Shown here piece by piece: positions 1-64,000 of a stretch of 64,000 nucleotides of DNA. The notes under the pieces are model-generated. The model ran no database searches. It saw nothing but the letters and a program-made list of their open reading frames with translations, and had not been told where the DNA came from. The stretch's first letter is position 1. The number at the start of each line of letters is the position of its first letter. Both the position numbers and the translations under genes were made by a program. This stretch comes from Chelativorans sp. YIM 93263 (lineage in GTDB: Bacteria; Pseudomonadota; Alphaproteobacteria; Rhizobiales; Rhizobiaceae). The stretch is from NCBI RefSeq assembly GCF_028767125.1, contig NZ_JAKCWP010000012.1, positions 21,627 through 85,626 of the forward strand. The letters run 5' to 3'.

Positions 1-236
1 CCTCCCGAACACCCGGTGCGCATCCAGTTCCCGCGAGAGCGATGGGTTGGATGATAAGAGCGGCTGAGAGGGCGGGATAAACAGGCGGGAAAAAAGTTCG
101 AACTTTTTTCTGATATTGCGCAAAAACAGATGGTTAGCTGGTGATAAAAATGTCTGAGGCGCCGATTTTATCCCCGCTTCGTGCCAATACAGCCGCGCCG
201 GCGCCACTGGCCTTACATATTTTACCGTCTCGGACA
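1..236. other. Non-coding stretch downstream of the ligase gene, with a 22-bp perfect palindrome
   Basis: No convincing gene is seen. Positions 89-110 form a perfect palindrome: G, six A, GTTCGAAC, six T, C. It could act as a weak bidirectional terminator because each strand ends in a T run, but the stem is AT-rich and lies 127 bases past the ligase stop. It could equally be a protein-binding site. Small open frames here are shadows. Confidence 0.4.
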
Positions 237-1883
237 TCACGTCCGGAGAGCAGATTCTGGCCTATTCCCCGCGACCGCTCTTTTAGCTCTGTTCTCGTCC
301 AGCAGCTCTTCCAGCGTCTCGATGCGGTCTGCTTCATGGGTCGGCTTGTCCCAGCGCAGCCGTGAGACGCGGGGAAAACGCATGGCGATGCCCGACTTGT
401 GCCGTGTCGAGCGGTTAAGCCCTTCGAACGCGACCTCGATCACCAGCCCGTGCTCCCGGTCGGCGCGGACGGCACGCACGGGGCCGAAGCGCTCGATGGT
501 GTTTTCGCGGACATAGCGGTCGATCTGACGCAACTCCTCGTCCGTGAAGCCGAAATAGGCCTTTCCAACAGGCACCAGCGCGGGATCGTCCTGCGGCCCG
601 GACCAGACGCCGAACGTGTAATCGGAGTAAAAGCTGGAACGCTTCCCGTGGCCGCGCTGGGCGTACATGAGCACCGCATCGACCGTGAACGGGTCGCGCT
701 TCCACTTGAACCACGGGCCCTTGGGGCGGCCAGGGAGATAAGCCGAATCCTTGCGCTTGAGCATCAGCCCCTCGATAACCGGATGCGGCGGGTTGCAGCG
801 CTTGTCGTCAAGCTCATCCCAACGCTCGAAGGGGACGAGCGGTGAAAGGTCGAAACGGTCGGCCGGAAGCGTGCCGACGAAATCTTCCAGAAGCTTTCGC
901 CGTTCGAGAAAGGGCAGAGCGCGGGTATCGCGCCCGTCGAGAACCAGCAGGTCGTAACAGCGCACGAAGACCGGATAATCGCGCAGCATCGCGCGCGAAA
1001 CCGTCTTGCGGTTGAGCCGCTGCTGCAGGTCGGAAAAAGTGCCGGTGCGCTCGCGCGGGTCGCCGACCAGAAGCTCGCCGTCGATGGCTGCATCGAAATC
1101 CATCGCGTCCACCAGATCGGGAAAGGCGCCGGAGATATCGTCGCCCGTGCGGGAGTAGAGCCGCCGCACCTCACCCTCCGCCACGGTCTGAACGCGAATG
1201 CCGTCCCACTTCCATTCGGCCACGTAGTCGGCGGGCTCGAGAGCGGCAAAATCGGTCTCTGTGGCGGCGTGGGACAGCATGACCGGACGGAAGGGCGCCT
1301 TTGCCGCATTCTCCGGTTTTGGTCCGCGACCCTCAAGCCACGCAAAAAGCGCCGTGTAAGGTGGCGCGAGGCCGTGCCAGAGTTCCTCGATCTCCTGCAC
1401 ATCCACGTTGCCAAAGCTCGCAAGCGCTTGCTTGGCAAGCCGCGCCGAAACGCCCACGCGCAGGCCCCCGGTGGCAAGTTTGATTGCGGCAAAGCGCCCG
1501 GATGGAGAAAGCTGGTCGAGTAGCCGCGCCATGGTTGCGGGCGCATCGGACCGGCTTGCGGTGGAAAGACGCTCGACCACTTCCGTCAGGCTGGGCGCAC
1601 CGGCCTCAGCGCCGGCCGGCCAGATGAGCGAGACCGTCTCGGCGAGATCGCCCACGTAATCATAGGAATAGTCGAATAGCACGGGATCGACACGCTCCAT
1701 GACGAGCGTACGCAGCATGGCGGGCTTTACGGCGGGGAAATCAAGCCCGCCGGTGAGCCCGGCGAGGCCATAGCCGCGATCCGGGTCGGGCACACCGGCA
1801 AAGTAGTCGAGCATAAGCCGCAGCTTGCCGTTGCGCGATGGCGTGAGCACGAGCCGGTCGAGGAGTTCGGCGAAGCGTTCCAC
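237..1883 (-). CDS. ATP-dependent DNA ligase of the ligase-associated DNA damage response set
   Basis: A 548-residue ATP-dependent DNA ligase that would seal nicks during repair in the cytoplasm. It has an N-terminal alpha-helical ligase domain (about 1-190), then the adenylation domain with active-site motif EWKWDG, Lys225 being the AMP-accepting lysine, then an OB-fold C-terminus. The length fits the family NCBI calls cisplatin damage response ATP-dependent DNA ligase, and the gene is separate from the usual NAD-dependent LigA. The start is GTG, sharing one base with the TAG stop of the upstream exonuclease (TAGTG), so the two are translationally coupled. The neighbours (exonuclease, Lhr-type helicase, PdeM) are the standard partners, which makes the call strong. 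Expression is probably SOS-linked through the LexA box at 2948-2962. Confidence 0.93.
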   Translation of the reverse strand: MERFAELLDRLVLTPSRNGKLRLMLDYFAGVPDPDRGYGLAGLTGGLDFPAVKPAMLRTLVMERVDPVLFDYSYDYVGDLAETVSLIWPAGAEAGAPSLTEVVERLSTASRSDAPATMARLLDQLSPSGRFAAIKLATGGLRVGVSARLAKQALASFGNVDVQEIEELWHGLAPPYTALFAWLEGRGPKPENAAKAPFRPVMLSHAATETDFAALEPADYVAEWKWDGIRVQTVAEGEVRRLYSRTGDDISGAFPDLVDAMDFDAAIDGELLVGDPRERTGTFSDLQQRLNRKTVSRAMLRDYPVFVRCYDLLVLDGRDTRALPFLERRKLLEDFVGTLPADRFDLSPLVPFERWDELDDKRCNPPHPVIEGLMLKRKDSAYLPGRPKGPWFKWKRDPFTVDAVLMYAQRGHGKRSSFYSDYTFGVWSGPQDDPALVPVGKAYFGFTDEELRQIDRYVRENTIERFGPVRAVRADREHGLVIEVAFEGLNRSTRHKSGIAMRFPRVSRLRWDKPTHEADRIETLEELLDENRAKRAVAGNRPESALRT

Positions 1884-2896
1884 TATTCGGCCTCGTCCTC
1901 GTAACCGGCGATGTGCAGCGGCTGCGCGATAATGCCGTTGAGCTCACACCAGCGCACCAATGCCTCTTCGCGCCCATGGGTGACCCAGACTTCGCCTGCG
2001 CCGGTCTCCTGAATGGTCTGTGTCAGCTCCGGCCAGTCGGCATGATCGGAAATGATGAGCGGCAGTTCCACGCCCCGCTGGCGCGCGCGCTGGCGAATGC
2101 GCATCCAGCCCGACGCGAAACACGCGAGCGGATCGGCGAAGCGGCGGGACCAGCGGTCGTCGATGGCCGAAGGAGGCGCGATGACGATCGCGCCTGCCGG
2201 CGGGGCGGCGTCCTTTTCCTCCACGGTTGCGGGGCGCAAGGGGCCGAGCGCGACGCCCGCGCCCTCGTAGTAGTGGCAGAGTTTTTCCAGCGCGCCGTGG
2301 AGATAGATGGGCTTGCGATAGCCCGCCGCGCGCAGAAGCGCGATCACACGCTGTGCCTTGCCCAGCCCATAGGCGCCGACAACATGGGTGCGCTCGGGGA
2401 ACTGCTGGAGGGAGGTCAAAAGCCGTTCGATTTCCCGCGCGGCATCGGGATGGGTGAAGACCGGCAGGGCGAAGGTGGCCTCGGTGATGAAGACATCGCA
2501 TGGCACGGTCTCGAAGGGGGCGCAGGTGGGATCGGCTGCGCGCTTGTAATCGCCGGAAGCAACGATGCGCATGCCGTCTGCCTCCACAGCGATTTGTGCG
2601 GAACCCAGCACATGGCCTGCCGGATGGCAAGTGACACGGATACCGTCAAGCGTGATCGTCTCACCCAGGTTGACCTCCTGCACGGAGCCCGCGAAATCCG
2701 GGCCGTACCGCAGCGCCATGATGTCGAGCGTCTCCCGCGTGGCGAGCACCGCACCATGCCCGGCGCGCGCATGATCGGCGTGCCCATGGGTAATCAGCGC
2801 GCGCTCGACCGGGCGCGTCGGGTCGATAAAGAAGCCGGCTTTCGGGCAGCAAAGCCCCTCGGGCCGGGAGCGGAGCAGGTCGCGCGCATTCATCAT
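1883..2896 (-). CDS. Ligase-associated DNA damage response exonuclease (metallo-beta-lactamase fold)
   Basis: About 337 residues, matching the TIGR04122-type exonuclease, a relative of mRNA 3'-end processing/SNM1 nucleases. The metal-binding motif HGHADH (about residues 37-42) is at the expected place, followed by a SGDY segment and a late SDHAD motif, all typical of metallo-beta-lactamase nucleases. The start is taken as the ATG at 2896; a TTG one codon upstream or the next ATG are alternatives. It overlaps the ligase start by one base, and it is divergent from the helicase gene across about 75 bases. Likely role: processing damaged DNA ends before ligation. The nuclease activity is known for the family, not shown by the sequence. 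Confidence 0.9.
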   Translation of the reverse strand: MMNARDLLRSRPEGLCCPKAGFFIDPTRPVERALITHGHADHARAGHGAVLATRETLDIMALRYGPDFAGSVQEVNLGETITLDGIRVTCHPAGHVLGSAQIAVEADGMRIVASGDYKRAADPTCAPFETVPCDVFITEATFALPVFTHPDAAREIERLLTSLQQFPERTHVVGAYGLGKAQRVIALLRAAGYRKPIYLHGALEKLCHYYEGAGVALGPLRPATVEEKDAAPPAGAIVIAPPSAIDDRWSRRFADPLACFASGWMRIRQRARQRGVELPLIISDHADWPELTQTIQETGAGEVWVTHGREEALVRWCELNGIIAQPLHIAGYEDEAE

Positions 2897-2947
2897 CAAT
2901 AGTAGATAGGCTCTCTTTCTGGCGTGGAAATGGTTGGCGGCGCTTCT

Positions 2948-2962
2948 GTTCTGCTTTAGTTC
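2948..2962 (+). promoter_or_regulatory. Predicted LexA (SOS) box GTTC-N7-GTTC
   Basis: The sequence GTTC TGCTTTA GTTC is an exact match to the direct-repeat LexA box of alphaproteobacteria. It sits 8 bases before the helicase GTG start and about 50 bases before the divergent exonuclease start, so one site could control both arms of this repair locus. The match is seen directly; LexA control is inferred from the consensus and the DNA-repair context. Confidence 0.75.
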
Positions 2963-2970
2963 TAGCCGTC

Positions 2971-5493
2971 GTGAACGAGGAAACCAATACGAGCGGCGAA
3001 ATCAGCGCCCTTCTGCCCGCGTCTTTTCAGGCGTGGTTCGCCGCGCGCGGGTGGACACCGCGGCCGCACCAGATCGACCTTCTGACCCGCACGCGGGAGG
3101 GGCGCTCGGTGCTACTGATCGCGCCGACGGGGGCGGGAAAGACATTGGCGGGCTTCCTGCCTTCATTGACCGATCTCGCCGGGCGGAAAAGGCCGAAGCC
3201 GGGCGAGCGGCGGCGGGGGGTGCACACGCTCTATATCTCGCCGCTGAAGGCGCTCGCCGTCGATATTCAGCGCAACCTTTCCCAACCAGTCGGTGAGATG
3301 GGGCTCGATATCCGCATCGAGACGCGCACGGGGGACACCCCTTCCCACAAGCGCCAGCGCCAGAAGCACCTGCCGCCGGACATTCTGCTGACCACGCCCG
3401 AGCAACTCGCGCTGCTGATCGCCTCGCCCGATGCGGAGCGCTTTTTCGCCGACCTGAAATACATCGTGCTTGATGAACTGCATTCGCTGGTCACCTCCAA
3501 GCGCGGCCAGTTGCTCGCGCTCGGTCTGGCACGGTTGCGGCGGTTGGCGCCGGAGACGACGAGCATAGGCCTCTCGGCCACCGTCGCTGAGCCGGAAGCG
3601 CTGCGGCGCTGGCTCGTGGCGCAGGATCGGCCGGGCACGATGGCCGATGTCGTCACTGTGGCCGGCGGCGCGAAACCGGAGATCACGATCCTTGAAACAG
3701 ACGAGCGTGTGCCCTGGTCGGGGCACTCGGCGCGCTACGCTATTCCCGCGGTCTACGAGGCGATCAAGCGCCACCGGATGACGCTTCTCTTCGTCAACAC
3801 GCGCAGCCAGGCCGAGCTTCTGTTCCGCGAGCTTTGGCATATCAACGAGGAAAACCTAGCCATCGCGCTGCATCATGGCTCACTGGATGTGGGGCAGCGG
3901 CGGCGCGTGGAAAAGGCCATGGAGACGAACAGCCTCAGCGCGATCGTCGCCACGTCCACGCTCGACCTCGGCATCGACTGGGGCGACGTGGATCTCGTCG
4001 TCCATGTCGGCGCGCCGAAGGGGGCAAGCCGGCTCGCCCAGCGAATCGGCCGCTCCAACCACCGCATGGATGAGCCGAGCCGCGCCATCCTCGTTCCGGC
4101 CAACCGCTTCGAGGTGATGGAGTGCCGCGCCGCGCTCGAGGCCAACTATCTGGGCGCGCAAGATACACCGCCGCTGGGTGAAGGCGCGCTCGACGTGCTG
4201 GCGCAGCACATCTGGGGCCGCGCCTGCGCGGGGCCGTTCGACGAGGACGAATTCTATGCGGAGGTGGTGAGTGCAGAACCCTATGCGGGACTCGACCGCG
4301 CCACCTTCGGCCGAGTGGTGGAATTCGTCGCCACCGGCGGCTATGCGCTGAAGACCTATGAGCGTTATGCCCGCATCCGCCGCACGAAAGACGGGCTCTG
4401 GCGTATTTCTCACCCAAGCGTGGCGCAGCAATACCGGCTGAATGTCGGCACGATCATCGAGGCGCCGATGCTTGCAGTGCGCCTTGTGCGCCGGCGCGGG
4501 TCGCTCGGTTCCTCCAGGGGCGGCAAGATGCTCGGGCAGGTGGAGAAGTATTTTCTGGAATCGCTGGCGCCGGGGGACACGTTTCTCTTCTCTGGCCGGG
4601 TGCTGCGTTTCGAGGGCATCCGGGAGAACGAGTGCTTCGTCACGAGTGCGGCCGGTCAGGATGCGATGGTGCCCTCCTATGAGGGCGGTAAGTTTCCGCT
4701 ATCGACCTATCTGGCGAAGGAAGTGCGCGGCATGCTGGCCGACCCGGCGCGCTGGCGCGCCCTGCCGGAGCCGGTGGCGGACTGGCTGCGAATCCAGCAG
4801 GAAAAATCCATCCTGCCGCAAGAGAAAGACTTGCTGGTCGAGACCTTTCCACAGGCCGATCGCTTCTACATGGTCGCTTATCCCTTCGAAGGCCGGCTGG
4901 CGCACCAGACGCTCGGTATGCTTTTGACCCGGCGGCTGGAGCGTGCGGGTGCGCGGCCGCTCGGTTTCGTGGCGACGGATTATTCTCTCGCTATCTGGAG
5001 CCTTGGCGATATGGGCGGGATGATTCGGCGCGGCGAACTTCCGCTCTCGCGGCTCTTTGACGAGGATATGCTGGGCGACGATCTGGAAACCTGGCTGGCC
5101 GATAGCTGGCTTTTGAAACGCACCTTTCGCAGCTGCGCCGTGATTTCCGGCCTCATCGAGAAGCGTCACCCCGGGCGGGAGAAGACGGGACGCCAGGTGA
5201 CCGTCTCCGCCGACCTTATTTATGACGTTTTACGCGGGCACGAGCCCGACCACATCCTGCTTCAGGCAACATGGCGGGATGCGGCCACGGGCTTGCTCGA
5301 CATAGCGCGCCTCGGCGAAATGCTGTCGCGCACCCGTGGCCGAATCGTGCATAAAGACCTTGAGCAGATCTCGCCGCTCGCCGTTCCGGTGATGCTGGAG
5401 ATCGGAAAGGAGCCGGTCGCCGGCAGCGCGAACGAATCGCTCCTGGGCGAGGCGGCCGAGACCCTGATCGAGGAGGCCATGGGCAGCGCATGA
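2971..5493 (+). CDS. Ligase-associated DNA damage response DEXH-box helicase (Lhr-type)
   Basis: An 840-residue superfamily 2 helicase. Walker A APTGAGKT is at residues 51-58, the DELH (DEXH) Walker B at 168-171, and motif III SAT at about 202-204. The second RecA domain ends with the QRIGRSNHR motif VI, followed by the Lhr-type winged-helix and C-terminal region. The length and motifs match TIGR04121, the Lhr-core helicase that always travels with a ligase, an exonuclease and PdeM. The start is GTG, 8 bases after a LexA box. The stop overlaps the pdeM start (ATGA), so the two form an operon. Likely role: ATP-driven 3'-5' unwinding of damaged DNA or RNA-DNA hybrids. Confidence 0.94.
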   Translation: MNEETNTSGEISALLPASFQAWFAARGWTPRPHQIDLLTRTREGRSVLLIAPTGAGKTLAGFLPSLTDLAGRKRPKPGERRRGVHTLYISPLKALAVDIQRNLSQPVGEMGLDIRIETRTGDTPSHKRQRQKHLPPDILLTTPEQLALLIASPDAERFFADLKYIVLDELHSLVTSKRGQLLALGLARLRRLAPETTSIGLSATVAEPEALRRWLVAQDRPGTMADVVTVAGGAKPEITILETDERVPWSGHSARYAIPAVYEAIKRHRMTLLFVNTRSQAELLFRELWHINEENLAIALHHGSLDVGQRRRVEKAMETNSLSAIVATSTLDLGIDWGDVDLVVHVGAPKGASRLAQRIGRSNHRMDEPSRAILVPANRFEVMECRAALEANYLGAQDTPPLGEGALDVLAQHIWGRACAGPFDEDEFYAEVVSAEPYAGLDRATFGRVVEFVATGGYALKTYERYARIRRTKDGLWRISHPSVAQQYRLNVGTIIEAPMLAVRLVRRRGSLGSSRGGKMLGQVEKYFLESLAPGDTFLFSGRVLRFEGIRENECFVTSAAGQDAMVPSYEGGKFPLSTYLAKEVRGMLADPARWRALPEPVADWLRIQQEKSILPQEKDLLVETFPQADRFYMVAYPFEGRLAHQTLGMLLTRRLERAGARPLGFVATDYSLAIWSLGDMGGMIRRGELPLSRLFDEDMLGDDLETWLADSWLLKRTFRSCAVISGLIEKRHPGREKTGRQVTVSADLIYDVLRGHEPDHILLQATWRDAATGLLDIARLGEMLSRTRGRIVHKDLEQISPLAVPVMLEIGKEPVAGSANESLLGEAAETLIEEAMGSA

Positions 5494-6200
5494 ATGTAAT
5501 GAGCCGCATTGACGTTGTGCCCCGGACGGCGGAGATCACGGTCGCCGGGGAATGCGCCGTCTGCGATCCTTCGGGCGCGCTCTTCCTGCCCGCGGACGGG
5601 TTGCTCGTGGTTTCCGATCTTCATCTGGAAAAAGGATCGTCCTATGCCCGCCGCGGCAGTTTCCTCCCGCCCTATGACACGCTGGCCACGCTGCACCGCC
5701 TCGGCGCGGTCATAGCCCACTATCGGCCTTCGATGGTGGTGAGCCTGGGCGACAGCTTCCATGACGGAGGCGGCGCGGGCCGCATGCCAGAGGCTTTCCG
5801 CGAGCATCTTCTGGGACTGATGTCGGGGCGCGAATGGTTCTGGGTGGCCGGCAATCACGATCCCGCGCCGCCCGAAGGCCTGCCCGGGCGGTGGATCGAT
5901 GAACTCGCACTTGGAAGCCTCGTCTTCCGGCACGAACCAACGTCGGGGGTGGAAGGCGAGATCGCCGGGCACCTGCATCCCGGCGCGCGCATCGTGCGGC
6001 GCGGCCGTTCCGTTCGCCGCGCCTGCTTCGCCTGTGACGGCTCCCGGCTCATCATGCCGGCCTTCGGCAGTCTGACGGGCGCGCTCAATGTGCTCGACCG
6101 GGCCTTCGCGGGGCTGTTCCTGCACGAGGCGCTCACCGCCTACATGATGGGGAAGGACCGCGTCTATCCCATCTCCGCCGATCTGCTGCGGCCTGCGTGA
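5490..6200 (+). CDS. pdeM: Ligase-associated endonuclease/phosphoesterase PdeM
   Basis: A 236-residue calcineurin-like metallophosphoesterase with the full motif series: SDLHLEKG, LGDSFHD, GNHDP and GHLHPG, which bind two metals. The length and context match TIGR04123 (PdeM), the fourth member of the ligase-associated damage response set. The start codon ATG overlaps the helicase stop (ATGA), indicating translational coupling. In-frame ATG codons just downstream are less likely starts. Likely role: nuclease or phosphodiesterase trimming in repair. Confidence 0.9.
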   Translation: MNVMSRIDVVPRTAEITVAGECAVCDPSGALFLPADGLLVVSDLHLEKGSSYARRGSFLPPYDTLATLHRLGAVIAHYRPSMVVSLGDSFHDGGGAGRMPEAFREHLLGLMSGREWFWVAGNHDPAPPEGLPGRWIDELALGSLVFRHEPTSGVEGEIAGHLHPGARIVRRGRSVRRACFACDGSRLIMPAFGSLTGALNVLDRAFAGLFLHEALTAYMMGKDRVYPISADLLRPA

Positions 6201-6212
6201 TCCTGACAGCCT

Positions 6213-7001
6213 CTAGTCTTTCCGGAAGATCATCCTCCCCGCCCAGCCGGTCACGACCGCCAGCAGCGCCGACAGTACGCCGTAGATGAAGCTTTGCTGG
6301 TACGCGAACGCGAAAACGCGCTGTTCAAAACCCGCCTTGCGAATAGACAGGGGCGCGGAGGTATCCTGAACGAAAACGCCCTTGCGGAAGAGAAAAGCGC
6401 GTGCCCGGTGTGTTCCGACGGGGACATTGGGGGCGAGCCGCAGTGTTGCCCGAAACAGGCTGCGCGACAGAAACTCGACGCCGCCGACCCGCTCCACGTA
6501 AAGTCCCGAGGCTTCCTTTCGCGCTCGAAGCGCGGTGCTGAATTCCTGAATCCGTGCCGATGTTTCGCTCGGATCGAGCGGCCGCAGGCGAACGTCACGC
6601 GGGCGCAGCGCCAGAGTCTCGTAGCTGGATATTTCGGTGATGTCCTGCGGCGGGCGGGTCATTGCTACGGAATAGGACGCAGGCACGTCGCGAAAAATCA
6701 TCGATTGCGTGTTGATCCACATACCTAGCACACGCGTCTTTTTGCGAACGGTCAGCGTTTGACGCGGGCCTTCGAGGATAACCACGATATCGTAGCCGCC
6801 CTGGCTGCTGATGAGCGGATCGACATTATCCAGCGCACCGAAGATCGTGAGGTTCGCGCCGGAAAAATCCGAGGTGATCGAAACCGTATCGGTCGAAAGG
6901 CCGATTTCGATGTCCTCCGAGAGCATGGGTTGTGTGTGGCCGCGCACGACGAACGCGAGCATGAAAAGCGCGAGGCATGCAAGGACATGAGCTGCGGTCA
7001 T
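6213..7001 (-). CDS. TIGR02186 family membrane-anchored periplasmic protein
   Basis: 262 residues with an N-terminal signal/anchor (about residues 4-22) and a C-terminal membrane helix (about 236-256), so most of the chain should lie in the periplasm. It matches the TIGR02186 family, of unknown function, regularly encoded just after a TauE/SafE permease as here. The start ATG overlaps the stop of the upstream permease gene (ATGA), so the two are one operon. A role as an accessory to the exporter is inferred from context only. Confidence 0.8.
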   Translation of the reverse strand: MTAAHVLACLALFMLAFVVRGHTQPMLSEDIEIGLSTDTVSITSDFSGANLTIFGALDNVDPLISSQGGYDIVVILEGPRQTLTVRKKTRVLGMWINTQSMIFRDVPASYSVAMTRPPQDITEISSYETLALRPRDVRLRPLDPSETSARIQEFSTALRARKEASGLYVERVGGVEFLSRSLFRATLRLAPNVPVGTHRARAFLFRKGVFVQDTSAPLSIRKAGFEQRVFAFAYQQSFIYGVLSALLAVVTGWAGRMIFRKD

Positions 7002-7921
7002 GCTCCCGCCCCCGTAGCCAGCGAGTAGACGCTTTGCGGGCGCACGAAAAGTTCGAAGGCGAGCCGCAACGCAACGGCGATCACCAGCGCCGCCAGGAGC
7101 GCGCGCAGCTGCTCGCCGCGCAACCTCTGGCCAATCTGGGCGCCGTACTGTGCGCCAGCCACGCCACCCACCATGAGCAGGAAGGCCAGGACAACGTCGA
7201 CCGTATGGTTGGCTGTCGCATGCACGACGGTGGTGAAGGCCGCTACGAAGATGATCTGGAAAAGCGAGGTGCCGATGACAACGTTCGTCGGCACTTTGAG
7301 CAGATAGATCAGCGCCGGCACCATGATGAACCCGCCGCCCACGCCCATGATCGATGCCAGGAGTCCGATGATGGCTCCCAACCCCAGAACCGGAATGACG
7401 CTGACGAAGAGCTTCGATGTGCGAAAGCGCATCTTGAGCGGCAGCCGGTGAATCCAGTTGTGCTGGCCGGGACGGCGGAGCGAGGTTGATCCGCCGCTGC
7501 GTGAGCGGCGGATGGCGTTGACGCTTTCCACCAGCATCAGCCCGCCGACCGAGCCGAGAAAGGCGACGTAAAGCAGAGAGATGATGAGATCGAGCTGTCC
7601 CAGCCGGCGCAAATAGGCAAAAATGTAGATACCGCCGGAAGCGCCGACGATGCCGCCGGCGAGAAGCATCGTGCCAAGCTTCAGATCCAGCGTACCGCGC
7701 TTGAAATGGGCGAGCGCACCGGAAAAGGACGACGCGACCACCTGGTTCGCACCGGTGGCGACGGCTATGGCCGGAGGGATGTTGTAGAAGATGAGCAGCG
7801 GTGTGATGAGAAAACCGCCGCCGACCCCGAACAGGCCTGACAGAAAGCCGACCGCGCCGCCCATGGCGAGCAGGATCACCATGTTAACGGACATTTCCGC
7901 GATCGGGAGATAGATGCCCAC
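6998..7921 (-). CDS. TauE/SafE family anion (sulfite/sulfur compound) permease
   Basis: About 307 residues with eight predicted membrane helices and the glycine-rich repeat typical of TauE/SafE, seen twice: GLFGVGGGF near the N-terminus and MGVGGGF in the second half. The family exports or imports sulfite, sulfoacetate and related anions; the substrate here is not readable. The start is uncertain: the GTG at 7921 places the protein start just before IYLPIAE, where I recall relatives beginning, while GTG 7930 or TTG 7933 would add a few residues. No clear ribosome binding site is present. It overlaps the TIGR02186 gene downstream. Confidence 0.85.
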   Translation of the reverse strand: MGIYLPIAEMSVNMVILLAMGGAVGFLSGLFGVGGGFLITPLLIFYNIPPAIAVATGANQVVASSFSGALAHFKRGTLDLKLGTMLLAGGIVGASGGIYIFAYLRRLGQLDLIISLLYVAFLGSVGGLMLVESVNAIRRSRSGGSTSLRRPGQHNWIHRLPLKMRFRTSKLFVSVIPVLGLGAIIGLLASIMGVGGGFIMVPALIYLLKVPTNVVIGTSLFQIIFVAAFTTVVHATANHTVDVVLAFLLMVGGVAGAQYGAQIGQRLRGEQLRALLAALVIAVALRLAFELFVRPQSVYSLATGAGA

Positions 7922-8059
7922 CCGCGACACCAAAATTCGTTATGCGCGACCGGACCGCCGCGCGTGCTTATCTCATGCCTGTTCTTGCGCCCATACCGGG
8001 GCGAAAGTCAAACCCGTCGGGCGGAAAACTTTGAAAACTTGCGGAAAATTCCGCCGCAG

Positions 8060-11000
8060 CTACCCGTTGCTTTCGTTCTGTTCAAGCAGGGCGCGCACCA
8101 GCGCTTCGTCAATTTCACCCGTCGCTTTCAGGTTATTCTGTTCCTGGAAGGTCTTGATCGCCGTGCGTGTCTTTTCGCCCATGATCCCGTCGGGCGGCCC
8201 GGCATCGAACCCGGCATTGTTGAGAATGAGCTGGACGTTCGTGATCGCACGCTTCATGTCCACGCCGGCCGTGCTTTCCCGATCGAGCTTCCACGCGGCG
8301 GGAATATCGACGACATTCGCCTGAGCATCCGCCTCGTGCGCCTGCCACAGCTCGGCTTTGGCCTTGGCCCTTTCAAGCTCCTCTTCCGGAACCGCGCTTG
8401 CGATCTCATCGCGCTTGGCGGCGGCGTCCCCGTCTCCCGATTCTGCGGCGATGGCAAACCATTTGTAGGCTTCTGCCAAGTCGCGTGGCATGCCGACGCC
8501 CTTTGCCGAAAGGATGCCGACGTTGACCTGACTGTCCGGTACGCCGAGCTCCGCCGCTTTCAGAAACCAGCGCGCCGCGGAGTCATTGTCGGCCGATCCG
8601 TTGGTTCCAACCGCGAAGAGCACGCCGAGATTGTGCATGGCGCTGGCGTTGCCCTGTTTTGCGGCCTTCAAATACCAGGTCTTGGCCTCCTCGATGTCGC
8701 GATCGACGCCGAGTCCTTTTTCATGAATGTTTCCCAGCCGATACTGCGCGGGCGCAAGACCCCGCTCAGCGCTCAGGCGATACCACTCGGCCGCCTCAGC
8801 CAGATCCGCTTCCACGCCCTCGCCGTTGGAATAGCGTTGGGCGATTTCGAAAAGTGCCTCGGGATTGCCCCCGGCCGCAGCATGGCGCAGGGCCGCCGGG
8901 CCGATCTCCTCCGGAATTACCGGAATGGCGGTGACGCTCTCGACCGGTGCGTCTGCCGACTCGTCCTGTCGCAGCGATGCGGCCGTGATCGACGCGGGTG
9001 GCACCGAATCGAGGCCCGCCGGCGGCTTCGATGCGGTTGAAAGCGGGTCGGGACCGGTCGAGTCCGCTGCCTGCGGTACGGCCTGCCGCACGGGGGTGGA
9101 TTGCTCGGGAATAGTCCCCGTAACGGTTTCGTCCTGTTCGATGGAAGCGGGTTCTGCCTGTACCGTCCGATCCGCCTCGGTGGGTTCCTCTTGAGAGATC
9201 TCCGTTTCTTCCGCCGGGGCATCTGTTCCCGATACGAAGGCCTTCTGCAAGCTGTCGGGAAGCATAGATTTTCCGAAATACACGCCGCTTCCGGCGAGTA
9301 TTGCGATGCCCGTTAACGTGAGCAGTGCCTTGTTGCGCCGCCGGAAAAGTCCCCCAAGGCCCGATTTGCGCCCCTTCTCCGCGGACGTCGAGCGGTTTTG
9401 TTTGGAGATTTCCGCTTCCGCCGCCGCGGCCTTTGCGGCGCGCCGCGCAGCCGCAACAAAATCTGACTGGGCGGTATCCGTCTCGGACTTCTCCGCCTCG
9501 TCGCCCTCGTCACGCACCCGGCGCAATATGGCATTGAGGTCCGGTGCGCCGGAGCCTGGCTCCAGCGGCTCGTTGATGCGCTCGGGGTCGATTTCGGGTT
9601 CCGGGGCTGTCTCCTCGTACGTCCAGTCCGTTTCGCCGGTTTCCATCGTCAATGGTTCTTCCGGCTCGGCATCGACTTCGAAATCGGCATCGACTTCGGA
9701 ATCGGCTTCGCTCTGGCCGGAAAGCGCCTTGGAAAGACCGCCCAACATCGTATTCTTGGAAGGTGCGGCTTCATCGTCCTCTCGAAGCGCCGCCTCGGCA
9801 GCCTTCGCAGCCGCTTCAGCCGGACTGCGCTGGTGGAATTCTTCCTCGAAGGCCGCGGTATCCTCGTCGGAGAACCCTTCGTACGGATCGATCGAGGGGG
9901 TGCTTTCGACGGCAACGTTCCGATCCGCCACAGCTTCCGCCTTGCCGCCTGCTTCGAGTTCGCCGAGACGCGCGACGATTTTCAAAAGCGTGTCATGCAC
10001 CGCCTCGAATGTGCGGGCGTTACGCTCGTCGGACTTGCGCGTCAGCGCTTCCAGCTTCTGCAGCTCTTCCGTCAACTGGCTGTCGTTGCGCGTATCCGCT
10101 TTCTCCGACGTTTTCCGAACGGCCTGCTCCGCGGCTTGCCGTGCCGCCTCCAGCATCTCGGCGTGATATGCGCTGATGGAATGCTCGATATTTTCCAGGC
10201 GTGGTGCGATCGCCTCGCCTGTTGCCGCCTGGGAATCCGTGCTGGCAAGCTGGCCCGCAAGCGCGCTTATCTGTGCTTCCAGATTCTGGATCATTCCCAG
10301 ATCGATGCCGGACACAGGCTGCGGTTCTTCCTGCAGCCGGGCGGCTATTTCATCCAGCCGCGCCTGCAGGGCCCGCAATTCCGGGTTGTCCTGGGTGGCC
10401 TCACGCAGCGCCTCGATGCGCTCCGACAATTCATTGAACCGCTTGTCCAGAGCCTCGCCCAAGCCCGGTTCGCTCTCTCCGGGCTGGTCCAGCCGCTCGA
10501 TGACCTCGCCAAGCCGGGCCTGAAGTGCCTCGAACTGGCTCTGCTCCTGATGGAAAGCTTCGTCCTGACGCTTCTCCAGATGGACGAAAAGCTCCGAGAA
10601 CCGGTTTTCCAGCGCCGCCATGAGCTCGGATTCGCGCTCGTGGGGTACCGAATCGAGTTTTCTCGACAGCTCCGCGATGTGTCCCGTCAGGTGTTCCACA
10701 AGCTGCTCGGGCACGCCCGTCTGCTGTGCGATCTCATCGACGCGGTCCGACAGCGTATTGAGACGCTCGACAATGACGCTACCACTTTTCTCCTGCACCA
10801 GTTCGTCGATCTGGCTGGCCAGCGAGGCGATACGCGCTTCCACGCGCTCCAGTGGCGCGGGGTCGACGCTTTGCGAGCGGATGACCGCCGTCGAGGCCGT
10901 TATCGCGCGGGAGATTTCGTCCAGCCGCTCTTCGATGAGCGTATGCAGATCCGACTGATCGGGCGTATGGGTCTCGGCGAATTGCACGAGTGATTTGCTC

Positions 11001-11695
11001 AGCTCGCCGACTTTATCCTCGAGTGTGCGCAGGGACTTGGTGTCGGGCAGTTTTCCGATCGCGGCACTGATATCCTCAATCCGCGAATGCAGCCGGCCCA
11101 TTGCCGTATCGGATATGTCTTCTTGCCCTTTGGCCGGGGGAGCGTCGTCGCGCAAAAGCTCTGTGAGGGCGGATCTGACCTGCTCCAGTTCCAGCCGCAG
11201 CACCTTGGCGTTCTTGTCATCGCTGCGCTCCGCCAGCCGGCTGATCGCAGCCGAAAGACGGTCGAACTCGGCGCTGAGTTCCGGGCTGACGAACGCCGCG
11301 GGTATGTTCGCAAGGAGACTTGCTATTTCTTCGCGGAGCGCGCCGATCTCCCGGCGAACCCCGAAATTGACCATGGCCTGCACGTCCTCGCGCAGGGTGT
11401 TGAGTTCGTTGGACAGCTTCTCGGCGGACACGCTTTCACCGTCGCGGTGCCGCAGCGCTTCGACTTCCGCGGCGATCCGCTCCAGGGTCGCGCGTGGAAG
11501 ATCTTCCCCGCCAACCCGCGCTGTCAGCGGCTTTCTCTCCGCTCCGCTCGACCGGGGGGTGGATTCGCGGCTTTCAAGCGCGCTCTCGAGCCTTTCGGCG
11601 AGGTTGTCGAGGGTTCGGTTGATTTCCTCAAATGCGCTTCCGGAACGCTGCCGCCCGGTGGTAAGGGGATCCAGTTGGGACCGCTTGCTATTCAT
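8060..11695 (-). CDS. PodJ-like polarity protein: coiled coils, one TM helix, Sel1 repeats, peptidoglycan-binding domain
   Basis: 1211 residues. About 1-560 are heptad-rich, acidic coiled coil; 560-780 are acidic and low-complexity. A basic patch and a single membrane helix follow at about 790-808, then a disordered, Pro/Glu/Thr-rich periplasmic linker. About 940-1100 hold four Sel1/TPR-like repeats (patterns such as AAEWYRLSAERG and AAKTWYLKAAKQG-like helices), and 1148-1211 form a PG_binding_1 domain with GPPDGIMG and KTRTAIKTFQ. This architecture matches the long PodJ-type organiser of the cell pole in Caulobacter and rhizobia. Polar function is inferred from architecture; the sequence itself shows only the domains. 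It is transcribed alone, with no overlapping partner. Confidence 0.8.
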   Translation of the reverse strand: MNSKRSQLDPLTTGRQRSGSAFEEINRTLDNLAERLESALESRESTPRSSGAERKPLTARVGGEDLPRATLERIAAEVEALRHRDGESVSAEKLSNELNTLREDVQAMVNFGVRREIGALREEIASLLANIPAAFVSPELSAEFDRLSAAISRLAERSDDKNAKVLRLELEQVRSALTELLRDDAPPAKGQEDISDTAMGRLHSRIEDISAAIGKLPDTKSLRTLEDKVGELSKSLVQFAETHTPDQSDLHTLIEERLDEISRAITASTAVIRSQSVDPAPLERVEARIASLASQIDELVQEKSGSVIVERLNTLSDRVDEIAQQTGVPEQLVEHLTGHIAELSRKLDSVPHERESELMAALENRFSELFVHLEKRQDEAFHQEQSQFEALQARLGEVIERLDQPGESEPGLGEALDKRFNELSERIEALREATQDNPELRALQARLDEIAARLQEEPQPVSGIDLGMIQNLEAQISALAGQLASTDSQAATGEAIAPRLENIEHSISAYHAEMLEAARQAAEQAVRKTSEKADTRNDSQLTEELQKLEALTRKSDERNARTFEAVHDTLLKIVARLGELEAGGKAEAVADRNVAVESTPSIDPYEGFSDEDTAAFEEEFHQRSPAEAAAKAAEAALREDDEAAPSKNTMLGGLSKALSGQSEADSEVDADFEVDAEPEEPLTMETGETDWTYEETAPEPEIDPERINEPLEPGSGAPDLNAILRRVRDEGDEAEKSETDTAQSDFVAAARRAAKAAAAEAEISKQNRSTSAEKGRKSGLGGLFRRRNKALLTLTGIAILAGSGVYFGKSMLPDSLQKAFVSGTDAPAEETEISQEEPTEADRTVQAEPASIEQDETVTGTIPEQSTPVRQAVPQAADSTGPDPLSTASKPPAGLDSVPPASITAASLRQDESADAPVESVTAIPVIPEEIGPAALRHAAAGGNPEALFEIAQRYSNGEGVEADLAEAAEWYRLSAERGLAPAQYRLGNIHEKGLGVDRDIEEAKTWYLKAAKQGNASAMHNLGVLFAVGTNGSADNDSAARWFLKAAELGVPDSQVNVGILSAKGVGMPRDLAEAYKWFAIAAESGDGDAAAKRDEIASAVPEEELERAKAKAELWQAHEADAQANVVDIPAAWKLDRESTAGVDMKRAITNVQLILNNAGFDAGPPDGIMGEKTRTAIKTFQEQNNLKATGEIDEALVRALLEQNESNG

Positions 11696-11895
11696 CAGAA
11701 CGCCCGCCTTCGCCGCTAAGACATCTACGGGGATACTCTTGGAAGCACGCTTGGCTGAAACCGGCTCCTATATCCCCGACCGCGAATCCCATCGTCCCAA
11801 AGGCGCCTGGAATCCCGATGCAGGAACAATCGATGATCGTGGTAAACAGCAGGTTAATTCTCTTCTCGCCGTATTGTGATGCGGGAAAATCGCAT

Positions 11896-11924
11896 TTGAC
11901 GTTTACGATCACGTAAAAAATAAT
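11896..11924 (+). promoter_or_regulatory. Putative promoter with an inverted-repeat operator upstream of the beta-oxidation operon
   Basis: TTGACG (11896-11901), 17 bases, then AATAAT (11919-11924). The spacer carries a perfect inverted repeat, TTTACG-ATCA-CGTAAA (11902-11917). A repressor bound there would block RNA polymerase. The position, about 175 bases before the thiolase start, fits a fatty-acid or acyl-CoA responsive regulator such as the LiuR/FadP-type proteins, but that link is inference. The rest of the 403-base gap between 11696 and 12098 holds nothing else that I recognise. Confidence 0.5.
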
Positions 11925-12098
11925 TAGATCCGTAGGGCCGCAAAAATGCCGGTGAAGGACCGATTGGGTGTGGAACGCTTCCTCGAGAATGCCCGATCCG
12001 CATTTGCGGTGTGGAATGGCGATGGCACTGCCGACAGAGGCGTTCTAAAGTGCCGCCGCACGCGGGCTGAGATTCGCATTTGACCGGAGGTAACGGAA

Positions 12099-13307
12099 AT
12101 GGCTGGAGCATATGTCTATGACGCCGTGCGTACACCGCGTGGGCGCGGGAAGAAGGACGGTGCGCTGCACGAGGTGCCGGCGGTCCGCCTGGCGGCAAAG
12201 ACACTGAAAGCAGTGCGTGAGAGGAACGGCCTCGACACCGCGCTGGTTGACGACATCATATTCGGCTGCGTTGACCCCGTGGGCGAAGCAGGATCGGTGA
12301 TCCCCCGCGCGGCCGCTTTCGAGGCCGGCTATGACGACACGGCGCCGGGGATGCAGATTTCCCGCTTCTGCGCCTCAGGGCTCGACGCCATCAATCTTGG
12401 GGCGGCGAAGATCACCGGCGGATCGGACCAGATCGTCATTGCCGGCGGGGTGGAATCCATGTCACGCGTCGGCATGGGCATGTCGGGCGGCGCCTGGTTC
12501 ATGGATCCATCGGTGGGGCTGCCCGCCTATTTCATGCCGCAGGGCGTTTCGGCCGACCTGATCGCCACCAAGTACGGCTTCTCCCGCGACGATGTGGACG
12601 CCTATGCAGTGGAGAGCCAGAAGCGGGCGAAAAACGCCTGGGACAAGGGTTATTTCAAAAAATCCGTCATCCCCGTCGAGGACCAGAACGGGCTCACCAT
12701 TCTGGACCGTGACGAGCACATGCGCCCCGAAACGGACATGCAGTCTCTGGCGTCGCTCGATCCTTCATTCGTCAAGCCGGGCGAAATGGGCGGCTTCGAC
12801 GCCGTAGCCATTCAGCGCTACCCGGAGCTGGAGGCTATCGACCACGTTCACCACGCGGGCAATTCCTCCGGCATCGTCGACGGCGCGGCGGCTGTTCTGC
12901 TTGGCTCGAAGAAAGCAGGCAAGGCGCTGGGGCTGAAGCCGCGCGCGAAAATCCGCGCCTATACCAATATCGGCTCAGAGCCGGCCATCATGCTGACCGG
13001 GCCGGTGGACGTAACGAAGAAGCTTCTGACGAAGGCGAAGATGAAGCTCTCGGACATCGATTTGTTCGAGCTGAACGAGGCCTTCGCCGCGGTCGTCCTG
13101 CGCTACATCCACGCCTACGACATCGACCGCGAGAAGATCAATGTGAATGGCGGCGCCATCGCCATGGGGCATCCGCTGGGCGCGACCGGCGCCATGATCT
13201 TCGGCACGGTGCTCGATGAGATGGAGCGGCGCGATCTCAACACCGCCCTGGTCACGCTCTGCATCGGAGCCGGGATGGGCACGGCGACGATCATCGAGCG
13301 GGTATAA
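12099..13307 (+). CDS. Acetyl-CoA C-acyltransferase (thiolase, FadA-like)
   Basis: 402 residues, normal length for a type II thiolase. Active-site Cys91 lies in RFCASGLD, the catalytic His in GGAIAMGHPLGATGA and the second Cys in TLCIGAGMG near the C-terminus. It catalyses thiolytic cleavage of 3-ketoacyl-CoA in the last step of beta-oxidation. A strong ribosome binding site (GGAGG) precedes the ATG. It is followed after 15 bases by the FadJ-like gene, so the two encode the beta and alpha parts of a trifunctional-type complex. Confidence 0.93.
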   Translation: MAGAYVYDAVRTPRGRGKKDGALHEVPAVRLAAKTLKAVRERNGLDTALVDDIIFGCVDPVGEAGSVIPRAAAFEAGYDDTAPGMQISRFCASGLDAINLGAAKITGGSDQIVIAGGVESMSRVGMGMSGGAWFMDPSVGLPAYFMPQGVSADLIATKYGFSRDDVDAYAVESQKRAKNAWDKGYFKKSVIPVEDQNGLTILDRDEHMRPETDMQSLASLDPSFVKPGEMGGFDAVAIQRYPELEAIDHVHHAGNSSGIVDGAAAVLLGSKKAGKALGLKPRAKIRAYTNIGSEPAIMLTGPVDVTKKLLTKAKMKLSDIDLFELNEAFAAVVLRYIHAYDIDREKINVNGGAIAMGHPLGATGAMIFGTVLDEMERRDLNTALVTLCIGAGMGTATIIERV

Positions 13308-13322
13308 GGGAAGGATCACACA

Positions 13323-15545
13323 ATGTCCGAGTACAAGAACTTCACCCTGGACACGGACGCCGCCGGAGTCGCGCTCGTCACCTGGGACATGCCGGAGCGC
13401 TCCATGAACGTCTTCACCGAAGAGGTGATGGACGAACTGGAGGCGATCATCGAACGAGTGGCCGGAGACGACAAAACTAAAGGCGCGGTCATCACCTCCG
13501 GCAAGGAAAGCTTCTCCGGCGGTGCCGATCTCACCATGTTGCAGAAGATCCTGGCGCGGTTTGAGAAGCAGAAGGCAAAGGACCGCAAGAAAGCGGTGAA
13601 GCAGCTTTTCGACGATGCCGGGCGAATGAGCTGGCTCTGGCGCAAGCTGGAAACCTCCGGCAAGCCTTGGGTTGCCGCAATCAACGGCACCTGCATGGGC
13701 GGCGCATTCGAGCTGTCGCTGGCCTGCCATGGCCGGGTGGTGGCTGATAGCGACGCGGTGAAGATGGCGCTGCCGGAAGTGAAAGTCGGCATCTTCCCCG
13801 GCGCGGGCGGAACGCAGCGCGTGCCGCGCCTGGCGAACCCACAGGACGCCTTGCAGATGATGACGACGGGCCGGAGCCTTTCGCCCGAAAAGGCGAAGGC
13901 CATGGGGCTTGTCCACGAGGTGGTGGCGCCGGGGCAACTCGTCGATGCCGCAAAAAAGATGATCAAGGACGGGCTGACATCGGTTCAGCCTTGGGACGAG
14001 AAGGGTTTCAAGCTTCCGGGCGGGCCGGTCTATTCGCCCGCGGGTGCCAATCTCTGGCCGCCGGCTATCGCTATTCTGCGACGCGAAACCTACGGCAATT
14101 ACCCCGCCGCGGCGGCGATCCTGAAGAGCGTGTACGAAGGGTTGCTCGTTCCCTTTGATACGGGCCTGACGGTTGAGCAGCGCTATTTCACCGAGATCCT
14201 CCAGTCGGGCGAGGCGGCGGCGATGATCCGCTCGCTTTTCGTGTCGCTCCAGGAACTCAACAAGGGCGCGCGCCGGCCGGAAGCCGTGCCGGTCAAGAAA
14301 TTCGCGAAAGTGGGCGTTCTGGGCGCCGGCTTCATGGGCGCCGGCATCGCCTATGTCATGGCCGAGGCGGGTATTCCCGTCGTGCTGATCGACCGGGATC
14401 AAGCGGCAACCGACAAGGGCAAGGCACATTCGGCCGGCCTGATGGACAAGCTCATCGAAAAGGGCCGTGCGACCAAGGCTGACAAGGAAAAGCTGCTTTC
14501 ACGTATCACCGCCACCACCGATTATGCCGAACTGAAAGACGTCGACATGGTCATCGAGGCGGTATTCGAGGATTCGGACGTGAAAAAGGAGGTGATCGAG
14601 AAGGCCGAGGCGGTCCTGAAACCTTCTGCAATCTTCGCCTCGAACACCTCCACCATCCCGATCACCAATCTGGCGGAGTTCTCCAAGCGGCCGAAGAATT
14701 TCATCGGCGTTCACTTCTTCTCGCCCGTCGACAAGATGAAGCTTGTCGAGGTGATTCTGGGCAAGGACACTTCCGACAAGGCGCTGGCGGCGGCGATGGA
14801 CTATGCGCGGGCTATCAAGAAGACGCCCATCATCGTCAACGACACGCGCGGCTTCTTCGTCAATCGCTGCGTCCTGCGCTACATGCAGGAAGCCTATTCC
14901 ATGCTGATCGAGGGCGTGCCCCCAGCCATGATCGAAAACGCGGCGAAGATGGCCGGCATGCCGGTCGGGCCGTTGGCGCTGACGGACGAAACGGCTATCG
15001 ATCTCGCCCAGAAGATCATGAAGCAGACCGTCCGCGATCTTGGAGATAAGGCGGTCGACCCGCGCCAGGTGGTGCTGATCGATACTATGGTCGACAAGTT
15101 TGGACGCCTAGGTCGCAAGAACGGCAAGGGCTTTTACGACTACCCCGCAAAGCCTGCCAAGAAGCGCCTGTGGCCCGGCCTGAAGGATCTTTATCCGCAA
15201 CGGGATCCGGATGGGATCGACGTGCAGGAGTTGAAGGACAGGCTTCTCTATGCGATGGCGCTGGAGGCTGCGCGGCTGATCCAGCAAGGAGTTGTCAGCG
15301 ATCCGCGCGAGGCCGATGTCGGCTCTATCCTGTCCTTCGGTTTCGCTCCGTATACGGGCGGCGTTCTCTCCTATATCGACGGTATCGGCACGGCCCGCTT
15401 CGTGGGGCATGCCAAACGCCTGCAAAGGAAGTTCGGCAAACAGTTCAAGCCGCCCAAGCTGCTCGTGGAGATGGCCGAGAGCGGAACCACCTTCTACGAA
15501 CAGTTTCCGCCGACGGACGCGAGCGGAGCACGGAAGGCCGCCTGA
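13323..15545 (+). CDS. 3-hydroxyacyl-CoA dehydrogenase / enoyl-CoA hydratase (FadJ/FadB-like)
   Basis: 740 residues, the size of the fatty-acid oxidation alpha subunit. The N-terminal crotonase domain (about 10-200) has the oxyanion-hole segment GTCMGGAFE and the GAGGTQRVPRL motif. The NAD-binding domain starts near residue 328 with GVLGAGFMGAG, and the C-terminal 3-hydroxyacyl-CoA dehydrogenase domains include SNTSTIPI and HFFSPVDKMKLVE. It hydrates enoyl-CoA and oxidises L-3-hydroxyacyl-CoA. Downstream, the thioesterase gene begins 6 bases after the stop. Confidence 0.94.
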   Translation: MSEYKNFTLDTDAAGVALVTWDMPERSMNVFTEEVMDELEAIIERVAGDDKTKGAVITSGKESFSGGADLTMLQKILARFEKQKAKDRKKAVKQLFDDAGRMSWLWRKLETSGKPWVAAINGTCMGGAFELSLACHGRVVADSDAVKMALPEVKVGIFPGAGGTQRVPRLANPQDALQMMTTGRSLSPEKAKAMGLVHEVVAPGQLVDAAKKMIKDGLTSVQPWDEKGFKLPGGPVYSPAGANLWPPAIAILRRETYGNYPAAAAILKSVYEGLLVPFDTGLTVEQRYFTEILQSGEAAAMIRSLFVSLQELNKGARRPEAVPVKKFAKVGVLGAGFMGAGIAYVMAEAGIPVVLIDRDQAATDKGKAHSAGLMDKLIEKGRATKADKEKLLSRITATTDYAELKDVDMVIEAVFEDSDVKKEVIEKAEAVLKPSAIFASNTSTIPITNLAEFSKRPKNFIGVHFFSPVDKMKLVEVILGKDTSDKALAAAMDYARAIKKTPIIVNDTRGFFVNRCVLRYMQEAYSMLIEGVPPAMIENAAKMAGMPVGPLALTDETAIDLAQKIMKQTVRDLGDKAVDPRQVVLIDTMVDKFGRLGRKNGKGFYDYPAKPAKKRLWPGLKDLYPQRDPDGIDVQELKDRLLYAMALEAARLIQQGVVSDPREADVGSILSFGFAPYTGGVLSYIDGIGTARFVGHAKRLQRKFGKQFKPPKLLVEMAESGTTFYEQFPPTDASGARKAA

Positions 15546-15551
15546 CCGCCA

Positions 15552-16109
15552 ATGTATACCTGGCTTCGTCTCATGCGCGTGGCCGCGACGTATCGGCGTC
15601 GCGGCCGGTTTACCGCGGACAGCGAAAGCAGGCTGGCGTTTCGCTGCCTGCCCACTGACATCGACATGAATCTCCACCTCAACAATGCCCGCTACATGAT
15701 GCTGGCAGACATGGGGCGGATCGACATTTTCCTGCGCAGCGGGCTGGTGACGGAATCGCGCAAACGCCGCTGGGGCCCGCTGCTCGGCGGGCTTCAGGTT
15801 GCCTATGTGCGCGAGATTCGCCTCTGGAAGCGTTTCACCCTGGTATCTACCGTGGAGACCTGGCATGAGCGGCAGATCGTCGGCCGGCATCGTTTCGTGC
15901 TCGACGACAGCCGCACGGCGGCGATCATTCTGACCACCGGCGGCGTTTATGATTTCGCCAATCGGCGCTTCGTTCCGATCGATGAAGTCATGGCCACCAT
16001 CGGCATTGATGCACCTCCGCGCCCGCCGAGCGACGAGGAACAAGCTTTCATGGATTCGCATCAGGGTTTGCGCGAGATGGCGAAGAAAGCGAATGTGGGA
16101 CTTTCCTAG
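15552..16109 (+). CDS. Acyl-CoA thioesterase family protein (hot-dog fold, 4HBT/THEM6-like)
   Basis: 185 residues. The segment DIDMNLHLNNARYM carries the Asp/His/Asn pattern of 4-hydroxybenzoyl-CoA thioesterase-like hot-dog enzymes, and later strands fit the same fold. It probably hydrolyses acyl-CoA thioesters. It lies 6 bases after the FadJ-like stop with no strong ribosome binding site, so coupling to that gene is likely. The substrate is not predictable. Confidence 0.8.
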   Translation: MYTWLRLMRVAATYRRRGRFTADSESRLAFRCLPTDIDMNLHLNNARYMMLADMGRIDIFLRSGLVTESRKRRWGPLLGGLQVAYVREIRLWKRFTLVSTVETWHERQIVGRHRFVLDDSRTAAIILTTGGVYDFANRRFVPIDEVMATIGIDAPPRPPSDEEQAFMDSHQGLREMAKKANVGLS

Positions 16110-16157
16110 ACCGCACGAGCCCTCTACGCTGTCGGACACGCGAACAGAGGAGGTCCT

Positions 16158-16808
16158 ATGCCCACGACAATCGACTATTACGTGACGTCCTTGTCGCCCT
16201 TTTCCTATCTCGGCCACAAGGCGTTGCGCGCCGTGGCGGAGAAGCATGGGGCAACGCTCAATGCCAAGCCCTTCAAGCTGTTCGACATTTTTGCCCATTC
16301 GGGGGCTGTCCCGCCTGGCAAGCGACCCTTGGTGCGCCAACGCTACCGCTTCGTGGAGTTGCAGCGCGTCGCTGATTACCGTGGCCTGCCGATCAACCCG
16401 AAGCCGAGTTACTGGCCGGTCGATCCGGCGCTTGCCGACCGCACGATCATCGCGGTCATCGATTCGGGGCACGATCCGCTCGACTACATGGAGCGCGTTT
16501 TCGCTGCGTTGTGGGTGAATGAGGAGGATATTGCCGATCGCGCCGTGCTTGCCGCGCATCTTCGCGAATCGGGGTTCGATTCCGAGACAATTCTGCCGGC
16601 CGCCGAAGCGCCTCAAACAGCCGAGATCTACGCCCGTAACACGCAGGATGCGATAGCGGCCGATGCGGTCGGCGCTCCCGCCTACGTTCTGAACGGGGAG
16701 GTATTTTGGGGGCAGGATCGGATCGAGTATCTCGACCACGCCTTGACGAGTGCCCGGAAGACCTTTTCCTCGGAGCGGTTTATGGACAAGGAGCGTCGGG
16801 CGGGTTAG
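16158..16808 (+). CDS. 2-hydroxychromene-2-carboxylate isomerase / GST-kappa family protein
   Basis: 216 residues with the DsbA-like thioredoxin fold of HCCA isomerase and kappa-class glutathione transferases. The N-terminal SLSPFSYLG supplies the Ser that activates glutathione, the cis-Pro loop is VGAPAYV, and GQDRIEYL is the usual C-terminal motif. It has a clear ribosome binding site (AGAGGAGG). Its place after beta-oxidation genes suggests detoxification or isomerisation of an oxidised acid, not necessarily naphthalene catabolism. Confidence 0.85.
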   Translation: MPTTIDYYVTSLSPFSYLGHKALRAVAEKHGATLNAKPFKLFDIFAHSGAVPPGKRPLVRQRYRFVELQRVADYRGLPINPKPSYWPVDPALADRTIIAVIDSGHDPLDYMERVFAALWVNEEDIADRAVLAAHLRESGFDSETILPAAEAPQTAEIYARNTQDAIAADAVGAPAYVLNGEVFWGQDRIEYLDHALTSARKTFSSERFMDKERRAG

Positions 16809-16814
16809 AACCGG

Positions 16815-16840
16815 TATACAGGCATTTTTTCCTTATACAG
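16815..16840 (+). promoter_or_regulatory. Direct repeat TATACAG x2 upstream of the S24 repressor gene
   Basis: Two exact copies of TATACAG (16815-16821 and 16834-16840), 19 bases apart start to start, lie just before the GTG start at 16862. They may be operator half-sites for autoregulation or may overlap the -10 region. No binding data can be inferred beyond the repeat itself. Confidence 0.35.
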
Positions 16841-16861
16841 TGTTCAAAGCGGAGGTGAAGG

Positions 16862-17497
16862 GTGCTTTCGCACGAGAAAGTCTGGGCTGCGATAGACGCG
16901 CTTGCCGCGCGGAATTCCCTCTCCGCCTCCGGGCTGGCAAAGAAAGCCGGGCTCGACTCCACTGCCTTCAATCGCTCCAAGAGATGTGCTGCCGACGGGC
17001 GCCCACGCTGGCCCTCGACCGAATCCATCGCCAAGGTGATGGAGGCGACGGGCGAGTCGCTTAGCGGCTTTGCGCATTTGGTGGACGGCGACGCGACTGC
17101 TTCTCCGCCACGCGCCAGCGTGCCGCTGATCGGCTTTGCACAGGCGGGGGCAGGCGGCTTCTTTACCGATGCCGGTTTTCCGGTCGGTCAGGGATGGGAG
17201 GAGATCGAGCTTCCGGGCCAGGTTCGCGATGGCGCCTATGCGCTGCAGGTGCAGGGCGACTCCATGCTGCCGCTTTATCGCGATGGCGACGTGCTGGTGG
17301 TGGACCCGGCCGCGAAGGTTCGCCGTGGCGACCGCGTCGTCGTAAGAACCATGGATGGCGAAGTCATGGCCAAGGTTCTGGAGCGCCAGACCACGCGGAA
17401 GATCGAGCTGCTATCGCTCAATCCCGAGCACCCGAACCGGACCTTCACCCAGGACGAAGTAGACTGGATGGCCCGGATCGTCTGGGCCACCCAATAG
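16862..17497 (+). CDS. LexA-like S24 family transcriptional repressor
   Basis: 211 residues. The N-terminal helix-turn-helix (about 8-75, with SASGLAKKAGLDSTAFNRS) differs from LexA. The C-terminal half is an S24 peptidase: a candidate autocleavage Ala-Gly in FAQAGAGGF, nucleophile Ser in GDSMLPLYRDGD, and the general-base Lys in GEVMAKVL. The start is GTG with AGGTGAAGG in front. It resembles phage CI/LexA-type switches, but no phage genes are near. The repeats upstream may be its operator. It is convergent with lysS. Confidence 0.85.
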   Translation: MLSHEKVWAAIDALAARNSLSASGLAKKAGLDSTAFNRSKRCAADGRPRWPSTESIAKVMEATGESLSGFAHLVDGDATASPPRASVPLIGFAQAGAGGFFTDAGFPVGQGWEEIELPGQVRDGAYALQVQGDSMLPLYRDGDVLVVDPAAKVRRGDRVVVRTMDGEVMAKVLERQTTRKIELLSLNPEHPNRTFTQDEVDWMARIVWATQ

Positions 17498-17554
17498 GCT
17501 GGTTTTCGCCGCCATTGTGCGACTGCAAGTGATTCCGCTTGCCTGCAGAACGCT

Positions 17555-19213
17555 CTATTGCGCCAGTTCTCCTGCCAAGGCCTTCTCGATCAGGGCGCGA
17601 GTCTCCACCACCCCGTAAAGCGCAGCAAAAGAGCCGAAGCGTGGGCCTCGTTCCTGCCCGATAAGGACCTGGTAAAGCATCTGGAAGAAGGCGACAGAGA
17701 CGCCGGGCCCGCCGGTCGGGCTTTGCTTCTTGTGGTCCTGATAGCGCTCGATACCGCGCGCCACGTCGAGTGCGGCGTTCTGGATGGCTTTGCCATCCGC
17801 ATCCGCGGACAGCGCGGCCAACGCATGGGAGAGTTCTTCGAGCGCTTGCCGCTCCACCTCGTCGGGCGAGCGGAAGCTCTTCGCCGGCTTCACGAAATCC
17901 TCGAAATAGCGCAGCGCGTAGCCCGTCAACCGGTCGAGTTCGGGGTGCGTCTGAGGCGTCACCCCGGGCGCATAACGGGAAATAAAACCCCAAAGCACGT
18001 CCTTTTCGTGCGCATTTGAAGCGCTGACGAGGTTGAGAAGCAGCGCGAAGGGCACCGGCAGTTCTATCTCGGGCGGGTTGCCGTCGTGGATATGCCAGAC
18101 CGGATTGCCAAGCCGGGTTTTCCAGTCCTGTTTCCGGTAAGCGGAAAGGAATGAATAATACTCGTCCACCGCCTTCGGGATGACGTCGAAATAAAGCTTC
18201 TTGGCAGCCTTCGGCTTCTGGAACATGTAGAGTGAGAGGCTTTCCGTAGGCGCATAGGTCAGCCATTCATCGATGGTGAGCCCATTGCCTTTCGACTTGG
18301 AAATCTTCTGACCGGTCTCGTCCAGAAACAGCTCGTAATTGAAACCGTCGGGCGGCAGGGCGTCGAGCGCCTTGCAGATCTTCGCCGCCAGCTTGACGCT
18401 GTCGATCAGGTCCTTGCCCGACATCTCGTAGTCGACCCCAAGTGCCGCCCAGCGCATAGCCCAGTCGGGCTTCCATTGCAGCTTGGCGTGGCCACCGGTC
18501 ACCGGCGTCTCGAACCGTTTGCCGCTGTCGGGGTCGCTCCAGACGATCGTGCCGGCATCGACGTTGCGTTCCTCGATTGGCACCTGCATCACGATACCGG
18601 TCTCGGGGTGGATCGGCAGGAAGGGCGAATAGCTCTGCGCACGCTCCTCGCGCAGCGACGGCAGCATAATCGCCATGACCTCGTCATAGCGCTCGAGCAC
18701 CTTCAAGAGCGCCTCGTCAAAGCGGCCGGATCCGTAATACTCCGTCGAGGAGGCAAACGCGTAGTCGAACCCGAACTGATCGAGAAACGCCCTGAGGCGC
18801 GCATTGTTGGCCGCGCCGAACGACGGGTATTCGTTTGAGAACGGGTCTGGCACACGCGTCAGCGGCTTGCCGAGATGAGCCCGCAGCATGTCCGGATTGG
18901 GCACGTTGTCCGGCACCTTGCGCAGTCCGTCCATGTCGTCGGAGAAACAGATAATCTTCGTCTTAACGCGATCTTCGGTGATGACGCGGAAAGCATGGCG
19001 CACCATGGAGGTCCGCGCCACCTCGCCAAAGGTGCCGATATGCGGCAGGCCGGAGGGCCCATAGCCGGTCTCGAACACCACGGTGTCCGGGAAGTCGCGC
19101 CCCTCATAGCGTTTGACGATCTTGCGCGCCTCTTCGAACGGCCATGCCTTGCTCTCGGCGGCAACTTGCAGCACGTCGGAGGAGAGTTTGAGCGCGTTTT
19201 CAGACGTCGTCAT
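17555..19213 (-). CDS. lysS: Lysyl-tRNA synthetase, class I
   Basis: 552 residues, the class I (archaeal-type) enzyme used by many alphaproteobacteria in place of the class II LysRS. The HIGH-equivalent is HIGT at residues 58-61 and the KMSKS-equivalent KISKS at about 303-307. It charges tRNA-Lys in the cytoplasm. The ATG at 19213 (MTTSENALK) is chosen because the longer in-frame extension has no homology-like features and would run through the gene on the other strand. Divergent from the TerB-like gene, with about 190 bases between. Confidence 0.95.
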
Positions 19214-19402
19214 TTTTCGCTTCCAATGGTGTCGATTTTCAGCGCCAGATGCACCGGAGAGCTTCCGAGCGACGGCTGGCGGGTAAAGATTAGGCGTGTA
19301 AGCCTGCCCGGGCGACGCGTCAATCAGGCCTCGGATTTTTCGTTGCAGCCGGCGGTGGCGGCGCCTACCCTCGATTCCAGGCAACGAAGAGGAATTAGCT
19401 GC

Positions 19403-19834
19403 ATGACCATGAAGCCTTCGCCCCACGAAGCACTCATCTATCTGATGGTCGTCATGTCGGCTGCGGATCGCGATATGACCGACGCGGAGCTTGGCCGGAT
19501 CGGCAGCGTCATCCGCACGCTTCCCGTCTTCGACGGCTTCGATGAAAACCGCATTATCGATGTGGCGAGACAGTGCCAGCAAATCCTGCAACAGGACAAC
19601 GGTCCCGACCGGGTTCTTGATATCGTGCGCGACAACGTCCCTGCAGAGCTTCATGATACAGCCTATGCGCTGGCTGTCGAAGTGGCTGCGGCGGATCTTT
19701 ATGTGGAGCCGGAGGAAAGGCACATGCTGCAGGTCGTGCGCAGCCGGCTGGGACTGGAGCACCTGGTGGCGGTCGCGATCGAGCGCGCCGCGCGGGCACG
19801 CCACCGCAGTCTGCCCGACTTCAAGCGGACGTGA
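19403..19834 (+). CDS. TerB-like (tellurite resistance domain) protein
   Basis: 143 residues, all-helical, with the acidic pattern of the TerB family ([12 protein letters not shown] near the start, [11 protein letters not shown] in the second half), which resembles paired metal- or ion-binding helices. The ATG at 19403 has a good GAAGAGG ribosome binding site. The family is linked to tellurite resistance and stress, but this stand-alone copy may have another role. The sterol-desaturase-like gene follows closely. Confidence 0.8.
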
Positions 19835-19870
19835 TTGGCGAAAAGCCGCTTCGGACGCGACATTAGGGGC

Positions 19871-20722
19871 ATGGACGAATATTTACTTTCGGAGGTGGGC
19901 GCTCGCCTTCTCGCTTTCGTGACGATCTTCGTCGCCATGGCCGCCTATGAACTCTTGTCACCGCGGCTGGAGCGGGACGAAATGCTGGGTGCGCTCAAGG
20001 CCCGGCGCTGGATGACCAATCTCTCGCTTCTCATCGTTTCCTCGGCGGTTTTGCGGGTCATTTTTCCCGCCGCAGCGGTTGGCGCGGCACTTTGGGCGGA
20101 AGCAAATGGGATTGGCCTTTTCCACCAGATCGGAATCCACGGGCTGCTGGCCGGGCTTATCTCCTTTGTCCTGCTCGATCTCGCGATTTGGGGAGAACAC
20201 CTCGCCAGCCACAAGATCCCGCTGCTATGGCGTATCCACCGCATACACCACGCGGACAACGGATTGGATGTCACGACCGGGTTGCGTTTCCATCCTCTGG
20301 AGATTCTCATCTCCATGGTCTGGAAAGCGGTTGTCGTGATCGCCCTGGGCGCGCCTGTGCTTGCGGTGCTTGTGTTCGAGATCGTCCTCAACGGCACATC
20401 CATGTTCAACCATGCAAATATCGACATCCCCCGGCCGCTCGACCGCCTCTTGCGGTGGTTCGTCGTCACGCCGGACATGCACCGGGTGCATCACTCCAGC
20501 ATTCCGCGGGAAACCGATTCCAATTACGGCTTCAACTTCCCGTTCTGGGATCGGCTATTTCGCACCTACCGGCCTCAGCCCGGCCGCGGCCATAAGGGCG
20601 TCGAGATCGGCCTAAGCGAATATCGCGGGCTGTCCGCTGCGCGGCTGTTCTGGGCGCTGGTGCTTCCCTTCCGGCCTCATACCAAGGGGCAGGCGCGGTC
20701 AGTAAAAGCTGACGGGGAATGA
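19871..20722 (+). CDS. Sterol desaturase / fatty acid hydroxylase family membrane protein
   Basis: About 283 residues, multipass membrane protein with the di-iron histidine clusters of the family: GEHLASH, HRIHHAD, and HRVHHSS near the C-terminus, plus NHANIDIP. These enzymes hydroxylate or desaturate lipids at the membrane; the substrate is unknown. The ATG at 19871 (MDEYLLS) is preferred; a TTG at 19835 would add 12 residues. Its last 24 bases overlap the end of the convergent solute-binding protein gene. Confidence 0.85.
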
Positions 20723-21718
20723 GCGCAGGTAAAGCTCCGAAAAGGTGCTGCCGGTTTCAATTCTCTGCAAGGCGTAGTCAATGGCGCTGGCCAGCGCGGG
20801 CAGATCCGGGCGCACCGCAATGGCCAGACCGTGGCCCAGATACTCCGGCGCCAGATAAGGTCCGCCGGAGAATGCACAGCAATCTTCCGGTTCATCGCCG
20901 GCAAGCCAGAAAGCAAACCGCATCCCATCGCCGAAGGCTGCCGCTATCCGTTCCTGCTTCAGATCCGCGAAAAGCCACTCCTCTCGCGAATAGGTGACGA
21001 CTTGAACCTCGGAAAACAGATCCCGCAGCATTTCTTCATGCGCGGTATCTGCCAGGACCCCGACGCGCTTTCCGGCCATCGGCTCGTCCATGAATGTTTC
21101 CGCCACATCGCTGCCTGTGAGAAAGCGCGCCGGAAATTGCAGGTAAGGCCGGGAGAAGAGATACTCGCCTCGGCTTTCGTCGGTGATCGCAATCCCGGCG
21201 ATGATCGCCTCGCCCCCTCCGTCGTAAAGTGTATCTCGTAGTTCCTCGAACGGTAGCACCTGAATCTGGCAGCGGTCGATGATCTGGAGTTCTCGGCAGA
21301 TCGCTCGCGCGAGGTCGACGTGGAAGCCAACAAGCTGGTCACGGTCGTCAAGAAAGTTGAACGGAAAGAATTCCGTTGACGTCAGGAAGCGCAGCCGGGT
21401 GAGGGTGGAAAGGTCGGGCTTTGCCCGGCTGGTTTGCGCATCGTCAAAATGCGGAATTGCGGGTTGTGCGCCCGCCAACCCGCTTGTTGCGAGAAAAAAG
21501 AGCGCTGTCAGGATTAGGGCAACCTTTGACCAGCTTGAACTATTCGGCCGGGCCGGTTTGGCCCGATTGCGGCGGGCTTCGGCGCGACCGCATTTCCAAT
21601 ACGGCTTTCGCCATACCCTTTGATCTTGGCCCAAACCCACTCCGGCAGAATAGTTCGAGCTGGTCGAAAATTGATCTACCCTCAAGAGATCCCCTGTTCT
21701 TTCATCATGTTTGCGCAA
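20699..21718 (-). CDS. Periplasmic amino-acid-type solute-binding protein (SBP_bac_3), start region invaded by a palindromic element
   Basis: Up to 339 residues. The mature part is a family 3 binding protein: TSTEFFPFNFLDD, then GFHVDLARAICREL, and GKRVGVLADTAHEE in domain 2. The signal peptide core (VALILTALFFLATSGLAGA) begins about residue 66, far later than normal, because a 138-base palindromic repeat (21528-21665) lies in frame before it. No ATG exists in this frame upstream; TTG at 21718 is the longest choice, while TTG or GTG codons inside the element could also start it. No permease or ATPase gene is adjacent, so it may be an orphan sensor-type or quinoprotein-associated binding protein. 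Confidence 0.75.
   Translation of the reverse strand: MRKHDERTGDLLRVDQFSTSSNYSAGVGLGQDQRVWRKPYWKCGRAEARRNRAKPARPNSSSWSKVALILTALFFLATSGLAGAQPAIPHFDDAQTSRAKPDLSTLTRLRFLTSTEFFPFNFLDDRDQLVGFHVDLARAICRELQIIDRCQIQVLPFEELRDTLYDGGGEAIIAGIAITDESRGEYLFSRPYLQFPARFLTGSDVAETFMDEPMAGKRVGVLADTAHEEMLRDLFSEVQVVTYSREEWLFADLKQERIAAAFGDGMRFAFWLAGDEPEDCCAFSGGPYLAPEYLGHGLAIAVRPDLPALASAIDYALQRIETGSTFSELYLRSFPVSFY
21528..21665. repeat. Imperfect palindromic element, 138 bp, with 24-bp terminal inverted repeats
   Basis: The ends 21528-21551 and 21642-21665 are inverted copies matching at 22 of 24 bases (gaccagct-gaactattc-gccgg). A second pair, GGTTTGGCCC near 21556 and its near-complement near 21630, extends the symmetry inward, so the whole element folds as a long hairpin. 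Its length is exactly 46 codons and all of them are open in the binding-protein frame. It looks like a small mobile palindromic repeat; no second copy is visible in this window. Confidence 0.65.
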
Positions 21719-21745
21719 CGGCGTAGTCTTAGAGCATCAGGTTCG

Positions 21746-21786
21746 AATTTGGAATTAAACCTGCTCCGGAAGATCGGTTCCAAATT
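21746..21786. repeat. Second inverted repeat in the gap before the glycosyltransferase
   Basis: AATTTGGAA (21746-21754) and TTCCAAATT (21778-21786) form a perfect 9-bp stem with a 23-base loop. It follows an AGAGCAT motif, reminiscent of dispersed rhizobial intergenic repeats, but that resemblance is only an impression. The remaining gap 21787-22145 holds no gene that I recognise. Confidence 0.35.
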
Positions 21787-22145
21787 TGGATCCCATGCCC
21801 TGAAGTAAAATGACCGCGACACGGGTGGTGTGCGACGAATTGCAACCAGGCATTGACGAGGCGCGTGAACTTCAACATAAATACGCGCGGACAGGGGGTC
21901 CTAAAATCTAGGAGAGGGGGCAACATGCAGACTGGATCTGTAAAGAGCCGGCAGGGGCGTTTTTGCCGCTGCCGAACGGGGGAACGTGTGTCTGGGCCAC
22001 AAGGCGCTGTGCGGCCGCCCAGCCGGAAATCGGCCGTTCTCTAATCTTCTCGGGACCACAGTCCTGCTGATCGGCGCATGCTGCAACACGCATACCGTTT
22101 TCCTATCCCGCCCGCCTGACGGGTATCTCTGTAGTCTGGTTCACA

Positions 22146-24197
22146 ATGAGTATCCATTTTTCTCCCGCTCGGAAGCGCCCGGCGAGCCCGGATAATATAA
22201 ACGCATCCCTAGAAGTACCGCGCAGTTTCGGTTCCACACCGGAACGGGGCGCCAGGAAACTAGGCAGCCCTACAATCTCGCCCTCGGGCCTGGCGGAGTG
22301 GTGGCCCGTTCTCGAAACAATGAGCCTTTCCTATCGCGAGTTGTTGGCAGTGGAGCAGCGGGCGTACCTGACCGGCGTTTCCTTCCAGACCGAACTCCTG
22401 GCGTCCGGAATGGTCGACGAGGTCGAGCTGTACCGCGCACTCGCCGCGCACCTCCATCTCGGTTTTGTCGACAGGCTCGCTCCCGAGCAATTGCTCATGC
22501 GTTCGCACGAGGCTGTGGAGGCCCTGCGCCGGCCGGACGGGGTGCACACCGTCCAGGCGCTTGATGGCGCGGGAGGAACAATGGTGCTGATTGCTCCCGG
22601 GCGGATCGACCTTTTTCAGATGCGTCGGTACTTGTGGCGCTATCCCCGGCTGGCAGAACGTATGAGCATCGCGCCGCCATCGGTGCTCCGCCGCGCGGTA
22701 CGGGAGCGGGCCAGGAACAGCTTGCTGCGCATTGCAAATGGTGGGTTGTTCGAGGCCTCGCCGCGCTTTTCGGCGCGCTATGTGGTCACTGCCTGGCAAG
22801 GCGTGGTCATCGGCGCGTTTGTCGCCACGCTGGGGCTGAGCCTGTTTCTGTGGACTGCACCGTCCTTGCTTATCCTGCACTGCTTTCTGTCTCTAGCGTT
22901 TTTCGCTTGTATTCTCCTGCGCCTTGTAGCCGGCGAGGCGGTCCGCAAGACGTCCGGACCGCCCCCGCTGCTCGGGGAAATCCGCGCCGAAGAGATGCCC
23001 GTCTACACGGTGCTCGTTGCGCTTTACAAAGAGGCGGAGATCGTGCCCGACCTGATAATGGCGCTGGGGCGCATTGTCTGGCCGCGCAGCAAGCTGGAAA
23101 TCAAGCTCGTTTGCGAGAGCGACGATCGCGAGACGCTGAATGCTATACGATCGCAGGAGCTCCGCTCCTACATCGAGGTGATCGAAGTGCCGCCAGGGGG
23201 GCCGCGCACAAAGCCGAAGGCGCTTTCCTACGCTCTGCCGATGAGTACGGGAGAATTCGTTGTCCTGTTCGATGCGGAGGATAAGCCGCACCCGTTTCAG
23301 CTCGTCGAAGCATGGCAGCGCTTCCGGCAAAGCCCGGACGACCTTGCCTGCCTTCAGGCCCCTCTCGTCATCTCGAACCGGCACGAGAGCTGGATTTCAA
23401 ACATGTTCGCCTTCGAGTATTCGGCGCTCTTCAGCGGCATTCTGCCCTGGCTGGCGCGCCGCGGCCTGATGCTCCCGCTCGGGGGCACTTCCAATCATTT
23501 CCGCCGTGCCATCCTGGAGCGCATCGGCGGATGGGACCCGTGCAACGTCACGGAGGATGCGGATCTCGGCGTCAGGCTGGCGCGGCTGGGCTACCGGACA
23601 GGAACCATCGCGTACCCGACATTCGAGGACGCGCCAACGCGCGCGCGGATCTGGCTGCCGCAGCGCACGCGCTGGTTCAAGGGCTGGGCGCAAACCTGGC
23701 TGGTGCACATGCGCGACGTGCCGCGCCTGTGGCGGGAACTCGGCCCGACTTCGTTTCTTGTCATGCAGATTCTGATCGCCGGCATGCTGATCTCCGCGCT
23801 CGCTTATCCCGTTTTCGTGCTGACGATTGCGGGGCTCGTTTCCTCCATGGCGCTCGACGGACCGCTTCCGGGCGCGCACAACGTACTTCTCGCGATCGAT
23901 CTCATAAACATTGTTTTCGGCCACGGCGCTTTCCTGGCGCTTGGTTGGTGGACCCTGCCGCCCACCAAACGGCGTGGACTATGGAAGCACATGCTTATGA
24001 TGCCCCCTTATTGGCTTTTGATGTCGGTGGGCGCCTGGCGCGCACTTTGGTCGCTCTACCGCCGGCCGCATCACTGGGCGAAGACACCGCATAAACCCAG
24101 CCGATCTGCGCGGGCACCGCTGGAACGCGGCATCCCTTCGCGGCCCAATCCCACCGCGCCGAAACCCCTTCACAAAGCGGTTTCGCCGCCGCGGTAG
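22146..24197 (+). CDS. Membrane glycosyltransferase, GT2 family (XagB-like), with N-terminal GspE-type domain
   Basis: 683 residues. About 60-180 resemble the N-terminal domain of type II secretion GspE-like proteins, then two membrane helices (about 215-265). A GT2 catalytic domain follows, with DAED (376-379), the TED motif (E470-D471) and QRTRW (506-510), and then three or four C-terminal membrane helices. This arrangement matches processive polysaccharide synthases such as XagB. It probably makes a surface polysaccharide. It stands without other polysaccharide genes, and its 5' flank of 427 bases separates it from the binding-protein gene. The ATG start lacks a strong ribosome binding site. 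Confidence 0.82.
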   Translation: MSIHFSPARKRPASPDNINASLEVPRSFGSTPERGARKLGSPTISPSGLAEWWPVLETMSLSYRELLAVEQRAYLTGVSFQTELLASGMVDEVELYRALAAHLHLGFVDRLAPEQLLMRSHEAVEALRRPDGVHTVQALDGAGGTMVLIAPGRIDLFQMRRYLWRYPRLAERMSIAPPSVLRRAVRERARNSLLRIANGGLFEASPRFSARYVVTAWQGVVIGAFVATLGLSLFLWTAPSLLILHCFLSLAFFACILLRLVAGEAVRKTSGPPPLLGEIRAEEMPVYTVLVALYKEAEIVPDLIMALGRIVWPRSKLEIKLVCESDDRETLNAIRSQELRSYIEVIEVPPGGPRTKPKALSYALPMSTGEFVVLFDAEDKPHPFQLVEAWQRFRQSPDDLACLQAPLVISNRHESWISNMFAFEYSALFSGILPWLARRGLMLPLGGTSNHFRRAILERIGGWDPCNVTEDADLGVRLARLGYRTGTIAYPTFEDAPTRARIWLPQRTRWFKGWAQTWLVHMRDVPRLWRELGPTSFLVMQILIAGMLISALAYPVFVLTIAGLVSSMALDGPLPGAHNVLLAIDLINIVFGHGAFLALGWWTLPPTKRRGLWKHMLMMPPYWLLMSVGAWRALWSLYRRPHHWAKTPHKPSRSARAPLERGIPSRPNPTAPKPLHKAVSPPR

Positions 24198-24244
24198 ATT
24201 GATGCTATGGAAAGATTTCGAATCGCATAGCGCAGGTAATTTGC

Positions 24245-25513
24245 ATGGTCGACGACGTGACGAGCCCTCCGCCTTCCCGGCGCGGTGTGGCGGTCGAGCG
24301 GTTGCATACCCACCGCCTCGTGCTGGCACTGGCATCCGCTGGATTCCTGGTGCTCGACCTTTATGGAGGCGGCCACGGGCTTATGGCGTTGCTTCTGATC
24401 CTTCTCCTGATTGCGTCGGCTGCGTTGCTGCCTTCAGCCGGCGGCCGCGAGAACAAGGTGCGCAGAAGCGAGGTGCAGGGGCACACCATGGCGACTCTTT
24501 CTGCGGGTCATCTCGCCGCCGCAGTCCAGGACCCGCTTTATATCTTCGATAAAAGCGGAGCAGTGCTCTACGCCAATGATGCTGCCGCGAACGCCTTCGG
24601 CGCCACCGCACCGGGCACGTCGCTTCAGCTCAAATTCCGCGCCCCGGAAATGCACGATTTCATCGAACATGTCCTTTCGGACGGGGAGGGGCCACTTTCT
24701 GTCGAATATACGGAGCGAGTGCCGCTCGAGCGGGCTTATCGCGTTTCGACCATGCCGATCGGTGAGGCGCCCGGCCTGTTCGTTCTCCTTTTCAAGGACC
24801 AGAGCGAAACCCGCCGCATCGATCGCATGCGCGCGGATTTCATTGCCAATGCCAGTCATGAGTTGAGAACCCCGCTCGCTTCCGTCGCCGGTTTCATAGA
24901 GACCTTGCGCGGACCGGCGCGTGATGACGCGAAGGCGCGTGAGAACTTTTTGCAGATCATGGAAAACCAGACCGCGCGCATGGCGCGGCTGATAGACGAT
25001 CTGCTTTCGCTCTCCCGTCTCGAAATGAAGGCTTACGGCAAGCCGACCGAGCGCGTGGATCTTCACGATCTCCTCGAGGGGGTGGCGGAGTCCCTGTCGC
25101 ACCAGGCCCAGGAGGCCGGCGTGACCATCGAACGCGACTTGCCCGAAGGACCGTTCGAGGTGGCGGGCAATCGCGACGAACTTGTTCAGGTTTTCGAGAA
25201 TCTCCTGGAAAACGCCTGCAAATACGGCAGCTCGGGCGGGCGGGTTCTTGTTTCGGCGGCTGCGGAAGCGACCGGCGAAAAGGCGGTGACCATCACCGAC
25301 TTTGGCCCGGGAATTCCCGAAGAGCATCTTCCACGCATTACCGAGCGCTTTTACCGCGTGGACGTCGAGACGAGCCGCGCCCAGAAGGGCACTGGCCTCG
25401 GCCTTTCCATCGTCAAACACATCCTCACCCGGCACGATGCCCGTCTTTCGGTGAAATCACGCCTCGGTGAAGGCTCCTCCTTCACCGTGCACTTTCCGCC
25501 GCTTTCGCGATAG
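24245..25513 (+). CDS. phoR: Phosphate regulon sensor histidine kinase PhoR
   Basis: 422 residues: one or two N-terminal membrane helices (about 22-65), a PAS domain (about 88-185), the HisKA domain with phospho-accepting His205 in NASHELRTPL, then the HATPase domain with N box ENLLENACKYG, DFGPGIP, and GTGLGLSIVKHI. It should sense phosphate status with the Pst/PhoU system and phosphorylate PhoB. phoU follows after 118 bases, but pstSCAB and phoB, usual companions in rhizobia, are absent here. Confidence 0.9.
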   Translation: MVDDVTSPPPSRRGVAVERLHTHRLVLALASAGFLVLDLYGGGHGLMALLLILLLIASAALLPSAGGRENKVRRSEVQGHTMATLSAGHLAAAVQDPLYIFDKSGAVLYANDAAANAFGATAPGTSLQLKFRAPEMHDFIEHVLSDGEGPLSVEYTERVPLERAYRVSTMPIGEAPGLFVLLFKDQSETRRIDRMRADFIANASHELRTPLASVAGFIETLRGPARDDAKARENFLQIMENQTARMARLIDDLLSLSRLEMKAYGKPTERVDLHDLLEGVAESLSHQAQEAGVTIERDLPEGPFEVAGNRDELVQVFENLLENACKYGSSGGRVLVSAAAEATGEKAVTITDFGPGIPEEHLPRITERFYRVDVETSRAQKGTGLGLSIVKHILTRHDARLSVKSRLGEGSSFTVHFPPLSR

Positions 25514-25631
25514 CTTCCTTTTCGTGTATTACCAACGGTGGCGCAATCGAGCGCTTGGTTTCTTCCGAACGTCATCTACGTAGCCTAAAAATGACCGTGG
25601 GGGTGATTTGCACCTAGAGGATAAGGCCACC

Positions 25632-26366
25632 ATGCAGAACGAGCACATCATGCGGACATTCGACGAGGAACTGCGCTCGCTGACCAACCAGATCGGCAGG
25701 ATGGGCGGTTATGCCGAACGCATGGTGGACCAGGCGGTCGCCGCCCTGGTCAGCGGCGACACCGATTTGGCCCGTAAGGTGGTTGCCGACGATGTTTATC
25801 TTGACGAGCGGGAGCGCGAAATCGGCGAGAAGGCCGTAGTCATTATCGCGAAGCGTCAACCCATGGCGGGCGACCTGCGTGAAATCGTCGGTGCGATCCG
25901 CATTTCCGGCGACCTGGAGCGGATCGGGGATCTCGGCAAGAACATTGCAAAGCGCACCCCGGCCGTTGCTGAAACGCGCCAGGCGGCACGTCTCTTCCGC
26001 GGTGTCTCCACCTTGTCCGATCTGGCACTCACGCAGTTGAAGGACGTGCTGGACGCTTATGCTTCGCGCTCGGCCGAGAAGATCGGCCGTACGCGCGACA
26101 GCGACGAGGAGATCGATGCCGTGTATACATCGCTCTTCCGCGAGCTATTGACCTATATGATGGAAGATCCACGCAACATCACGGCGTGCACGCATTTGGT
26201 CTTTTGCGCGAAAAACCTCGAGCGTATCGGCGATCACGCCACCAACATTGCCGAAACCGTCTACCATATCATCACCGGCGAGACCATGCCGCCGGAGCGG
26301 CCGAAAGAAGACAGGAGCCACGCGGTGGTGGCGGCGCCGCCTGGCGATGACACCGGCAAAATCTAA
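25632..26366 (+). CDS. phoU: Phosphate transport system regulator PhoU
   Basis: 244 residues, two PhoU three-helix repeats with the expected motifs (VVADDVYLDERERE and RDSDEEIDAVYTSLFREL) and a disordered tail. It links the Pst transporter to PhoR and represses the Pho regulon. The ATG at 25632 is chosen because of the AGAGGATAAG in front and because relatives start near MRTFDEEL; a TTG at 25608 is possible. It lies after phoR in the same direction and ends just before a hairpin. Confidence 0.92.
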   Translation: MQNEHIMRTFDEELRSLTNQIGRMGGYAERMVDQAVAALVSGDTDLARKVVADDVYLDEREREIGEKAVVIIAKRQPMAGDLREIVGAIRISGDLERIGDLGKNIAKRTPAVAETRQAARLFRGVSTLSDLALTQLKDVLDAYASRSAEKIGRTRDSDEEIDAVYTSLFRELLTYMMEDPRNITACTHLVFCAKNLERIGDHATNIAETVYHIITGETMPPERPKEDRSHAVVAAPPGDDTGKI

Positions 26367-26383
26367 CGCATCGCAAGAAAAAA

Positions 26384-26403
26384 GAGGCGGCTTGCGCCGC
26401 CTC
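26384..26403 (-). terminator. Intrinsic terminator between phoU and gcrA
   Basis: A perfect 8-bp GC stem, GAGGCGGC / GCCGCCTC, with loop TTGC. On the minus strand it is followed by six T, a good terminator for gcrA. On the plus strand the T run is weaker (AGCTGTTTT), so it may also serve phoU. Confidence 0.8.
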
Positions 26404-26437
26404 AGCTGTTTTGGTCCGCTTGTGTTTGCCCCGCCCC

Positions 26438-26956
26438 CTATCTGCTGCGGCGGCGCTCCGAAACCGGTTGGTATGCCAGCTTGGAGTGGTATGTGCAGTA
26501 TGGGCCGGAGTCGCCCGTATCGCTGCCGCAGAAGCTGAAATCTTCCGAAAGGGGATCGCCGTTCGGCCATTTGCAGGTGCGCTCGGTGAGCTGCACGAGC
26601 TCCAGATTGCGCGAGATCGGAACGACTACGTCTTGCACCGGGCGGCGATCCTGATACACGACCGCTTCTTCCTCGAACTCCACCTTGAGAGCCGTCGCAC
26701 CGACGGAGGCGGTTACGGTGCGCGTGCTGCGCGATGTCTTCTTGGCGGCGGTGCTGCCACTGCTGCCGGCCGTTGGTTTCTTTTGCCGCGGCGCGCTGCT
26801 GGTAGCCCGGCCCCGGCTCGACAATTTCAGCCGATGCACCTTGCCGATAACCGCGTTTCGGCTGACCCCGCCCAATTGTGCCGCAATCTGGCTGGCGCTC
26901 AGGCCCTCAGCCCAGAGCTTTTTCAAAAGGTCGACGCGTTCGTCTGTCCAGTTCAT
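26438..26956 (-). CDS. gcrA: Cell-cycle regulator GcrA
   Basis: 172 residues, matching GcrA in length and order: N-terminal helix-turn-helix beginning MNWTDERV, with GLSASQIAAQLG and SRNAVIGKVHRL, a basic linker, and a conserved C-terminus (CKWPNGDP and CTYHSKLAYQP) that contacts sigma-70. GcrA controls CcrM-methylated promoters in the alphaproteobacterial cell cycle. The ATG at 26956 follows AGGAG. An upstream in-frame ATG would add 33 residues without family support. Confidence 0.93.
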   Translation of the reverse strand: MNWTDERVDLLKKLWAEGLSASQIAAQLGGVSRNAVIGKVHRLKLSSRGRATSSAPRQKKPTAGSSGSTAAKKTSRSTRTVTASVGATALKVEFEEEAVVYQDRRPVQDVVVPISRNLELVQLTERTCKWPNGDPLSEDFSFCGSDTGDSGPYCTYHSKLAYQPVSERRRSR

Positions 26957-27184
26957 AGGGGCACGCTCCTGTGCAATCGGCGGAATCCCCCATCCTCCCC
27001 AGCTCGCATATGCGAGTAGGCACCACATCTGCTCGGGTAAAATGGTCCGCCGCACGAAATCTAGTCGTTACGCAGAGAAACTACCTTATTGGTTGACTCC
27101 GTGACAAGAGTCCGCCTTGCGCTACGAATCGCTTTTCCCCAACTTGACGCCAAACACCCTCCCGGCCACCATGTGCCGCTCGCG

Positions 27185-27238
27185 TTGACTTCGCGCCGGA
27201 AAAGCCTGATATAGAACATGTGCCGCCCTTGGGGCGGC
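27185..27238 (+). promoter_or_regulatory. Promoter and 5' leader hairpin of the argD operon
   Basis: TTGACT (27185-27190), 17 bases, then GATATA (27208-27213; TATAGA two bases on is an alternative -10) predict a strong promoter starting transcription near 27220. The leader begins almost at once with a perfect 7-bp hairpin, GCCGCCC-TTG-GGGCGGC (27222-27238), followed by ATTTTGG. It could stabilise the mRNA or act as an early terminator or attenuator. The rest of the 346-base gap 26957-27302 holds no recognisable gene. Confidence 0.6.
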
Positions 27239-27302
27239 ATTTTGGTTTCATCGGCCGGCGGTTCCGCCGCCGGTTTCGCCAGTAATCCCGGAGAACGTGT
27301 CC

Positions 27303-28514
27303 ATGAGCGGCTCAGCGCTTTACGATACCTATGCCCGCAATCCCCTTGCCTTCGAACGCGGCGAAGGCGTCTGGTTGATTGCGGAGGACGGCGAGCGATA
27401 TCTGGACTTTGCCGCCGGGATCGCGGTCAACTCCCTGGGTCACGCCCATCCGCATCTGGTCGCCGCGCTGGTCGGCCAGGCCGGTAAGCTGTGGCACGTC
27501 TCCAACCTGTACGAGATACCCGGCCAGAGCCGCCTCGGCGAGCGTCTTGTCGAGAACAGCTTTGCCGACAAGGCATTCTTCACCAATTCCGGTGCCGAGG
27601 CGCTGGAATGTGCCATCAAGACGGCGCGGCGCTATCACTACGCCAAAGGCGCAGAAGAGCGCGTGCGCATCATCACCTTCGAGGGCGCTTTCCACGGGCG
27701 CACGATGGCGACGATCGCCGCCGGCGGCCAAAAGAAGTATCTTGAGGGTTTCGGCCCGAAGATGGAAGGCTTCGACCAGGTGCCTTTCGGTGATCTCAAG
27801 GCTGTTGAAGAAGCCGTTACGCCGGAAACGGCCGCCGTGCTCGTGGAGCCGATCCAGGGCGAAGGGGGTATTCGCGTGCTTTCCTCCAGCGTGCTGCGCC
27901 GCCTGCGAGAACTGTGCGACAAGCACGGGCTGCTGCTCGTCCTCGACGAGGTGCAAAGCGGCGTCGGGCGCACGGGCAAGCTGTTCGCCCATGAGTGGTC
28001 GGGGATCACACCGGATATCGCCGCAATCGCCAAAGGCATCGGCGGGGGCTTCCCCATGGGCGCGTGCCTGGCCACGGAGGAGGCGGCGAGCGGCATGGTG
28101 CCCGGCGTGCACGGCACCACATTTGGCGGTAACCCGCTGGCGATGGCGGTCGGTAACGCGGTCCTTGATATCTTGCTCGAAGAGGACTTTTTCGAAGCCG
28201 TCGCGCGGAAGGGACTTCAGCTGAAGCAGGGCCTGATGGCGCTGGCCGACCGCTATCCGGATGTCGTCGAGGAAATCCGCGGCGAAGGGCTGATGCTCGG
28301 TATCCGTTGCAAAGTTCCCAACACGGACCTTCAGAAGGCCATGCGTGAGGAAAAGATCCTCGGTGCGCCGGCCGGCGAAAATGTCGTGCGTCTGCTGCCG
28401 CCGCTGATCGTAAGCGAAGAGGAAATCAGCAACGCTCTGGAGCGGCTTGAAAGCGCCATGCGGGCGGTTTCACCCGGTACAGACGGGGCTGACGGAGAGG
28501 AAAAGGGATCATGA
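27303..28514 (+). CDS. argD: Acetylornithine aminotransferase (or succinyldiaminopimelate aminotransferase)
   Basis: 403 residues, class III PLP aminotransferase. It has the pyridoxal segment [11 protein letters not shown], and the Schiff-base lysine K244 in [11 protein letters not shown]. It converts N-acetylglutamate semialdehyde to N-acetylornithine in arginine synthesis. The ATG at 27303 has GGAGAA in front; a GTG six bases earlier is less likely. The stop overlaps the argF start (ATGA), so argD-argF-hslO form one operon, an order common in rhizobia. Confidence 0.94.
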
Positions 28515-29425
28515 ACGCACCGCGTCATTTTATAGATCTCTCGGCTGTTTCGGCGGCGGATCTGCGCGCCATGCTGGACGATGCGCGCACGCGCAAGGAC
28601 CGTCTTAAGGGAGGAGCGAGCGAAAAGCCCTTTGCCGGAAAAGTGCTCGCCATGGTTTTCGACAAGCCCTCCACCCGCACGCGTGTCTCGTTCGATGTCG
28701 GCATGCGTCAGCTTGGCGGCGAGACCATCATGCTGACGGGCGCGGAAATGCAGCTTGGCCGCAGCGAAACCATCGCTGATACGGCGAAAGTGCTTTCGCG
28801 ATACGTCGATATCATCATGATCCGGACCACCAGCCATGAAAGGCTGACGGAACTGGCCGAAAATGCCACGGTCCCAGTCATCAACGGGCTGACGGACGAC
28901 ACGCATCCCTGCCAGATCATGGCTGACGTGATGACCTTCGAGGAGCAGCGCGGCAGCGTGAAGGACAAGCTTTTTGCCTGGACCGGCGACGGCAACAACG
29001 TCCTGCATTCGCTCATCGAAGCCTCGGCCCGTTTCGAATTTCGCCTGAATATCGCTGTCCCGGTTGGCAGCGAGCCGCACGCACCCTATCTGGAGTGGGC
29101 TAAGGCCAACGGTGGCCGCGTGATGCTGACCCAGTCGCCGCAAGAGGCTGTGCGCGAAGCGGACTGCGTGGTCACCGACACCTGGGTTTCCATGGGCCAG
29201 GAGCACCGTGCACGCGGCCATAATGTGTTTCAACCTTATCAGGTCAACGAGGAACTGATGCGCCACGCGCGAAAAGACGCGCTTTTCATGCATTGCCTGC
29301 CCGCCCATCGCGGCGAGGAGGTGACCGACGCCGTGATCGACGGTCCGCATTCTGTTGTCTTTGACGAAGCGGAAAACCGGCTTCATGCGCAGAAGGCCAT
29401 TCTCGCCTGGTGCCTGAATCCGTGA
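28511..29425 (+). CDS. argF: Ornithine carbamoyltransferase
   Basis: 304 residues, full length. Carbamoyl-phosphate binding STRTR is at 54-58, then HPCQI, and ornithine-binding HCLPAHRG near the C-terminus. It makes citrulline from ornithine and carbamoyl phosphate. It overlaps argD at the start and hslO at the end, each by 4 bases. Confidence 0.95.
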
Positions 29426-30411
29426 GCGAACGCGCTGCCAGACTCGGGGAGTTCGGCTTCGCCGGCGACGATCATGTCGTGCCGTTCGACGTCGACGCGC
29501 TGGATGTGCGCGGCCGCGCCGTCCAGGTCGGGACGATGCTCGACCGGATTCTTGCGCGCCACGACTACCCGGAGCCCGTCGCCCGGCTTCTGGCGGAAGT
29601 CGTCGTGCTTACGATCCTGCTCGGCAGCTCACTCAAGTTCGACGGCAAGTTCATCGTCCAGACCCGCTCCGAAGGGCCGGTGGACATGCTGGTCACGGAT
29701 TTCTCGACGCCCGGTTCCGTGCGTGCCTATGCACGTTTCGACGAGGAGCGGCTGAACGAGGCGGTCGCCCGCGGCGAGAATGCGCCAGAACAGCTTCTCG
29801 GCGAAGGCGTTCTGGCACTGACCATCGATCAGGGACAATACATGCAGCGTTATCAAGGTGTCGTGCAACTCGACGGCTCGACGCTGGAGGATGTGGCGCG
29901 CACCTATTTCCGTCAGTCGGAGCAGATCCCGACGGAAGTTCGCCTCGGCGTGGCCAAAATGGTTGTTCCCGGCGAAAACGGAAACGAGGAGCGCTGGCGC
30001 GCCGGCGGCATTCTGCTTCAGTTCCTGCCCGCCTCGCCGGAACGCAGCCGCATGACCGATCTGCCGGGCGGCGACGGCGATGAAGACGATATCAATGGCG
30101 GCCATCCGGAGGACAACGCCTGGCAGGAAGCCCTGATGCTTCTTGGCACGGTCGAGGCGGACGAGCTTCTTGACCCGATGGTCGGTACCGAGCGGTTGCT
30201 ATACCGACTCTTCCACGAGCAGGGCGTGCGCGTTTACGACGGCACGAATGTCGTCGAGGAGTGCTCCTGCTCGCGCGAGAAGATCAAGGCCATTCTCGAC
30301 GGTTTTACTGCCGAGGAGATCGAGGAAAGCACGAAAGACGCGACCATTAGCGTCAGCTGCGAATTCTGCTCGACGGAATACGTTTTCGATCCGAACGAGT
30401 TCGAGAAATAA
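29422..30411 (+). CDS. hslO: Redox-regulated chaperone Hsp33
   Basis: About 329 residues. The C-terminal zinc redox switch is complete: C281-x-C283 and C313-x2-C316. Hsp33 is a cytoplasmic holdase activated when oxidation releases zinc. The GTG at 29422 overlaps the argF stop (GTGA) and is preferred over the GTG at 29410, which lies deeper inside argF. Translational coupling to argF is likely. An acidic insert (residues about 208-235) is family-typical in alphaproteobacteria. Confidence 0.93.
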
Positions 30412-30426
30412 TTATCTTCCTTGGTA

Positions 30427-30819
30427 TTAGTTGATCGAGACCTGCTCGCCGGGAAAGTCGAGCGAGAAGGCCGGTATATCCACATCGAAAAGATTGCCCC
30501 GCTCGCTCTGTATTGTGTAGCGGCCGACCATGATCCCCGATGAGGTCTCCAGCGGGCAGCCGGAGGTATATTGATAGCTGTCGCCCGGTTCGAGCACCGG
30601 CTGCTCGCCCACCACACCTTCGCCCCGGATTTCCTGCATCCGGCCGATGCCGTCCGTGATGTGCCAATAGCGCGAGATAAGCTTCACGGTCTCGGCAGAG
30701 TTGTTGGCGATGGTCACCTGATAGGCCCAGACGAAGCGGTTTTCCTCCGGGTCCGAGTGATCCGACAGGAAGAAGGGTTCGACGCTCACCTCGATATCGT
30801 GAGTGACGGCTCGGTACAT
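30427..30819 (-). CDS. apaG: ApaG domain protein
   Basis: 130 residues, the standard ApaG length, starting [11 protein letters not shown]. It has the immunoglobulin-like fold signature with [12 protein letters not shown] and [14 protein letters not shown]. ApaG proteins are cobalt/magnesium-efflux-linked or nucleotide-binding, with no settled reaction. The start at 30819 matches relatives; the upstream ATG at 30918 would add unrelated residues. It is convergent with hslO, with only 15 bases between the stops. Confidence 0.92.
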
Positions 30820-30935
30820 CTGCACACTCCGGACCGACGCCTGCGCGGCTCGTTCTCTGACGACATTGTGACAGGTCATATGTGTCCCGCGGCGGTATAG
30901 ATCAATCCGAATCTGCACGAAACGGGAGTATCCAC

Positions 30936-31541
30936 GTGATCGACGGATGGGGACGGAAGACGCTGGAACCGCTGCTCGTCAGCCTCGCGCGCTGGCTTGC
31001 CTCCGCCGGCATCTCGGCAAACGCCGTGTCCATTGCGGGTCTGGCCCTGGGGGTCGGCGCCGGCGCAGCCATTGCAACTGGCCACTTCTGGCTGGCGCTC
31101 GTGCTCGTTCTTTTAAGCCGGCTTGGTGACGGGCTGGACGGTGCGGTGGCGCGCATCACGGGCGGGACGGATCTTGGCGGCTATCTCGATATCGTCTTCG
31201 ACTTCTTCTATTATGGCGCGGTGCCGCTTGGCTTCGTTCTTTACGATCCCGGCGCCAATGGGATAGCCGGCGCCGTCATCCTCTTCGCCTTCTATGTCAA
31301 CGGTGCAAGCTTCCTCGCCTTTGCGGCCGTGGCGGAAAAGCGCGGCATGTCGACCGACGCGCGAGGCGAAAAATCCTTCTTTTTCACCACCGGCCTTGCG
31401 GAGGCAGGCGAAACGCTGATCTTCTTTCTGCTCGCATGTATTCTCCCGGACCAGTTTCCGGTACTCGCTTATATATTTGCCGCACTGACACTCTACACCG
31501 CGACCGCGCGCGTGCTGCTTGCCGCGCGGATCTTTCGCTAA
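30936..31541 (+). CDS. CDP-alcohol phosphatidyltransferase family protein
   Basis: 201 residues, six predicted membrane helices. The catalytic motif of the family is complete: DGLDGAVAR, then a Gly, YLD and VFD at the right spacing (D-x2-DG-x2-AR-x8-G-x3-D-x3-D). It moves a phospho-alcohol group to or from a CDP-linked lipid or alcohol; the actual substrate is not readable. The GTG start at 30936 has GGGAG in front. Divergent from apaG. Confidence 0.86.
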
Positions 31542-31642
31542 GCGGAGAAAACGCGTCTTCCGCTACCGGCCAGACCAAAGAAGCATTGCATTCAGTGCCT
31601 CGGCCGTGCTTGGCTCTCGCTAAGGGAGGATGAGGCTCTACG

Positions 31643-34600
31643 GTGCAAGGGTGGGTCATAGCAATCATCGCGATTGGCTATGTGACGCTGCTTTTCGCGA
31701 TCGCAAGCCATGGTGACCGGCGCGCCGCCATTCGTGGGAAGGGCGCGTCGCGACCGTTCATCTATGCGTTAAGTCTGGCGATCTATTGTACCTCGTGGAC
31801 GTTTTTCGGCTCGGTCGGGCTCGCTTCCGAACGTGCCTTCGAGTTTCTGACCATCTATATCGGGCCAGTGCTCGTCTTCCTCTTCGGGCACAGGCTGCTG
31901 GCGCGCATCGTCCAGTTGGCGAAGAGCGAAAAGATCACCTCCATCGCGGACTTCCTGGCCGCCCGCTACGGCAAGAGCTTCGCGGTGGCATCGGTCGCCA
32001 CGCTGATCGCCACTTGTGGTACCGTCCCTTATATCGCTTTGCAATTGAAGGCGATTTCGGACTCGGTCGGCCTCATGGTGGAGCACTACAATGGAGCGCC
32101 GCCCAGGATCGATTTCGTCTTCGGTGACATTTCGCTTCTGATCGCAACGCTTCTGGCACTGTTCGCCGTGCTCTTTGGAACGCGCCATGCGGATGCAACG
32201 GAACATCAGGACGGTTTAGTCCTCGCCGTCGCCGTAGAATCGGTCATCAAGCTGGCCGCGTTCCTGGCCATCGGTGTTGCTGTCACCTTCGTGCTTTTCG
32301 GCAGTCCGATTGCGCTGATGGAGCGCGTCGCCAGCGAACCACAGGTCATCAAGGCGCTGAGCGAGCCGACCCCGCTCGGCACGTGGATCGTCGCAACCAT
32401 GCTCAGCGCCTGCGCCGTCATCATGCTGCCGCGGCAGTTCTATGTCACCTTCGTGGAAAACAAGGGGCCGGACGAACTGAAGAAGGCAGTGTGGCTCTTC
32501 CCTCTCTATCTCGTCCTGATCAACCTCTTCGTGATCCCGATCACTTTCGCCGGGCTCCACCTCGTCGGCGATCGCACCAACGCCGATCTTTATGTTCTGG
32601 CGGTGCCTCTGCTTTCCGGGCACGAGACGTTGGCCATGTTCGCGTTTATCGGCGGGCTCTCTGCGGCGACGGCCATGGTGATTGTCGCCAGCGTGGCGCT
32701 TTCCATCATGATTTCGAACGACCTCGTCATTCCGCTCTTCGTACGTCGCCTCCTGCGCCCGGACTATCGAGAGCGGGAGGACTGGTCGGCCGTCATCCTC
32801 AACATCCGTCGCGCCGCGATTTTCCTTATCCTGTTCGTCGCGTTTCTCTACTACCGGGGCATCACCGGAAATACGCGGCTGGCATCCATCGGGCTGATCT
32901 CCTTTGCAGCCATCGCGCAGTTCGGTCCGGCATTTTTCGGCGGACTCATCTGGCGCGGTGCGAACAGCCGCGGCGCGCTTTTGGGTATGTGCGCCGGCTT
33001 CACGGCCTGGGGCTATACGCTCCTGTTCCCCTCCCTCGCACCACCGGGTATGCCGCTCGTCACTGAAGGACCGTTCGGCATAGAGGCGCTGCGTCCGCAG
33101 GCGCTGTTCGGCACAGAGGCCGAGCCGCTCAATCATGGTGTTCTATGGAGCCTGTCCATCAATCTGCTTTTCTTCGTTCTTGGATCGCTCTCGCGCACGG
33201 CGACCCCGCTGGAGCGAATACAGGCCTCGATCTTCGTCCCGCGTGAAACCGCCCCCATGCCGAGTCTGCGCCGTTTCCGCCCTGCTGTCACCGTCGACGA
33301 ACTGAAGGACACAATCTCGCGCTATCTCGGTGTGGAGCGGACGGAGCGATCCTTTCTGCGTTTCGAGGCGGAACATGACACACACCTGAGCGGTGGCGAA
33401 CAGGCCAGCATGGCCGTCATACGGTTTTCTGAACAGCTCCTCGCGAGCGCGGTCGGCTCATCCTCGGCACGCCTCATTCTCTCTTTGCTGTTCCAACGCA
33501 GCGACAGCTCGCCGCGCGAAGCGATGAAGCTGCTCGATGACGCCTCCATGGCGCTGCAGCACAATCGCGGCCTGTTGCAGACGGCACTGGACCAGATGGA
33601 AGAAGGCATCACCGTTTTCGACAATGATTTCCGCCTGACCTGTTGGAACCAGCAGTTCCGCAAGCTTTTCGACTTGCCGGATTCGATGGGGCAGGTGGGT
33701 GTCTCGCTCGGGCAGATCGTCAACCACCTGATCGCCTGCGGCAGTCTCAGCCATGAGGCGGAGGCGACGCTGCTCGACCGCTTGAGCTCCTTCAACACGC
33801 CCTGGGAACTGCGGCTGGAGAACAGCGGACGCATTCTCGAGATACGCTCAAATCCGATGCCCGGCGGCGGCATCGTCACCACCTACACGGATATCACCGC
33901 GCGGGTGGAAGCGGATATGGCGCTGAAACGTGCTAACGAGACGCTGGAGCAGCGCGTCGCCGACCGCACGGCGGAGCTGGTGCGGCTGAATGCCGAACTG
34001 GCGCAGGCGCAGAAGCTGGCCGAGGAAGCGAACGTCAGCAAGACGCAGTTCCTGGCCGGCGCCGGGCACGACATTCTCCAGCCCTTGAATGCCGCCCGGC
34101 TCTATTGCGCTCCGTTGCGGGAAAAGGCGGATGAAGGTGAAATGAGCGATCTCGTCGGCAATATCGAATCATCGCTCGATTCGGTGGAAACGATTCTCGG
34201 CGCTGTACTGGATATCTCCCGGCTGGATACAGGTGTGCTGAAGCCTTCGGAAAGTGTGTTCCGGCTGGACAGGCTCTTGCAGCAGATAGCCACCGATTTC
34301 GAACCGCTTGCGGCGAAGAAGAACTTGCGGCTCGCCATCGTCCCTTCCTCGATCGCGGTGAAGACGGATCGCAATCTCTTCCGCCGACTGGTGCAGAATC
34401 TGGTCTCCAATGCGATCAAATACACGCGTAACGGCCGTATTCTGGTCGGCGCACGCCGGCGCGGGGAACTTGTCGAGCTTCAGGTGTTCGACACGGGGAT
34501 CGGTATTGCCGGCGACAAGCTCGACGCCGTCTTTCGCGAATTCACCCGGCTGGACGAAGGCGCGCGCGAGGCGCAGGGTCTCGGCCTCGGGCTCTCTATC

Positions 34601-35125
34601 GTCGATCGCATTGCGCGGGTCCTACGGCTGGAACTGCGCCTGAATTCGGAGCCGGGCCGGGGAACGCGTTTTTCAAGCCTTCTGCCGATCAGCACCGCGC
34701 CCGTTGAGCTCTCGGAGAAGGGAGCACCCGTTCCGGCACCGTCCCAAGTCATGGTCAATGATCTCGATGTCCTTTGCATTGACAATGATCAGCAGGTTCT
34801 TGACGGCATGCGCCTGCTGCTTGAGGGCTGGGGCTGTGGTGTTCGCACCTTGCTCAGCGCTCCCGTTCCGGACCTTCTGCAAAAACCGCCGGATATCGTT
34901 CTGGTGGATTATCACCTGGATCGAGACAACGGCCTTAAAGCGGTGGAGCAACTGCGGCGTGCCTGGCGTGCGGATCTCCCGGCCGTCCTGATCACCGCCG
35001 ACAGATCGAATGAAATCCGCGCGGCGGCGAATGCGATGGATATCGCCGTTTTGTATAAACCGGTGAAACCCGCAGCCCTGCGCGCGCTGATGATGCGCCA
35101 CCGGCAGGTACTGGCGGCGGAATAG
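31643..35125 (+). CDS. SSF-type hybrid sensor histidine kinase (transporter domain, PAS, HisKA, HATPase, REC)
   Basis: 1160 residues. About 1-490 form a sodium:solute symporter-like module of some 13 membrane helices. A PAS domain (about 640-760) and a coiled-coil linker follow. The HisKA has a GHDILQPL box with phospho-accepting H809, then HATPase with NLVSNAIKYT and GLGLGLSIV. The C-terminal receiver has its phospho-acceptor at D1089 (VDYHL). This is the CbrA/NahK-like class, which couples uptake or sensing of a solute to signalling. The start is GTG. The gene meets the LuxR-type regulator tail to tail with a 1-base gap, so the two probably form a pair. Confidence 0.9.
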   Translation: MQGWVIAIIAIGYVTLLFAIASHGDRRAAIRGKGASRPFIYALSLAIYCTSWTFFGSVGLASERAFEFLTIYIGPVLVFLFGHRLLARIVQLAKSEKITSIADFLAARYGKSFAVASVATLIATCGTVPYIALQLKAISDSVGLMVEHYNGAPPRIDFVFGDISLLIATLLALFAVLFGTRHADATEHQDGLVLAVAVESVIKLAAFLAIGVAVTFVLFGSPIALMERVASEPQVIKALSEPTPLGTWIVATMLSACAVIMLPRQFYVTFVENKGPDELKKAVWLFPLYLVLINLFVIPITFAGLHLVGDRTNADLYVLAVPLLSGHETLAMFAFIGGLSAATAMVIVASVALSIMISNDLVIPLFVRRLLRPDYREREDWSAVILNIRRAAIFLILFVAFLYYRGITGNTRLASIGLISFAAIAQFGPAFFGGLIWRGANSRGALLGMCAGFTAWGYTLLFPSLAPPGMPLVTEGPFGIEALRPQALFGTEAEPLNHGVLWSLSINLLFFVLGSLSRTATPLERIQASIFVPRETAPMPSLRRFRPAVTVDELKDTISRYLGVERTERSFLRFEAEHDTHLSGGEQASMAVIRFSEQLLASAVGSSSARLILSLLFQRSDSSPREAMKLLDDASMALQHNRGLLQTALDQMEEGITVFDNDFRLTCWNQQFRKLFDLPDSMGQVGVSLGQIVNHLIACGSLSHEAEATLLDRLSSFNTPWELRLENSGRILEIRSNPMPGGGIVTTYTDITARVEADMALKRANETLEQRVADRTAELVRLNAELAQAQKLAEEANVSKTQFLAGAGHDILQPLNAARLYCAPLREKADEGEMSDLVGNIESSLDSVETILGAVLDISRLDTGVLKPSESVFRLDRLLQQIATDFEPLAAKKNLRLAIVPSSIAVKTDRNLFRRLVQNLVSNAIKYTRNGRILVGARRRGELVELQVFDTGIGIAGDKLDAVFREFTRLDEGAREAQGLGLGLSIVDRIARVLRLELRLNSEPGRGTRFSSLLPISTAPVELSEKGAPVPAPSQVMVNDLDVLCIDNDQQVLDGMRLLLEGWGCGVRTLLSAPVPDLLQKPPDIVLVDYHLDRDNGLKAVEQLRRAWRADLPAVLITADRSNEIRAAANAMDIAVLYKPVKPAALRALMMRHRQVLAAE

Positions 35126-35126
35126 C

Positions 35127-35810
35127 TCAGACCTCCTCCGTCAACGGGTCCGTGCCGATGCGCGATAGGCGGATGACAGCCTGCGTGCGGCTGTCCACGC
35201 CAAGCTTGTGCAAAATGGCGGAGACATGCGCCTTGATGGTCGCTTCCGAGACGTTCAATTCGTAGGCGATCTGCTTGTTGAGCAAGCCTTCGGCGAGCAT
35301 GGATAAAACCCGCGTCTGCTGGGGCGTCAACGTGCAGATTCGCGCGATGAGATCGGAGATCTCCGGGTCTCTTTCCTCGCCGAGCTCCACTTCGGCGGGC
35401 ACGTAGATCTCGCCCGCGAGCACGGTTCGGACTGCCTCGCGCAACTCATCCATGCGCAATGACTTGGAGATGAAACCCGACGCACCGAGCTCCAGCGCGC
35501 GGCGTATGTTTTGCGGCTCGTCATACGCGGAGACGACAACGATGGGTATCGCGGGGTTGAGCGCGCGGAGGGCCACAAGGCCGGACAGGCCGCTGCCCCC
35601 CGGCATTGCAAGATCGAGCAGTACGAGATCGATATCGGCGTCCTTGGCAACCAATGCCTTGACGCCCTCGAAATCGCCTGTCTCCAGAATTGTGCTGTCG
35701 CCAAGCTCCCCCAGCGCCTGTTGCAAGGCGCCACGGAAAAGCGGATGGTCGTCAGCGACCACGAAGCGGTAGCCCGGCAAAATTTCCTCCCCTATCGCCC
35801 ACGAGCCCAT
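35127..35810 (-). CDS. LuxR/NarL-type response regulator
   Basis: 227 residues. The N-terminal receiver has acidic pocket D20-D21, phospho-acceptor D66 in LLDLAMPGG, and conserved Ser and Lys (VVSAYD, SKSLRMDE). The C-terminal LuxR helix-turn-helix (about 165-210) contains LAEGLLNKQIAYELNVSEATI-type recognition. GGGAG lies before the ATG. The position, convergent with the SSF-type kinase, suggests it is the cognate output, as in NahK/ErcS-ErbR-like pairs. The target genes are unknown. Confidence 0.92.
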   Translation of the reverse strand: MGSWAIGEEILPGYRFVVADDHPLFRGALQQALGELGDSTILETGDFEGVKALVAKDADIDLVLLDLAMPGGSGLSGLVALRALNPAIPIVVVSAYDEPQNIRRALELGASGFISKSLRMDELREAVRTVLAGEIYVPAEVELGEERDPEISDLIARICTLTPQQTRVLSMLAEGLLNKQIAYELNVSEATIKAHVSAILHKLGVDSRTQAVIRLSRIGTDPLTEEV

Positions 35811-35908
35811 CTTATTCTCCCTGGCCCGGGGCTGCCAAGGATTATGCGGGGATTGCGCAGCTTTGCAAGTTCCTGCGCTGGCGCTTCTCTTTGGAGGGGC
35901 TGCGGGCC

Positions 35909-36340
35909 TCAGGTCCGGTCCGGCTGCTCGGTCCCGCCGTTCTGCAGCGGCTCTTCTTGTTCCTGTTCGAAACCCTGAACCATATCCATGAAACGGCGGA
36001 AGAAGCGCTCCATCATCCCCATGGCTTGTTCGAATTCCTGCTCGACCGAAAGATCTGCCGCGGTGTCTCCCTCCAGTGCGTCCACACGCTCCTCGAGCCT
36101 TGACACCCGCTCGCGCAAGTTCCCGTTTTCGTTTTCAAGCGCTTGCTGCTCTTCCGCGGCCGACTGGCAGACAAGCTCGCCGGATTGCTCGCGGCAAAGA
36201 GACATTGTCCCCGTCTCGGTATCCATCCGCACATAGCCGTTCTCGGTCCGCTCCAGGCGAAAACGGTCCTCGGCTGGCGCCTGGGTGAGAAGAAGAGGCG
36301 TCACACAGAGGCCCGCTATCGCCGCAATCATCGTTCGCAT
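35909..36340 (-). CDS. Hypothetical periplasmic protein with coiled coil
   Basis: 143 residues. Signal peptide (about 1-24, ending near APAED), a short beta segment (RFRLERTENGYVRMDT) with two Cys, then a coiled coil of about 55-90 (ENENGNLRERVSRLEERV) and a Gln/Glu-rich acidic C-terminus. I do not recognise the family. The ATG at 36340 has AGGAG in front. Probably secreted to the periplasm. Confidence 0.7.
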   Translation of the reverse strand: MRTMIAAIAGLCVTPLLLTQAPAEDRFRLERTENGYVRMDTETGTMSLCREQSGELVCQSAAEEQQALENENGNLRERVSRLEERVDALEGDTAADLSVEQEFEQAMGMMERFFRRFMDMVQGFEQEQEEPLQNGGTEQPDRT

Positions 36341-36470
36341 TGGATCGACTCCTAAGATCATTGGCGTGCAGTTAACGCAAAAATGCGCCGCAATTGAGTT
36401 TCGAGATAAAACGCACGTGGCCAAATACCAAGCCCTTTCGCTGCCAGCCGGTTCGGATTATAGCGCGGGT

Positions 36471-36818
36471 ATGGCAAATTTGATTTACAAGATCTCACCC
36501 GCTGACGAATGGCGGAAAGCCGAAGAAAGTGGCCTCTATGAGGGTGCTGCGATCGACCTGGCTGACGGCTACATCCATTTTTCCACCGCCGCGCAGGTGC
36601 GTGAAACCGCGGCCAAGCATTTCGCTGGCAAGGACAACCTCGTGCTGGTGGCTGTGGACGCAAAACGCCTCGGGCCGGCGTTGAGGTATGAGATCTCGCG
36701 CGGCGATCAGCCGTTCCCGCATCTTTATGCGCCCCTTTCGCTCGAAGCGGTGGTGTGGGTGAAGGATCTGCCGCTTGGACCGGAGGGCGATCACCTCTTT
36801 CCGCCGCTCGACGCATGA
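36471..36818 (+). CDS. DUF952 domain protein
   Basis: 115 residues, a full-length DUF952 protein with GAAIDLADGYIHFST and later YEISRGDQPFPHLYAPL. The fold is small and glutathione-transferase-like enzymes are not implied; the function is unknown. The ATG at 36471 matches relatives (MANLIYKIS). Its stop overlaps the pyrD start (ATGA), a common pairing in rhizobia. Confidence 0.88.
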   Translation: MANLIYKISPADEWRKAEESGLYEGAAIDLADGYIHFSTAAQVRETAAKHFAGKDNLVLVAVDAKRLGPALRYEISRGDQPFPHLYAPLSLEAVVWVKDLPLGPEGDHLFPPLDA

Positions 36819-37894
36819 AGCGCCTGCTGGACACAATATCCCGGCCCTTCCTGTTCGCGCTGGATCCTGAGCGCGCGCACGCGCTTTCCATCGCCGCCTT
36901 GAAATCAGGCGTTCCGCTTTGCCCCGCGCCAAGTGCGCGGCCGCGGCTTGCCGTGGAGATCGCCGGACTTCACTTTCCCAATCCGCTCGGCATGGCCGCG
37001 GGCTTCGACAAGAACGCGGAAGTTCCCGATGCGCTTCTGAGCCTCGGTTTCGGTTTTGCCGAATGCGGAACGGTGACCCCGAAACCACAGTCCGGCAATC
37101 CGAAGCCGCGCATCTTCCGCCTTCCCGACGATCGCGCGGTCATCAACCGGCTGGGCTTCAACAATGAAGGCCATGAAGCCGCGCTGCGACGGCTTTCTGC
37201 CCGCGCCGGCAGGGGCGGCATCGTCGGTATCAACATCGGCGCCAATCGCGACAGCCCCGACCGCATGGCCGATTACGAGGAAGGCGTGAAGACATTCGCT
37301 CCCCTGGCCTCGTATCTTGCTGTCAACATTTCCTCGCCGAACACAACAGGCTTGCGTGCTTTGCAAGGCCGTGAAAGCCTGGCGGAGCTTCTCGATCGGG
37401 TGATGCAAGCACGCGCGGCAACCGAGAGCGAGGTCCCCGTTTTCCTGAAGATTGCGCCCGATCTCTCGGAGGAGGAACTGTCCGATATTGCCGGAGAGCT
37501 TACCGCAAAGGGGATGGACGGGCTGATCGTCTCAAACACGACGCTGGCGCGGGAAGGCCTGCAGAGCACGGCGGCGCGGGAGACCGGCGGCCTTTCGGGA
37601 ACGCCGCTGTTCGAGCGCTCGACCATTGTGCTTGCCAAGATGCGTCAACTCCTCGGCCCAGCCTTTCCCATCATCGGCGTGGGCGGCGTGAACTCGGCCG
37701 AGACCGCAATTGAGAAGATCCGCGCAGGCGCCGACCTCGTGCAGCTTTACACCGGCATGATTTACGAGGGGCCGGGGCTGCCCGCGCGCATTATTGAGGC
37801 TTTGGACAGTCACATGGCGGCCGAAGGGCGGGCATCCATCACTGAATTGCGTGACCGTCACCTGGACAAATGGGCCGCCCGCCCGCTCGGCTGA
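36815..37894 (+). CDS. pyrD: Dihydroorotate dehydrogenase, class 2 (quinone-dependent)
   Basis: 359 residues with the N-terminal membrane-contact helices of class 2 enzymes, FMN-binding NPLGMAAGFDKN, the catalytic Ser in NISSPNT, SNTTLARE, and the phosphate-binding GVGGVNSAETA and QLYTG motifs. It oxidises dihydroorotate to orotate in pyrimidine synthesis, passing electrons to quinone. The ATG overlaps the DUF952 stop (ATGA). Confidence 0.95.
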   Translation: MKRLLDTISRPFLFALDPERAHALSIAALKSGVPLCPAPSARPRLAVEIAGLHFPNPLGMAAGFDKNAEVPDALLSLGFGFAECGTVTPKPQSGNPKPRIFRLPDDRAVINRLGFNNEGHEAALRRLSARAGRGGIVGINIGANRDSPDRMADYEEGVKTFAPLASYLAVNISSPNTTGLRALQGRESLAELLDRVMQARAATESEVPVFLKIAPDLSEEELSDIAGELTAKGMDGLIVSNTTLAREGLQSTAARETGGLSGTPLFERSTIVLAKMRQLLGPAFPIIGVGGVNSAETAIEKIRAGADLVQLYTGMIYEGPGLPARIIEALDSHMAAEGRASITELRDRHLDKWAARPLG

Positions 37895-37897
37895 AAA

Positions 37898-39241
37898 TCA
37901 GCCAAAGGTCGCGCGCATGCGCCGTGGCAGGATGAAAAGCAGGCTTAAGCCCCGCATGATCAGAAAAATGTGGATGGCGGCCCAGAGGCCGTGATTGCCC
38001 AGCGCATTGCCGAACACGGCGACCCACAGGATGAAAACGGCCAGCGAAAGCAGCATCATGTTGCGCATATCACGCGACCACGTTGCGCCGATATAGATCC
38101 CATCCATCTGGAAAGCCAGCACGCCGCTGACCGCTGTCAGCGCGGCCCAGGGCAAGAAAACCGATGCCAGCGAGCGCACCTCCGGCGCGGTGGTTACGAA
38201 GTTGATGAAGAGGCCTCCAAAGGCAAGGAAAACGAGGCTGGCGAGAAAGGCGAGGACAAAACCCCACAGCGCGGTCAGCCAAATTGTTCTGCGGAAGGCT
38301 GGCTCATAGCGTGCGCCCACGGCGCGGCCGGCAAGTTGCTCCGCGGCCGTGGCAAAGCCGTCCAGGAAATACCCTGAGACGAAGAAGAAATTCATCAGAA
38401 CCGCATTGGCGGCGAGCGTCACGGTCCCGAGCTGCGCACCTTGGCGGGTGAAGAGCGCAAAGGCGGCCAGCAGCGAAAAGGAGCGGATCATGATATCGCC
38501 GTTGAGCATCACCATACGTATGATCGCCGACAGATTGAAGACTTGCGCCAATCGCGGCCGCTTACCGCTGGAAAAGCGAGGCGCCAGGATGATCAGCGCT
38601 GCAATAACGCCGAGGAACTCACCGCCGACCGTCCCCCAGGCAACGCCTTCAAGTCCCCAACCCCAATGGAGTCCGAACAGGATGGAAAGGGCGATGTTGC
38701 TGCCGTTGAGTAACGCCTGGAGCAGGAGGCCGAGCCCGCCTTCGCCGCGCCCGAGCACATAACCGAGAATGGAGAAATTGGTAAGCGTGAGCGGCGCGGC
38801 CATCATGCGGATGCCGATATAGGTCATCATTGCCTCGGCAACGTCCGGCTCCGGATTGATGAACCAGATACCGAGGGCGGCCACCATCGGCGTCAGCAGA
38901 ATGAGCATAAGCCCCACCGAAACCGCAGCGATAAGGGAGCGCAAAAATGTGGCCTGCTCTTCCCGCACGTCGCTCCGCCCGAGTGCCTGCGCAACCAGCC
39001 CAGTCGTGCTGGAGCGGAGCGCATTGAACGTGTTGAACACGACGTCGAAAACGATCGCGCCTGCCGCAAGCCCGCCCAGAAGCGCGGCATCGCCGAACTG
39101 CCCCACGACCGCGGTGTCGGTGATCCCCAGAAGCGGCGTCGTCAGATAGGCAAGCGTCATCGGCACGGCGATGGCGAAAACACGCCGGTTCGTTACCTCG
39201 AACGGCAGGACCGCAGCTTTTTCCGATGTAACGTGATCCAC
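37898..39241 (-). CDS. MATE family efflux transporter (DinF/NorM-like)
   Basis: About 447 residues with twelve predicted membrane helices and the MATE N-terminal pattern VPMTLAYLTTPLLGITDTAVVG. It would export drugs or metabolites by cation antiport. The start is uncertain: GTG at 39241 gives the usual length, whereas the frame is open to 39301. It is convergent with pyrD, 3 bases apart. Confidence 0.9.
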   Translation of the reverse strand: MDHVTSEKAAVLPFEVTNRRVFAIAVPMTLAYLTTPLLGITDTAVVGQFGDAALLGGLAAGAIVFDVVFNTFNALRSSTTGLVAQALGRSDVREEQATFLRSLIAAVSVGLMLILLTPMVAALGIWFINPEPDVAEAMMTYIGIRMMAAPLTLTNFSILGYVLGRGEGGLGLLLQALLNGSNIALSILFGLHWGWGLEGVAWGTVGGEFLGVIAALIILAPRFSSGKRPRLAQVFNLSAIIRMVMLNGDIMIRSFSLLAAFALFTRQGAQLGTVTLAANAVLMNFFFVSGYFLDGFATAAEQLAGRAVGARYEPAFRRTIWLTALWGFVLAFLASLVFLAFGGLFINFVTTAPEVRSLASVFLPWAALTAVSGVLAFQMDGIYIGATWSRDMRNMMLLSLAVFILWVAVFGNALGNHGLWAAIHIFLIMRGLSLLFILPRRMRATFG

Positions 39242-39317
39242 AGAATGACCCCGGACGGTGCTATGCGCTCGCCGTGTGCTTTCTTCACATGCCGTCCGCA
39301 AAGCGGCCAGCAGGAGG

Positions 39318-39581
39318 CTATCGCCTGTAGCTGAGAATGCGCGAAATGACGAATATCGGCACCACGATCACCGCGCCGATCAGAATGTAGTTGATGAAAT
39401 CCGATACGGCGGCAAAACCGGTGTGCCATAGATGCAGCACCATATCCCGGACACCGCTGAGAAGATCCCATGGCGTCCAGTGGAAAACGCTCATGATGAA
39501 GCCGACGATGAGTGATATGACAACAAGCTTCACAAGCACGCGAAGCGGCGTATCGCCCAGAAATCTAGTCAATGCCGACAC
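39318..39581 (-). CDS. Small membrane protein, DUF6460-like
   Basis: About 87 residues, two membrane helices (about 14-34 and 60-80) with a DTPLRVLVKL N-terminus and WTPWDL between them, a pattern I associate with the DUF6460 family of alphaproteobacteria. The GTG at 39581 is the likely start. Function unknown. Confidence 0.65.
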   Translation of the reverse strand: MSALTRFLGDTPLRVLVKLVVISLIVGFIMSVFHWTPWDLLSGVRDMVLHLWHTGFAAVSDFINYILIGAVIVVPIFVISRILSYRR

Positions 39582-39817
39582 GTCTTCATCCCTTCGAGGC
39601 CATCGTTCCGCAACGCAAATATGCGTTCGACGGGTATGACGCAAGTTTGCGCATGGTGTGACCGCATTTCTGCACCGCGGGAATTTCGACCTCTTTTGCT
39701 TGGACGAATCGCGGAATCATCTACACCATGCTATTTCCTGTGATGCGTGAATGTGCGATCGGGGTTCCGCCTGTACGGTGGCGGAGGGGTGGCCCCAGCT
39801 TCAACAAGGGACCGGAG

Positions 39818-40066
39818 ATGAACGAACAATACGATACCTATGCCGTCGCGATCATCATCGTGTTCGGCGCGCTGGTCATCGGTGGCCTGATGGCTGCTGC
39901 GATGGCTTTCGGTGAGCGGGATGCTTTCTTCTTTGCGCTGGGAGCGGCGACCGCCGCTTGGATTTCCGGGCATGCGGTGTTCTTTGACCGCCCTCGTACA
40001 TTCATCATACTCGTCGTGGTGGCCACGCTGATGGCAATCGGCTCGACGCTGGTGCTGGCATTTTAG
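39818..40066 (+). CDS. Hypothetical small inner-membrane protein
   Basis: 82 residues with three predicted hydrophobic helices (about 9-30, 34-50, 55-80) and a short polar N-terminus. The ATG at 39818 follows AAGGG and GGAG. I do not recognise the family. proC begins 23 bases later, so the two may be co-transcribed. Confidence 0.6.
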   Translation: MNEQYDTYAVAIIIVFGALVIGGLMAAAMAFGERDAFFFALGAATAAWISGHAVFFDRPRTFIILVVVATLMAIGSTLVLAF

Positions 40067-40089
40067 CCGCGAAAAGCGAGGACGCAGGT

Positions 40090-40893
40090 ATGGGCAAGCG
40101 CGTTATTCTGGTTGGCTGCGGAAATATGGGCTACGCCATGCTGCGTGGCTGGCTCGATACTGGCAAGCTCGCGCCGGGTGACCTCACGGTTGTCGAGCCG
40201 AATGAGGCTCTGCGCGAACGGTCTGACGGTCATGGCGTAAAGGCGGTGGAGAGCGTGGATGCGGTGGATGGCGCCGATCTCGTCATCTTCGCCGTAAAGC
40301 CGCAGGTGATGCGCTCCGTCCTGCCTGCCTATCGCCGCTTCGCGGAGAATGCCGCCTTCTGCAGCGTGGCGGCAGGGATTGGCGTGGCGGTATTCACGGA
40401 TATTCTGGGACCGCAGGCGGCCGTAATCCGCTGCATGCCGAACACGCCGGCCGCCATCGGCAAGGGCATGATGGTCACTTTCTCGAACGAGCATGTGACA
40501 GCCGAAACGGAAACGTTTGTACAGGATCTTTTGTCGGCCAGCGGCAAGGTCGCCACGGTGGATGACGAAAGCCTGATGGATGCCGTCACCGCGGTTTCCG
40601 GCTCCGGCCCGGCCTACGTCTTCCACTTTATAGAATGTCTGACGGACGCCGCGGAGAAGGCCGGCCTGCCGAGCGAAACAGCCCGGCTTCTCGCCACGCA
40701 GACGGTCTATGGCGCCGCCTGCCTGACACGGGAGAGCGGCGAGGACCCCGGCAAGCTGCGCGAACAGGTGACGAGCCCCAACGGGACCACTGCCGCCGCG
40801 CTTGACGTCCTCATGGGCGACGGCAGGCTGAGGGAGTTGATGAGTGAGGCCGTAACAGCAGCGAAGAAGCGGTCCGTCGAGTTAGGGTCGTAG
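40090..40893 (+). CDS. proC: Pyrroline-5-carboxylate reductase
   Basis: 267 residues. N-terminal Rossmann motif VGCGNMGYA, the conserved MPNTPAAIGKG, and the C-terminal AVSGSGPAYVF helix that forms the active site. It reduces pyrroline-5-carboxylate to proline with NADPH. A 6-bp hairpin GGCCGC/GCGGCC (40902-40920) just after the stop has no T run and is at best a weak terminator. Confidence 0.94.
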   Translation: MGKRVILVGCGNMGYAMLRGWLDTGKLAPGDLTVVEPNEALRERSDGHGVKAVESVDAVDGADLVIFAVKPQVMRSVLPAYRRFAENAAFCSVAAGIGVAVFTDILGPQAAVIRCMPNTPAAIGKGMMVTFSNEHVTAETETFVQDLLSASGKVATVDDESLMDAVTAVSGSGPAYVFHFIECLTDAAEKAGLPSETARLLATQTVYGAACLTRESGEDPGKLREQVTSPNGTTAAALDVLMGDGRLRELMSEAVTAAKKRSVELGS

Positions 40894-40975
40894 AGGCAGG
40901 TGGCCGCGATGGAAGCGGCCGGCTGCTATATCTGCATTCGTGATGCAGGCATCGACGCCACAAGCTGTTGAGGCG

Positions 40976-41885
40976 CTAGTCCTGTCCGTTCAACTCCTGC
41001 CGCAGCCAATCGAGAAGCGCTTGAGTTTCGGCGTGATTGCCCCGTCGTGCGCCGCGAAAGACCGAAATTTCCGTGGGCCGTCGAACTGTCTCCTCGAAGC
41101 GCGGATTAGCTTGCCTTCGTCGATCAGGCCGGTGACAGTGCGCCGCCAGCCTAAAGCAATGCCCTGTCCGGCGACTGCTGCCTGAAGGACCAGGGGGAAG
41201 CTGTCGAAGTGAACGATGCGCGCGTCCTGCGGCAAGCGCCAACCTATCGCATCGAACCATTCCGGCCAGTCCATCCAGTCCTGCGGCAAGACCCTGTGGG
41301 ACAGCAGTAAAAACGCAGAGAGGTCGGCCGGCGGGATCGGCCGCGGCATTTCGGCCAGCAATCCTGGAGCGCAAACCGGAAAGACTTCGTCGGATGCTGT
41401 GAAGACTAGGCGTGCTGCACCAGACGGACGGCCTGTCGTCTGGATCGCGACGTCGAAAGCTTCCGGCGTTTGGGTCAGCGGCGCAAGTGCGCTGACGACC
41501 CGAACCTCGATGTCCGGATGCTGTTCGTGAAAGCGGGAGAGTCGCGGCATGAGCCAGTAAAAGCTTCGCAGAGCTGACAGTGAAGCACCAGTCCGCCGGG
41601 CAGGTCCGCGCCGCGCAGGTGGGCGGCCTCGGTCGCGATGTCGGCGAGCGCGGCACTAACGATGCGGCCGAACCGACGGCCTTCCTCGGTCAGGAACACG
41701 GCGCGGTTGCGCCGATCAAAGAGCGCCGTGCCGAGATCGCGTTCGAGCGCCGCGACCTGTTTGCTCACTGCTGTCTGGGTTAAACCCAACTCGGCCGCAG
41801 CCATAGTGAAGCTTTCCAGCCGTGCGGCGGCCTCGAAAGGTCTAAGGCGGGACAGAGGTGGCAAAGCTCGTGCGAAATCATCCAT
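40976..41885 (-). pseudogene. LysR-type regulator (GcvA-like), broken by at least two frameshifts
   Basis: The N-terminal HTH is intact (FEAAARLESFTMAAAELG, TQTAVSKQVAALERDL) but the frame is lost near 41580, where GGLVL should continue as LSALRSFYWLMPRL in another frame. The effector domain then reads to about 41050. There the frame is lost again: the true C-terminus (HAETQALLDWLRQEL) is in a third frame ending at 40976. Two indels in one gene argue for decay rather than programmed shifting, though assembly error cannot be excluded. It is divergent from the EamA pseudogene, which was probably its target. Confidence 0.8.
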
Positions 41886-41954
41886 GCCATATACTCATGC
41901 ATCAAAGACGATAATACACTTTTATAGGAGGTATTGGATTGCATTCTATCCCTT

Positions 41955-42913
41955 ATGGAATGGAAACCCTCACTATCGAGTATGCTTGGCCGCCGCGGCC
42001 AGGGCATCGTCGCCATCATAGTCGCGGTGTTCCTGCTGTCGCTGTCTGATGCACTCGTGAAGAGTGCGGGGGATCGCCTCGGCTTAGGACAGATTGTCTT
42101 TCTGCGGTCGGCATTCGCGGCACTGCTAATTTCAGGCGGTGTCGTCGTTTTCCTGGGAGTGGAGCGGCTGCGCTTGCGACGACCCTTCTGGGTATGGGCG
42201 CGCAGTCTGAGTCTAACGGCCATGTGGCTTTGTTACTACGCTTCCCTACCGCCGATGTCTTTCGCCCTGGCCGCTGCCTGTTACTATACGTCGCCTGCGT
42301 GGATGGCCCTCCTGTCGCGCTTCGTTCTGGGCGAACCTGTCGGCGGCCAGCGCTGGTTCGCTATCCTGCTGGCGCTCGGAGGTGTCGTGCTGGCCGTCAA
42401 TCCGACGGCCGGGACCATATCGGCCGTGGTGGCCCTCCCGTTGACCGCGGCGTTTCTCTACGCGCTGGCGGCGATCATCACGTGGAGCCGATGCCAAAAC
42501 GAGACGTCACTATCGATGGCGTTGAATCTAAACGTTACTCTCGCGATCGCCGGAGGCATCGCTATCTTAGGTCTGGCTCTGTTTCCATCCGCCGATGCAG
42601 AAACCTTTGTGCTATCAGTCTGGCCCGGCATCACGCCGCAGGACTGGCTACTCGTCGGCATCCTCGGCGTTGTTCTTGCGGTTATCGCCACATACAGGCT
42701 TATCGACTGGCCCCCTCTCCGGTCGTCGGCGTATTTGACAATGCGTATCTTCTCTTTGCTGCCATGTGGAGCGTGATCTTCTTCGGCGAGACCCCGAGCA
42801 CTCGGGAAGCGGCCGGGATGGTACTGATCGCTGCCGGGGCCCTTTTGACGGCGCAACGGTTCCGTCCGGCTTCAGAGCCTGAATCTAAAGCCCGTGCGCG
42901 CAACAACTTTTAG
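41955..42913 (+). pseudogene. EamA/DMT-family transporter, frameshifted
   Basis: Ten-helix drug/metabolite transporter of about 310 codons. The frame breaks near 42695: VLAVIATY should run on as AYRLAPSPVVGVF, but two extra bases (AG at 42696-42697) throw the first frame into a short unrelated tail ending at 42776. The last two helices (AAMWSVIFFGETPS and beyond) are in the other frame to 42913. Its start is probably ATG 41955; TTG 41934 is an alternative. Divergent from the broken lysR. Confidence 0.8.
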
Positions 42914-43232
42914 GTCAGGCTCTCAGTGGATCGGCATCTTCAAGCCAGTTGTCATCTCGGTTTCAGAAGGTTTCAGCCGATCGCGATCAAACGCAACCAG
43001 CGACCGCATTCAGCATGAGTGGTCACCATATGCCGCGCCGATCTCCCTTGCCGCTTCCTTTGTCAGTTCCCACGGGTGATCGGGCCGATGAAGAGCGCCG
43101 GCCGGTCCTCCACTTTGCCGAAGGAGGTGACAACAGGCGTCTCTAGTGGCAGACGATAAAGGTGCGGGACGACGGATCCACGAGGCGAAAACCGCTTCTG
43201 ATCAAAATAGCAAATGGCTGAGGGAGATATCT
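42914..43232. other. Gap with possible decayed coding sequence
   Basis: No intact gene. On the minus strand, short fragments in different frames (for example RPALFIGP at about 43105 and DHPWELTKEAAREIG at about 43055) look protein-like, then end in stops. I cannot name a family. This fits the pattern of gene decay on both sides. Confidence 0.3.
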
Positions 43233-43997
43233 ATGGAGCTACCAAAGAACACGTTCAAGCGCGACCTGTCCCGCACCCCGCCGATGATCGGGACATGGAG
43301 CATGAGCGCAAGCCCCGTCATGGCCGAGGCTCTCGGCTGTTGCGGCTATGATTTCGTCGTACTCGACATGGAGCACACGCCAAACGACGTCCCACAGGCA
43401 CTGTCGGTTCTTCAGGCGCTCGCCGGCACGCCCGCCGCCTGCCTCACACGTCTGCCATGGAACGACGCCGTCACCGTCAAGCGAATTCTTGATTGCGGCG
43501 CCCAAAGCCTGATGTTTCCCTTCATCGAGTCGGTTGAGGCTGCGAAGGCTGCGGTTGCCGCGACGCGCTATCCACCGCGCGGCATTCGCGGAGCCGCCGG
43601 CATGAGCCGTGCCTCGCGTTTCGGCGCTGTTGAGAATTATTTCAGCCGTGCCGAGGAGGAGATTTGCGTCACGCTCCAAGTCGAGACGGTGGAGGCATTG
43701 AAATGTCTGCCGGATATCGCCGCAGTCGAAGGGGTGGACTCGCTGTTCATCGGTCCGAGCGATATTTCCGCAAGCCTCGGGCTGATCGGCCAGATCGGCC
43801 ACGAAACGGTGCAGGAGACGCTTGTCGACGCGGCGAAAGCCTGCCGTGCGGCCGGCAAGCCCTGCGGCATTCTCGTATCCGATGCCGCCATGGCCCGGCG
43901 CATGATCGAGGCCGGCTATTCCTGGATTTCGATAGGCTCGGATCTTACGATGGCTACGAGCCGAGCGCGCGAAACTTTGGTTCAGTTGCGCGATTGA
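43233..43997 (+). CDS. HpcH/HpaI family aldolase
   Basis: 254 residues, TIM-barrel class II pyruvate aldolase. Motifs: VVLDMEHTPND near the start, an arginine-containing loop TRLPWND, PPRGIRG, the metal-binding Glu in LQVET, and FIGPSDISASLG. Known relatives cleave 2-keto-3-deoxy sugar acids or 4-hydroxy-2-oxo acids to pyruvate and an aldehyde; the substrate here is not determined. The ATG at 43233 follows GGGAG. It may belong with the aconitase X gene 146 bases downstream. Confidence 0.88.
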   Translation: MELPKNTFKRDLSRTPPMIGTWSMSASPVMAEALGCCGYDFVVLDMEHTPNDVPQALSVLQALAGTPAACLTRLPWNDAVTVKRILDCGAQSLMFPFIESVEAAKAAVAATRYPPRGIRGAAGMSRASRFGAVENYFSRAEEEICVTLQVETVEALKCLPDIAAVEGVDSLFIGPSDISASLGLIGQIGHETVQETLVDAAKACRAAGKPCGILVSDAAMARRMIEAGYSWISIGSDLTMATSRARETLVQLRD

Positions 43998-44143
43998 GCG
44001 GTGCACTTTCTCCGCGAAGGACGACGGATATGTGAGCGCGGCTGTGCTGCTTTGACGGAAGCAGCTTTTGGCAGCGGTGCCTTGCGCGTGAAACCCGCAC
44101 ATGACAAAGCTCGCGGGTAAATCGCTTGCGGAGAGCGTGGCTC

Positions 44144-45859
44144 GTGGAACGCGTCAGTCGCGGAAAATCGTTGGTCGAGGGCGAGTCCGAGGGGGATTTG
44201 CTGTGCGCCGAGGTGGGCCTCAGCTTCTGGGGCGGCGTCGATCCGGCGACCGGCATCATCATCGATCGGCATCATCCCCTACACGGCGAGTGCCTCGCCG
44301 GCCGTGTCCTCGCGATTCCGAGTGGGCGTGGCTCGTGCTCCGGGAGCGGCGTTCTGCTGGAACTGATCCTGAATGGGCATGCGCCGGCGGCGGTCGTTGT
44401 ATGCGAGCGCGAGCAGATCCTGACCTTGGGGGCCCTTGTAGCGGAGTTGGTGTTCGATCGGTCGATACCCGTTCTGCAAGTCGAGCGGAAGGTATTTGCC
44501 CACATCGGTGCGTTTAGGCACGCCAGGGTGGGGAAAGATAGTCTTCAGCTTTTCGGCGAGCCACCACACGATGGCTGGAAGGCGGCATCCGGGCGACCGG
44601 TGCGCGACGAGAATACGACGGTGCGGCTGGATGCGGAGGATCAAGCTCTGCTCTCCGGGCAGCATGGAACGGCGGCGCAGTTCGCCATGCGCTTGTTGCT
44701 GCGAATGGCGGCACTTCAGGAGGCGGAAAGCTTCATAGGTGTATCCCAGGTTCATATCGATGGCTGCGTCTATACTGGACCCGCGAGTCTGCGTTTCGCG
44801 CAATGGCTGGTCGGTAGACAAGCGCGATTGCGCGTTCCGACCACGCTCAACTCTATCTCCGTGGACAAGCGCCGATGGCACGCGCAAGGCGTGGGCGAGG
44901 ACTTCGCGGTTCCGGCGACCCAGCTTGCAGACGCCTACCTCGCCATGGGTGCCCAACCCAGCTTCACATGCGCTCCATATTTGCTTGCGAGCGCTCCCGG
45001 ATTTGCAGAGCAGGTTGGTTGGGCGGAGTCGAATGCCGTCGTCTACGCCAACAGCGTCATCGGGGCGCGGTCGATGAAGTATCCGGACTACCTGGACATC
45101 TGCATCGCCTTGACAGGGCGCGCGCCAATGGCGGGATGCCATCTTGATGCCGGGAGGCGCGCAACGCTCGTTCTTGAGGCCGAAATGCCGGAAGGAGTCG
45201 ACGATATCTTCTGGCCGCTGCTTGGCTATTGCTGCGGGTCTGTCTGCGGCAGTGAGATTCCTTTGATCCGAGGACTCGAGACGAGTGAGGCCGGGCCTGA
45301 CGAGTTGAAGGCGTTCGGTGCAGCCTTCGCCACGGTGGCGGCTGCCCCCATGTTCCACATTGCGGGAATTACGCCCGAAGCGGACGGGCAGGAGGCGGAA
45401 CGTCGACTGTGCGTTGACCTGGAGGAACTACGTCGTGCTTGGCGGGATCTGAATACGGCCACCTCGCCGGAGGTCGAGCTTGTCGCTTTGGGTAATCCCC
45501 ATTTTTCCCTCAACGAATGCGCCCGGTTGGCCACGCTGGTGCGTGGAAGAACCAAATCGCCGGACGTTGCGGTGGTCGTGACCTGCGGCCGGGCCATCTA
45601 CGAAGCCGCCGTCCAGGCTGGACATGTTGAAGTCGCTGAAGCCTTCGGCGTTCAGTTCGTTACCGACACATGCTGGTGCATGCTTGATGAGCCAGTGGTC
45701 CCGGGGACCGTCAAAACGCTGATGACCAACTCCGGGAAGTATGCGCATTATGCACCGGGTCTCATCGGGCGCGGCGTTCGGATCGGCAGCCTTCTTGCTT
45801 GCGTAGAAGCAGCTTGCAGCGGCAAGTCCCCGGAGCAACCGCCGGCTTGGTTGTGCTAG
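44144..45859 (+). CDS. Aconitase X, fused small and large domains (probable cis-3-hydroxy-L-proline dehydratase type)
   Basis: 571 residues. The N-terminal DUF126 swivelling domain (about 1-135, with SFWGGVDPATG and SGRGSCSGSGVL) is fused to the DUF521 catalytic domain. The latter carries iron-sulfur candidate cysteines in YCCGSVCGSE, VTCGRAIYE and DTCWCM, and a GPASLRFAQW segment. Fused aconitase X of this length includes characterised cis-3-hydroxy-L-proline dehydratases, so that reaction is the best guess; other hydroxyacid dehydrations remain possible. The GTG at 44144 has GGAGAG 8 bases before. The gene is intact although neighbours on both sides are broken. Confidence 0.82.
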   Translation: MERVSRGKSLVEGESEGDLLCAEVGLSFWGGVDPATGIIIDRHHPLHGECLAGRVLAIPSGRGSCSGSGVLLELILNGHAPAAVVVCEREQILTLGALVAELVFDRSIPVLQVERKVFAHIGAFRHARVGKDSLQLFGEPPHDGWKAASGRPVRDENTTVRLDAEDQALLSGQHGTAAQFAMRLLLRMAALQEAESFIGVSQVHIDGCVYTGPASLRFAQWLVGRQARLRVPTTLNSISVDKRRWHAQGVGEDFAVPATQLADAYLAMGAQPSFTCAPYLLASAPGFAEQVGWAESNAVVYANSVIGARSMKYPDYLDICIALTGRAPMAGCHLDAGRRATLVLEAEMPEGVDDIFWPLLGYCCGSVCGSEIPLIRGLETSEAGPDELKAFGAAFATVAAAPMFHIAGITPEADGQEAERRLCVDLEELRRAWRDLNTATSPEVELVALGNPHFSLNECARLATLVRGRTKSPDVAVVVTCGRAIYEAAVQAGHVEVAEAFGVQFVTDTCWCMLDEPVVPGTVKTLMTNSGKYAHYAPGLIGRGVRIGSLLACVEAACSGKSPEQPPAWLC

Positions 45860-45889
45860 CAGGACCGTGAAAGTAGCTCCCCGCCTCCG

Positions 45890-46259
45890 CTGCGACACGT
45901 GCTGCTCTTCATCGCGGGCCTGCGCAACATTCCGCAGGCTCTACGAAGCTGCGGCTCTCGACGGTGCAACCAAGACGCAGCAATTCTTTCGCGTCACCTG
46001 GCCACTTCTGTGGCCCGTCACAACGCTCGTCCTGACGCTGCAGCTCATCCTGCAACTGAATCTCTTCGACCAGGTCTATCTGATGAGTGGAGGTGGGCCG
46101 TTCAACTCCTCCTACGTTCTGCTCCTGCAGGTCTATCGTGAAGCTTTTCAACTCGATCGAGGCGGCTATGCGTCGGCTATCGCGGTCGTATTTTTCGTTC
46201 TGATCGTGGTTGTCTCGGTCCTCCAGTTTCAGGTACTCAGGCTGGGAGCGCGGCGATGA
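45890..46259 (+). pseudogene. Sugar-type ABC permease (UgpA/MalF-like), 5'-truncated and frameshifted
   Basis: Only the C-terminal third survives: the EAA loop (YEAAALDGATKTQQFFRVTW) and the last three helices ending LGARR. Just before, LLFIAGLRNIPQAL is in another frame; two bases appear lost near 45940. Upstream of that, all of the N-terminal helices are gone, replaced by the end of the aconitase X gene 31 bases earlier. It is followed by the second permease with an ATGA overlap, so it was once part of a normal permease pair. Confidence 0.82.
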
Positions 46260-47085
46260 GCACGATGCGGCAGATCGAGAGCTGGGTTCTCACGGCTATA
46301 ACCATTATTGGGGCCGCGCTTTGGATTTCCCGCTCTACTGGTCCTTTGTCACTTCGATCCGCAGCGAGGACAGAGTTGTTAGCGACGAAGCCGGTCTTAT
46401 TCCGGACGAGTTCAACTTCGCATCCTATGTGGATGTGATCTTCAATACCAAGCTGCTGAACTGGTACCTGAATTCAATCGTCACTTCATTCATCATAACA
46501 TTCGTGGTGATTGTATCGGGGATGATGTGCGCTTACGCGATTTCCCAGATGCGGTTCCCGGGGCGGCGCATCCTTTATGGTGTCGTGCTGGCGAGCTTCA
46601 TGGTTCCCACTCAGGCGCTCGTGGTTACACAGTTTATCCTCATGAACAGCCTGGGCCTGATCAACACCTGGGCGGGTATCATTCTGCCGCAGCTCATCGT
46701 CCCTGTGGTGATTATCGTCTACAAGCAGTTCTTCGATGCAGTGCCGAGGGAAATGCGCGAAGCCGTGGTGCTTGATGGTGGGGGGGAGTACGCGCTTTTG
46801 TTCCGGATATATCTGCCGCTCAACTGGGGCATCACAACCGCGCTTGCCATCATTACCTTCATCATGGCCTGGAACCAGTTCCTGTGGCCCTTCCTCGTCG
46901 TGACGACGGAAGACATGATGACCATTCCGGTCGGCATAACTCAGGTCAATGACGCGTTCGGTGTCTTCTATGCGCGGCTGATGTCGGTCGCCCTCTTGGG
47001 AGCAATGCCGGTTGCGATCGCCTATCTGATTTTCCAGAAAAGAGTTACCGAAGCCGTGATGCTGTCATCGGGCGTGAAGGGATAA
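46256..47085 (+). pseudogene. Sugar-type ABC permease (UgpE/MalG-like), frameshifted near its start
   Basis: About 276 codons. The first helix (MSTMRQIESWVLTAITII and GAALWI) starts at the ATG overlapping the previous stop. One base is missing near 46325, so the remainder (FPLYWSFVTSIRSED onward through the EAA loop REAVVLDGGGEYALL to the C-terminus) is in the next frame. Without correction only a 60-residue peptide is made. Binding-protein and ATPase genes are absent, so the transporter cannot work from this locus. Confidence 0.8.
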
Positions 47086-47098
47086 TATAAAACCAGGC

Positions 47099-47127
47099 GC
47101 AGGCCCTCTTCTAATGGAAGGGCCTGC
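47099..47127 (+). terminator. Hairpin after the ABC permease remnant
   Basis: A 9-bp GC-rich stem, GCAGGCCCT / AGGGCCTGC, with an 11-base loop that can pair further (TTC/GAA). No T run follows, so termination would be weak or Rho-assisted. It lies between the broken permease and the convergent GDPD gene. Confidence 0.5.
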
Positions 47128-47200
47128 TGCCGAGTTCGAACGCCTGCAATCGACCTAGCGTTAAAGACGATGACAGATAACTGAACCGAGGGTCAGTCCT

Positions 47201-48430
47201 TTACTCGAGCCCCATGCAGCTCGCGTAATAGCTCACCGTCGCCGGCCAGTCGCTGAAGACGCCGACGACGCCCACATCCTGCGCGAGCACATTCAGTACT
47301 TCATAGTAGTCGCCACCGCCGTCGATTGCATCGGTGATCGTGTGGAAATACCAACCGCCGCCATCTGTCAGGGGTCCAGAGCGTTCCAGCGTCCAGGTTA
47401 TGATGTCGATATCGGCCTCGTTCAGGGCAGTCGCGAGCTGCGAGGGGATGATTTCGCCGTTCTCGTCCAGGGTCAGCAGGAATGGGATTGCCGGGGCTAC
47501 ATAGTTCACGCCTTCGGCCTTCAACTCCGCAGGTTCGAACCCCCATGTCTCTGGATCCATCCCGTCCAGACCTTCAATGCTGCTGTCGTCGATCAGGTAA
47601 ACCGCCTGGGCACCAAACTCCGGTTCATTGGCGATCCAGTAGCGCACATCGGCGATGTCGAAGCTCTGCGGCCAGACGTCCGACGGCGGAACATCGGCCT
47701 CCTTGTACTCGTCAATCAGCTTCTGGGCGTAGTCCTCCCGGCTGAAACCATCGAAAGGCATGTCGACGACCGGCGTCTTGAGCTCGGGGGTGAATTTTAC
47801 GCCGAGCGACTGGAACAGCTCGATCGATTCCTTGTGGGTCATCAGCGTTGCCGGCTCGATCGCGTAGAGATCGGTGCGCCAGGCGGCGGTGCCGTTCTGA
47901 TAGGCCTCGGGCGTGGTCGCGCCGTCGTCTGCGCTGTCCATCTTCGGGGTCAGGGTACGGAACTCGGCCAGCGTCAGGTCCGAGGCCCGGCATTCAGCGC
48001 TCGCCGCAGTATCGCCCGAGGCAGGCGAGAATGGCGTCGTACACTTATCTGCCAGATCGGTAACCAGAATGTTCGTCGTCGTGTGCAGGTCGTTCTGTGC
48101 GTGGCGGCAGACCAGTTCCTTGTCGGCCGTAAAGGTTACATCGCATTCGAGAATGCCCGCACCCTGTTGTGCCGCAGCGGTGTTTGATTCAACCGTGTGC
48201 TCGGGGAACATGAGGGGCGCACCGCGATGACCGATCGAAAATTGCGTCTGGCCCACCGGCTGGCCGGCGCAGGACAGGAGCTCCTCCTTCAGAGGGCCGT
48301 CATCCATTCTGTCGATCAGATAAAGCGGGCGGACGCCGGTCTCGACGACGGTACCGTCCTCAGCGACGGCGAGAGCGGTGGAGACTAGGGCAAGCGCCAG
48401 GCCGGCGGTCAGCGTCTTGATACAGGACAT
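47201..48430 (-). CDS. Periplasmic glycerophosphodiester phosphodiesterase (GlpQ-like)
   Basis: 409 residues with a signal peptide (about 1-23, ending ALAVAED). The GDPD signature is present: IGHRGAP, FPEHTVESNTAA, and ECDVTFTAD, with HAQNDLH following. It should hydrolyse glycerophosphodiesters to glycerol-3-phosphate and an alcohol in the periplasm. The lone position beside decayed sugar/glycerol-3-phosphate-type permeases suggests a former ugp-like uptake locus. Residues 130-160 form an insert with Cys, as seen in larger secreted GDPDs. Confidence 0.88.
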   Translation of the reverse strand: MSCIKTLTAGLALALVSTALAVAEDGTVVETGVRPLYLIDRMDDGPLKEELLSCAGQPVGQTQFSIGHRGAPLMFPEHTVESNTAAAQQGAGILECDVTFTADKELVCRHAQNDLHTTTNILVTDLADKCTTPFSPASGDTAASAECRASDLTLAEFRTLTPKMDSADDGATTPEAYQNGTAAWRTDLYAIEPATLMTHKESIELFQSLGVKFTPELKTPVVDMPFDGFSREDYAQKLIDEYKEADVPPSDVWPQSFDIADVRYWIANEPEFGAQAVYLIDDSSIEGLDGMDPETWGFEPAELKAEGVNYVAPAIPFLLTLDENGEIIPSQLATALNEADIDIITWTLERSGPLTDGGGWYFHTITDAIDGGGDYYEVLNVLAQDVGVVGVFSDWPATVSYYASCMGLE

Positions 48431-48689
48431 TGGAAACCTCCATCGCTTAATCGGGGCGCGTTATCGCGGTAACAGGTGAATAATAGCACGACAGTGACAA
48501 GCACATGACCTCGACTGTGCAAAAATAACCCTCCAACGATTTGCCCTCTAGCGGGACCATGTTGACGGCATAGGACTCACCCTTCTCCGGCGGGTCCGCT
48601 GCGGCCAATGAGGGCCGCAAGCCGCGCCGCACGAGCTCGTTTCAATGACTTGCGGCTGCAGCACGCCATCACATAGGGACAGCCTTCGC

Positions 48690-48790
48690 GTACTTTTCCG
48701 TGTCGGTCCGATCACGGCGAGATCGCTGCCTACTGGTGCAAGGTTGGTCTTGTTGATGACGAGCAGGTCTGAGCGCGTGCACTTTCTTGA
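48690..48790 (-). pseudogene. Remnant of urease accessory gene ureG
   Basis: A short stretch reads SDLLVINKTNLAP (48734-48772) followed by VGSDLAVI, which is the C-terminal G-domain region of UreG (NKTD-type guanine-recognition motif). After a frame change, GACACGGAAAAG (48691-48702) would give DTEK, the next part of UreG. The flanks do not match, so this is about 100 bases of a degraded gene. The rest of the gap 48431-48804 holds nothing else that I recognise. Confidence 0.6.
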
Positions 48791-48804
48791 GGCGGTCTCA
48801 AGCA

Positions 48805-51800
48805 TTAGTGCACGGGAGCGGCATCCGGAACGACAGGACCTTTGATGTGTTCGCCTGTGTGCCGTTGGAGAGGGCCGACGCCATCTTCCTTTTCCTTGCT
48901 CGCGGTACCGATGCGGATGCGGAAGAACAGCGCGTAGAACACCGGCACGGCGATGAGGGTGAGCAGGGTGGCGAAGGCGAGACCGCCCATGATGGTCACC
49001 GCCATGGAAGCGAAGAAGGCGTCGGACAGAAGCGGGATCATGCCGAGCACAGTGGTGACGGCGGCCAGAAAGACGGGCCGCAGGCGGCTGACGCTGCCAT
49101 TCACCACGGCCGCCTCGGGCGCGATACCCGAGGCGATCTGCGCATCGATCTCGTCGACCAGAACGATGCCGTTCTTCATCAGCATGCCTGACAGGCTCAA
49201 AAGGCCCAGCAGCGCGGTGAAGCTGAACGGCAAACCGGTGAACAGGAGGCCGGCGACCACGCCGCACACGGCCATGGGAACCACGAGCCAGATGATCAGC
49301 GGCTGGCGGATCTTGCCGAACAGCAGGACGGAGATAACCAACATGACGAGGAAGCTGAGCGGCAGCTGTCTGCCCAGCGACTCCTGCGCATCGCGCGAAT
49401 TCTCGTATTCTCCGCCCCATTCGAGTTGGTAGCCAGGTGGCAAGGACATAGCCTCGATCGATGTGCGGACGCTGTTCAGAGCATCCGTCGGCGTCAGGTC
49501 GGCTATCGGCTCGGCCTGCACCGTGAGCGTGCGCTCCCGGTTGCGGCGGCGGATCAGCACCTCCTGAGGCTCCGTCCCGAAGCTGCTGACGACTTGGGTG
49601 ATCGGCACGTAGGCATTCTCGCCCGAGCTCCACACGAGCCGGTCTTGCAGGCGCCCCACATCGAGCCGCTCCTCGGCCGGCGGGCGCGCCACGATGGGGA
49701 TCGCCCGGTCGCTCTCACGATAGGTGCCGGCCTGGACGCCGGTTGTGGCGAAGGCGAGCGTCTCGGCCACATCGGTACGGCTGATGCCGGAAATGCGCGC
49801 GCGCTCCTCGTTGATCTCGGGCGCGATGACAAGTTCGCGCTGACGCCAATTGTGACGGATGTCCGTGAGCGTGCCGCTGTTGTGCATGAGAGCGATGGCT
49901 TCGTCGGCGAGGCGGCGCAGCACGGCCGGGTCGTTGCCCGAGAAACGCGCTTCCACCTTAGCTCCGCCGCCGGGGCCGAAGATCAACCGCTCTGTGCGGA
50001 TCTCGGCATTTGGGTACCGCTGTCCCAGTTCCTCGCGCAACTCGGCAGCCAGCGCGTCGATCTGGCTGCGATCCTCCATCTCTACGATGAACTGGCCATA
50101 GGCCGTATTGGGCTGCTCGGGAGCATAGGTGAGCATGAAGCGGCTGGCGCCGCGGCCGATGAAGGTGGCAACGGCCGTCACACCGGCCTTGTCCTTGATG
50201 ATCTCCTCGATATCGCCCATGTCGCGCGCCGTGGCGCGGATGTCGGAGCCCTGCGGCAGGATGTAGTTGACGTAGAAGAGCGGCGTGTTGGAATCGGGAA
50301 AGAACTGCTGCTTCACCAGGCCGAAACCGTAGAAGGAAGCGCCTGTCAGAAGGATGAGCACGATAACAGTGAGTCCGCGCAGGCGCAGGGCCCCGCGCAG
50401 GAAAGCGCGGTAGGTGCCGTAGATCGGGCCGCGATAGGGGTCGTTGTCGGCCGAGCCCGCTGCGGTCTTCAACAGGTAGTTACCGAACAGAGGCGTCACC
50501 GTTATGGCGAGCACCCAACTCAAGAGCAGCGATATGCCGATGACGGCAAAGAGCGAGAAGAGGAACTCGCCCGTCGCGTCCGGCGAGAGGCCGATGCCGG
50601 CAAAGGCCATGATGCCGATGACGGTGGCGCCCAGAAGCGGGATCTGCGTGCGCCGGGCCGCGTCGTCAGCGGCCGTCTCGGCGTTCATGCCTCTCTGCAT
50701 GTTGATGAGCATGCCTTCGGCAATCACGATGGCGTTGTCGACCAGCATGCCCATGGCAATGATGAGCGCGCCAAGAGAGATGCGCTCCATTTCGATGCCG
50801 AAGACGGCCATGAAGAACACTGTGCCGAGCACCGTCAGAAGCAGCGTGACGCCGACGACGATGCCGACGCGCCAGCCCATGAAGATGCACAGCACGCCAA
50901 TGACGATGGCGACCGACATGGCCAGGTTTACCATGAAATCGTTGATCGCCTGGTCCACCACCACATGCTGCTGGTAGATAGGATTGATCTCGACACCAAG
51001 CGGAATGCGCGAGGAAAGGTCGGCGAGCTTTGCATCCACGCCCTGGCCAACCTCCACGATGTTGGCGTCGGCCACGCCGGCGATGGCAAGTGTGAAGGCC
51101 TCCTGGCCGTTGAAGCGGATCAGTTCGTCCGGCACTTCGGTGGGCGCACGGACGACTTTGGCCACGTCGAGCAGGCTGATCTGCTCGGTCGTGCCGGGCC
51201 GGCCGACCCTGAGTGCCTCGATCGCCGCCACCGAATCGAAGGAGGGCTGCATGGAGATGCGTACGTGACGGTCGCCGATCCGGACCGCGCCGGCATTCTC
51301 CACCGCATTTTCGCTCTGGATGGTGGAAAGCACCTGCGAGATGGGGATGCCGAAACGGGCAAGGCGCTCGTTGGAAATCTCGATATAGATGGTTTCGGTC
51401 GGCTCGCCGGCGGTCGTTACCTTCGCCACATTTGGCACAGTCAGAAGCTCGCGGCGCAGGAAGGTGGCGACCTCGCGCTTGTCGGCGTCGGAAAAACCCG
51501 GTGCGGTGACGGCGTAGAAAAGGCCGAAAACATCGCCGAAGTCGTCATTGACAGTTGAGGGGCCGGCACCGTCCGGCAGTAAGCTCTGGGCATCGTTGAT
51601 CTTGCGCCTGAGCTCGTCCCATATCTGCGGGATTTCGGAGCCGTCGTAGGTCGACTTTATCTCCACCTCGAGCTGGGAGGTGCCGGGCGTCGATTTCGAG
51701 GTCACGAAATCGAGCTGCGGCATCTGCTGGACGGCCGACTCGAGAGCCTCGGTGACCTCCTGCTCGACCTCCTCGGCCGTGGCGCCGGGGTAAGGCGTGA

Positions 51801-51942
51801 CGATGACAGCCTGCTTGATGGTGAAGGCGGGGTCCTCCAAGCGGCCGACGCTGCTCAGGCCCCAGAGCCCGCCCAAAAGGCAGAGGAGAACGATCATCCA
51901 GGTATAGATCGGGCGTGCGATCGCGAGACGCGCAATGTTCAT
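48805..51942 (-). CDS. RND efflux transporter, inner-membrane permease (AcrB/MexB-like)
   Basis: 1045 residues, full-length hydrophobic/amphiphilic efflux RND pump with twelve membrane helices and two large periplasmic loops. The N-terminus ARPIYTWMIVLLCLLGG is membrane helix 1; helix 4 carries the proton-relay Asp pair region (GMLVDNAIVIAEG). It forms a tripartite pump with the adaptor encoded 46 bases upstream; no outer-membrane channel gene is present here. The operon begins with tetR. A polar C-terminal tail of about 30 residues follows the last helix. Confidence 0.93.
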   Translation of the reverse strand: MNIARLAIARPIYTWMIVLLCLLGGLWGLSSVGRLEDPAFTIKQAVIVTPYPGATAEEVEQEVTEALESAVQQMPQLDFVTSKSTPGTSQLEVEIKSTYDGSEIPQIWDELRRKINDAQSLLPDGAGPSTVNDDFGDVFGLFYAVTAPGFSDADKREVATFLRRELLTVPNVAKVTTAGEPTETIYIEISNERLARFGIPISQVLSTIQSENAVENAGAVRIGDRHVRISMQPSFDSVAAIEALRVGRPGTTEQISLLDVAKVVRAPTEVPDELIRFNGQEAFTLAIAGVADANIVEVGQGVDAKLADLSSRIPLGVEINPIYQQHVVVDQAINDFMVNLAMSVAIVIGVLCIFMGWRVGIVVGVTLLLTVLGTVFFMAVFGIEMERISLGALIIAMGMLVDNAIVIAEGMLINMQRGMNAETAADDAARRTQIPLLGATVIGIMAFAGIGLSPDATGEFLFSLFAVIGISLLLSWVLAITVTPLFGNYLLKTAAGSADNDPYRGPIYGTYRAFLRGALRLRGLTVIVLILLTGASFYGFGLVKQQFFPDSNTPLFYVNYILPQGSDIRATARDMGDIEEIIKDKAGVTAVATFIGRGASRFMLTYAPEQPNTAYGQFIVEMEDRSQIDALAAELREELGQRYPNAEIRTERLIFGPGGGAKVEARFSGNDPAVLRRLADEAIALMHNSGTLTDIRHNWRQRELVIAPEINEERARISGISRTDVAETLAFATTGVQAGTYRESDRAIPIVARPPAEERLDVGRLQDRLVWSSGENAYVPITQVVSSFGTEPQEVLIRRRNRERTLTVQAEPIADLTPTDALNSVRTSIEAMSLPPGYQLEWGGEYENSRDAQESLGRQLPLSFLVMLVISVLLFGKIRQPLIIWLVVPMAVCGVVAGLLFTGLPFSFTALLGLLSLSGMLMKNGIVLVDEIDAQIASGIAPEAAVVNGSVSRLRPVFLAAVTTVLGMIPLLSDAFFASMAVTIMGGLAFATLLTLIAVPVFYALFFRIRIGTASKEKEDGVGPLQRHTGEHIKGPVVPDAAPVH

Positions 51943-51988
51943 GGCGTGAAACTTTCAATAATATGAAAGGTTTAAACGATACCGGCGG

Positions 51989-53047
51989 TCAGAAAGCGTC
52001 CATCGGACGCACGATCATGCCTTCGCGCAGAAGCTGTCCGCCGGCGGCCACAATTTTGTCGCCGAGATTGAGGCCCGAAAGCACCGGCACCCGGTCGCTG
52101 GAGAGCATGCCGATTTCGACGTTGCGCAGGCTGACGGCACCGGTCTCGTCATCATAGACCCAGACCCGGAACCCGCCATCGGCACTGGTGTCGACTGCCC
52201 CGATCGGCACCGAATAGGCCTCCTCAGGTCGCGGCGCCACGCGTTTGACAGCGACGGAGACGGTCATGCCGGGCAATAGATTAATGTCAGCAGGCGGCGC
52301 CATGCCGAAAGTCACCTCATAGGTCTGAGCGACACTGTCGGCCTCGGTATTGTGCTCGCGATATTCGAGCGGATAGCGCTTGTCCGTCCCCGGGATCGCC
52401 GCCTCGGCTTGGATAAGTTCGGGGTCGCCGGCCAACCGGAGGACGTCTTCCGGCACGGAGATCTTGACCCGGAATTCACTGATATTTTGGATACGCAGGA
52501 CCTGCTGGCCGGGCTGCACGTTCGTATAAGCGTCGGTCAGGCGGCGGGTGATCAGCGCGTCGAAGGGGGCCTTGATTGTAGTGTCGGAAAGGTCGCGCTC
52601 GGCATTCTCGACCGCCACCTCCTTCAGATTATGGTCGGTTTTCGACTGGTCGAAAACGGCGCGCGAGATGGAACTCGTGGCGAGTAGCTTTTCCTTGCGC
52701 TCGAAATCGGACTTGGCCAGTTCGGCCGAGAGCTGTGCCTGGCGCAGGGCAAGTTCATAGTCAGCCGGGTCGAGGGCGGCAAGGAGAGCGCCCTTCTTGA
52801 CCGTCGCGCCTTCGCTGACCGGCAGGTCGATCAACTCGCCGCCGACGCGGAAAGATACGTCGACCGTGCTGACGGGTGCCAGCCGGCCGACGAAATTGCG
52901 CGTGCCCACAGCCGTGGACTGCGAGACCGGCTCGATCGCCACGGTCTGGACCTGGGGTTCCGCGGCTTTGTTGGCCTCGCTTTCCGAGCAAGCAGCAAGA
53001 AGAAGGGCAGTCAGCGCGAGCGCGCCGGAGCGATAGAATACGGACAT
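51989..53047 (-). CDS. RND efflux periplasmic adaptor (membrane fusion lipoprotein)
   Basis: 352 residues. Lipobox LLAAC at about residue 19 predicts a lipid anchor. Order of domains: barrel-sandwich/lipoyl (VSEGATVKKGALLAALDP), a coiled coil (about 90-140), the second lipoyl half (STIKAPFDA-like), beta-barrel and membrane-proximal domain (SGLNLGDKIVAAGG). It bridges the RND pump to an outer-membrane channel. It lies between tetR and the pump gene, co-directional. Confidence 0.92.
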   Translation of the reverse strand: MSVFYRSGALALTALLLAACSESEANKAAEPQVQTVAIEPVSQSTAVGTRNFVGRLAPVSTVDVSFRVGGELIDLPVSEGATVKKGALLAALDPADYELALRQAQLSAELAKSDFERKEKLLATSSISRAVFDQSKTDHNLKEVAVENAERDLSDTTIKAPFDALITRRLTDAYTNVQPGQQVLRIQNISEFRVKISVPEDVLRLAGDPELIQAEAAIPGTDKRYPLEYREHNTEADSVAQTYEVTFGMAPPADINLLPGMTVSVAVKRVAPRPEEAYSVPIGAVDTSADGGFRVWVYDDETGAVSLRNVEIGMLSSDRVPVLSGLNLGDKIVAAGGQLLREGMIVRPMDAF

Positions 53048-53057
53048 GGAACCTATC

Positions 53058-53642
53058 CTATTTACAGGCGGTTGCAGCGAGTTCGTCGAGTTTCTGGAGA
53101 AGTTCGGCCCGTTTTTCGGGCGGGAAGATGCCGATATCCATTAGCGCATGGTACATGAGACCGTCGGCTGCGGCCCATAAGAGAGCGGCCATGTCGCGAT
53201 CCGCGCACTCCTCCCGAACCTGCTCCCACCGCCTCGCGAGTTCAGCATGTAGGGGGGCAAGCATGTCCGGGTCTTCCGCCGCTACGGCCAGGATGGCCCT
53301 GCTGAGCGCCGGATCGAGACACTCCTTGTTCGCCGTTGTTTTGATGATGGCCCTCAGCGTGGGGTGGGGGCCGCCGGCAAACTCCTCGCGATAGGCATCG
53401 AGTTGCGGCATTTTGTTCTGCAGCATCCGATTGAGCATGCCCTTGAGCAGGCATTCTTTGTTGGGGAAATTGTAGAGCACGCCGCCCTTGCTGAAGCCCG
53501 CTTCGCGTGCCACGCCGTCGATTGTCAGATTACCGGCACCGTCGCGCTCCACGATGCGCTGGGCGGCATCGAGGATCTCGTCGCGGGACTTCGAGGCGCG
53601 TCGGTCTGCCCGCGCCGTCATGTTGGTCGTTTCGTTCGTCAC
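53058..53642 (-). CDS. TetR/AcrR family repressor of the efflux operon
   Basis: About 194 residues. The N-terminal HTH reads SRDEILDAAQRIVERDG, then LTIDGVAREAGFSKGGVLYNFPNKECLL, the standard TetR motif. The C-terminal ligand domain includes MYHALMDIGIFPPEKRAELL. The GTG at 53642 with AGAAGGG in front is preferred; ATG 53675 adds 11 residues but has no ribosome binding site. The first gene of tetR-adaptor-pump, probably controlling it through the double operator at 53798-53834. Confidence 0.9.
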   Translation of the reverse strand: MTNETTNMTARADRRASKSRDEILDAAQRIVERDGAGNLTIDGVAREAGFSKGGVLYNFPNKECLLKGMLNRMLQNKMPQLDAYREEFAGGPHPTLRAIIKTTANKECLDPALSRAILAVAAEDPDMLAPLHAELARRWEQVREECADRDMAALLWAAADGLMYHALMDIGIFPPEKRAELLQKLDELAATACK

Positions 53643-53797
53643 TGCCGTGTGCCCTTCTGCAGCACCTGCTTGCATAGCGTTTGGATGGCGGTCCTATTCG
53701 TGTCGCGCCTCCAAGTGAAAGAATCGGGAATGCGGAACCGTGCCCGCATTCCCGAACGGCGACGCCTTGGGAGGTCGTTGCATCGCTCTGTAGCTTA

Positions 53798-53839
53798 ACC
53801 GTCCAGACGGTACATATACCGTCCATATGGTACAGTCAA
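53798..53839 (-). promoter_or_regulatory. Promoter with two TetR-type operators, 20 bp apart, for the RND operon
   Basis: Two copies of ACCGTCCA-NNN-GGTACA lie at 53798-53814 and 53818-53834, a 20-base period (two helical turns). The first is a perfect palindrome, ACCGTC-CA-GACGGT. On the minus strand, TTGACT (-35, 53839-53834), 17 bases, and TATGTA (-10, 53816-53811) form a promoter overlapping both operators. This directly predicts repression by the adjacent TetR protein. Confidence 0.75.
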
Positions 53840-54188
53840 TGCCTTTTCCGGCTCCCGTCGCGACCTGGTGCGCGCCGGATATCTGCAGAATCTCGGATTG
53901 GGGGGCGGTAAGGAGGAAGGTCGGCAAGAGAGCATTTTCCCGACGATCGCAGCGCTTGAGGCATGGGCGTAGCGCAGCCATCAAGTCGTCCGCACCGGTC
54001 CGGCTTGTGTGAATGTGCGCTCTGGCACCGACGCCGCACGTCCTCCGCCGTGAACGGCAGCGGTACACTGGCCACACGCGCCTTTGGCGCGGCGTAATGG
54101 CTGCTCGGGCCGAGTCTGCGGCGTTGTTAGACGACCTTGGTAACAGTAACGGCGGCTCCGCGAGCGAAGACCACCGCAACACTCACCA
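53840..54188. other. Gap between the efflux operon promoter and the quinone oxidoreductase gene
   Basis: About 350 bases without a gene that I can support. One plus-strand frame is open at about 53860-53970 (fragment RAGYLQNLGLGGGKEEG) and then stops; I cannot assign it to a family. It may be old coding sequence. Confidence 0.35.
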
Positions 54189-55190
54189 TCAATCGAGCGT
54201 CAGGACAATCTTCCCGATATGCGCATTGCTCTCCATGAGCGCATGCGCCTGAGCGACATCGGCAAGCGGATAGCTTTTGTGGATCAAGGGCCGGCATTTT
54301 CCTTCGGCAAGTAGCGGCCAGACCTTTTCCTCCAGTTGCATCGCAATCTGAGCCTTGGCCTCGACCGGTTGGGCACGCAAGGTCGATCCGGTATGCGTGA
54401 GCCGCTTGAGCATCAGGCGCATATAATCCACCTCGACACGTGAACCCTGCAGGAAGGCAATGTTGACGATGCGGCCATCGACTGCCGCAGCCTGATAGTT
54501 CTTTGCGATATAGGGACCGCCTACCATATCGAGAATGACATCGGCGCCGCGGTTTCCCGTCACGTCCTTGACGACGGCGACCCAGTCTTCCTCGCGATAG
54601 TTGATGGCCTTGTCGGCGCCCAGTCGCCGGCAAGCCTCGCATTTCTCGTCCGAGCCGGCGGTGACGATAACCGTGGCGCCGAGTGCCTTGCCCAGCATGA
54701 TCGCTGTCGTGCCGATCCCCGAACCGCCGCCGTGGACAAGCAATGTCTCGCCGGACTTGAGGGCGCCGCGCTCGAAAACGTTGTGCCACACCGTGAAGAA
54801 GGTTTCGGGAATGGCCGCTGCTTCCTTCAGCGACAGCCCGGAGGGAACCGGCAGCGCGTTCGATCCATCAACCAGCGCATATTCGGCGTAGCCGCCGCCT
54901 GGTGCCAGGGCGCAGACGAGGTCGCCGGGCTGCCAGCGCGAAACGGCGCTACCCACCGCCTGCACTGTACCAGCCACTTCCAACCCGGGGATCTCCGATG
55001 CCCCTTTCGGGGGCGGATAGAGCCCGGCGCGCTGCAGAAGGTCAGGCCTGTTCACGCCGGCCGCCGCCACGCGAACCAGGATCTCGGTGGGGCCGGGCGA
55101 GGGGACGGGCACGGTTTCCAGATGCAGAACCTCCGGCCCGCCGGCTTCGCTGATGGAGACGGCCAACATGGTTTTCGGAAGCACGGTCAA
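54189..55190 (-). CDS. NAD(P)H quinone oxidoreductase, zinc-free MDR family (PIG3/zeta-crystallin-like)
   Basis: 333 residues. The MDR fold shows AAGVNRPDLLQRAGLYPPP near the N-terminus, then VHGGGSGIGTTAIMLGKALGA for NADPH binding and YREEDW after it. No zinc ligands are visible, which fits the quinone-reductase branch. It starts 23 bases downstream of the gntR stop on the same strand, so gntR and this gene are probably one operon under operator D (55971-55987). Whether it acts in the organic-acid pathway or in stress is open. Confidence 0.88.
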   Translation of the reverse strand: MTVLPKTMLAVSISEAGGPEVLHLETVPVPSPGPTEILVRVAAAGVNRPDLLQRAGLYPPPKGASEIPGLEVAGTVQAVGSAVSRWQPGDLVCALAPGGGYAEYALVDGSNALPVPSGLSLKEAAAIPETFFTVWHNVFERGALKSGETLLVHGGGSGIGTTAIMLGKALGATVIVTAGSDEKCEACRRLGADKAINYREEDWVAVVKDVTGNRGADVILDMVGGPYIAKNYQAAAVDGRIVNIAFLQGSRVEVDYMRLMLKRLTHTGSTLRAQPVEAKAQIAMQLEEKVWPLLAEGKCRPLIHKSYPLADVAQAHALMESNAHIGKIVLTLD

Positions 55191-55213
55191 GACACTCTCC
55201 TATGGCACGGTCT

Positions 55214-55948
55214 TTAGTCGAAAATGCCTTCGCTGTGCCTCTCGACATAACCGGCAAGGCCGAGCGTATGATCGCGGCAGAGTTGTTCGGCCAGCTCGGT
55301 CTCGCGCTTTTCAAGAGCGTCGATAATAGCCAGGTGATCCTTGATCGACTGGCTTGCCCGGTCGTCTCGGCCGATGGTGATCTTGCGAATGCCGCGCACA
55401 TGCAGCACAATATTCTCGGTCATCTGCTTCAATGTCTGCGAGCCGGTCATCTGAATCAGCGTCTGGTGGAAGCGCAGATTGGCCTCCGAATAATCGCTCA
55501 GGTGATCGCCCGGTGTATGGCCTTCATGGAACTCCTCGAAAATCTCGCGCAGCTGGTCTATTTCCTTGCGGCTCGCGTTGAGCGAAATGAGGCGGGCGGC
55601 CATGCCTTCGAGCGCTGCCCAGACCTGGATCATTTCGATGATCTCGCGCTTGGTTTTGCGCAGGACGATGATGCCGCGGCGCGGGATCGATTTGACGAAA
55701 CCCTGCTGCTCCAGCATGGCAATCGCCTCGCGAATCGGTGTCCGGCTGACATTGAGACGTTCGGCAAGCAGGCGCTCGTCGAGCCAAGTATTATCCTGCG
55801 TGCTATATATGTCCATGTCGGCGATGGCGCGCTTGAGCGTCACATAGACTCTCGCCTTGATATTCGGCTCTACCGAGACGGGCTCGAGGACAAGTTCCGG
55901 AGTGCTCTCTCCAGCTATCGGCCAGCGCGACTGGCTTCTCGTGCTCAC
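55214..55948 (-). CDS. GntR family transcriptional regulator, FCD type
   Basis: 244 residues. The winged helix (about 30-95) carries DERLLAERLNVSRTPIREAIAML, then the FCD ligand domain with metal-binding positions in its helices (for example FHQTLIQMTG and DHLAIIDAL). FCD regulators bind small carboxylic acids and usually repress their own locus. The inverted repeat TGGAAC-N5-ATACCA lies 23 bases before the ATG, and related sites are at three other promoters of this cluster. The quinone oxidoreductase gene follows. Confidence 0.92.
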   Translation of the reverse strand: MSTRSQSRWPIAGESTPELVLEPVSVEPNIKARVYVTLKRAIADMDIYSTQDNTWLDERLLAERLNVSRTPIREAIAMLEQQGFVKSIPRRGIIVLRKTKREIIEMIQVWAALEGMAARLISLNASRKEIDQLREIFEEFHEGHTPGDHLSDYSEANLRFHQTLIQMTGSQTLKQMTENIVLHVRGIRKITIGRDDRASQSIKDHLAIIDALEKRETELAEQLCRDHTLGLAGYVERHSEGIFD

Positions 55949-55970
55949 ATCAGTCTCCTGCTATTTATTT

Positions 55971-55987
55971 TGGAACCTATAATACCA
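55971..55987 (-). promoter_or_regulatory. Operator D: inverted repeat upstream of gntR
   Basis: TGGAAC-CTATA-ATACCA on the plus strand, the same repeat as at 60526, 60643 and 62580 (consensus TGGWAT-N5-ATWCCA, with one base differing). It lies 23-39 bases before the gntR start, consistent with autoregulation. Confidence 0.65.
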
Positions 55988-56069
55988 TAGACTTCAATGG
56001 AGCGCTTTCTCAACGGATGCAAGGGTCGCCTGCTGGTCATCCCGCCTTCCAGTCGGTGCAAGGTAGCTT

Positions 56070-56984
56070 CTATGCGACTTCCAGAGGGCTACTTTCCGGC
56101 TGCCCACCGAGCAGTTCCAGAAGCGTATCGCCAAGCTGGGCCGGAGTTGGCGCGATGCGGATGCCAGCCATCCGCATGGCCTCGATCTTGTCTTCCGCGC
56201 CCCCCTTGCCGCCAGCGATAATCGCACCGGCATGGCCCATGCGCCTTCCTGGAGGCGCGGTGCGGCCGGCAATAAAGCCGATTGTCGGTTTGCTCCTGCC
56301 ATGTCTCCGCTCGTCCAGCAGGAAGGCCGCGGCTTCCTCCTCTGCCTGGCCGCCGATCTCGCCGATCATGACGATCGATTCGGTTTGCGGATCGGCCAGG
56401 AACATTTCAAGGACGTCGACGAATTCGGTGCCCTTTATTGGATCGCCGCCTATACCCACGGCCGTGGTCTGGCCAAGGCTCTTGCGCGACGTCTGAAAGA
56501 CGGCCTCATAGGTGAGCGTGCCGGAGCGTGAGACGATACCGACGGACCCCTTTCGAAAGATGGAACCCGGCATGATCCCGATCTTGCATTCACCGGCGGT
56601 AATCACACCCGGGCAGTTGGGACCGATCAGGCGCGAGTGGGATGCGTCAAGCGCCCGTTTGACCCGCTGCATGTCGAGCACGGGGATCCCCTCGGTAATG
56701 CAGACGATTAGCGGGATTTCCGCGTCAATCGCCTCGCAAATAGCATCAGCCGCGCCGAAGGGCGGCACATAAATCACCGTGGCGTCGGCGTCGGTCGCCG
56801 CGCGTGCTTCCTTCACGGTATCGAAAACGGGCAACCCGAGATGCGTTGCGCCGCCCTTGCCGGGCGAGACGCCGCCGACCATCTGCGTGCCGTATTCGAT
56901 AGCCTGCTCGGAGTGGAAGGTGGCGGTTTTTCCTGTAAATCCCTGACAGAGCAGACGGGTGTCCTTGTTCACCAGAATCGACAT
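56070..56984 (-). CDS. sucD: Succinyl-CoA synthetase alpha subunit (SucD-type)
   Basis: 304 residues. CoA-binding [16 protein letters not shown] at the N-terminus, GPNCPGV, and the active-site His251 in MGHAGAI that is phosphorylated during catalysis. It makes or breaks an acyl-CoA with NTP. A sequence of this type is usually in the mdh-sucAB operon; here it sits with a GntR regulator and a second CoA ligase, so this copy may act on another dicarboxylate. The ATG shares one base with the sucC stop (TGATG). Confidence 0.92.
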
Positions 56985-58183
56985 CAGTTTCCTCCCTTGG
57001 CCGCAGCAACGATTTTTCGCGCGGCATCGTCAAGATCGTCGGCGGCAATCACGTTCAGCCCCGACTCCTCGATTATCTTTTTGCCTTCGAGGACATTCGT
57101 GCCTTCGAGCCGCACCACCAGCGGAACCTCGAGGCCCACTTCCCTGACAGCGCTTACCACGCCCTCGGCGATCACATCGCATCGCATGATGCCGCCGAAG
57201 ATATTGATCAGAATGCCTTTTACATTCGAGTCGCTGGTGATGATCTTGAAGGCTGCCGCCACCTTCTCCGCTGTAGCGCCGCCACCGACGTCGAGAAAAT
57301 TCGCCGGCTCGCCGCCATGATGCTTGATGATATCCATTGTTGCCATGGCAAGGCCGGCGCCGTTGACCATGCAGCCGATATCGCCATCGAGCGCGATATA
57401 GGAAAGATCGTAGCGGGAGGCGGCGAGTTCCTTGGCATCCTCCTCTGTCTCGTCGCGCAGGTTGGCGAGTTCAGGCCGCCGCTCCAATGCATTGGAATCG
57501 AAGCCGACCTTCGCATCGAGGCAGACAAGCCGCCCCTCATTGGTCAACACCAGAGGGTTGATCTCCAGCATCTCCATGTCGGTGGCGGTGAAGGCCGCGT
57601 AAAGCTGCTGGGCCAAAATACCCGCCTGCTTTGCGAGATCGCCCTGAAGTCCGAGCGCCTTCGCAACCAGACGGCCGTGATAAGGCATGAAGCCGGTGGC
57701 CGGATCGACAGTCAGTGTAATCACTTTTTCCGGCGTGTCGGCGGCAACGGTCTCGATGTCCATGCCGCCCTCGGTGGAGACGACGAACGCAACGCGGCTC
57801 GTGGAACGGTCAATCAGGAGCGAGATGTAAAATTCACTTTCGATCCGTGAGCCGTTCTCCACGTAGAGGCGATTGACCTCCTTGCCGTCCGGTCCCGTCT
57901 GCACGGTGACTAGTGTGTTGCCCAGCATTTCTACGGCATGCGCGCGTACTTCGGCGGTTGTTTCGGCAAGTCGCACGCCGCCTTTGGCGTCAGCGCCGAG
58001 CTCCTTGAACTTGCCCTTGCCGCGCCCGCCTGCGTGAATTTGCGATTTAACAACGAAAACCGGACCTTCGAGCCCGGCGGCCACTCCCACCGCCTCCTCG
58101 GCGTCCATTGCCGGCGCGCCATTGGGCACCGGGACGCCGAAGCTCTTCAGCACGGACTTCGCCTGATACTCATGAATATGCAT
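56984..58183 (-). CDS. sucC: Succinyl-CoA synthetase beta subunit (SucC-type)
   Basis: 399 residues, ATP-grasp: starts MHIHEYQAK, then [13 protein letters not shown] for nucleotide binding, INPLV, and the C-terminal FLDVGGGA and [10 protein letters not shown]. The FGGIMRCD form is the succinate type rather than the malate type (FAGINRCD). The ATG at 58183 has GGAGAGG in front. It is co-transcribed with sucD; the upstream acyl-CoA ligase is separated by a 112-base gap with a large hairpin (58223-58286). Confidence 0.92.
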
Positions 58184-58222
58184 CGAGATGTTACCTCTCC
58201 ATAACACCGGAAGAGTCCGGAG

Positions 58223-58286
58223 GCCGGGTTCTGGCCCAGTTGTGGCCTGGCCCGGGAGATCGCCCGGGAACTGGCCGGAACCCGGC
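58223..58286 (-). repeat. Large intercistronic hairpin between the acyl-CoA ligase and sucC
   Basis: The arms GCCGGGTTCTGGCC-AGTT and its near-perfect complement pair over about 18 bp, with one mismatch and one bulge, and an inner CCCGGG-AGATCG-CCCGGG hairpin sits in the loop. It lies wholly within the gap 58184-58295. No T run follows, so it is not a typical terminator; mRNA stability or a partial stop between the genes is more likely. Confidence 0.65.
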
Positions 58287-58295
58287 TTGGGATGA

Positions 58296-60422
58296 TCACA
58301 GAAGGCCTGCGCCGCGCGCCCATTTGTATTTGGCGCCCAGGACCTCGACCGGCAGTTCGGTCGAATAGGCGTAGGCCGGGATACCGTGCTGGTAGAGATA
58401 CTCCGCAGCTTCCTCCACCTCGACATCGCCGGCCAGGGATGCGACCATCGGCTTTTCAATGCCCTTCGCCGCCATCTCCTCCTTTACTTCGACCATCAGC
58501 TTGGCAAAGACCATGGGTGGGGTGACGATGGTATGCCAGTAGCCCAGGATCAGCGCATGAATGCGGTCGTCCTCGAGACCGAGCTTGACCGTGTTCTTAT
58601 ACGTCTGGGGCGGCTCGCCACCGGTGATGTCGACCGGATTTCCAGCCGCGCCGAAAGGCGGGATGAACTTGCGGAAAGCCGCGTCAAGGTCGTCCGGCAT
58701 CGACATCAGGTCCAGCCCGTTATCGACGCAGGCATCCGACAGGAGCACGCCGGAACCGCCCGCCCCGGTGATGATGACGACGTTTTCGCCCTTCGGCGTC
58801 GGCAGAACGGGAACGCCACGGGCGAATTCCAGAAGCTGACGAAGGGACCGGGCACGGATGACGCCGCACTGCTTGAAGACATCCTCGTAGATCTTGTCGT
58901 CGCCGGCGAGCGCACCGGTGTGAGAGGATGCGGCCTTGGCGCCGGCGGAGGTGCGGCCCGCCTTGAGCACGACCACGGGCTTGGTCTTCGAGACGCGCTT
59001 TGCGACTTCCGCGAAGGCGCGCCCGTCCTTCAAATCCTCGCAATGCTGGGCGATGATTTTCGTATTGTCGTCCTGCTCGAAGAAGGCAAGCAGGTCGTCC
59101 TCGTCAATATCCGACTTGTTGCCGAGGCCGACAATGGCCGACACGCCCATCTGGGCCGAGCGGGAGAAGCCGATAATGGCCATGCCGATCCCGCCAGACT
59201 GAGAGGAGAGGGCGGCAGAGCCCTTCACGTCATAGGCGGTGCAGAAGGTGGCGCAGAGGTTCTCCGGCGTATAATAGAAGCCGTAGATGTTCGGCCCCAT
59301 CATTCGGATGTTGTACTTGCGGCCGATTTTGACGATCTCATCCTGCAGTTCCGGGGCGCCGGCTTCCGCGAAGCCGGAGGGGATGAGAACCGCACCCGGG
59401 ATGCCCTTCTCGCCGCAGTCGGTTAGCGCATTGGCAACCAGCTTGGCGGGGATAGCAAATATCGCGGTATCGATCTCACCCGGCACGTCCTTGACGCTGC
59501 GATAGACTTTGTGGCCCAGAATTTCCTCGGCTTTGGGGTGGATCGGGTAGATCTGTCCCTTGTAACCTCCGTTGATGAGGTTCTTCATGACCGAGTTGCC
59601 GATCTTGCCGTCCTCGGCAGAGGCGCCGATCACTGCCACGGCCTTGGGTCGCATGATGCGGTTCATCGCCTCAACGATCTCGTCCTGGCTCGGGCGATGA
59701 CGGGGCTCGGGCTGATCGTAATCGACTACAATGCGCACGTCAGCGGCTATCGCGCCGTCTTCGGTGGCAAAGACCGGGTTGAGGTCGAGTTCGGAAATCT
59801 CCGGATAGTCGTTTACGAGTTCGGAAACGCGGACGATCATGTCGGCAAGCGCCTCACGATTGACCGGGTCACCTCCGCGAACGCCCTTAAGCATCTCGGC
59901 AGCCTGAATGCTGTCGAGCATGGATAGCGCCTCGCTCTTTGTCACCGGCGCGAGGCGGAAGGTGACGTCCTTCAGGACTTCCACGAGAATGCCGCCGAGT
60001 CCGAAGGCGACCAGCTTGCCAAAGCTGCCGTCGGTGACGGCGCCGATGATGACCTCTTGGCCACCGGTGAGCATTTGCTGCACCTGAACGCCGTCTATCT
60101 TGGCATCGGACTTGTAGGAGCGGGCGTTGGCGACGATCTTGTCGTAGTTTTCCCGCGCCTCTTCGGCGGAGTTGACTCCCACGACGACCCCGCCGGCTTC
60201 CGTCTTGTGCAGGATATCGGGGGAGACGATCTTCATCACCACCGGAAAGCCGATGTCGGAGGCGAGCTTCGCTGCTTCATCGGCATTTGCGGCCAGCCCT
60301 TCCTTGGGAACAGTGATCCCGTAGGCATCGCACAGCATCTTGCCTTCGGGAGCCGTGAGCGCTTGGCGGCCCTCTGTTCGCACCGTTTCCAGAACGTTAC
60401 GGACGACGGTTTTGTCGAGCAT
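58296..60422 (-). CDS. ADP-forming acetate/acyl-CoA ligase family protein (ATP-grasp first, CoA-binding domain second)
   Basis: 708 residues. The ATP-grasp (beta) domain is N-terminal (about 1-230; [19 protein letters not shown]). The CoA-binding Rossmann domain follows (about 255-; [15 protein letters not shown]), then the ligase domain with the phospho-accepting His501 in SSHTGAL. This beta-alpha order is a rearrangement of the separate-subunit enzyme. It forms an acyl-CoA with ATP or the reverse; substrates of the family include acetate, propionate, aryl acids and sulfoacetate. The ATG at 60422 has AAGGAGGAGGAGG. It is the first gene of the run to sucC-sucD. Confidence 0.9.
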
Positions 60423-60525
60423 GATCCTCCTCCTCCTTGGGTGGGCGCCTACGTCTCCTCTGACGCGGCGGAATTGGCATAAGCCTGCAGGGCCGACAGC
60501 CCGAAGCCGCCATTGTGCAGAACTC

Positions 60526-60559
60526 TGGTATTTTGTATTCCACAAGCGGGAGCTGTCAA
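60526..60559 (-). promoter_or_regulatory. Operator A (60526-60542) with promoter of the acyl-CoA ligase operon
   Basis: TGGTAT-TTTGT-ATTCCA at 60526-60542. On the minus strand TTGACA (-35, 60559-60554) is followed after 16 bases by TACAAA (-10), which overlaps this repeat. Repression of the acyl-CoA ligase-sucC-sucD operon by the GntR protein is predicted. Confidence 0.65.
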
Positions 60560-60624
60560 CCGGAAACTTGCTTGCAAGAATTGGCTGATGAAGGGTGCTA
60601 CTTAGCCGAATACGAAAAAACGCG

Positions 60625-60659
60625 TTGCCTGACCGTCACGATTAGAATACATTATACCA
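60625..60659 (+). promoter_or_regulatory. Promoter with operator B (60643-60659) for the transporter gene
   Basis: TTGCCT (60625-60630), 17 bases, TACATT (60648-60653) as promoter. The inverted repeat TAGAAT-ACATT-ATACCA at 60643-60659 covers the -10 box, so binding there would block it. It is the same repeat as in the divergent ligase promoter, 100 bases away. Confidence 0.65.
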
Positions 60660-60736
60660 AGATCGTGGGCAGCGAAGGAGCCATTCAGCATAGGAATAAG
60701 CATTTTACTGGAGGAGTAGGAGGAGGATTTCATCAC

Positions 60737-62143
60737 ATGAGCGACACGACATCATCATCGGATGCAAATGTATTTCCGAGAGACACCAGCGGCGTCGAAA
60801 GTACGGTGCTTCCTGGCAAGGACCGCGTCATAAATCTTGAGGCTCCGGGCACGGGGGCGAGAGATACCTGGAAAGCAATGGGCCCCGGCATTGCTGCCGC
60901 CATGACCGGCATCGGCGCCAGCCATCTCATGCACGCGCCCACGGCGGGCGCACAATACGGCTACGCCTTGCTGTGGATTATTCCCGTGGCGTATCTGTTG
61001 AAGTATTGCGCCTTTGAATTCGCCCACCGCTACACACTTGTCCGCGGCGAAAGCATCATGGAGGCTTACGAGCGTTTCGGCAAATGGCCGCTATGGTATC
61101 TGGGCTTCCAGTCCCTGGCGAACACGTTCGGCATTGCCGGCAGGGCACTGGGGTGCGCAGCATTGCTCTGGGCGGCGTTCCCGTTTCTTCCGCTGCAGGT
61201 ATGGGCGGTCCTGATCCTGGTCACCTGCGTGGGCATTCTATGGGCGGGCAAGTACGCCGCCCTCGAAAGCGCTGTGAAACTGGCAATCATCGTCTTCGCG
61301 CTTGCCTCTCTCACCGCCTTCGTCCTGCAGGCGCCGAACCCGACCGAGTATATGACGCGTCTGTTACCGACCCTTCCACCGATTGGTGCGGCGCTCCTCT
61401 TCGGCGCCATGTTCGGCTATTTCCCCACCACGGTCGAAGTCGCGCCCATGCAATCGAACTGGGCCGTCGACAAGAAAAGCGGAATGGTGAGGGTCCGAGA
61501 GCTGGAGCGGCAGGGCTATAAGGTCAACATGGCTCCGAGCTACATGCGCAACTACATGAAGCTTTTCAAGCGCGACATGAACATCAGCTATGTCATCTCA
61601 ATGGTGACTGGCATGGCGTTCCTGATCGTCGGCGCCGTGGTCCTCAATCCGATCGGGCTGGTGCCGGAAAGCCGCGAAATGGGCCTGACCATCGCCCGCA
61701 TCTACACGGATACGTTCGGAGCTTGGATCTTTCCGGTGATCATCGCCGGTGGCGTTGCGGCATTGTTCTCGACCGTCTTCACCTATTTCGACGGGCAGGC
61801 GCGCATCTTCGAGGAATGCTGCGTTCGGCTGCGGCGGAGATGGGATGATCCGCAGACGCGCCAGCTCATCTACCGCGGGTTCCAGATCCTATGGATCGTG
61901 GCTGGAACGGCGATTATCTTCGGCCTGCCGCGGCCAATCTTCGTCGTACAGGTCGCGTCTGTGCTTGCGCTCTTGTTCTCGCCGCTTCTGTTCTGGATGA
62001 ACATCAAAGCCATCAAGGACAATTTCTCCGGGCCGGATCTGGAGTTCATGCCGTCCAAGTTCATGTTCGCTTGGGCCTGGGCCGGTATGATCGGCCTGGC
62101 CGTAATCAGCTTGTATGTTCTCTATCTGCAGTTCCTTACCTGA
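60737..62143 (+). CDS. Nramp-related membrane transporter lacking the canonical metal-binding motifs
   Basis: 468 residues, about eleven membrane helices, with the start of helix 1 (MGPGIAAAM) and downstream QYGYALLW placing it in the Nramp (COG1914-like) fold. The helix 1 DPGN is replaced by GIGASH and the helix 6 MPH by FGYFPTTVEVAP, so manganese/iron transport by the known mechanism is unlikely. The ATG at 60737 follows a long GGAGG-rich site. Clustered with CoA ligases under a shared operator, it may import an organic acid or another ligand; that is inference. Confidence 0.8.
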   Translation: MSDTTSSSDANVFPRDTSGVESTVLPGKDRVINLEAPGTGARDTWKAMGPGIAAAMTGIGASHLMHAPTAGAQYGYALLWIIPVAYLLKYCAFEFAHRYTLVRGESIMEAYERFGKWPLWYLGFQSLANTFGIAGRALGCAALLWAAFPFLPLQVWAVLILVTCVGILWAGKYAALESAVKLAIIVFALASLTAFVLQAPNPTEYMTRLLPTLPPIGAALLFGAMFGYFPTTVEVAPMQSNWAVDKKSGMVRVRELERQGYKVNMAPSYMRNYMKLFKRDMNISYVISMVTGMAFLIVGAVVLNPIGLVPESREMGLTIARIYTDTFGAWIFPVIIAGGVAALFSTVFTYFDGQARIFEECCVRLRRRWDDPQTRQLIYRGFQILWIVAGTAIIFGLPRPIFVVQVASVLALLFSPLLFWMNIKAIKDNFSGPDLEFMPSKFMFAWAWAGMIGLAVISLYVLYLQFLT

Positions 62144-62171
62144 CTGTACTGATCACGCGACTCGAAACCAG

Positions 62172-62196
62172 AAAGGGCCCACGGGGCCCTTTTTTT
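62172..62196 (+). terminator. Intrinsic terminator after the transporter gene
   Basis: A 9-bp stem AAAGGGCCC / GGGCCCTTT with loop ACG, followed by a T run (62190-62196). A strong Rho-independent terminator, 28 bases after the transporter stop. Confidence 0.9.
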
Positions 62197-62562
62197 GACA
62201 AGGGCAGCACTCAAGTTCCGCGTGCTGCTCATATGAAGCCGCTCGCTCCTCGACATCCGTCTCGATAATTATCGATTGCGTGCTCTCAGCTCAGGGTGAT
62301 TCCCGCATTGTCGACAACGGGCCTGTGCTCTTCATATTGCCTCCCACATCGAGCGATAGGCGGGCGGCAGATAGAATCTCGTTCAGTTCATGCTGGCGCA
62401 CATAAGCGCGCCGAGGACCAAACAGCACTTCCTCGATGAAGCTGCATAAGCCGCTCCGAGGGCGTGCGTTTCGCTGCCCAGAGGGGGCTTAAAGATCCAG
62501 CTTTCTTGTACCGCACGACGAGAGGCGCGAGATACAATCCGGTGCTCCGGCTGAACCTTTTC
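62197..62562. other. Gap between terminator and the ketopantoate-reductase-like gene promoter
   Basis: About 365 bases with no gene I can support. Short minus-strand frames here look like decayed coding but match no family that I can name. Confidence 0.4.
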
Positions 62563-62596
62563 TTGACTCGGCACGAGATTGGAATTATGTATACCA
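62563..62596 (+). promoter_or_regulatory. Promoter with operator C (62580-62596) for the reductase gene
   Basis: TTGACT (62563-62568), 17 bases, TATGTA (62586-62591). The repeat TGGAAT-TATGT-ATACCA at 62580-62596 covers the -10 box, a typical repressor site. It is the fourth copy of the local repeat, 58 bases before the start codon. Confidence 0.7.
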
Positions 62597-62653
62597 GAAA
62601 TACCAACATGGTTGCGATGCCCGGCGCCCCCATGACTGGCCGAGGAGGAAATC

Positions 62654-63670
62654 ATGAAAATCTGCATTTTTGGCGCGGGCGCGATCGGCGGCTATATGGC
62701 GGTGATGCTAAAGCGCGGCGGCGCCGACGTCTCGCTAATCGCACGCGGCCCGCATCTCAAGGCTATTCAGGAGAACGGCCTCAAGCTGCTGCTCGACGGT
62801 GAGGAAATCGTCGAACGCATGCCGGCAAGCAGAACCCCGAGCGACATGGGCCCGCAGGACTATGTCATCGTTGCGCTAAAGGCACACCAAGCATGGGAAT
62901 CCGCCGCCGACATGGCTCCGCTGCTCCATGAAGGCACTTCCGTAGTGACAGCGCAGAACGGTCTGCCCTGGTGGTACTTCTATGGTCTCGGTTCGGCGTT
63001 CTCGGATATGCGGTTACAGAGCGTAGATCCGGGCAACCGGCAATGGAACCTGATCGGTCCGCAGCGCGCCATTGGGGCGACCGTCTATCCGGCCACCGAG
63101 ATCGTCGAGCCGGGCGTCATCAAGCATATCTACGGCAACCAATTCGGCCTCGGCGAGCCCGATCGCAGCGAGAGCGCGCGCGTCGCGGCGTTGGCTTCGG
63201 TGCTGGAGGCGGGCGGCTTGAAGCCGCGGTTCTACGAAGACATCCGTAACGACATCTGGATCAAATTGTGGGGCAATCTTTGCTTCAATCCGATTTCGGC
63301 GCTGACTGGCGCAACATTGGATGTGGTGGCCACGGACCCGGGCACACGGGTTCTCGCCCGCAACATGATGATCGAGGCGCAGCGCATCGCCGAACATTTC
63401 GGCGCCTCGTTCCGCGTCGATGTGGAGCGTCGTATCAACGGCGCCGCCGGTGTTGGCGCGCATCGAACGTCGATGCTGCAGGATGTCACCATTGGGCGCC
63501 CCATCGAACTTGATGCCCTTCTGTCCTCAGTTCAGGAGATGGGGCGTCTTGGCGGTTTTGAGACGCCATTCATCGATAGTGTCTTGGCGCTCGCCCAACA
63601 GATGGGGCGTGTGAAGGGGCTCTACCCGACTTTTCCGGAAGCCGAATCGGGGCAGCGGCTGGCTTCGTAA
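62654..63670 (+). CDS. Ketopantoate reductase family oxidoreductase (2-dehydropantoate 2-reductase-like)
   Basis: 338 residues. N-terminal NAD(P) motif IFGAGAIGGYMAVMLKRGG, the VALKAHQ segment near residue 75 with the catalytic lysine, and the C-terminal domain with DIWIKLWGNLCFNPISALTG. The family reduces 2-oxo-acids or oxidises hydroxy acids. It is somewhat longer than PanE of E. coli, and paralogues of this kind often act on other 2-oxo acids. The location under operator C suggests a catabolic role here rather than pantothenate synthesis. Confidence 0.85.
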   Translation: MKICIFGAGAIGGYMAVMLKRGGADVSLIARGPHLKAIQENGLKLLLDGEEIVERMPASRTPSDMGPQDYVIVALKAHQAWESAADMAPLLHEGTSVVTAQNGLPWWYFYGLGSAFSDMRLQSVDPGNRQWNLIGPQRAIGATVYPATEIVEPGVIKHIYGNQFGLGEPDRSESARVAALASVLEAGGLKPRFYEDIRNDIWIKLWGNLCFNPISALTGATLDVVATDPGTRVLARNMMIEAQRIAEHFGASFRVDVERRINGAAGVGAHRTSMLQDVTIGRPIELDALLSSVQEMGRLGGFETPFIDSVLALAQQMGRVKGLYPTFPEAESGQRLAS

Positions 63671-63776
63671 CGGTCGCACCGTCCCAGCGCAGGGAAACCA
63701 TAACCTTGCGAGGCTGCTCCACGTTCGTTCGGCGAACGGCCCGGGCCAGATCCCGAGCATACACAGGGCTGCAATC

Positions 63777-64000
63777 ATGATCAGTGCATTCGTTCCAACT
63801 GAAATCCTGAGCGGCGAACCGCGCGTGGCCGCTTCGCCGGAAACGGTGAAGCGGTTGGTTGGGCTAGGATTGGACGTGGCAGTGGAGACGGGAGCGGGGT
63901 TAGCCTCTCGTATCACCGATGCTGAGTTCGAGAGGGCGGGGGCTTCTATCGGCAAGGCTTCCGATGCCGCCAAAGCCGATGTGGTGCTGAAGGTGCGGCG
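63777..64000 (+). CDS. Start of NAD(P) transhydrogenase alpha subunit / alanine dehydrogenase family gene (partial)
   Basis: 74 complete codons are present: a beta-strand start (ISAFVPTEI), then GEPRVAASPETVKRL and VAVETGAGLASR, matching the N-terminal domain of PntA and alanine dehydrogenases. The gene runs off the window at 64000, so the choice between the two cannot be made. It follows the ketopantoate-reductase-like gene after 106 bases in the same direction. Confidence 0.75.
   Translation, partial: MISAFVPTEILSGEPRVAASPETVKRLVGLGLDVAVETGAGLASRITDAEFERAGASIGKASDAAKADVVLKVR

Follow-up and report, generated by a model that had tools for sequence, protein, structure and literature searches.

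The window investigated in this study, a stretch of 64,000 nucleotides from Chelativorans sp. YIM 93263, contains a set of genes whose assignment in a preliminary description, made from the DNA letters, agrees with their Pfam and NCBIfam profile matches. On the reverse strand, a gene encoding a transcriptional regulator of 244 residues (55214–55948) combines a GntR domain (Pfam E-value 4.9e-11; 42.6 bits, cut-off 27) with an FCD ligand domain (1.4e-25; 90.6 bits, cut-off 24.3). None of the NCBIfam models listed for this regulator reaches its cut-off, the best being phnR_burk with 106.6 bits compared to the required 271.5, and LldR, GlcC, PdhR and CsiR appear as weak matches. The gene is followed on the same strand by an NAD(P)H quinone oxidoreductase of the PIG3 family (54189–55190; TIGR02824, 500.6 bits, cut-off 296.8). 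Also on the reverse strand are the α-subunit of a SucD-like CoA ligase (56070–56984), its SucC-like β-subunit (56984–58186) and an ADP-forming acyl-CoA ligase of 708 residues (58296–60422), which matches the Pfam families Ligase_CoA_2, ATP-grasp_5 and Succ_CoA_lig and reaches the curated cut-off of none of the NCBIfam models listed. The forward strand encodes an Nramp-like membrane protein (60737–62143), a reductase of the ApbA/PanE family (62654–63670) and the start of pntA, the α-subunit of an NAD(P) transhydrogenase (63779–64000), which runs beyond the end of the window; this gene (L047) scores 427 bits for NF006942 (cut-off 383) and 375.5 bits for TIGR00561, below the 444.4 required there.

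Four of these genes are preceded by an inverted repeat that had been described as TGGWAT-N5-ATWCCA with at most one mismatch, and all four sites are present, two as exact copies and two with a single deviation. The putative operator of gntR and the quinone oxidoreductase (55971–55987, TGGAACCTATAATACCA, one mismatch) is located 22 bp 5' of the gntR start, and a congener (G090) carries the same operator sequence 21 bp ahead of its gntR. The putative operator of the acyl-CoA ligase-sucC-sucD operon (60526–60542, TGGTATTTTGTATTCCA, exact) lies 103 bp ahead of the ligase, that of the Nramp-like gene (60643–60659, TAGAATACATTATACCA, one mismatch) 77 bp ahead of its gene, with a one-mismatch site found 65 bp 5' of the orthologue in G268, and that of the PanE-like gene (62580–62596, TGGAATTATGTATACCA, exact) 57 bp ahead of the coding region. 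With up to one mismatch, the window holds five matches, a number never attained in 100 dinucleotide-preserving shuffles, where the mean was 0.11; with up to two mismatches there are seven compared to 2.81, and two of the 100 shuffles reached seven. The fifth match, at 61094, is located within the Nramp-like gene.

The proposal that three of the sites cover the -10 box of a promoter holds in part. A promoter scan detected sigma-70-like pairs overlapping the operators of gntR (TTGAGA-18-TATGGT, with the -35-like element at 56008–56013 on the reverse strand and its -10-like TATGGT in the overlap) and of the ligase (TTGACA-18-CAAAAT, with the -35 element at 60554–60559 on the same strand, where TTGACA is found in seven of eight aligned rows including that of the window), whereas no such pair was scored over the sites of the Nramp-like and PanE-like genes. 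At the latter, a TTGACT read from the sequence (62563–62568, forward strand), which was left unscored by the scan, precedes the site by 11 bases, and TTGAC[A/T] occupies the same position in 7/7 aligned rows, the window counted. In the ligase and PanE promoters, the operator begins 7–13 bases behind the -35 box.

Distribution of the motif in the genome and in relatives

The motif in its initial form is rare, as had been expected for a dedicated operator, with two exact matches in the genome that are both contained in the window and, with up to one mismatch, 16 places compared to seven for a reversed control. The dyad itself has stood, but the restriction of its fourth position to A or T has not, since this position contains C in 44%, T in 30%, A in 19% and G in 7% of cases (47 distinct regulon sites, symmetrised), which leads to the corrected form TGGNAT-N5-ATNCCA. 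Five exact copies of this form are found in the genome of 4.25 Mb, all adjoining genes of one pathway: they precede the ligase/Nramp-like pair, the PanE-like gene, oxc-frc, a second sucCD pair (sucCD2) and the fds formate dehydrogenase/tup genes. Contrary to the first proposal, the regulon is not local, as the copies ahead of oxc-frc, sucCD2 and the formate dehydrogenase reside on other contigs. The oxc gene for oxalyl-CoA decarboxylase (TIGR03254, 1006.9 bits, cut-off 739.4) has its site 116 bp upstream, and frc for formyl-CoA transferase (TIGR03253, 725.2 bits, cut-off 504.2) follows directly behind.

The number of copies is by itself not striking, with five found compared to about 1.9 expected from base composition (61.5% GC). 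At least one copy occurs in 250 of 297 genomes of the family. Among members of the same genus in which no GntR matched at E<=1e-60, G167 holds six copies, G281 four and G227 none. Because most family genomes contain the motif, we have rejected its count as evidence, and the case for a regulon rests on the position of the sites. In the ten family genomes that keep the regulator, 52 of 61 exact copies adjoin genes of this set, in line with the prediction that the sites would stay tied to these genes, and nine lie elsewhere; since sucCD2, fds and pntA had joined the gene set via their sites, only oxc, frc, PanE and OxlT count as independent oxalate genes in this comparison. The distances are stable: that to the ligase amounts to 74–113 bp in eight genomes and that to PanE to 36–187 bp in all seven orthologues of at least 80% identity, the one in the window included. 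In relatives, the motif is also found ahead of pntA and of transporter genes. In five distant relatives whose GntR is 52–56% identical (L025, L026, L041, L139 and L140), no exact site adjoins these genes, which indicates that the operator drifts, and distant relatives also show TGGNATNCCA forms.

A candidate regulon for the use of oxalate

The regulator and oxalyl-CoA decarboxylase co-occur, with eight shared genomes among the ten that contain each (of 297; p = 1.5e-12; GntR called at E<=1e-60). The two Oxc genomes that miss this cut-off (G001 and G181) carry a GntR relative of 41–43% identity directly beside oxc, and it was thus wrong to equate a missing match with absence in these cases. In the annotated record of Skermanella rosea, gntR, oxc, frc, the ligase, sucC, sucD and a formate dehydrogenase are arranged in one row, and in other relatives an acyl-CoA ligase stands beside frc, oxc or both. 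A PanE relative of 57% identity resides in a cluster of Cupriavidus metallidurans together with GntR, frc and the ligase. From these features we consider it highly likely that the repeat constitutes the operator of the FCD-type GntR protein encoded at 55214–55948, which would control a chromosome-wide regulon for the use of oxalate and, by inference, bind the operator itself. The initial suggestion of a regulon serving one metabolite is retained with respect to its single pathway, and this metabolite, for which no name had been given, is very probably oxalate. The residues N157, H161, H183, H205 and H227 are invariant in 14 aligned GntR sequences. They agree with the pocket for metal and ligand in FCD domains, which contains an Asp more often than the Asn found here.

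In the mechanism that we regard as most likely, a GntR dimer bound to TGGNAT-N5-ATNCCA would block RNA polymerase when oxalate is absent, a repressing role that is suggested by the overlap of the operator with the -10 region. Binding of oxalate, or of oxalyl-CoA or glyoxylate derived from it, to the FCD domain would then release the protein. The freed genes would permit the import of oxalate, in the present genome by the Nramp-like protein and in relatives by OxlT or a tripartite transporter, and its conversion into oxalyl-CoA by formyl-CoA transferase and possibly by an ATP-dependent route, for which the 708-residue ligase and the two SucCD pairs are candidates. Oxalyl-CoA would be decarboxylated to formyl-CoA, with the resulting formate oxidised for energy, and part of it would be reduced to glyoxylate for assimilation by the PanE-like protein, a candidate oxalyl-CoA reductase of the PanE2 type, using NADPH provided by PntAB. 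The assimilation of glyoxylate would probably proceed via the β-hydroxyaspartate cycle, whose bhc genes, together with the IclR-type regulator bhcR, stand beside oxc.

The location of bhcR also raises the question of whether a different regulator encoded nearby, such as BhcR, acts at the operator, with gntR as a mere target, and IclR relatives are indeed found in some of the clusters. We find this hardly plausible, since sites located 17–29 bp ahead of gntR in nine of ten genomes (three of them with one mismatch) are the usual sign of self-control, since gntR, the ligase and PanE share a contig (C4) that is distinct from the one carrying bhcR (C25), and since GntR is found beside oxc in L022 and L024, where the stretch covered contains no match to bhcR. 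It is also relevant in this respect that sites of the GntR family are often TGG...CCA dyads. The same dyad is not needed by a plain -10 box, and its ten columns are 96–100% identical in aligned regulon sites compared to 64–86% for the other seven site columns and 30–33% for the flanks, which makes it extremely improbable that the sites reflect conserved core-promoter sequence or chance, despite their overlap with -10 regions. It appears unlikely that the regulon responds to a different acid, for which glyoxylate, malate and formate would be examples, with the oxalate genes as only a part of it. Such a response would agree with the proximity of the formate dehydrogenase and of the bhc genes, which serve the use of glyoxylate, and with the resemblance of SucC to both malate-CoA ligase (PRK14046, 509 bits, below its cut-off of 604) and succinate-CoA ligase (PRK00696, 559 bits, over its cut-off of 370), but Oxc and Frc, which recur with GntR, act on oxalyl-CoA, and in G149, G179 and Phyllobacterium the site is found at the gene of OxlT, an antiporter of oxalate and formate. 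A regulon of the succinate or malate type was set aside once further sites had been located at oxc-frc and the formate dehydrogenase.

The oxalate regulon proposed here shares with the organic-acid regulators of the FCD/FadR subfamily, including LldR, GlcC, PdhR and CsiR, the combination of a winged helix with an FCD domain, the location of the regulator gene within its own regulon and a dyad operator placed over the promoter. The operator consensus of this subfamily is TNGTNNNACNA. The gap of 11 bases between TGG and CCA in the window sites is longer and thus departs from the short spacing of the subfamily, a comparison in which the equal gap of the relatives is fixed by the search pattern and in which spacing does not strictly define the GntR family. 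With respect to the enzymes, Oxc, Frc, a PanE-type reductase and the Fds formate dehydrogenase form a core set held in common with Methylobacterium extorquens and Cupriavidus necator. In the latter, assimilation follows the glycerate pathway, in contrast to the bhc genes found beside oxc in the present case; deletion of its apbA2, which is 51% identical to panE2 of M. extorquens, slows growth on oxalate, deletion of frc-oxc abolishes it, and this study makes no mention of GntR (PMC7486775). In Escherichia coli, the yfdXWUVE genes, which are of the oxc/frc type, are similarly controlled via inverted repeats, but by the acid-responsive two-component regulator EvgA instead of a GntR protein, and a homologue of oxalyl-CoA reductase is absent (PMC3720670).

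The enzymes of oxalate use are already known, but no GntR regulator for them and no description of such a regulon was found in a literature search that covered few subscription papers. Within the text available from these sources, the GntR protein in PMC7176365 belongs to another pathway, PMC5987411 contains no tie of GntR to oxalate genes, the word 'regulator' does not occur in PMC12927642, and CstR of M. extorquens is a CheY-like regulator (PMC13344952). A single operator would list the working gene set of one organism, including candidate steps of ATP-dependent activation and import, and the regulator together with its promoter might serve as an oxalate sensor within a candidate control circuit. 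Plants and fungi commonly produce oxalate, and its use by bacteria feeds the oxalate-carbonate pathway of soils (PMC12927642).

The Nramp-like protein and its possible substrates

The Nramp-like protein occupies the slot next to the ligase that is filled in relatives by a tripartite transporter or by the unrelated OxlT, which in G149, G179 and Phyllobacterium resides there under the same operator. In the genome of the window, OxlT is absent above the cut-off of TIGR04259 (best match 62.3 bits compared to 335). In a profile alignment with solved Nramp structures, which is weak overall (7qia, 4.6e-15), Gly60 and His63 take the positions of Asp and Asn in the DPGN motif of helix 1, and Glu234 that of the methionine of helix 6, thus leaving the protein without the canonical residues of the metal site, of which the Asp is retained even in the Mg2+-transporting branch of the family (PMC8806188). 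A structure predicted from the sequence of the protein alone was poor (mean pLDDT 47.1, pTM 0.27).

Its role in the regulon can be viewed in two ways. The protein might import a divalent metal ion such as Mn2+ or Mg2+ that serves the pathway, a reading whose probability we place only slightly short of even: both Pfam and NCBIfam name the protein Nramp, and His63 and Glu234 at the positions of metal ligands could still bind a metal, but the replaced binding residues and the location in a transporter slot of a genome without OxlT over its cut-off argue against it. We tentatively propose, with somewhat greater reserve, that it might instead import oxalate or a metal-oxalate complex, which would make it a branch of the Nramp fold with an organic acid as its new substrate. 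At E<=1e-40, the genome of the window is the only one of 385 genomes of the class to contain a match to the protein, and at E<=1e-60 two of 297 genomes in the family do so. Orthologues of 72–76% identity in Skermanella mucosa and Azospirillum ramasamyi have no oxalate gene within 12 kb on either side, and each is preceded at 59–119 bases by a one-mismatch operator, whose weight is limited by a calculated chance rate of about one such copy per 33 kb. Two further observations would be compatible with a role in metal import: G268 holds the Nramp-like protein in addition to a tripartite transporter, both with sites, and other proteins annotated as Nramp, which are encoded on plasmids, likewise lack the DPGN motif.

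Extent and content of the putative operator sites

The preliminary description placed inverted repeats before gntR (55971-55987), the acyl-CoA ligase gene (60526-60542), the Nramp-like gene (60643-60659) and a reductase gene, here PanE-like (62580-62596). All four are present as described, two matching TGGWAT-N5-ATWCCA exactly and two with one mismatch. At up to one mismatch, the window contains five matches compared to 0.11 expected, and the only two exact copies in the genome of 4,246,288 bases both reside within it. The dyad is thus confirmed, but not the W at position 4, which varies in relatives, and the pattern was therefore relaxed to TGGNAT-N5-ATNCCA. In this form it is found at five places in the genome, with none for the reversed control. 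Two are in the window, one in the ligase/Nramp stretch and one at the PanE promoter. The other three are on other contigs: 116 bp upstream of the gene for oxalyl-CoA decarboxylase (oxc), 50 bp upstream of a second sucCD pair, and, at L049:4162, between divergent genes, 214 bp from fds formate dehydrogenase and 197 bp from a tungstate-type ABC transporter. Hence the proposed regulon stands, whereas its confinement to the window does not, as further copies are located on other contigs.

The genes of the window encode an FCD-type GntR, a PIG3-type quinone oxidoreductase, SucD- and SucC-like subunits, an Nramp-like protein and an ApbA/PanE reductase; the ligase is an ADP-forming enzyme of 708 residues and pntA, the last gene, extends beyond the window end. 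Formyl-CoA transferase (frc), above its curated cut-off, directly follows oxc, with bhcA and bhcB, each above its own cut-off, on the other side. The copies of the relaxed motif at oxc with frc behind it, at the second sucCD pair and at formate dehydrogenase identify the regulon as one for oxalate use. The anticipated regulon for one metabolite is thus upheld, and this metabolite, previously left unidentified, is very probably oxalate, to judge from the other motif-linked genes. The initial reading was correct and the finding is larger than claimed, namely a regulon for oxalate use whose operator is defined, in which the proposed control of an organic-acid pathway by an FCD-type GntR is of an already known kind. 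The site shared by formate dehydrogenase and the transporter appears as if the metal supply of the enzyme were co-regulated, with the substrate of the transporter being uncertain since its TupA scores 220.1 bits, under the cut-off of 400. A TetR-type regulator, an adaptor and RND efflux genes adjoining the oxalate genes (48805-53675) look ordinary in their translations.

Conservation in related genomes

Searching the 84,980 species of the genome_contigs collection with the GntR yielded 31 loci. In the close relatives among them (Nitratireductor, Mesorhizobium and Pseudaminobacter; L016-L021, L044), the motif recurs upstream of both gntR and the ligase, with two exceptions: L020 is without a site directly 5' of the ligase, and the gntR site of L019 carries one mismatch even under the relaxed pattern. 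Ten of 297 family genomes contain a GntR match at E<=1e-60, and the nine besides the window's own hold 56 exact copies of the relaxed motif. Stretches around most copies were mapped by tblastn with proteins of the window, its genome and relatives as references, one G226 contig being covered by L017 from the GntR scan. The association with the same genes persists in these relatives, where 47 of 56 copies adjoin putative oxalate-use genes (52 of 61 including the own genome, the remaining nine having been left out of the mapping). Two of the 47 (G149 C22:132264 and 132464) are located between a thiamine enzyme and oxlT, with no start assigned within 450 bp, and one G090 PanE site, which spans the edge of two stretches, was located by the motif and PanE matches, which give a distance of 132 bp.

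Sites precede the ligase start by 74-113 bp in eight genomes; the G043 ligase lies outside the fetched stretches and that of G080 behind same-strand tripartite transporter genes, whose promoter holds two sites. The distance is 17-29 bp for gntR in nine of ten genomes (with one mismatch in G000, G090 and G043, and no site seen before gntR in G248), 36-187 bp for all seven PanE orthologues of at least 80% identity and 40-106 bp for sucC of the second pair in eight genomes. No exact site was found on the contigs of weaker PanE relatives (G226 C40, G248 C1). Sites are also found before formate dehydrogenase in three genomes, before TctC or OxlT in seven and before pntA in two (420-446 bp). In ungapped alignments for ligase, gntR and PanE (7-8 rows), identity reaches 96-100% in the ten core columns, a value biased upward as rows were picked for having a site, compared to 64-86% in the other seven site columns and 30-33% in the flanks. 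TTGACA or TTGACT is located 7-13 bases 5' of the site in 7/8 ligase and 7/7 PanE rows. In several more distant relatives (L027-L040, L125, L126, L134), sites include a TGGNATNCCA dyad with a third half-site 7 bases on, as in TGGTATACCATATGCCA of L036, which suggests a different arrangement of dimers.

Oxalyl-CoA decarboxylase exceeds its cut-off in 10/297 family genomes, eight of which also contain the GntR (p = 1.5e-12 in a Fisher test that ignores kinship). Of the two GntR genomes outside this overlap, G226 has its oxc interrupted by a contig end and G149 has a different thiamine enzyme in its place. In G001 and G181, which have oxc but fall outside the GntR set, the gene is directly flanked by a GntR relative of 41-43% identity, below the GntR cut-off. 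Named records are consistent with this co-occurrence. The Phyllobacterium plasmid pT1293c combines PanE, a fumarylacetoacetate-hydrolase-family protein, bhcR, sucDC, frc, a thiamine enzyme, oxlT, ligase, sucC, sucD, gntR and the quinone oxidoreductase in a cluster with six exact sites. Skermanella rosea carries gntR-oxc-frc-ligase-sucC-sucD-formate dehydrogenase in a single row, in which no exact site was found, and plasmids of Methylobacterium nodulans and Paracoccus alcaliphilus contain the ligase near frc or oxc/frc/oxlT.

Proposed control and oxalate activation

The observations comprise the positions of the sites, their conservation and the gene content. A site position suggestive of self-control and the co-occurrence with oxc point to the window GntR as the probable binding protein, which would act as repressor, as the sites overlap with the -10 box. 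FCD domains hold a metal-carboxylate pocket, which is consistent with four His and one Asn that are invariant across 14 aligned GntRs, and the ligand would be oxalate or a derivative. By family and operator, the PanE-like protein is a candidate oxalyl-CoA reductase, a reading supported by published work on C. necator apbA2 and M. extorquens panE2 (PMC7486775). As oxalyl-CoA reduction frees CoA, the assimilation branch would require net activation of oxalate, for which the 708-residue ligase and both SucCD pairs are candidates. The second SucCD pair (L119:1152-4091 and relatives), with a fumarylacetoacetate-hydrolase-family protein nearby, is a recurrent part of the regulon; in L020 it shares 38% and 49% identity with the first.

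A thiamine-diphosphate enzyme stands beside frc in the place of oxc at L131:9174-10928 (minus strand), L106:10247-11953 (minus strand) and L138:15311-17017 (plus strand), and likewise in L025, L026 and L041. It shares just 25-26% identity with oxalyl-CoA decarboxylase and may be a non-orthologue that acts on oxalyl-CoA or formyl-CoA. The best model for the Phyllobacterium copy is acetolactate synthase PRK05858 (433 bits, cut-off 587), compared to 219 bits for the oxalyl-CoA decarboxylase model (cut-off 557).

The Nramp-like protein

The G268 orthologue, 85% conserved, occupies the corresponding position, divergent from the ligase, and is preceded at 65 bp by a site with one mismatch. Other relatives carry OxlT or a tripartite transporter with sites near ligase or oxc, the latter type being also present in G268, and a search for OxlT alone found none above cut-off in the window's genome. 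In alignment with solved Nramps, Gly60 and His63 take the positions of Asp and Asn of the DPGN motif and Glu234 that of the helix-6 Met, all three residues being invariant among four orthologues. That the protein serves as oxalate importer, possibly a new use of the Nramp fold, is a tentative reading that we consider less likely than not, since the His and Glu may still serve as metal ligands; distant plasmid proteins named Nramp are likewise without DPGN, and its loss is thus not peculiar to the oxalate pathway. Close to Nramp orthologues of Skermanella and Azospirillum, exact motifs are found near small hypothetical genes (L129:13652 and L130:10332).
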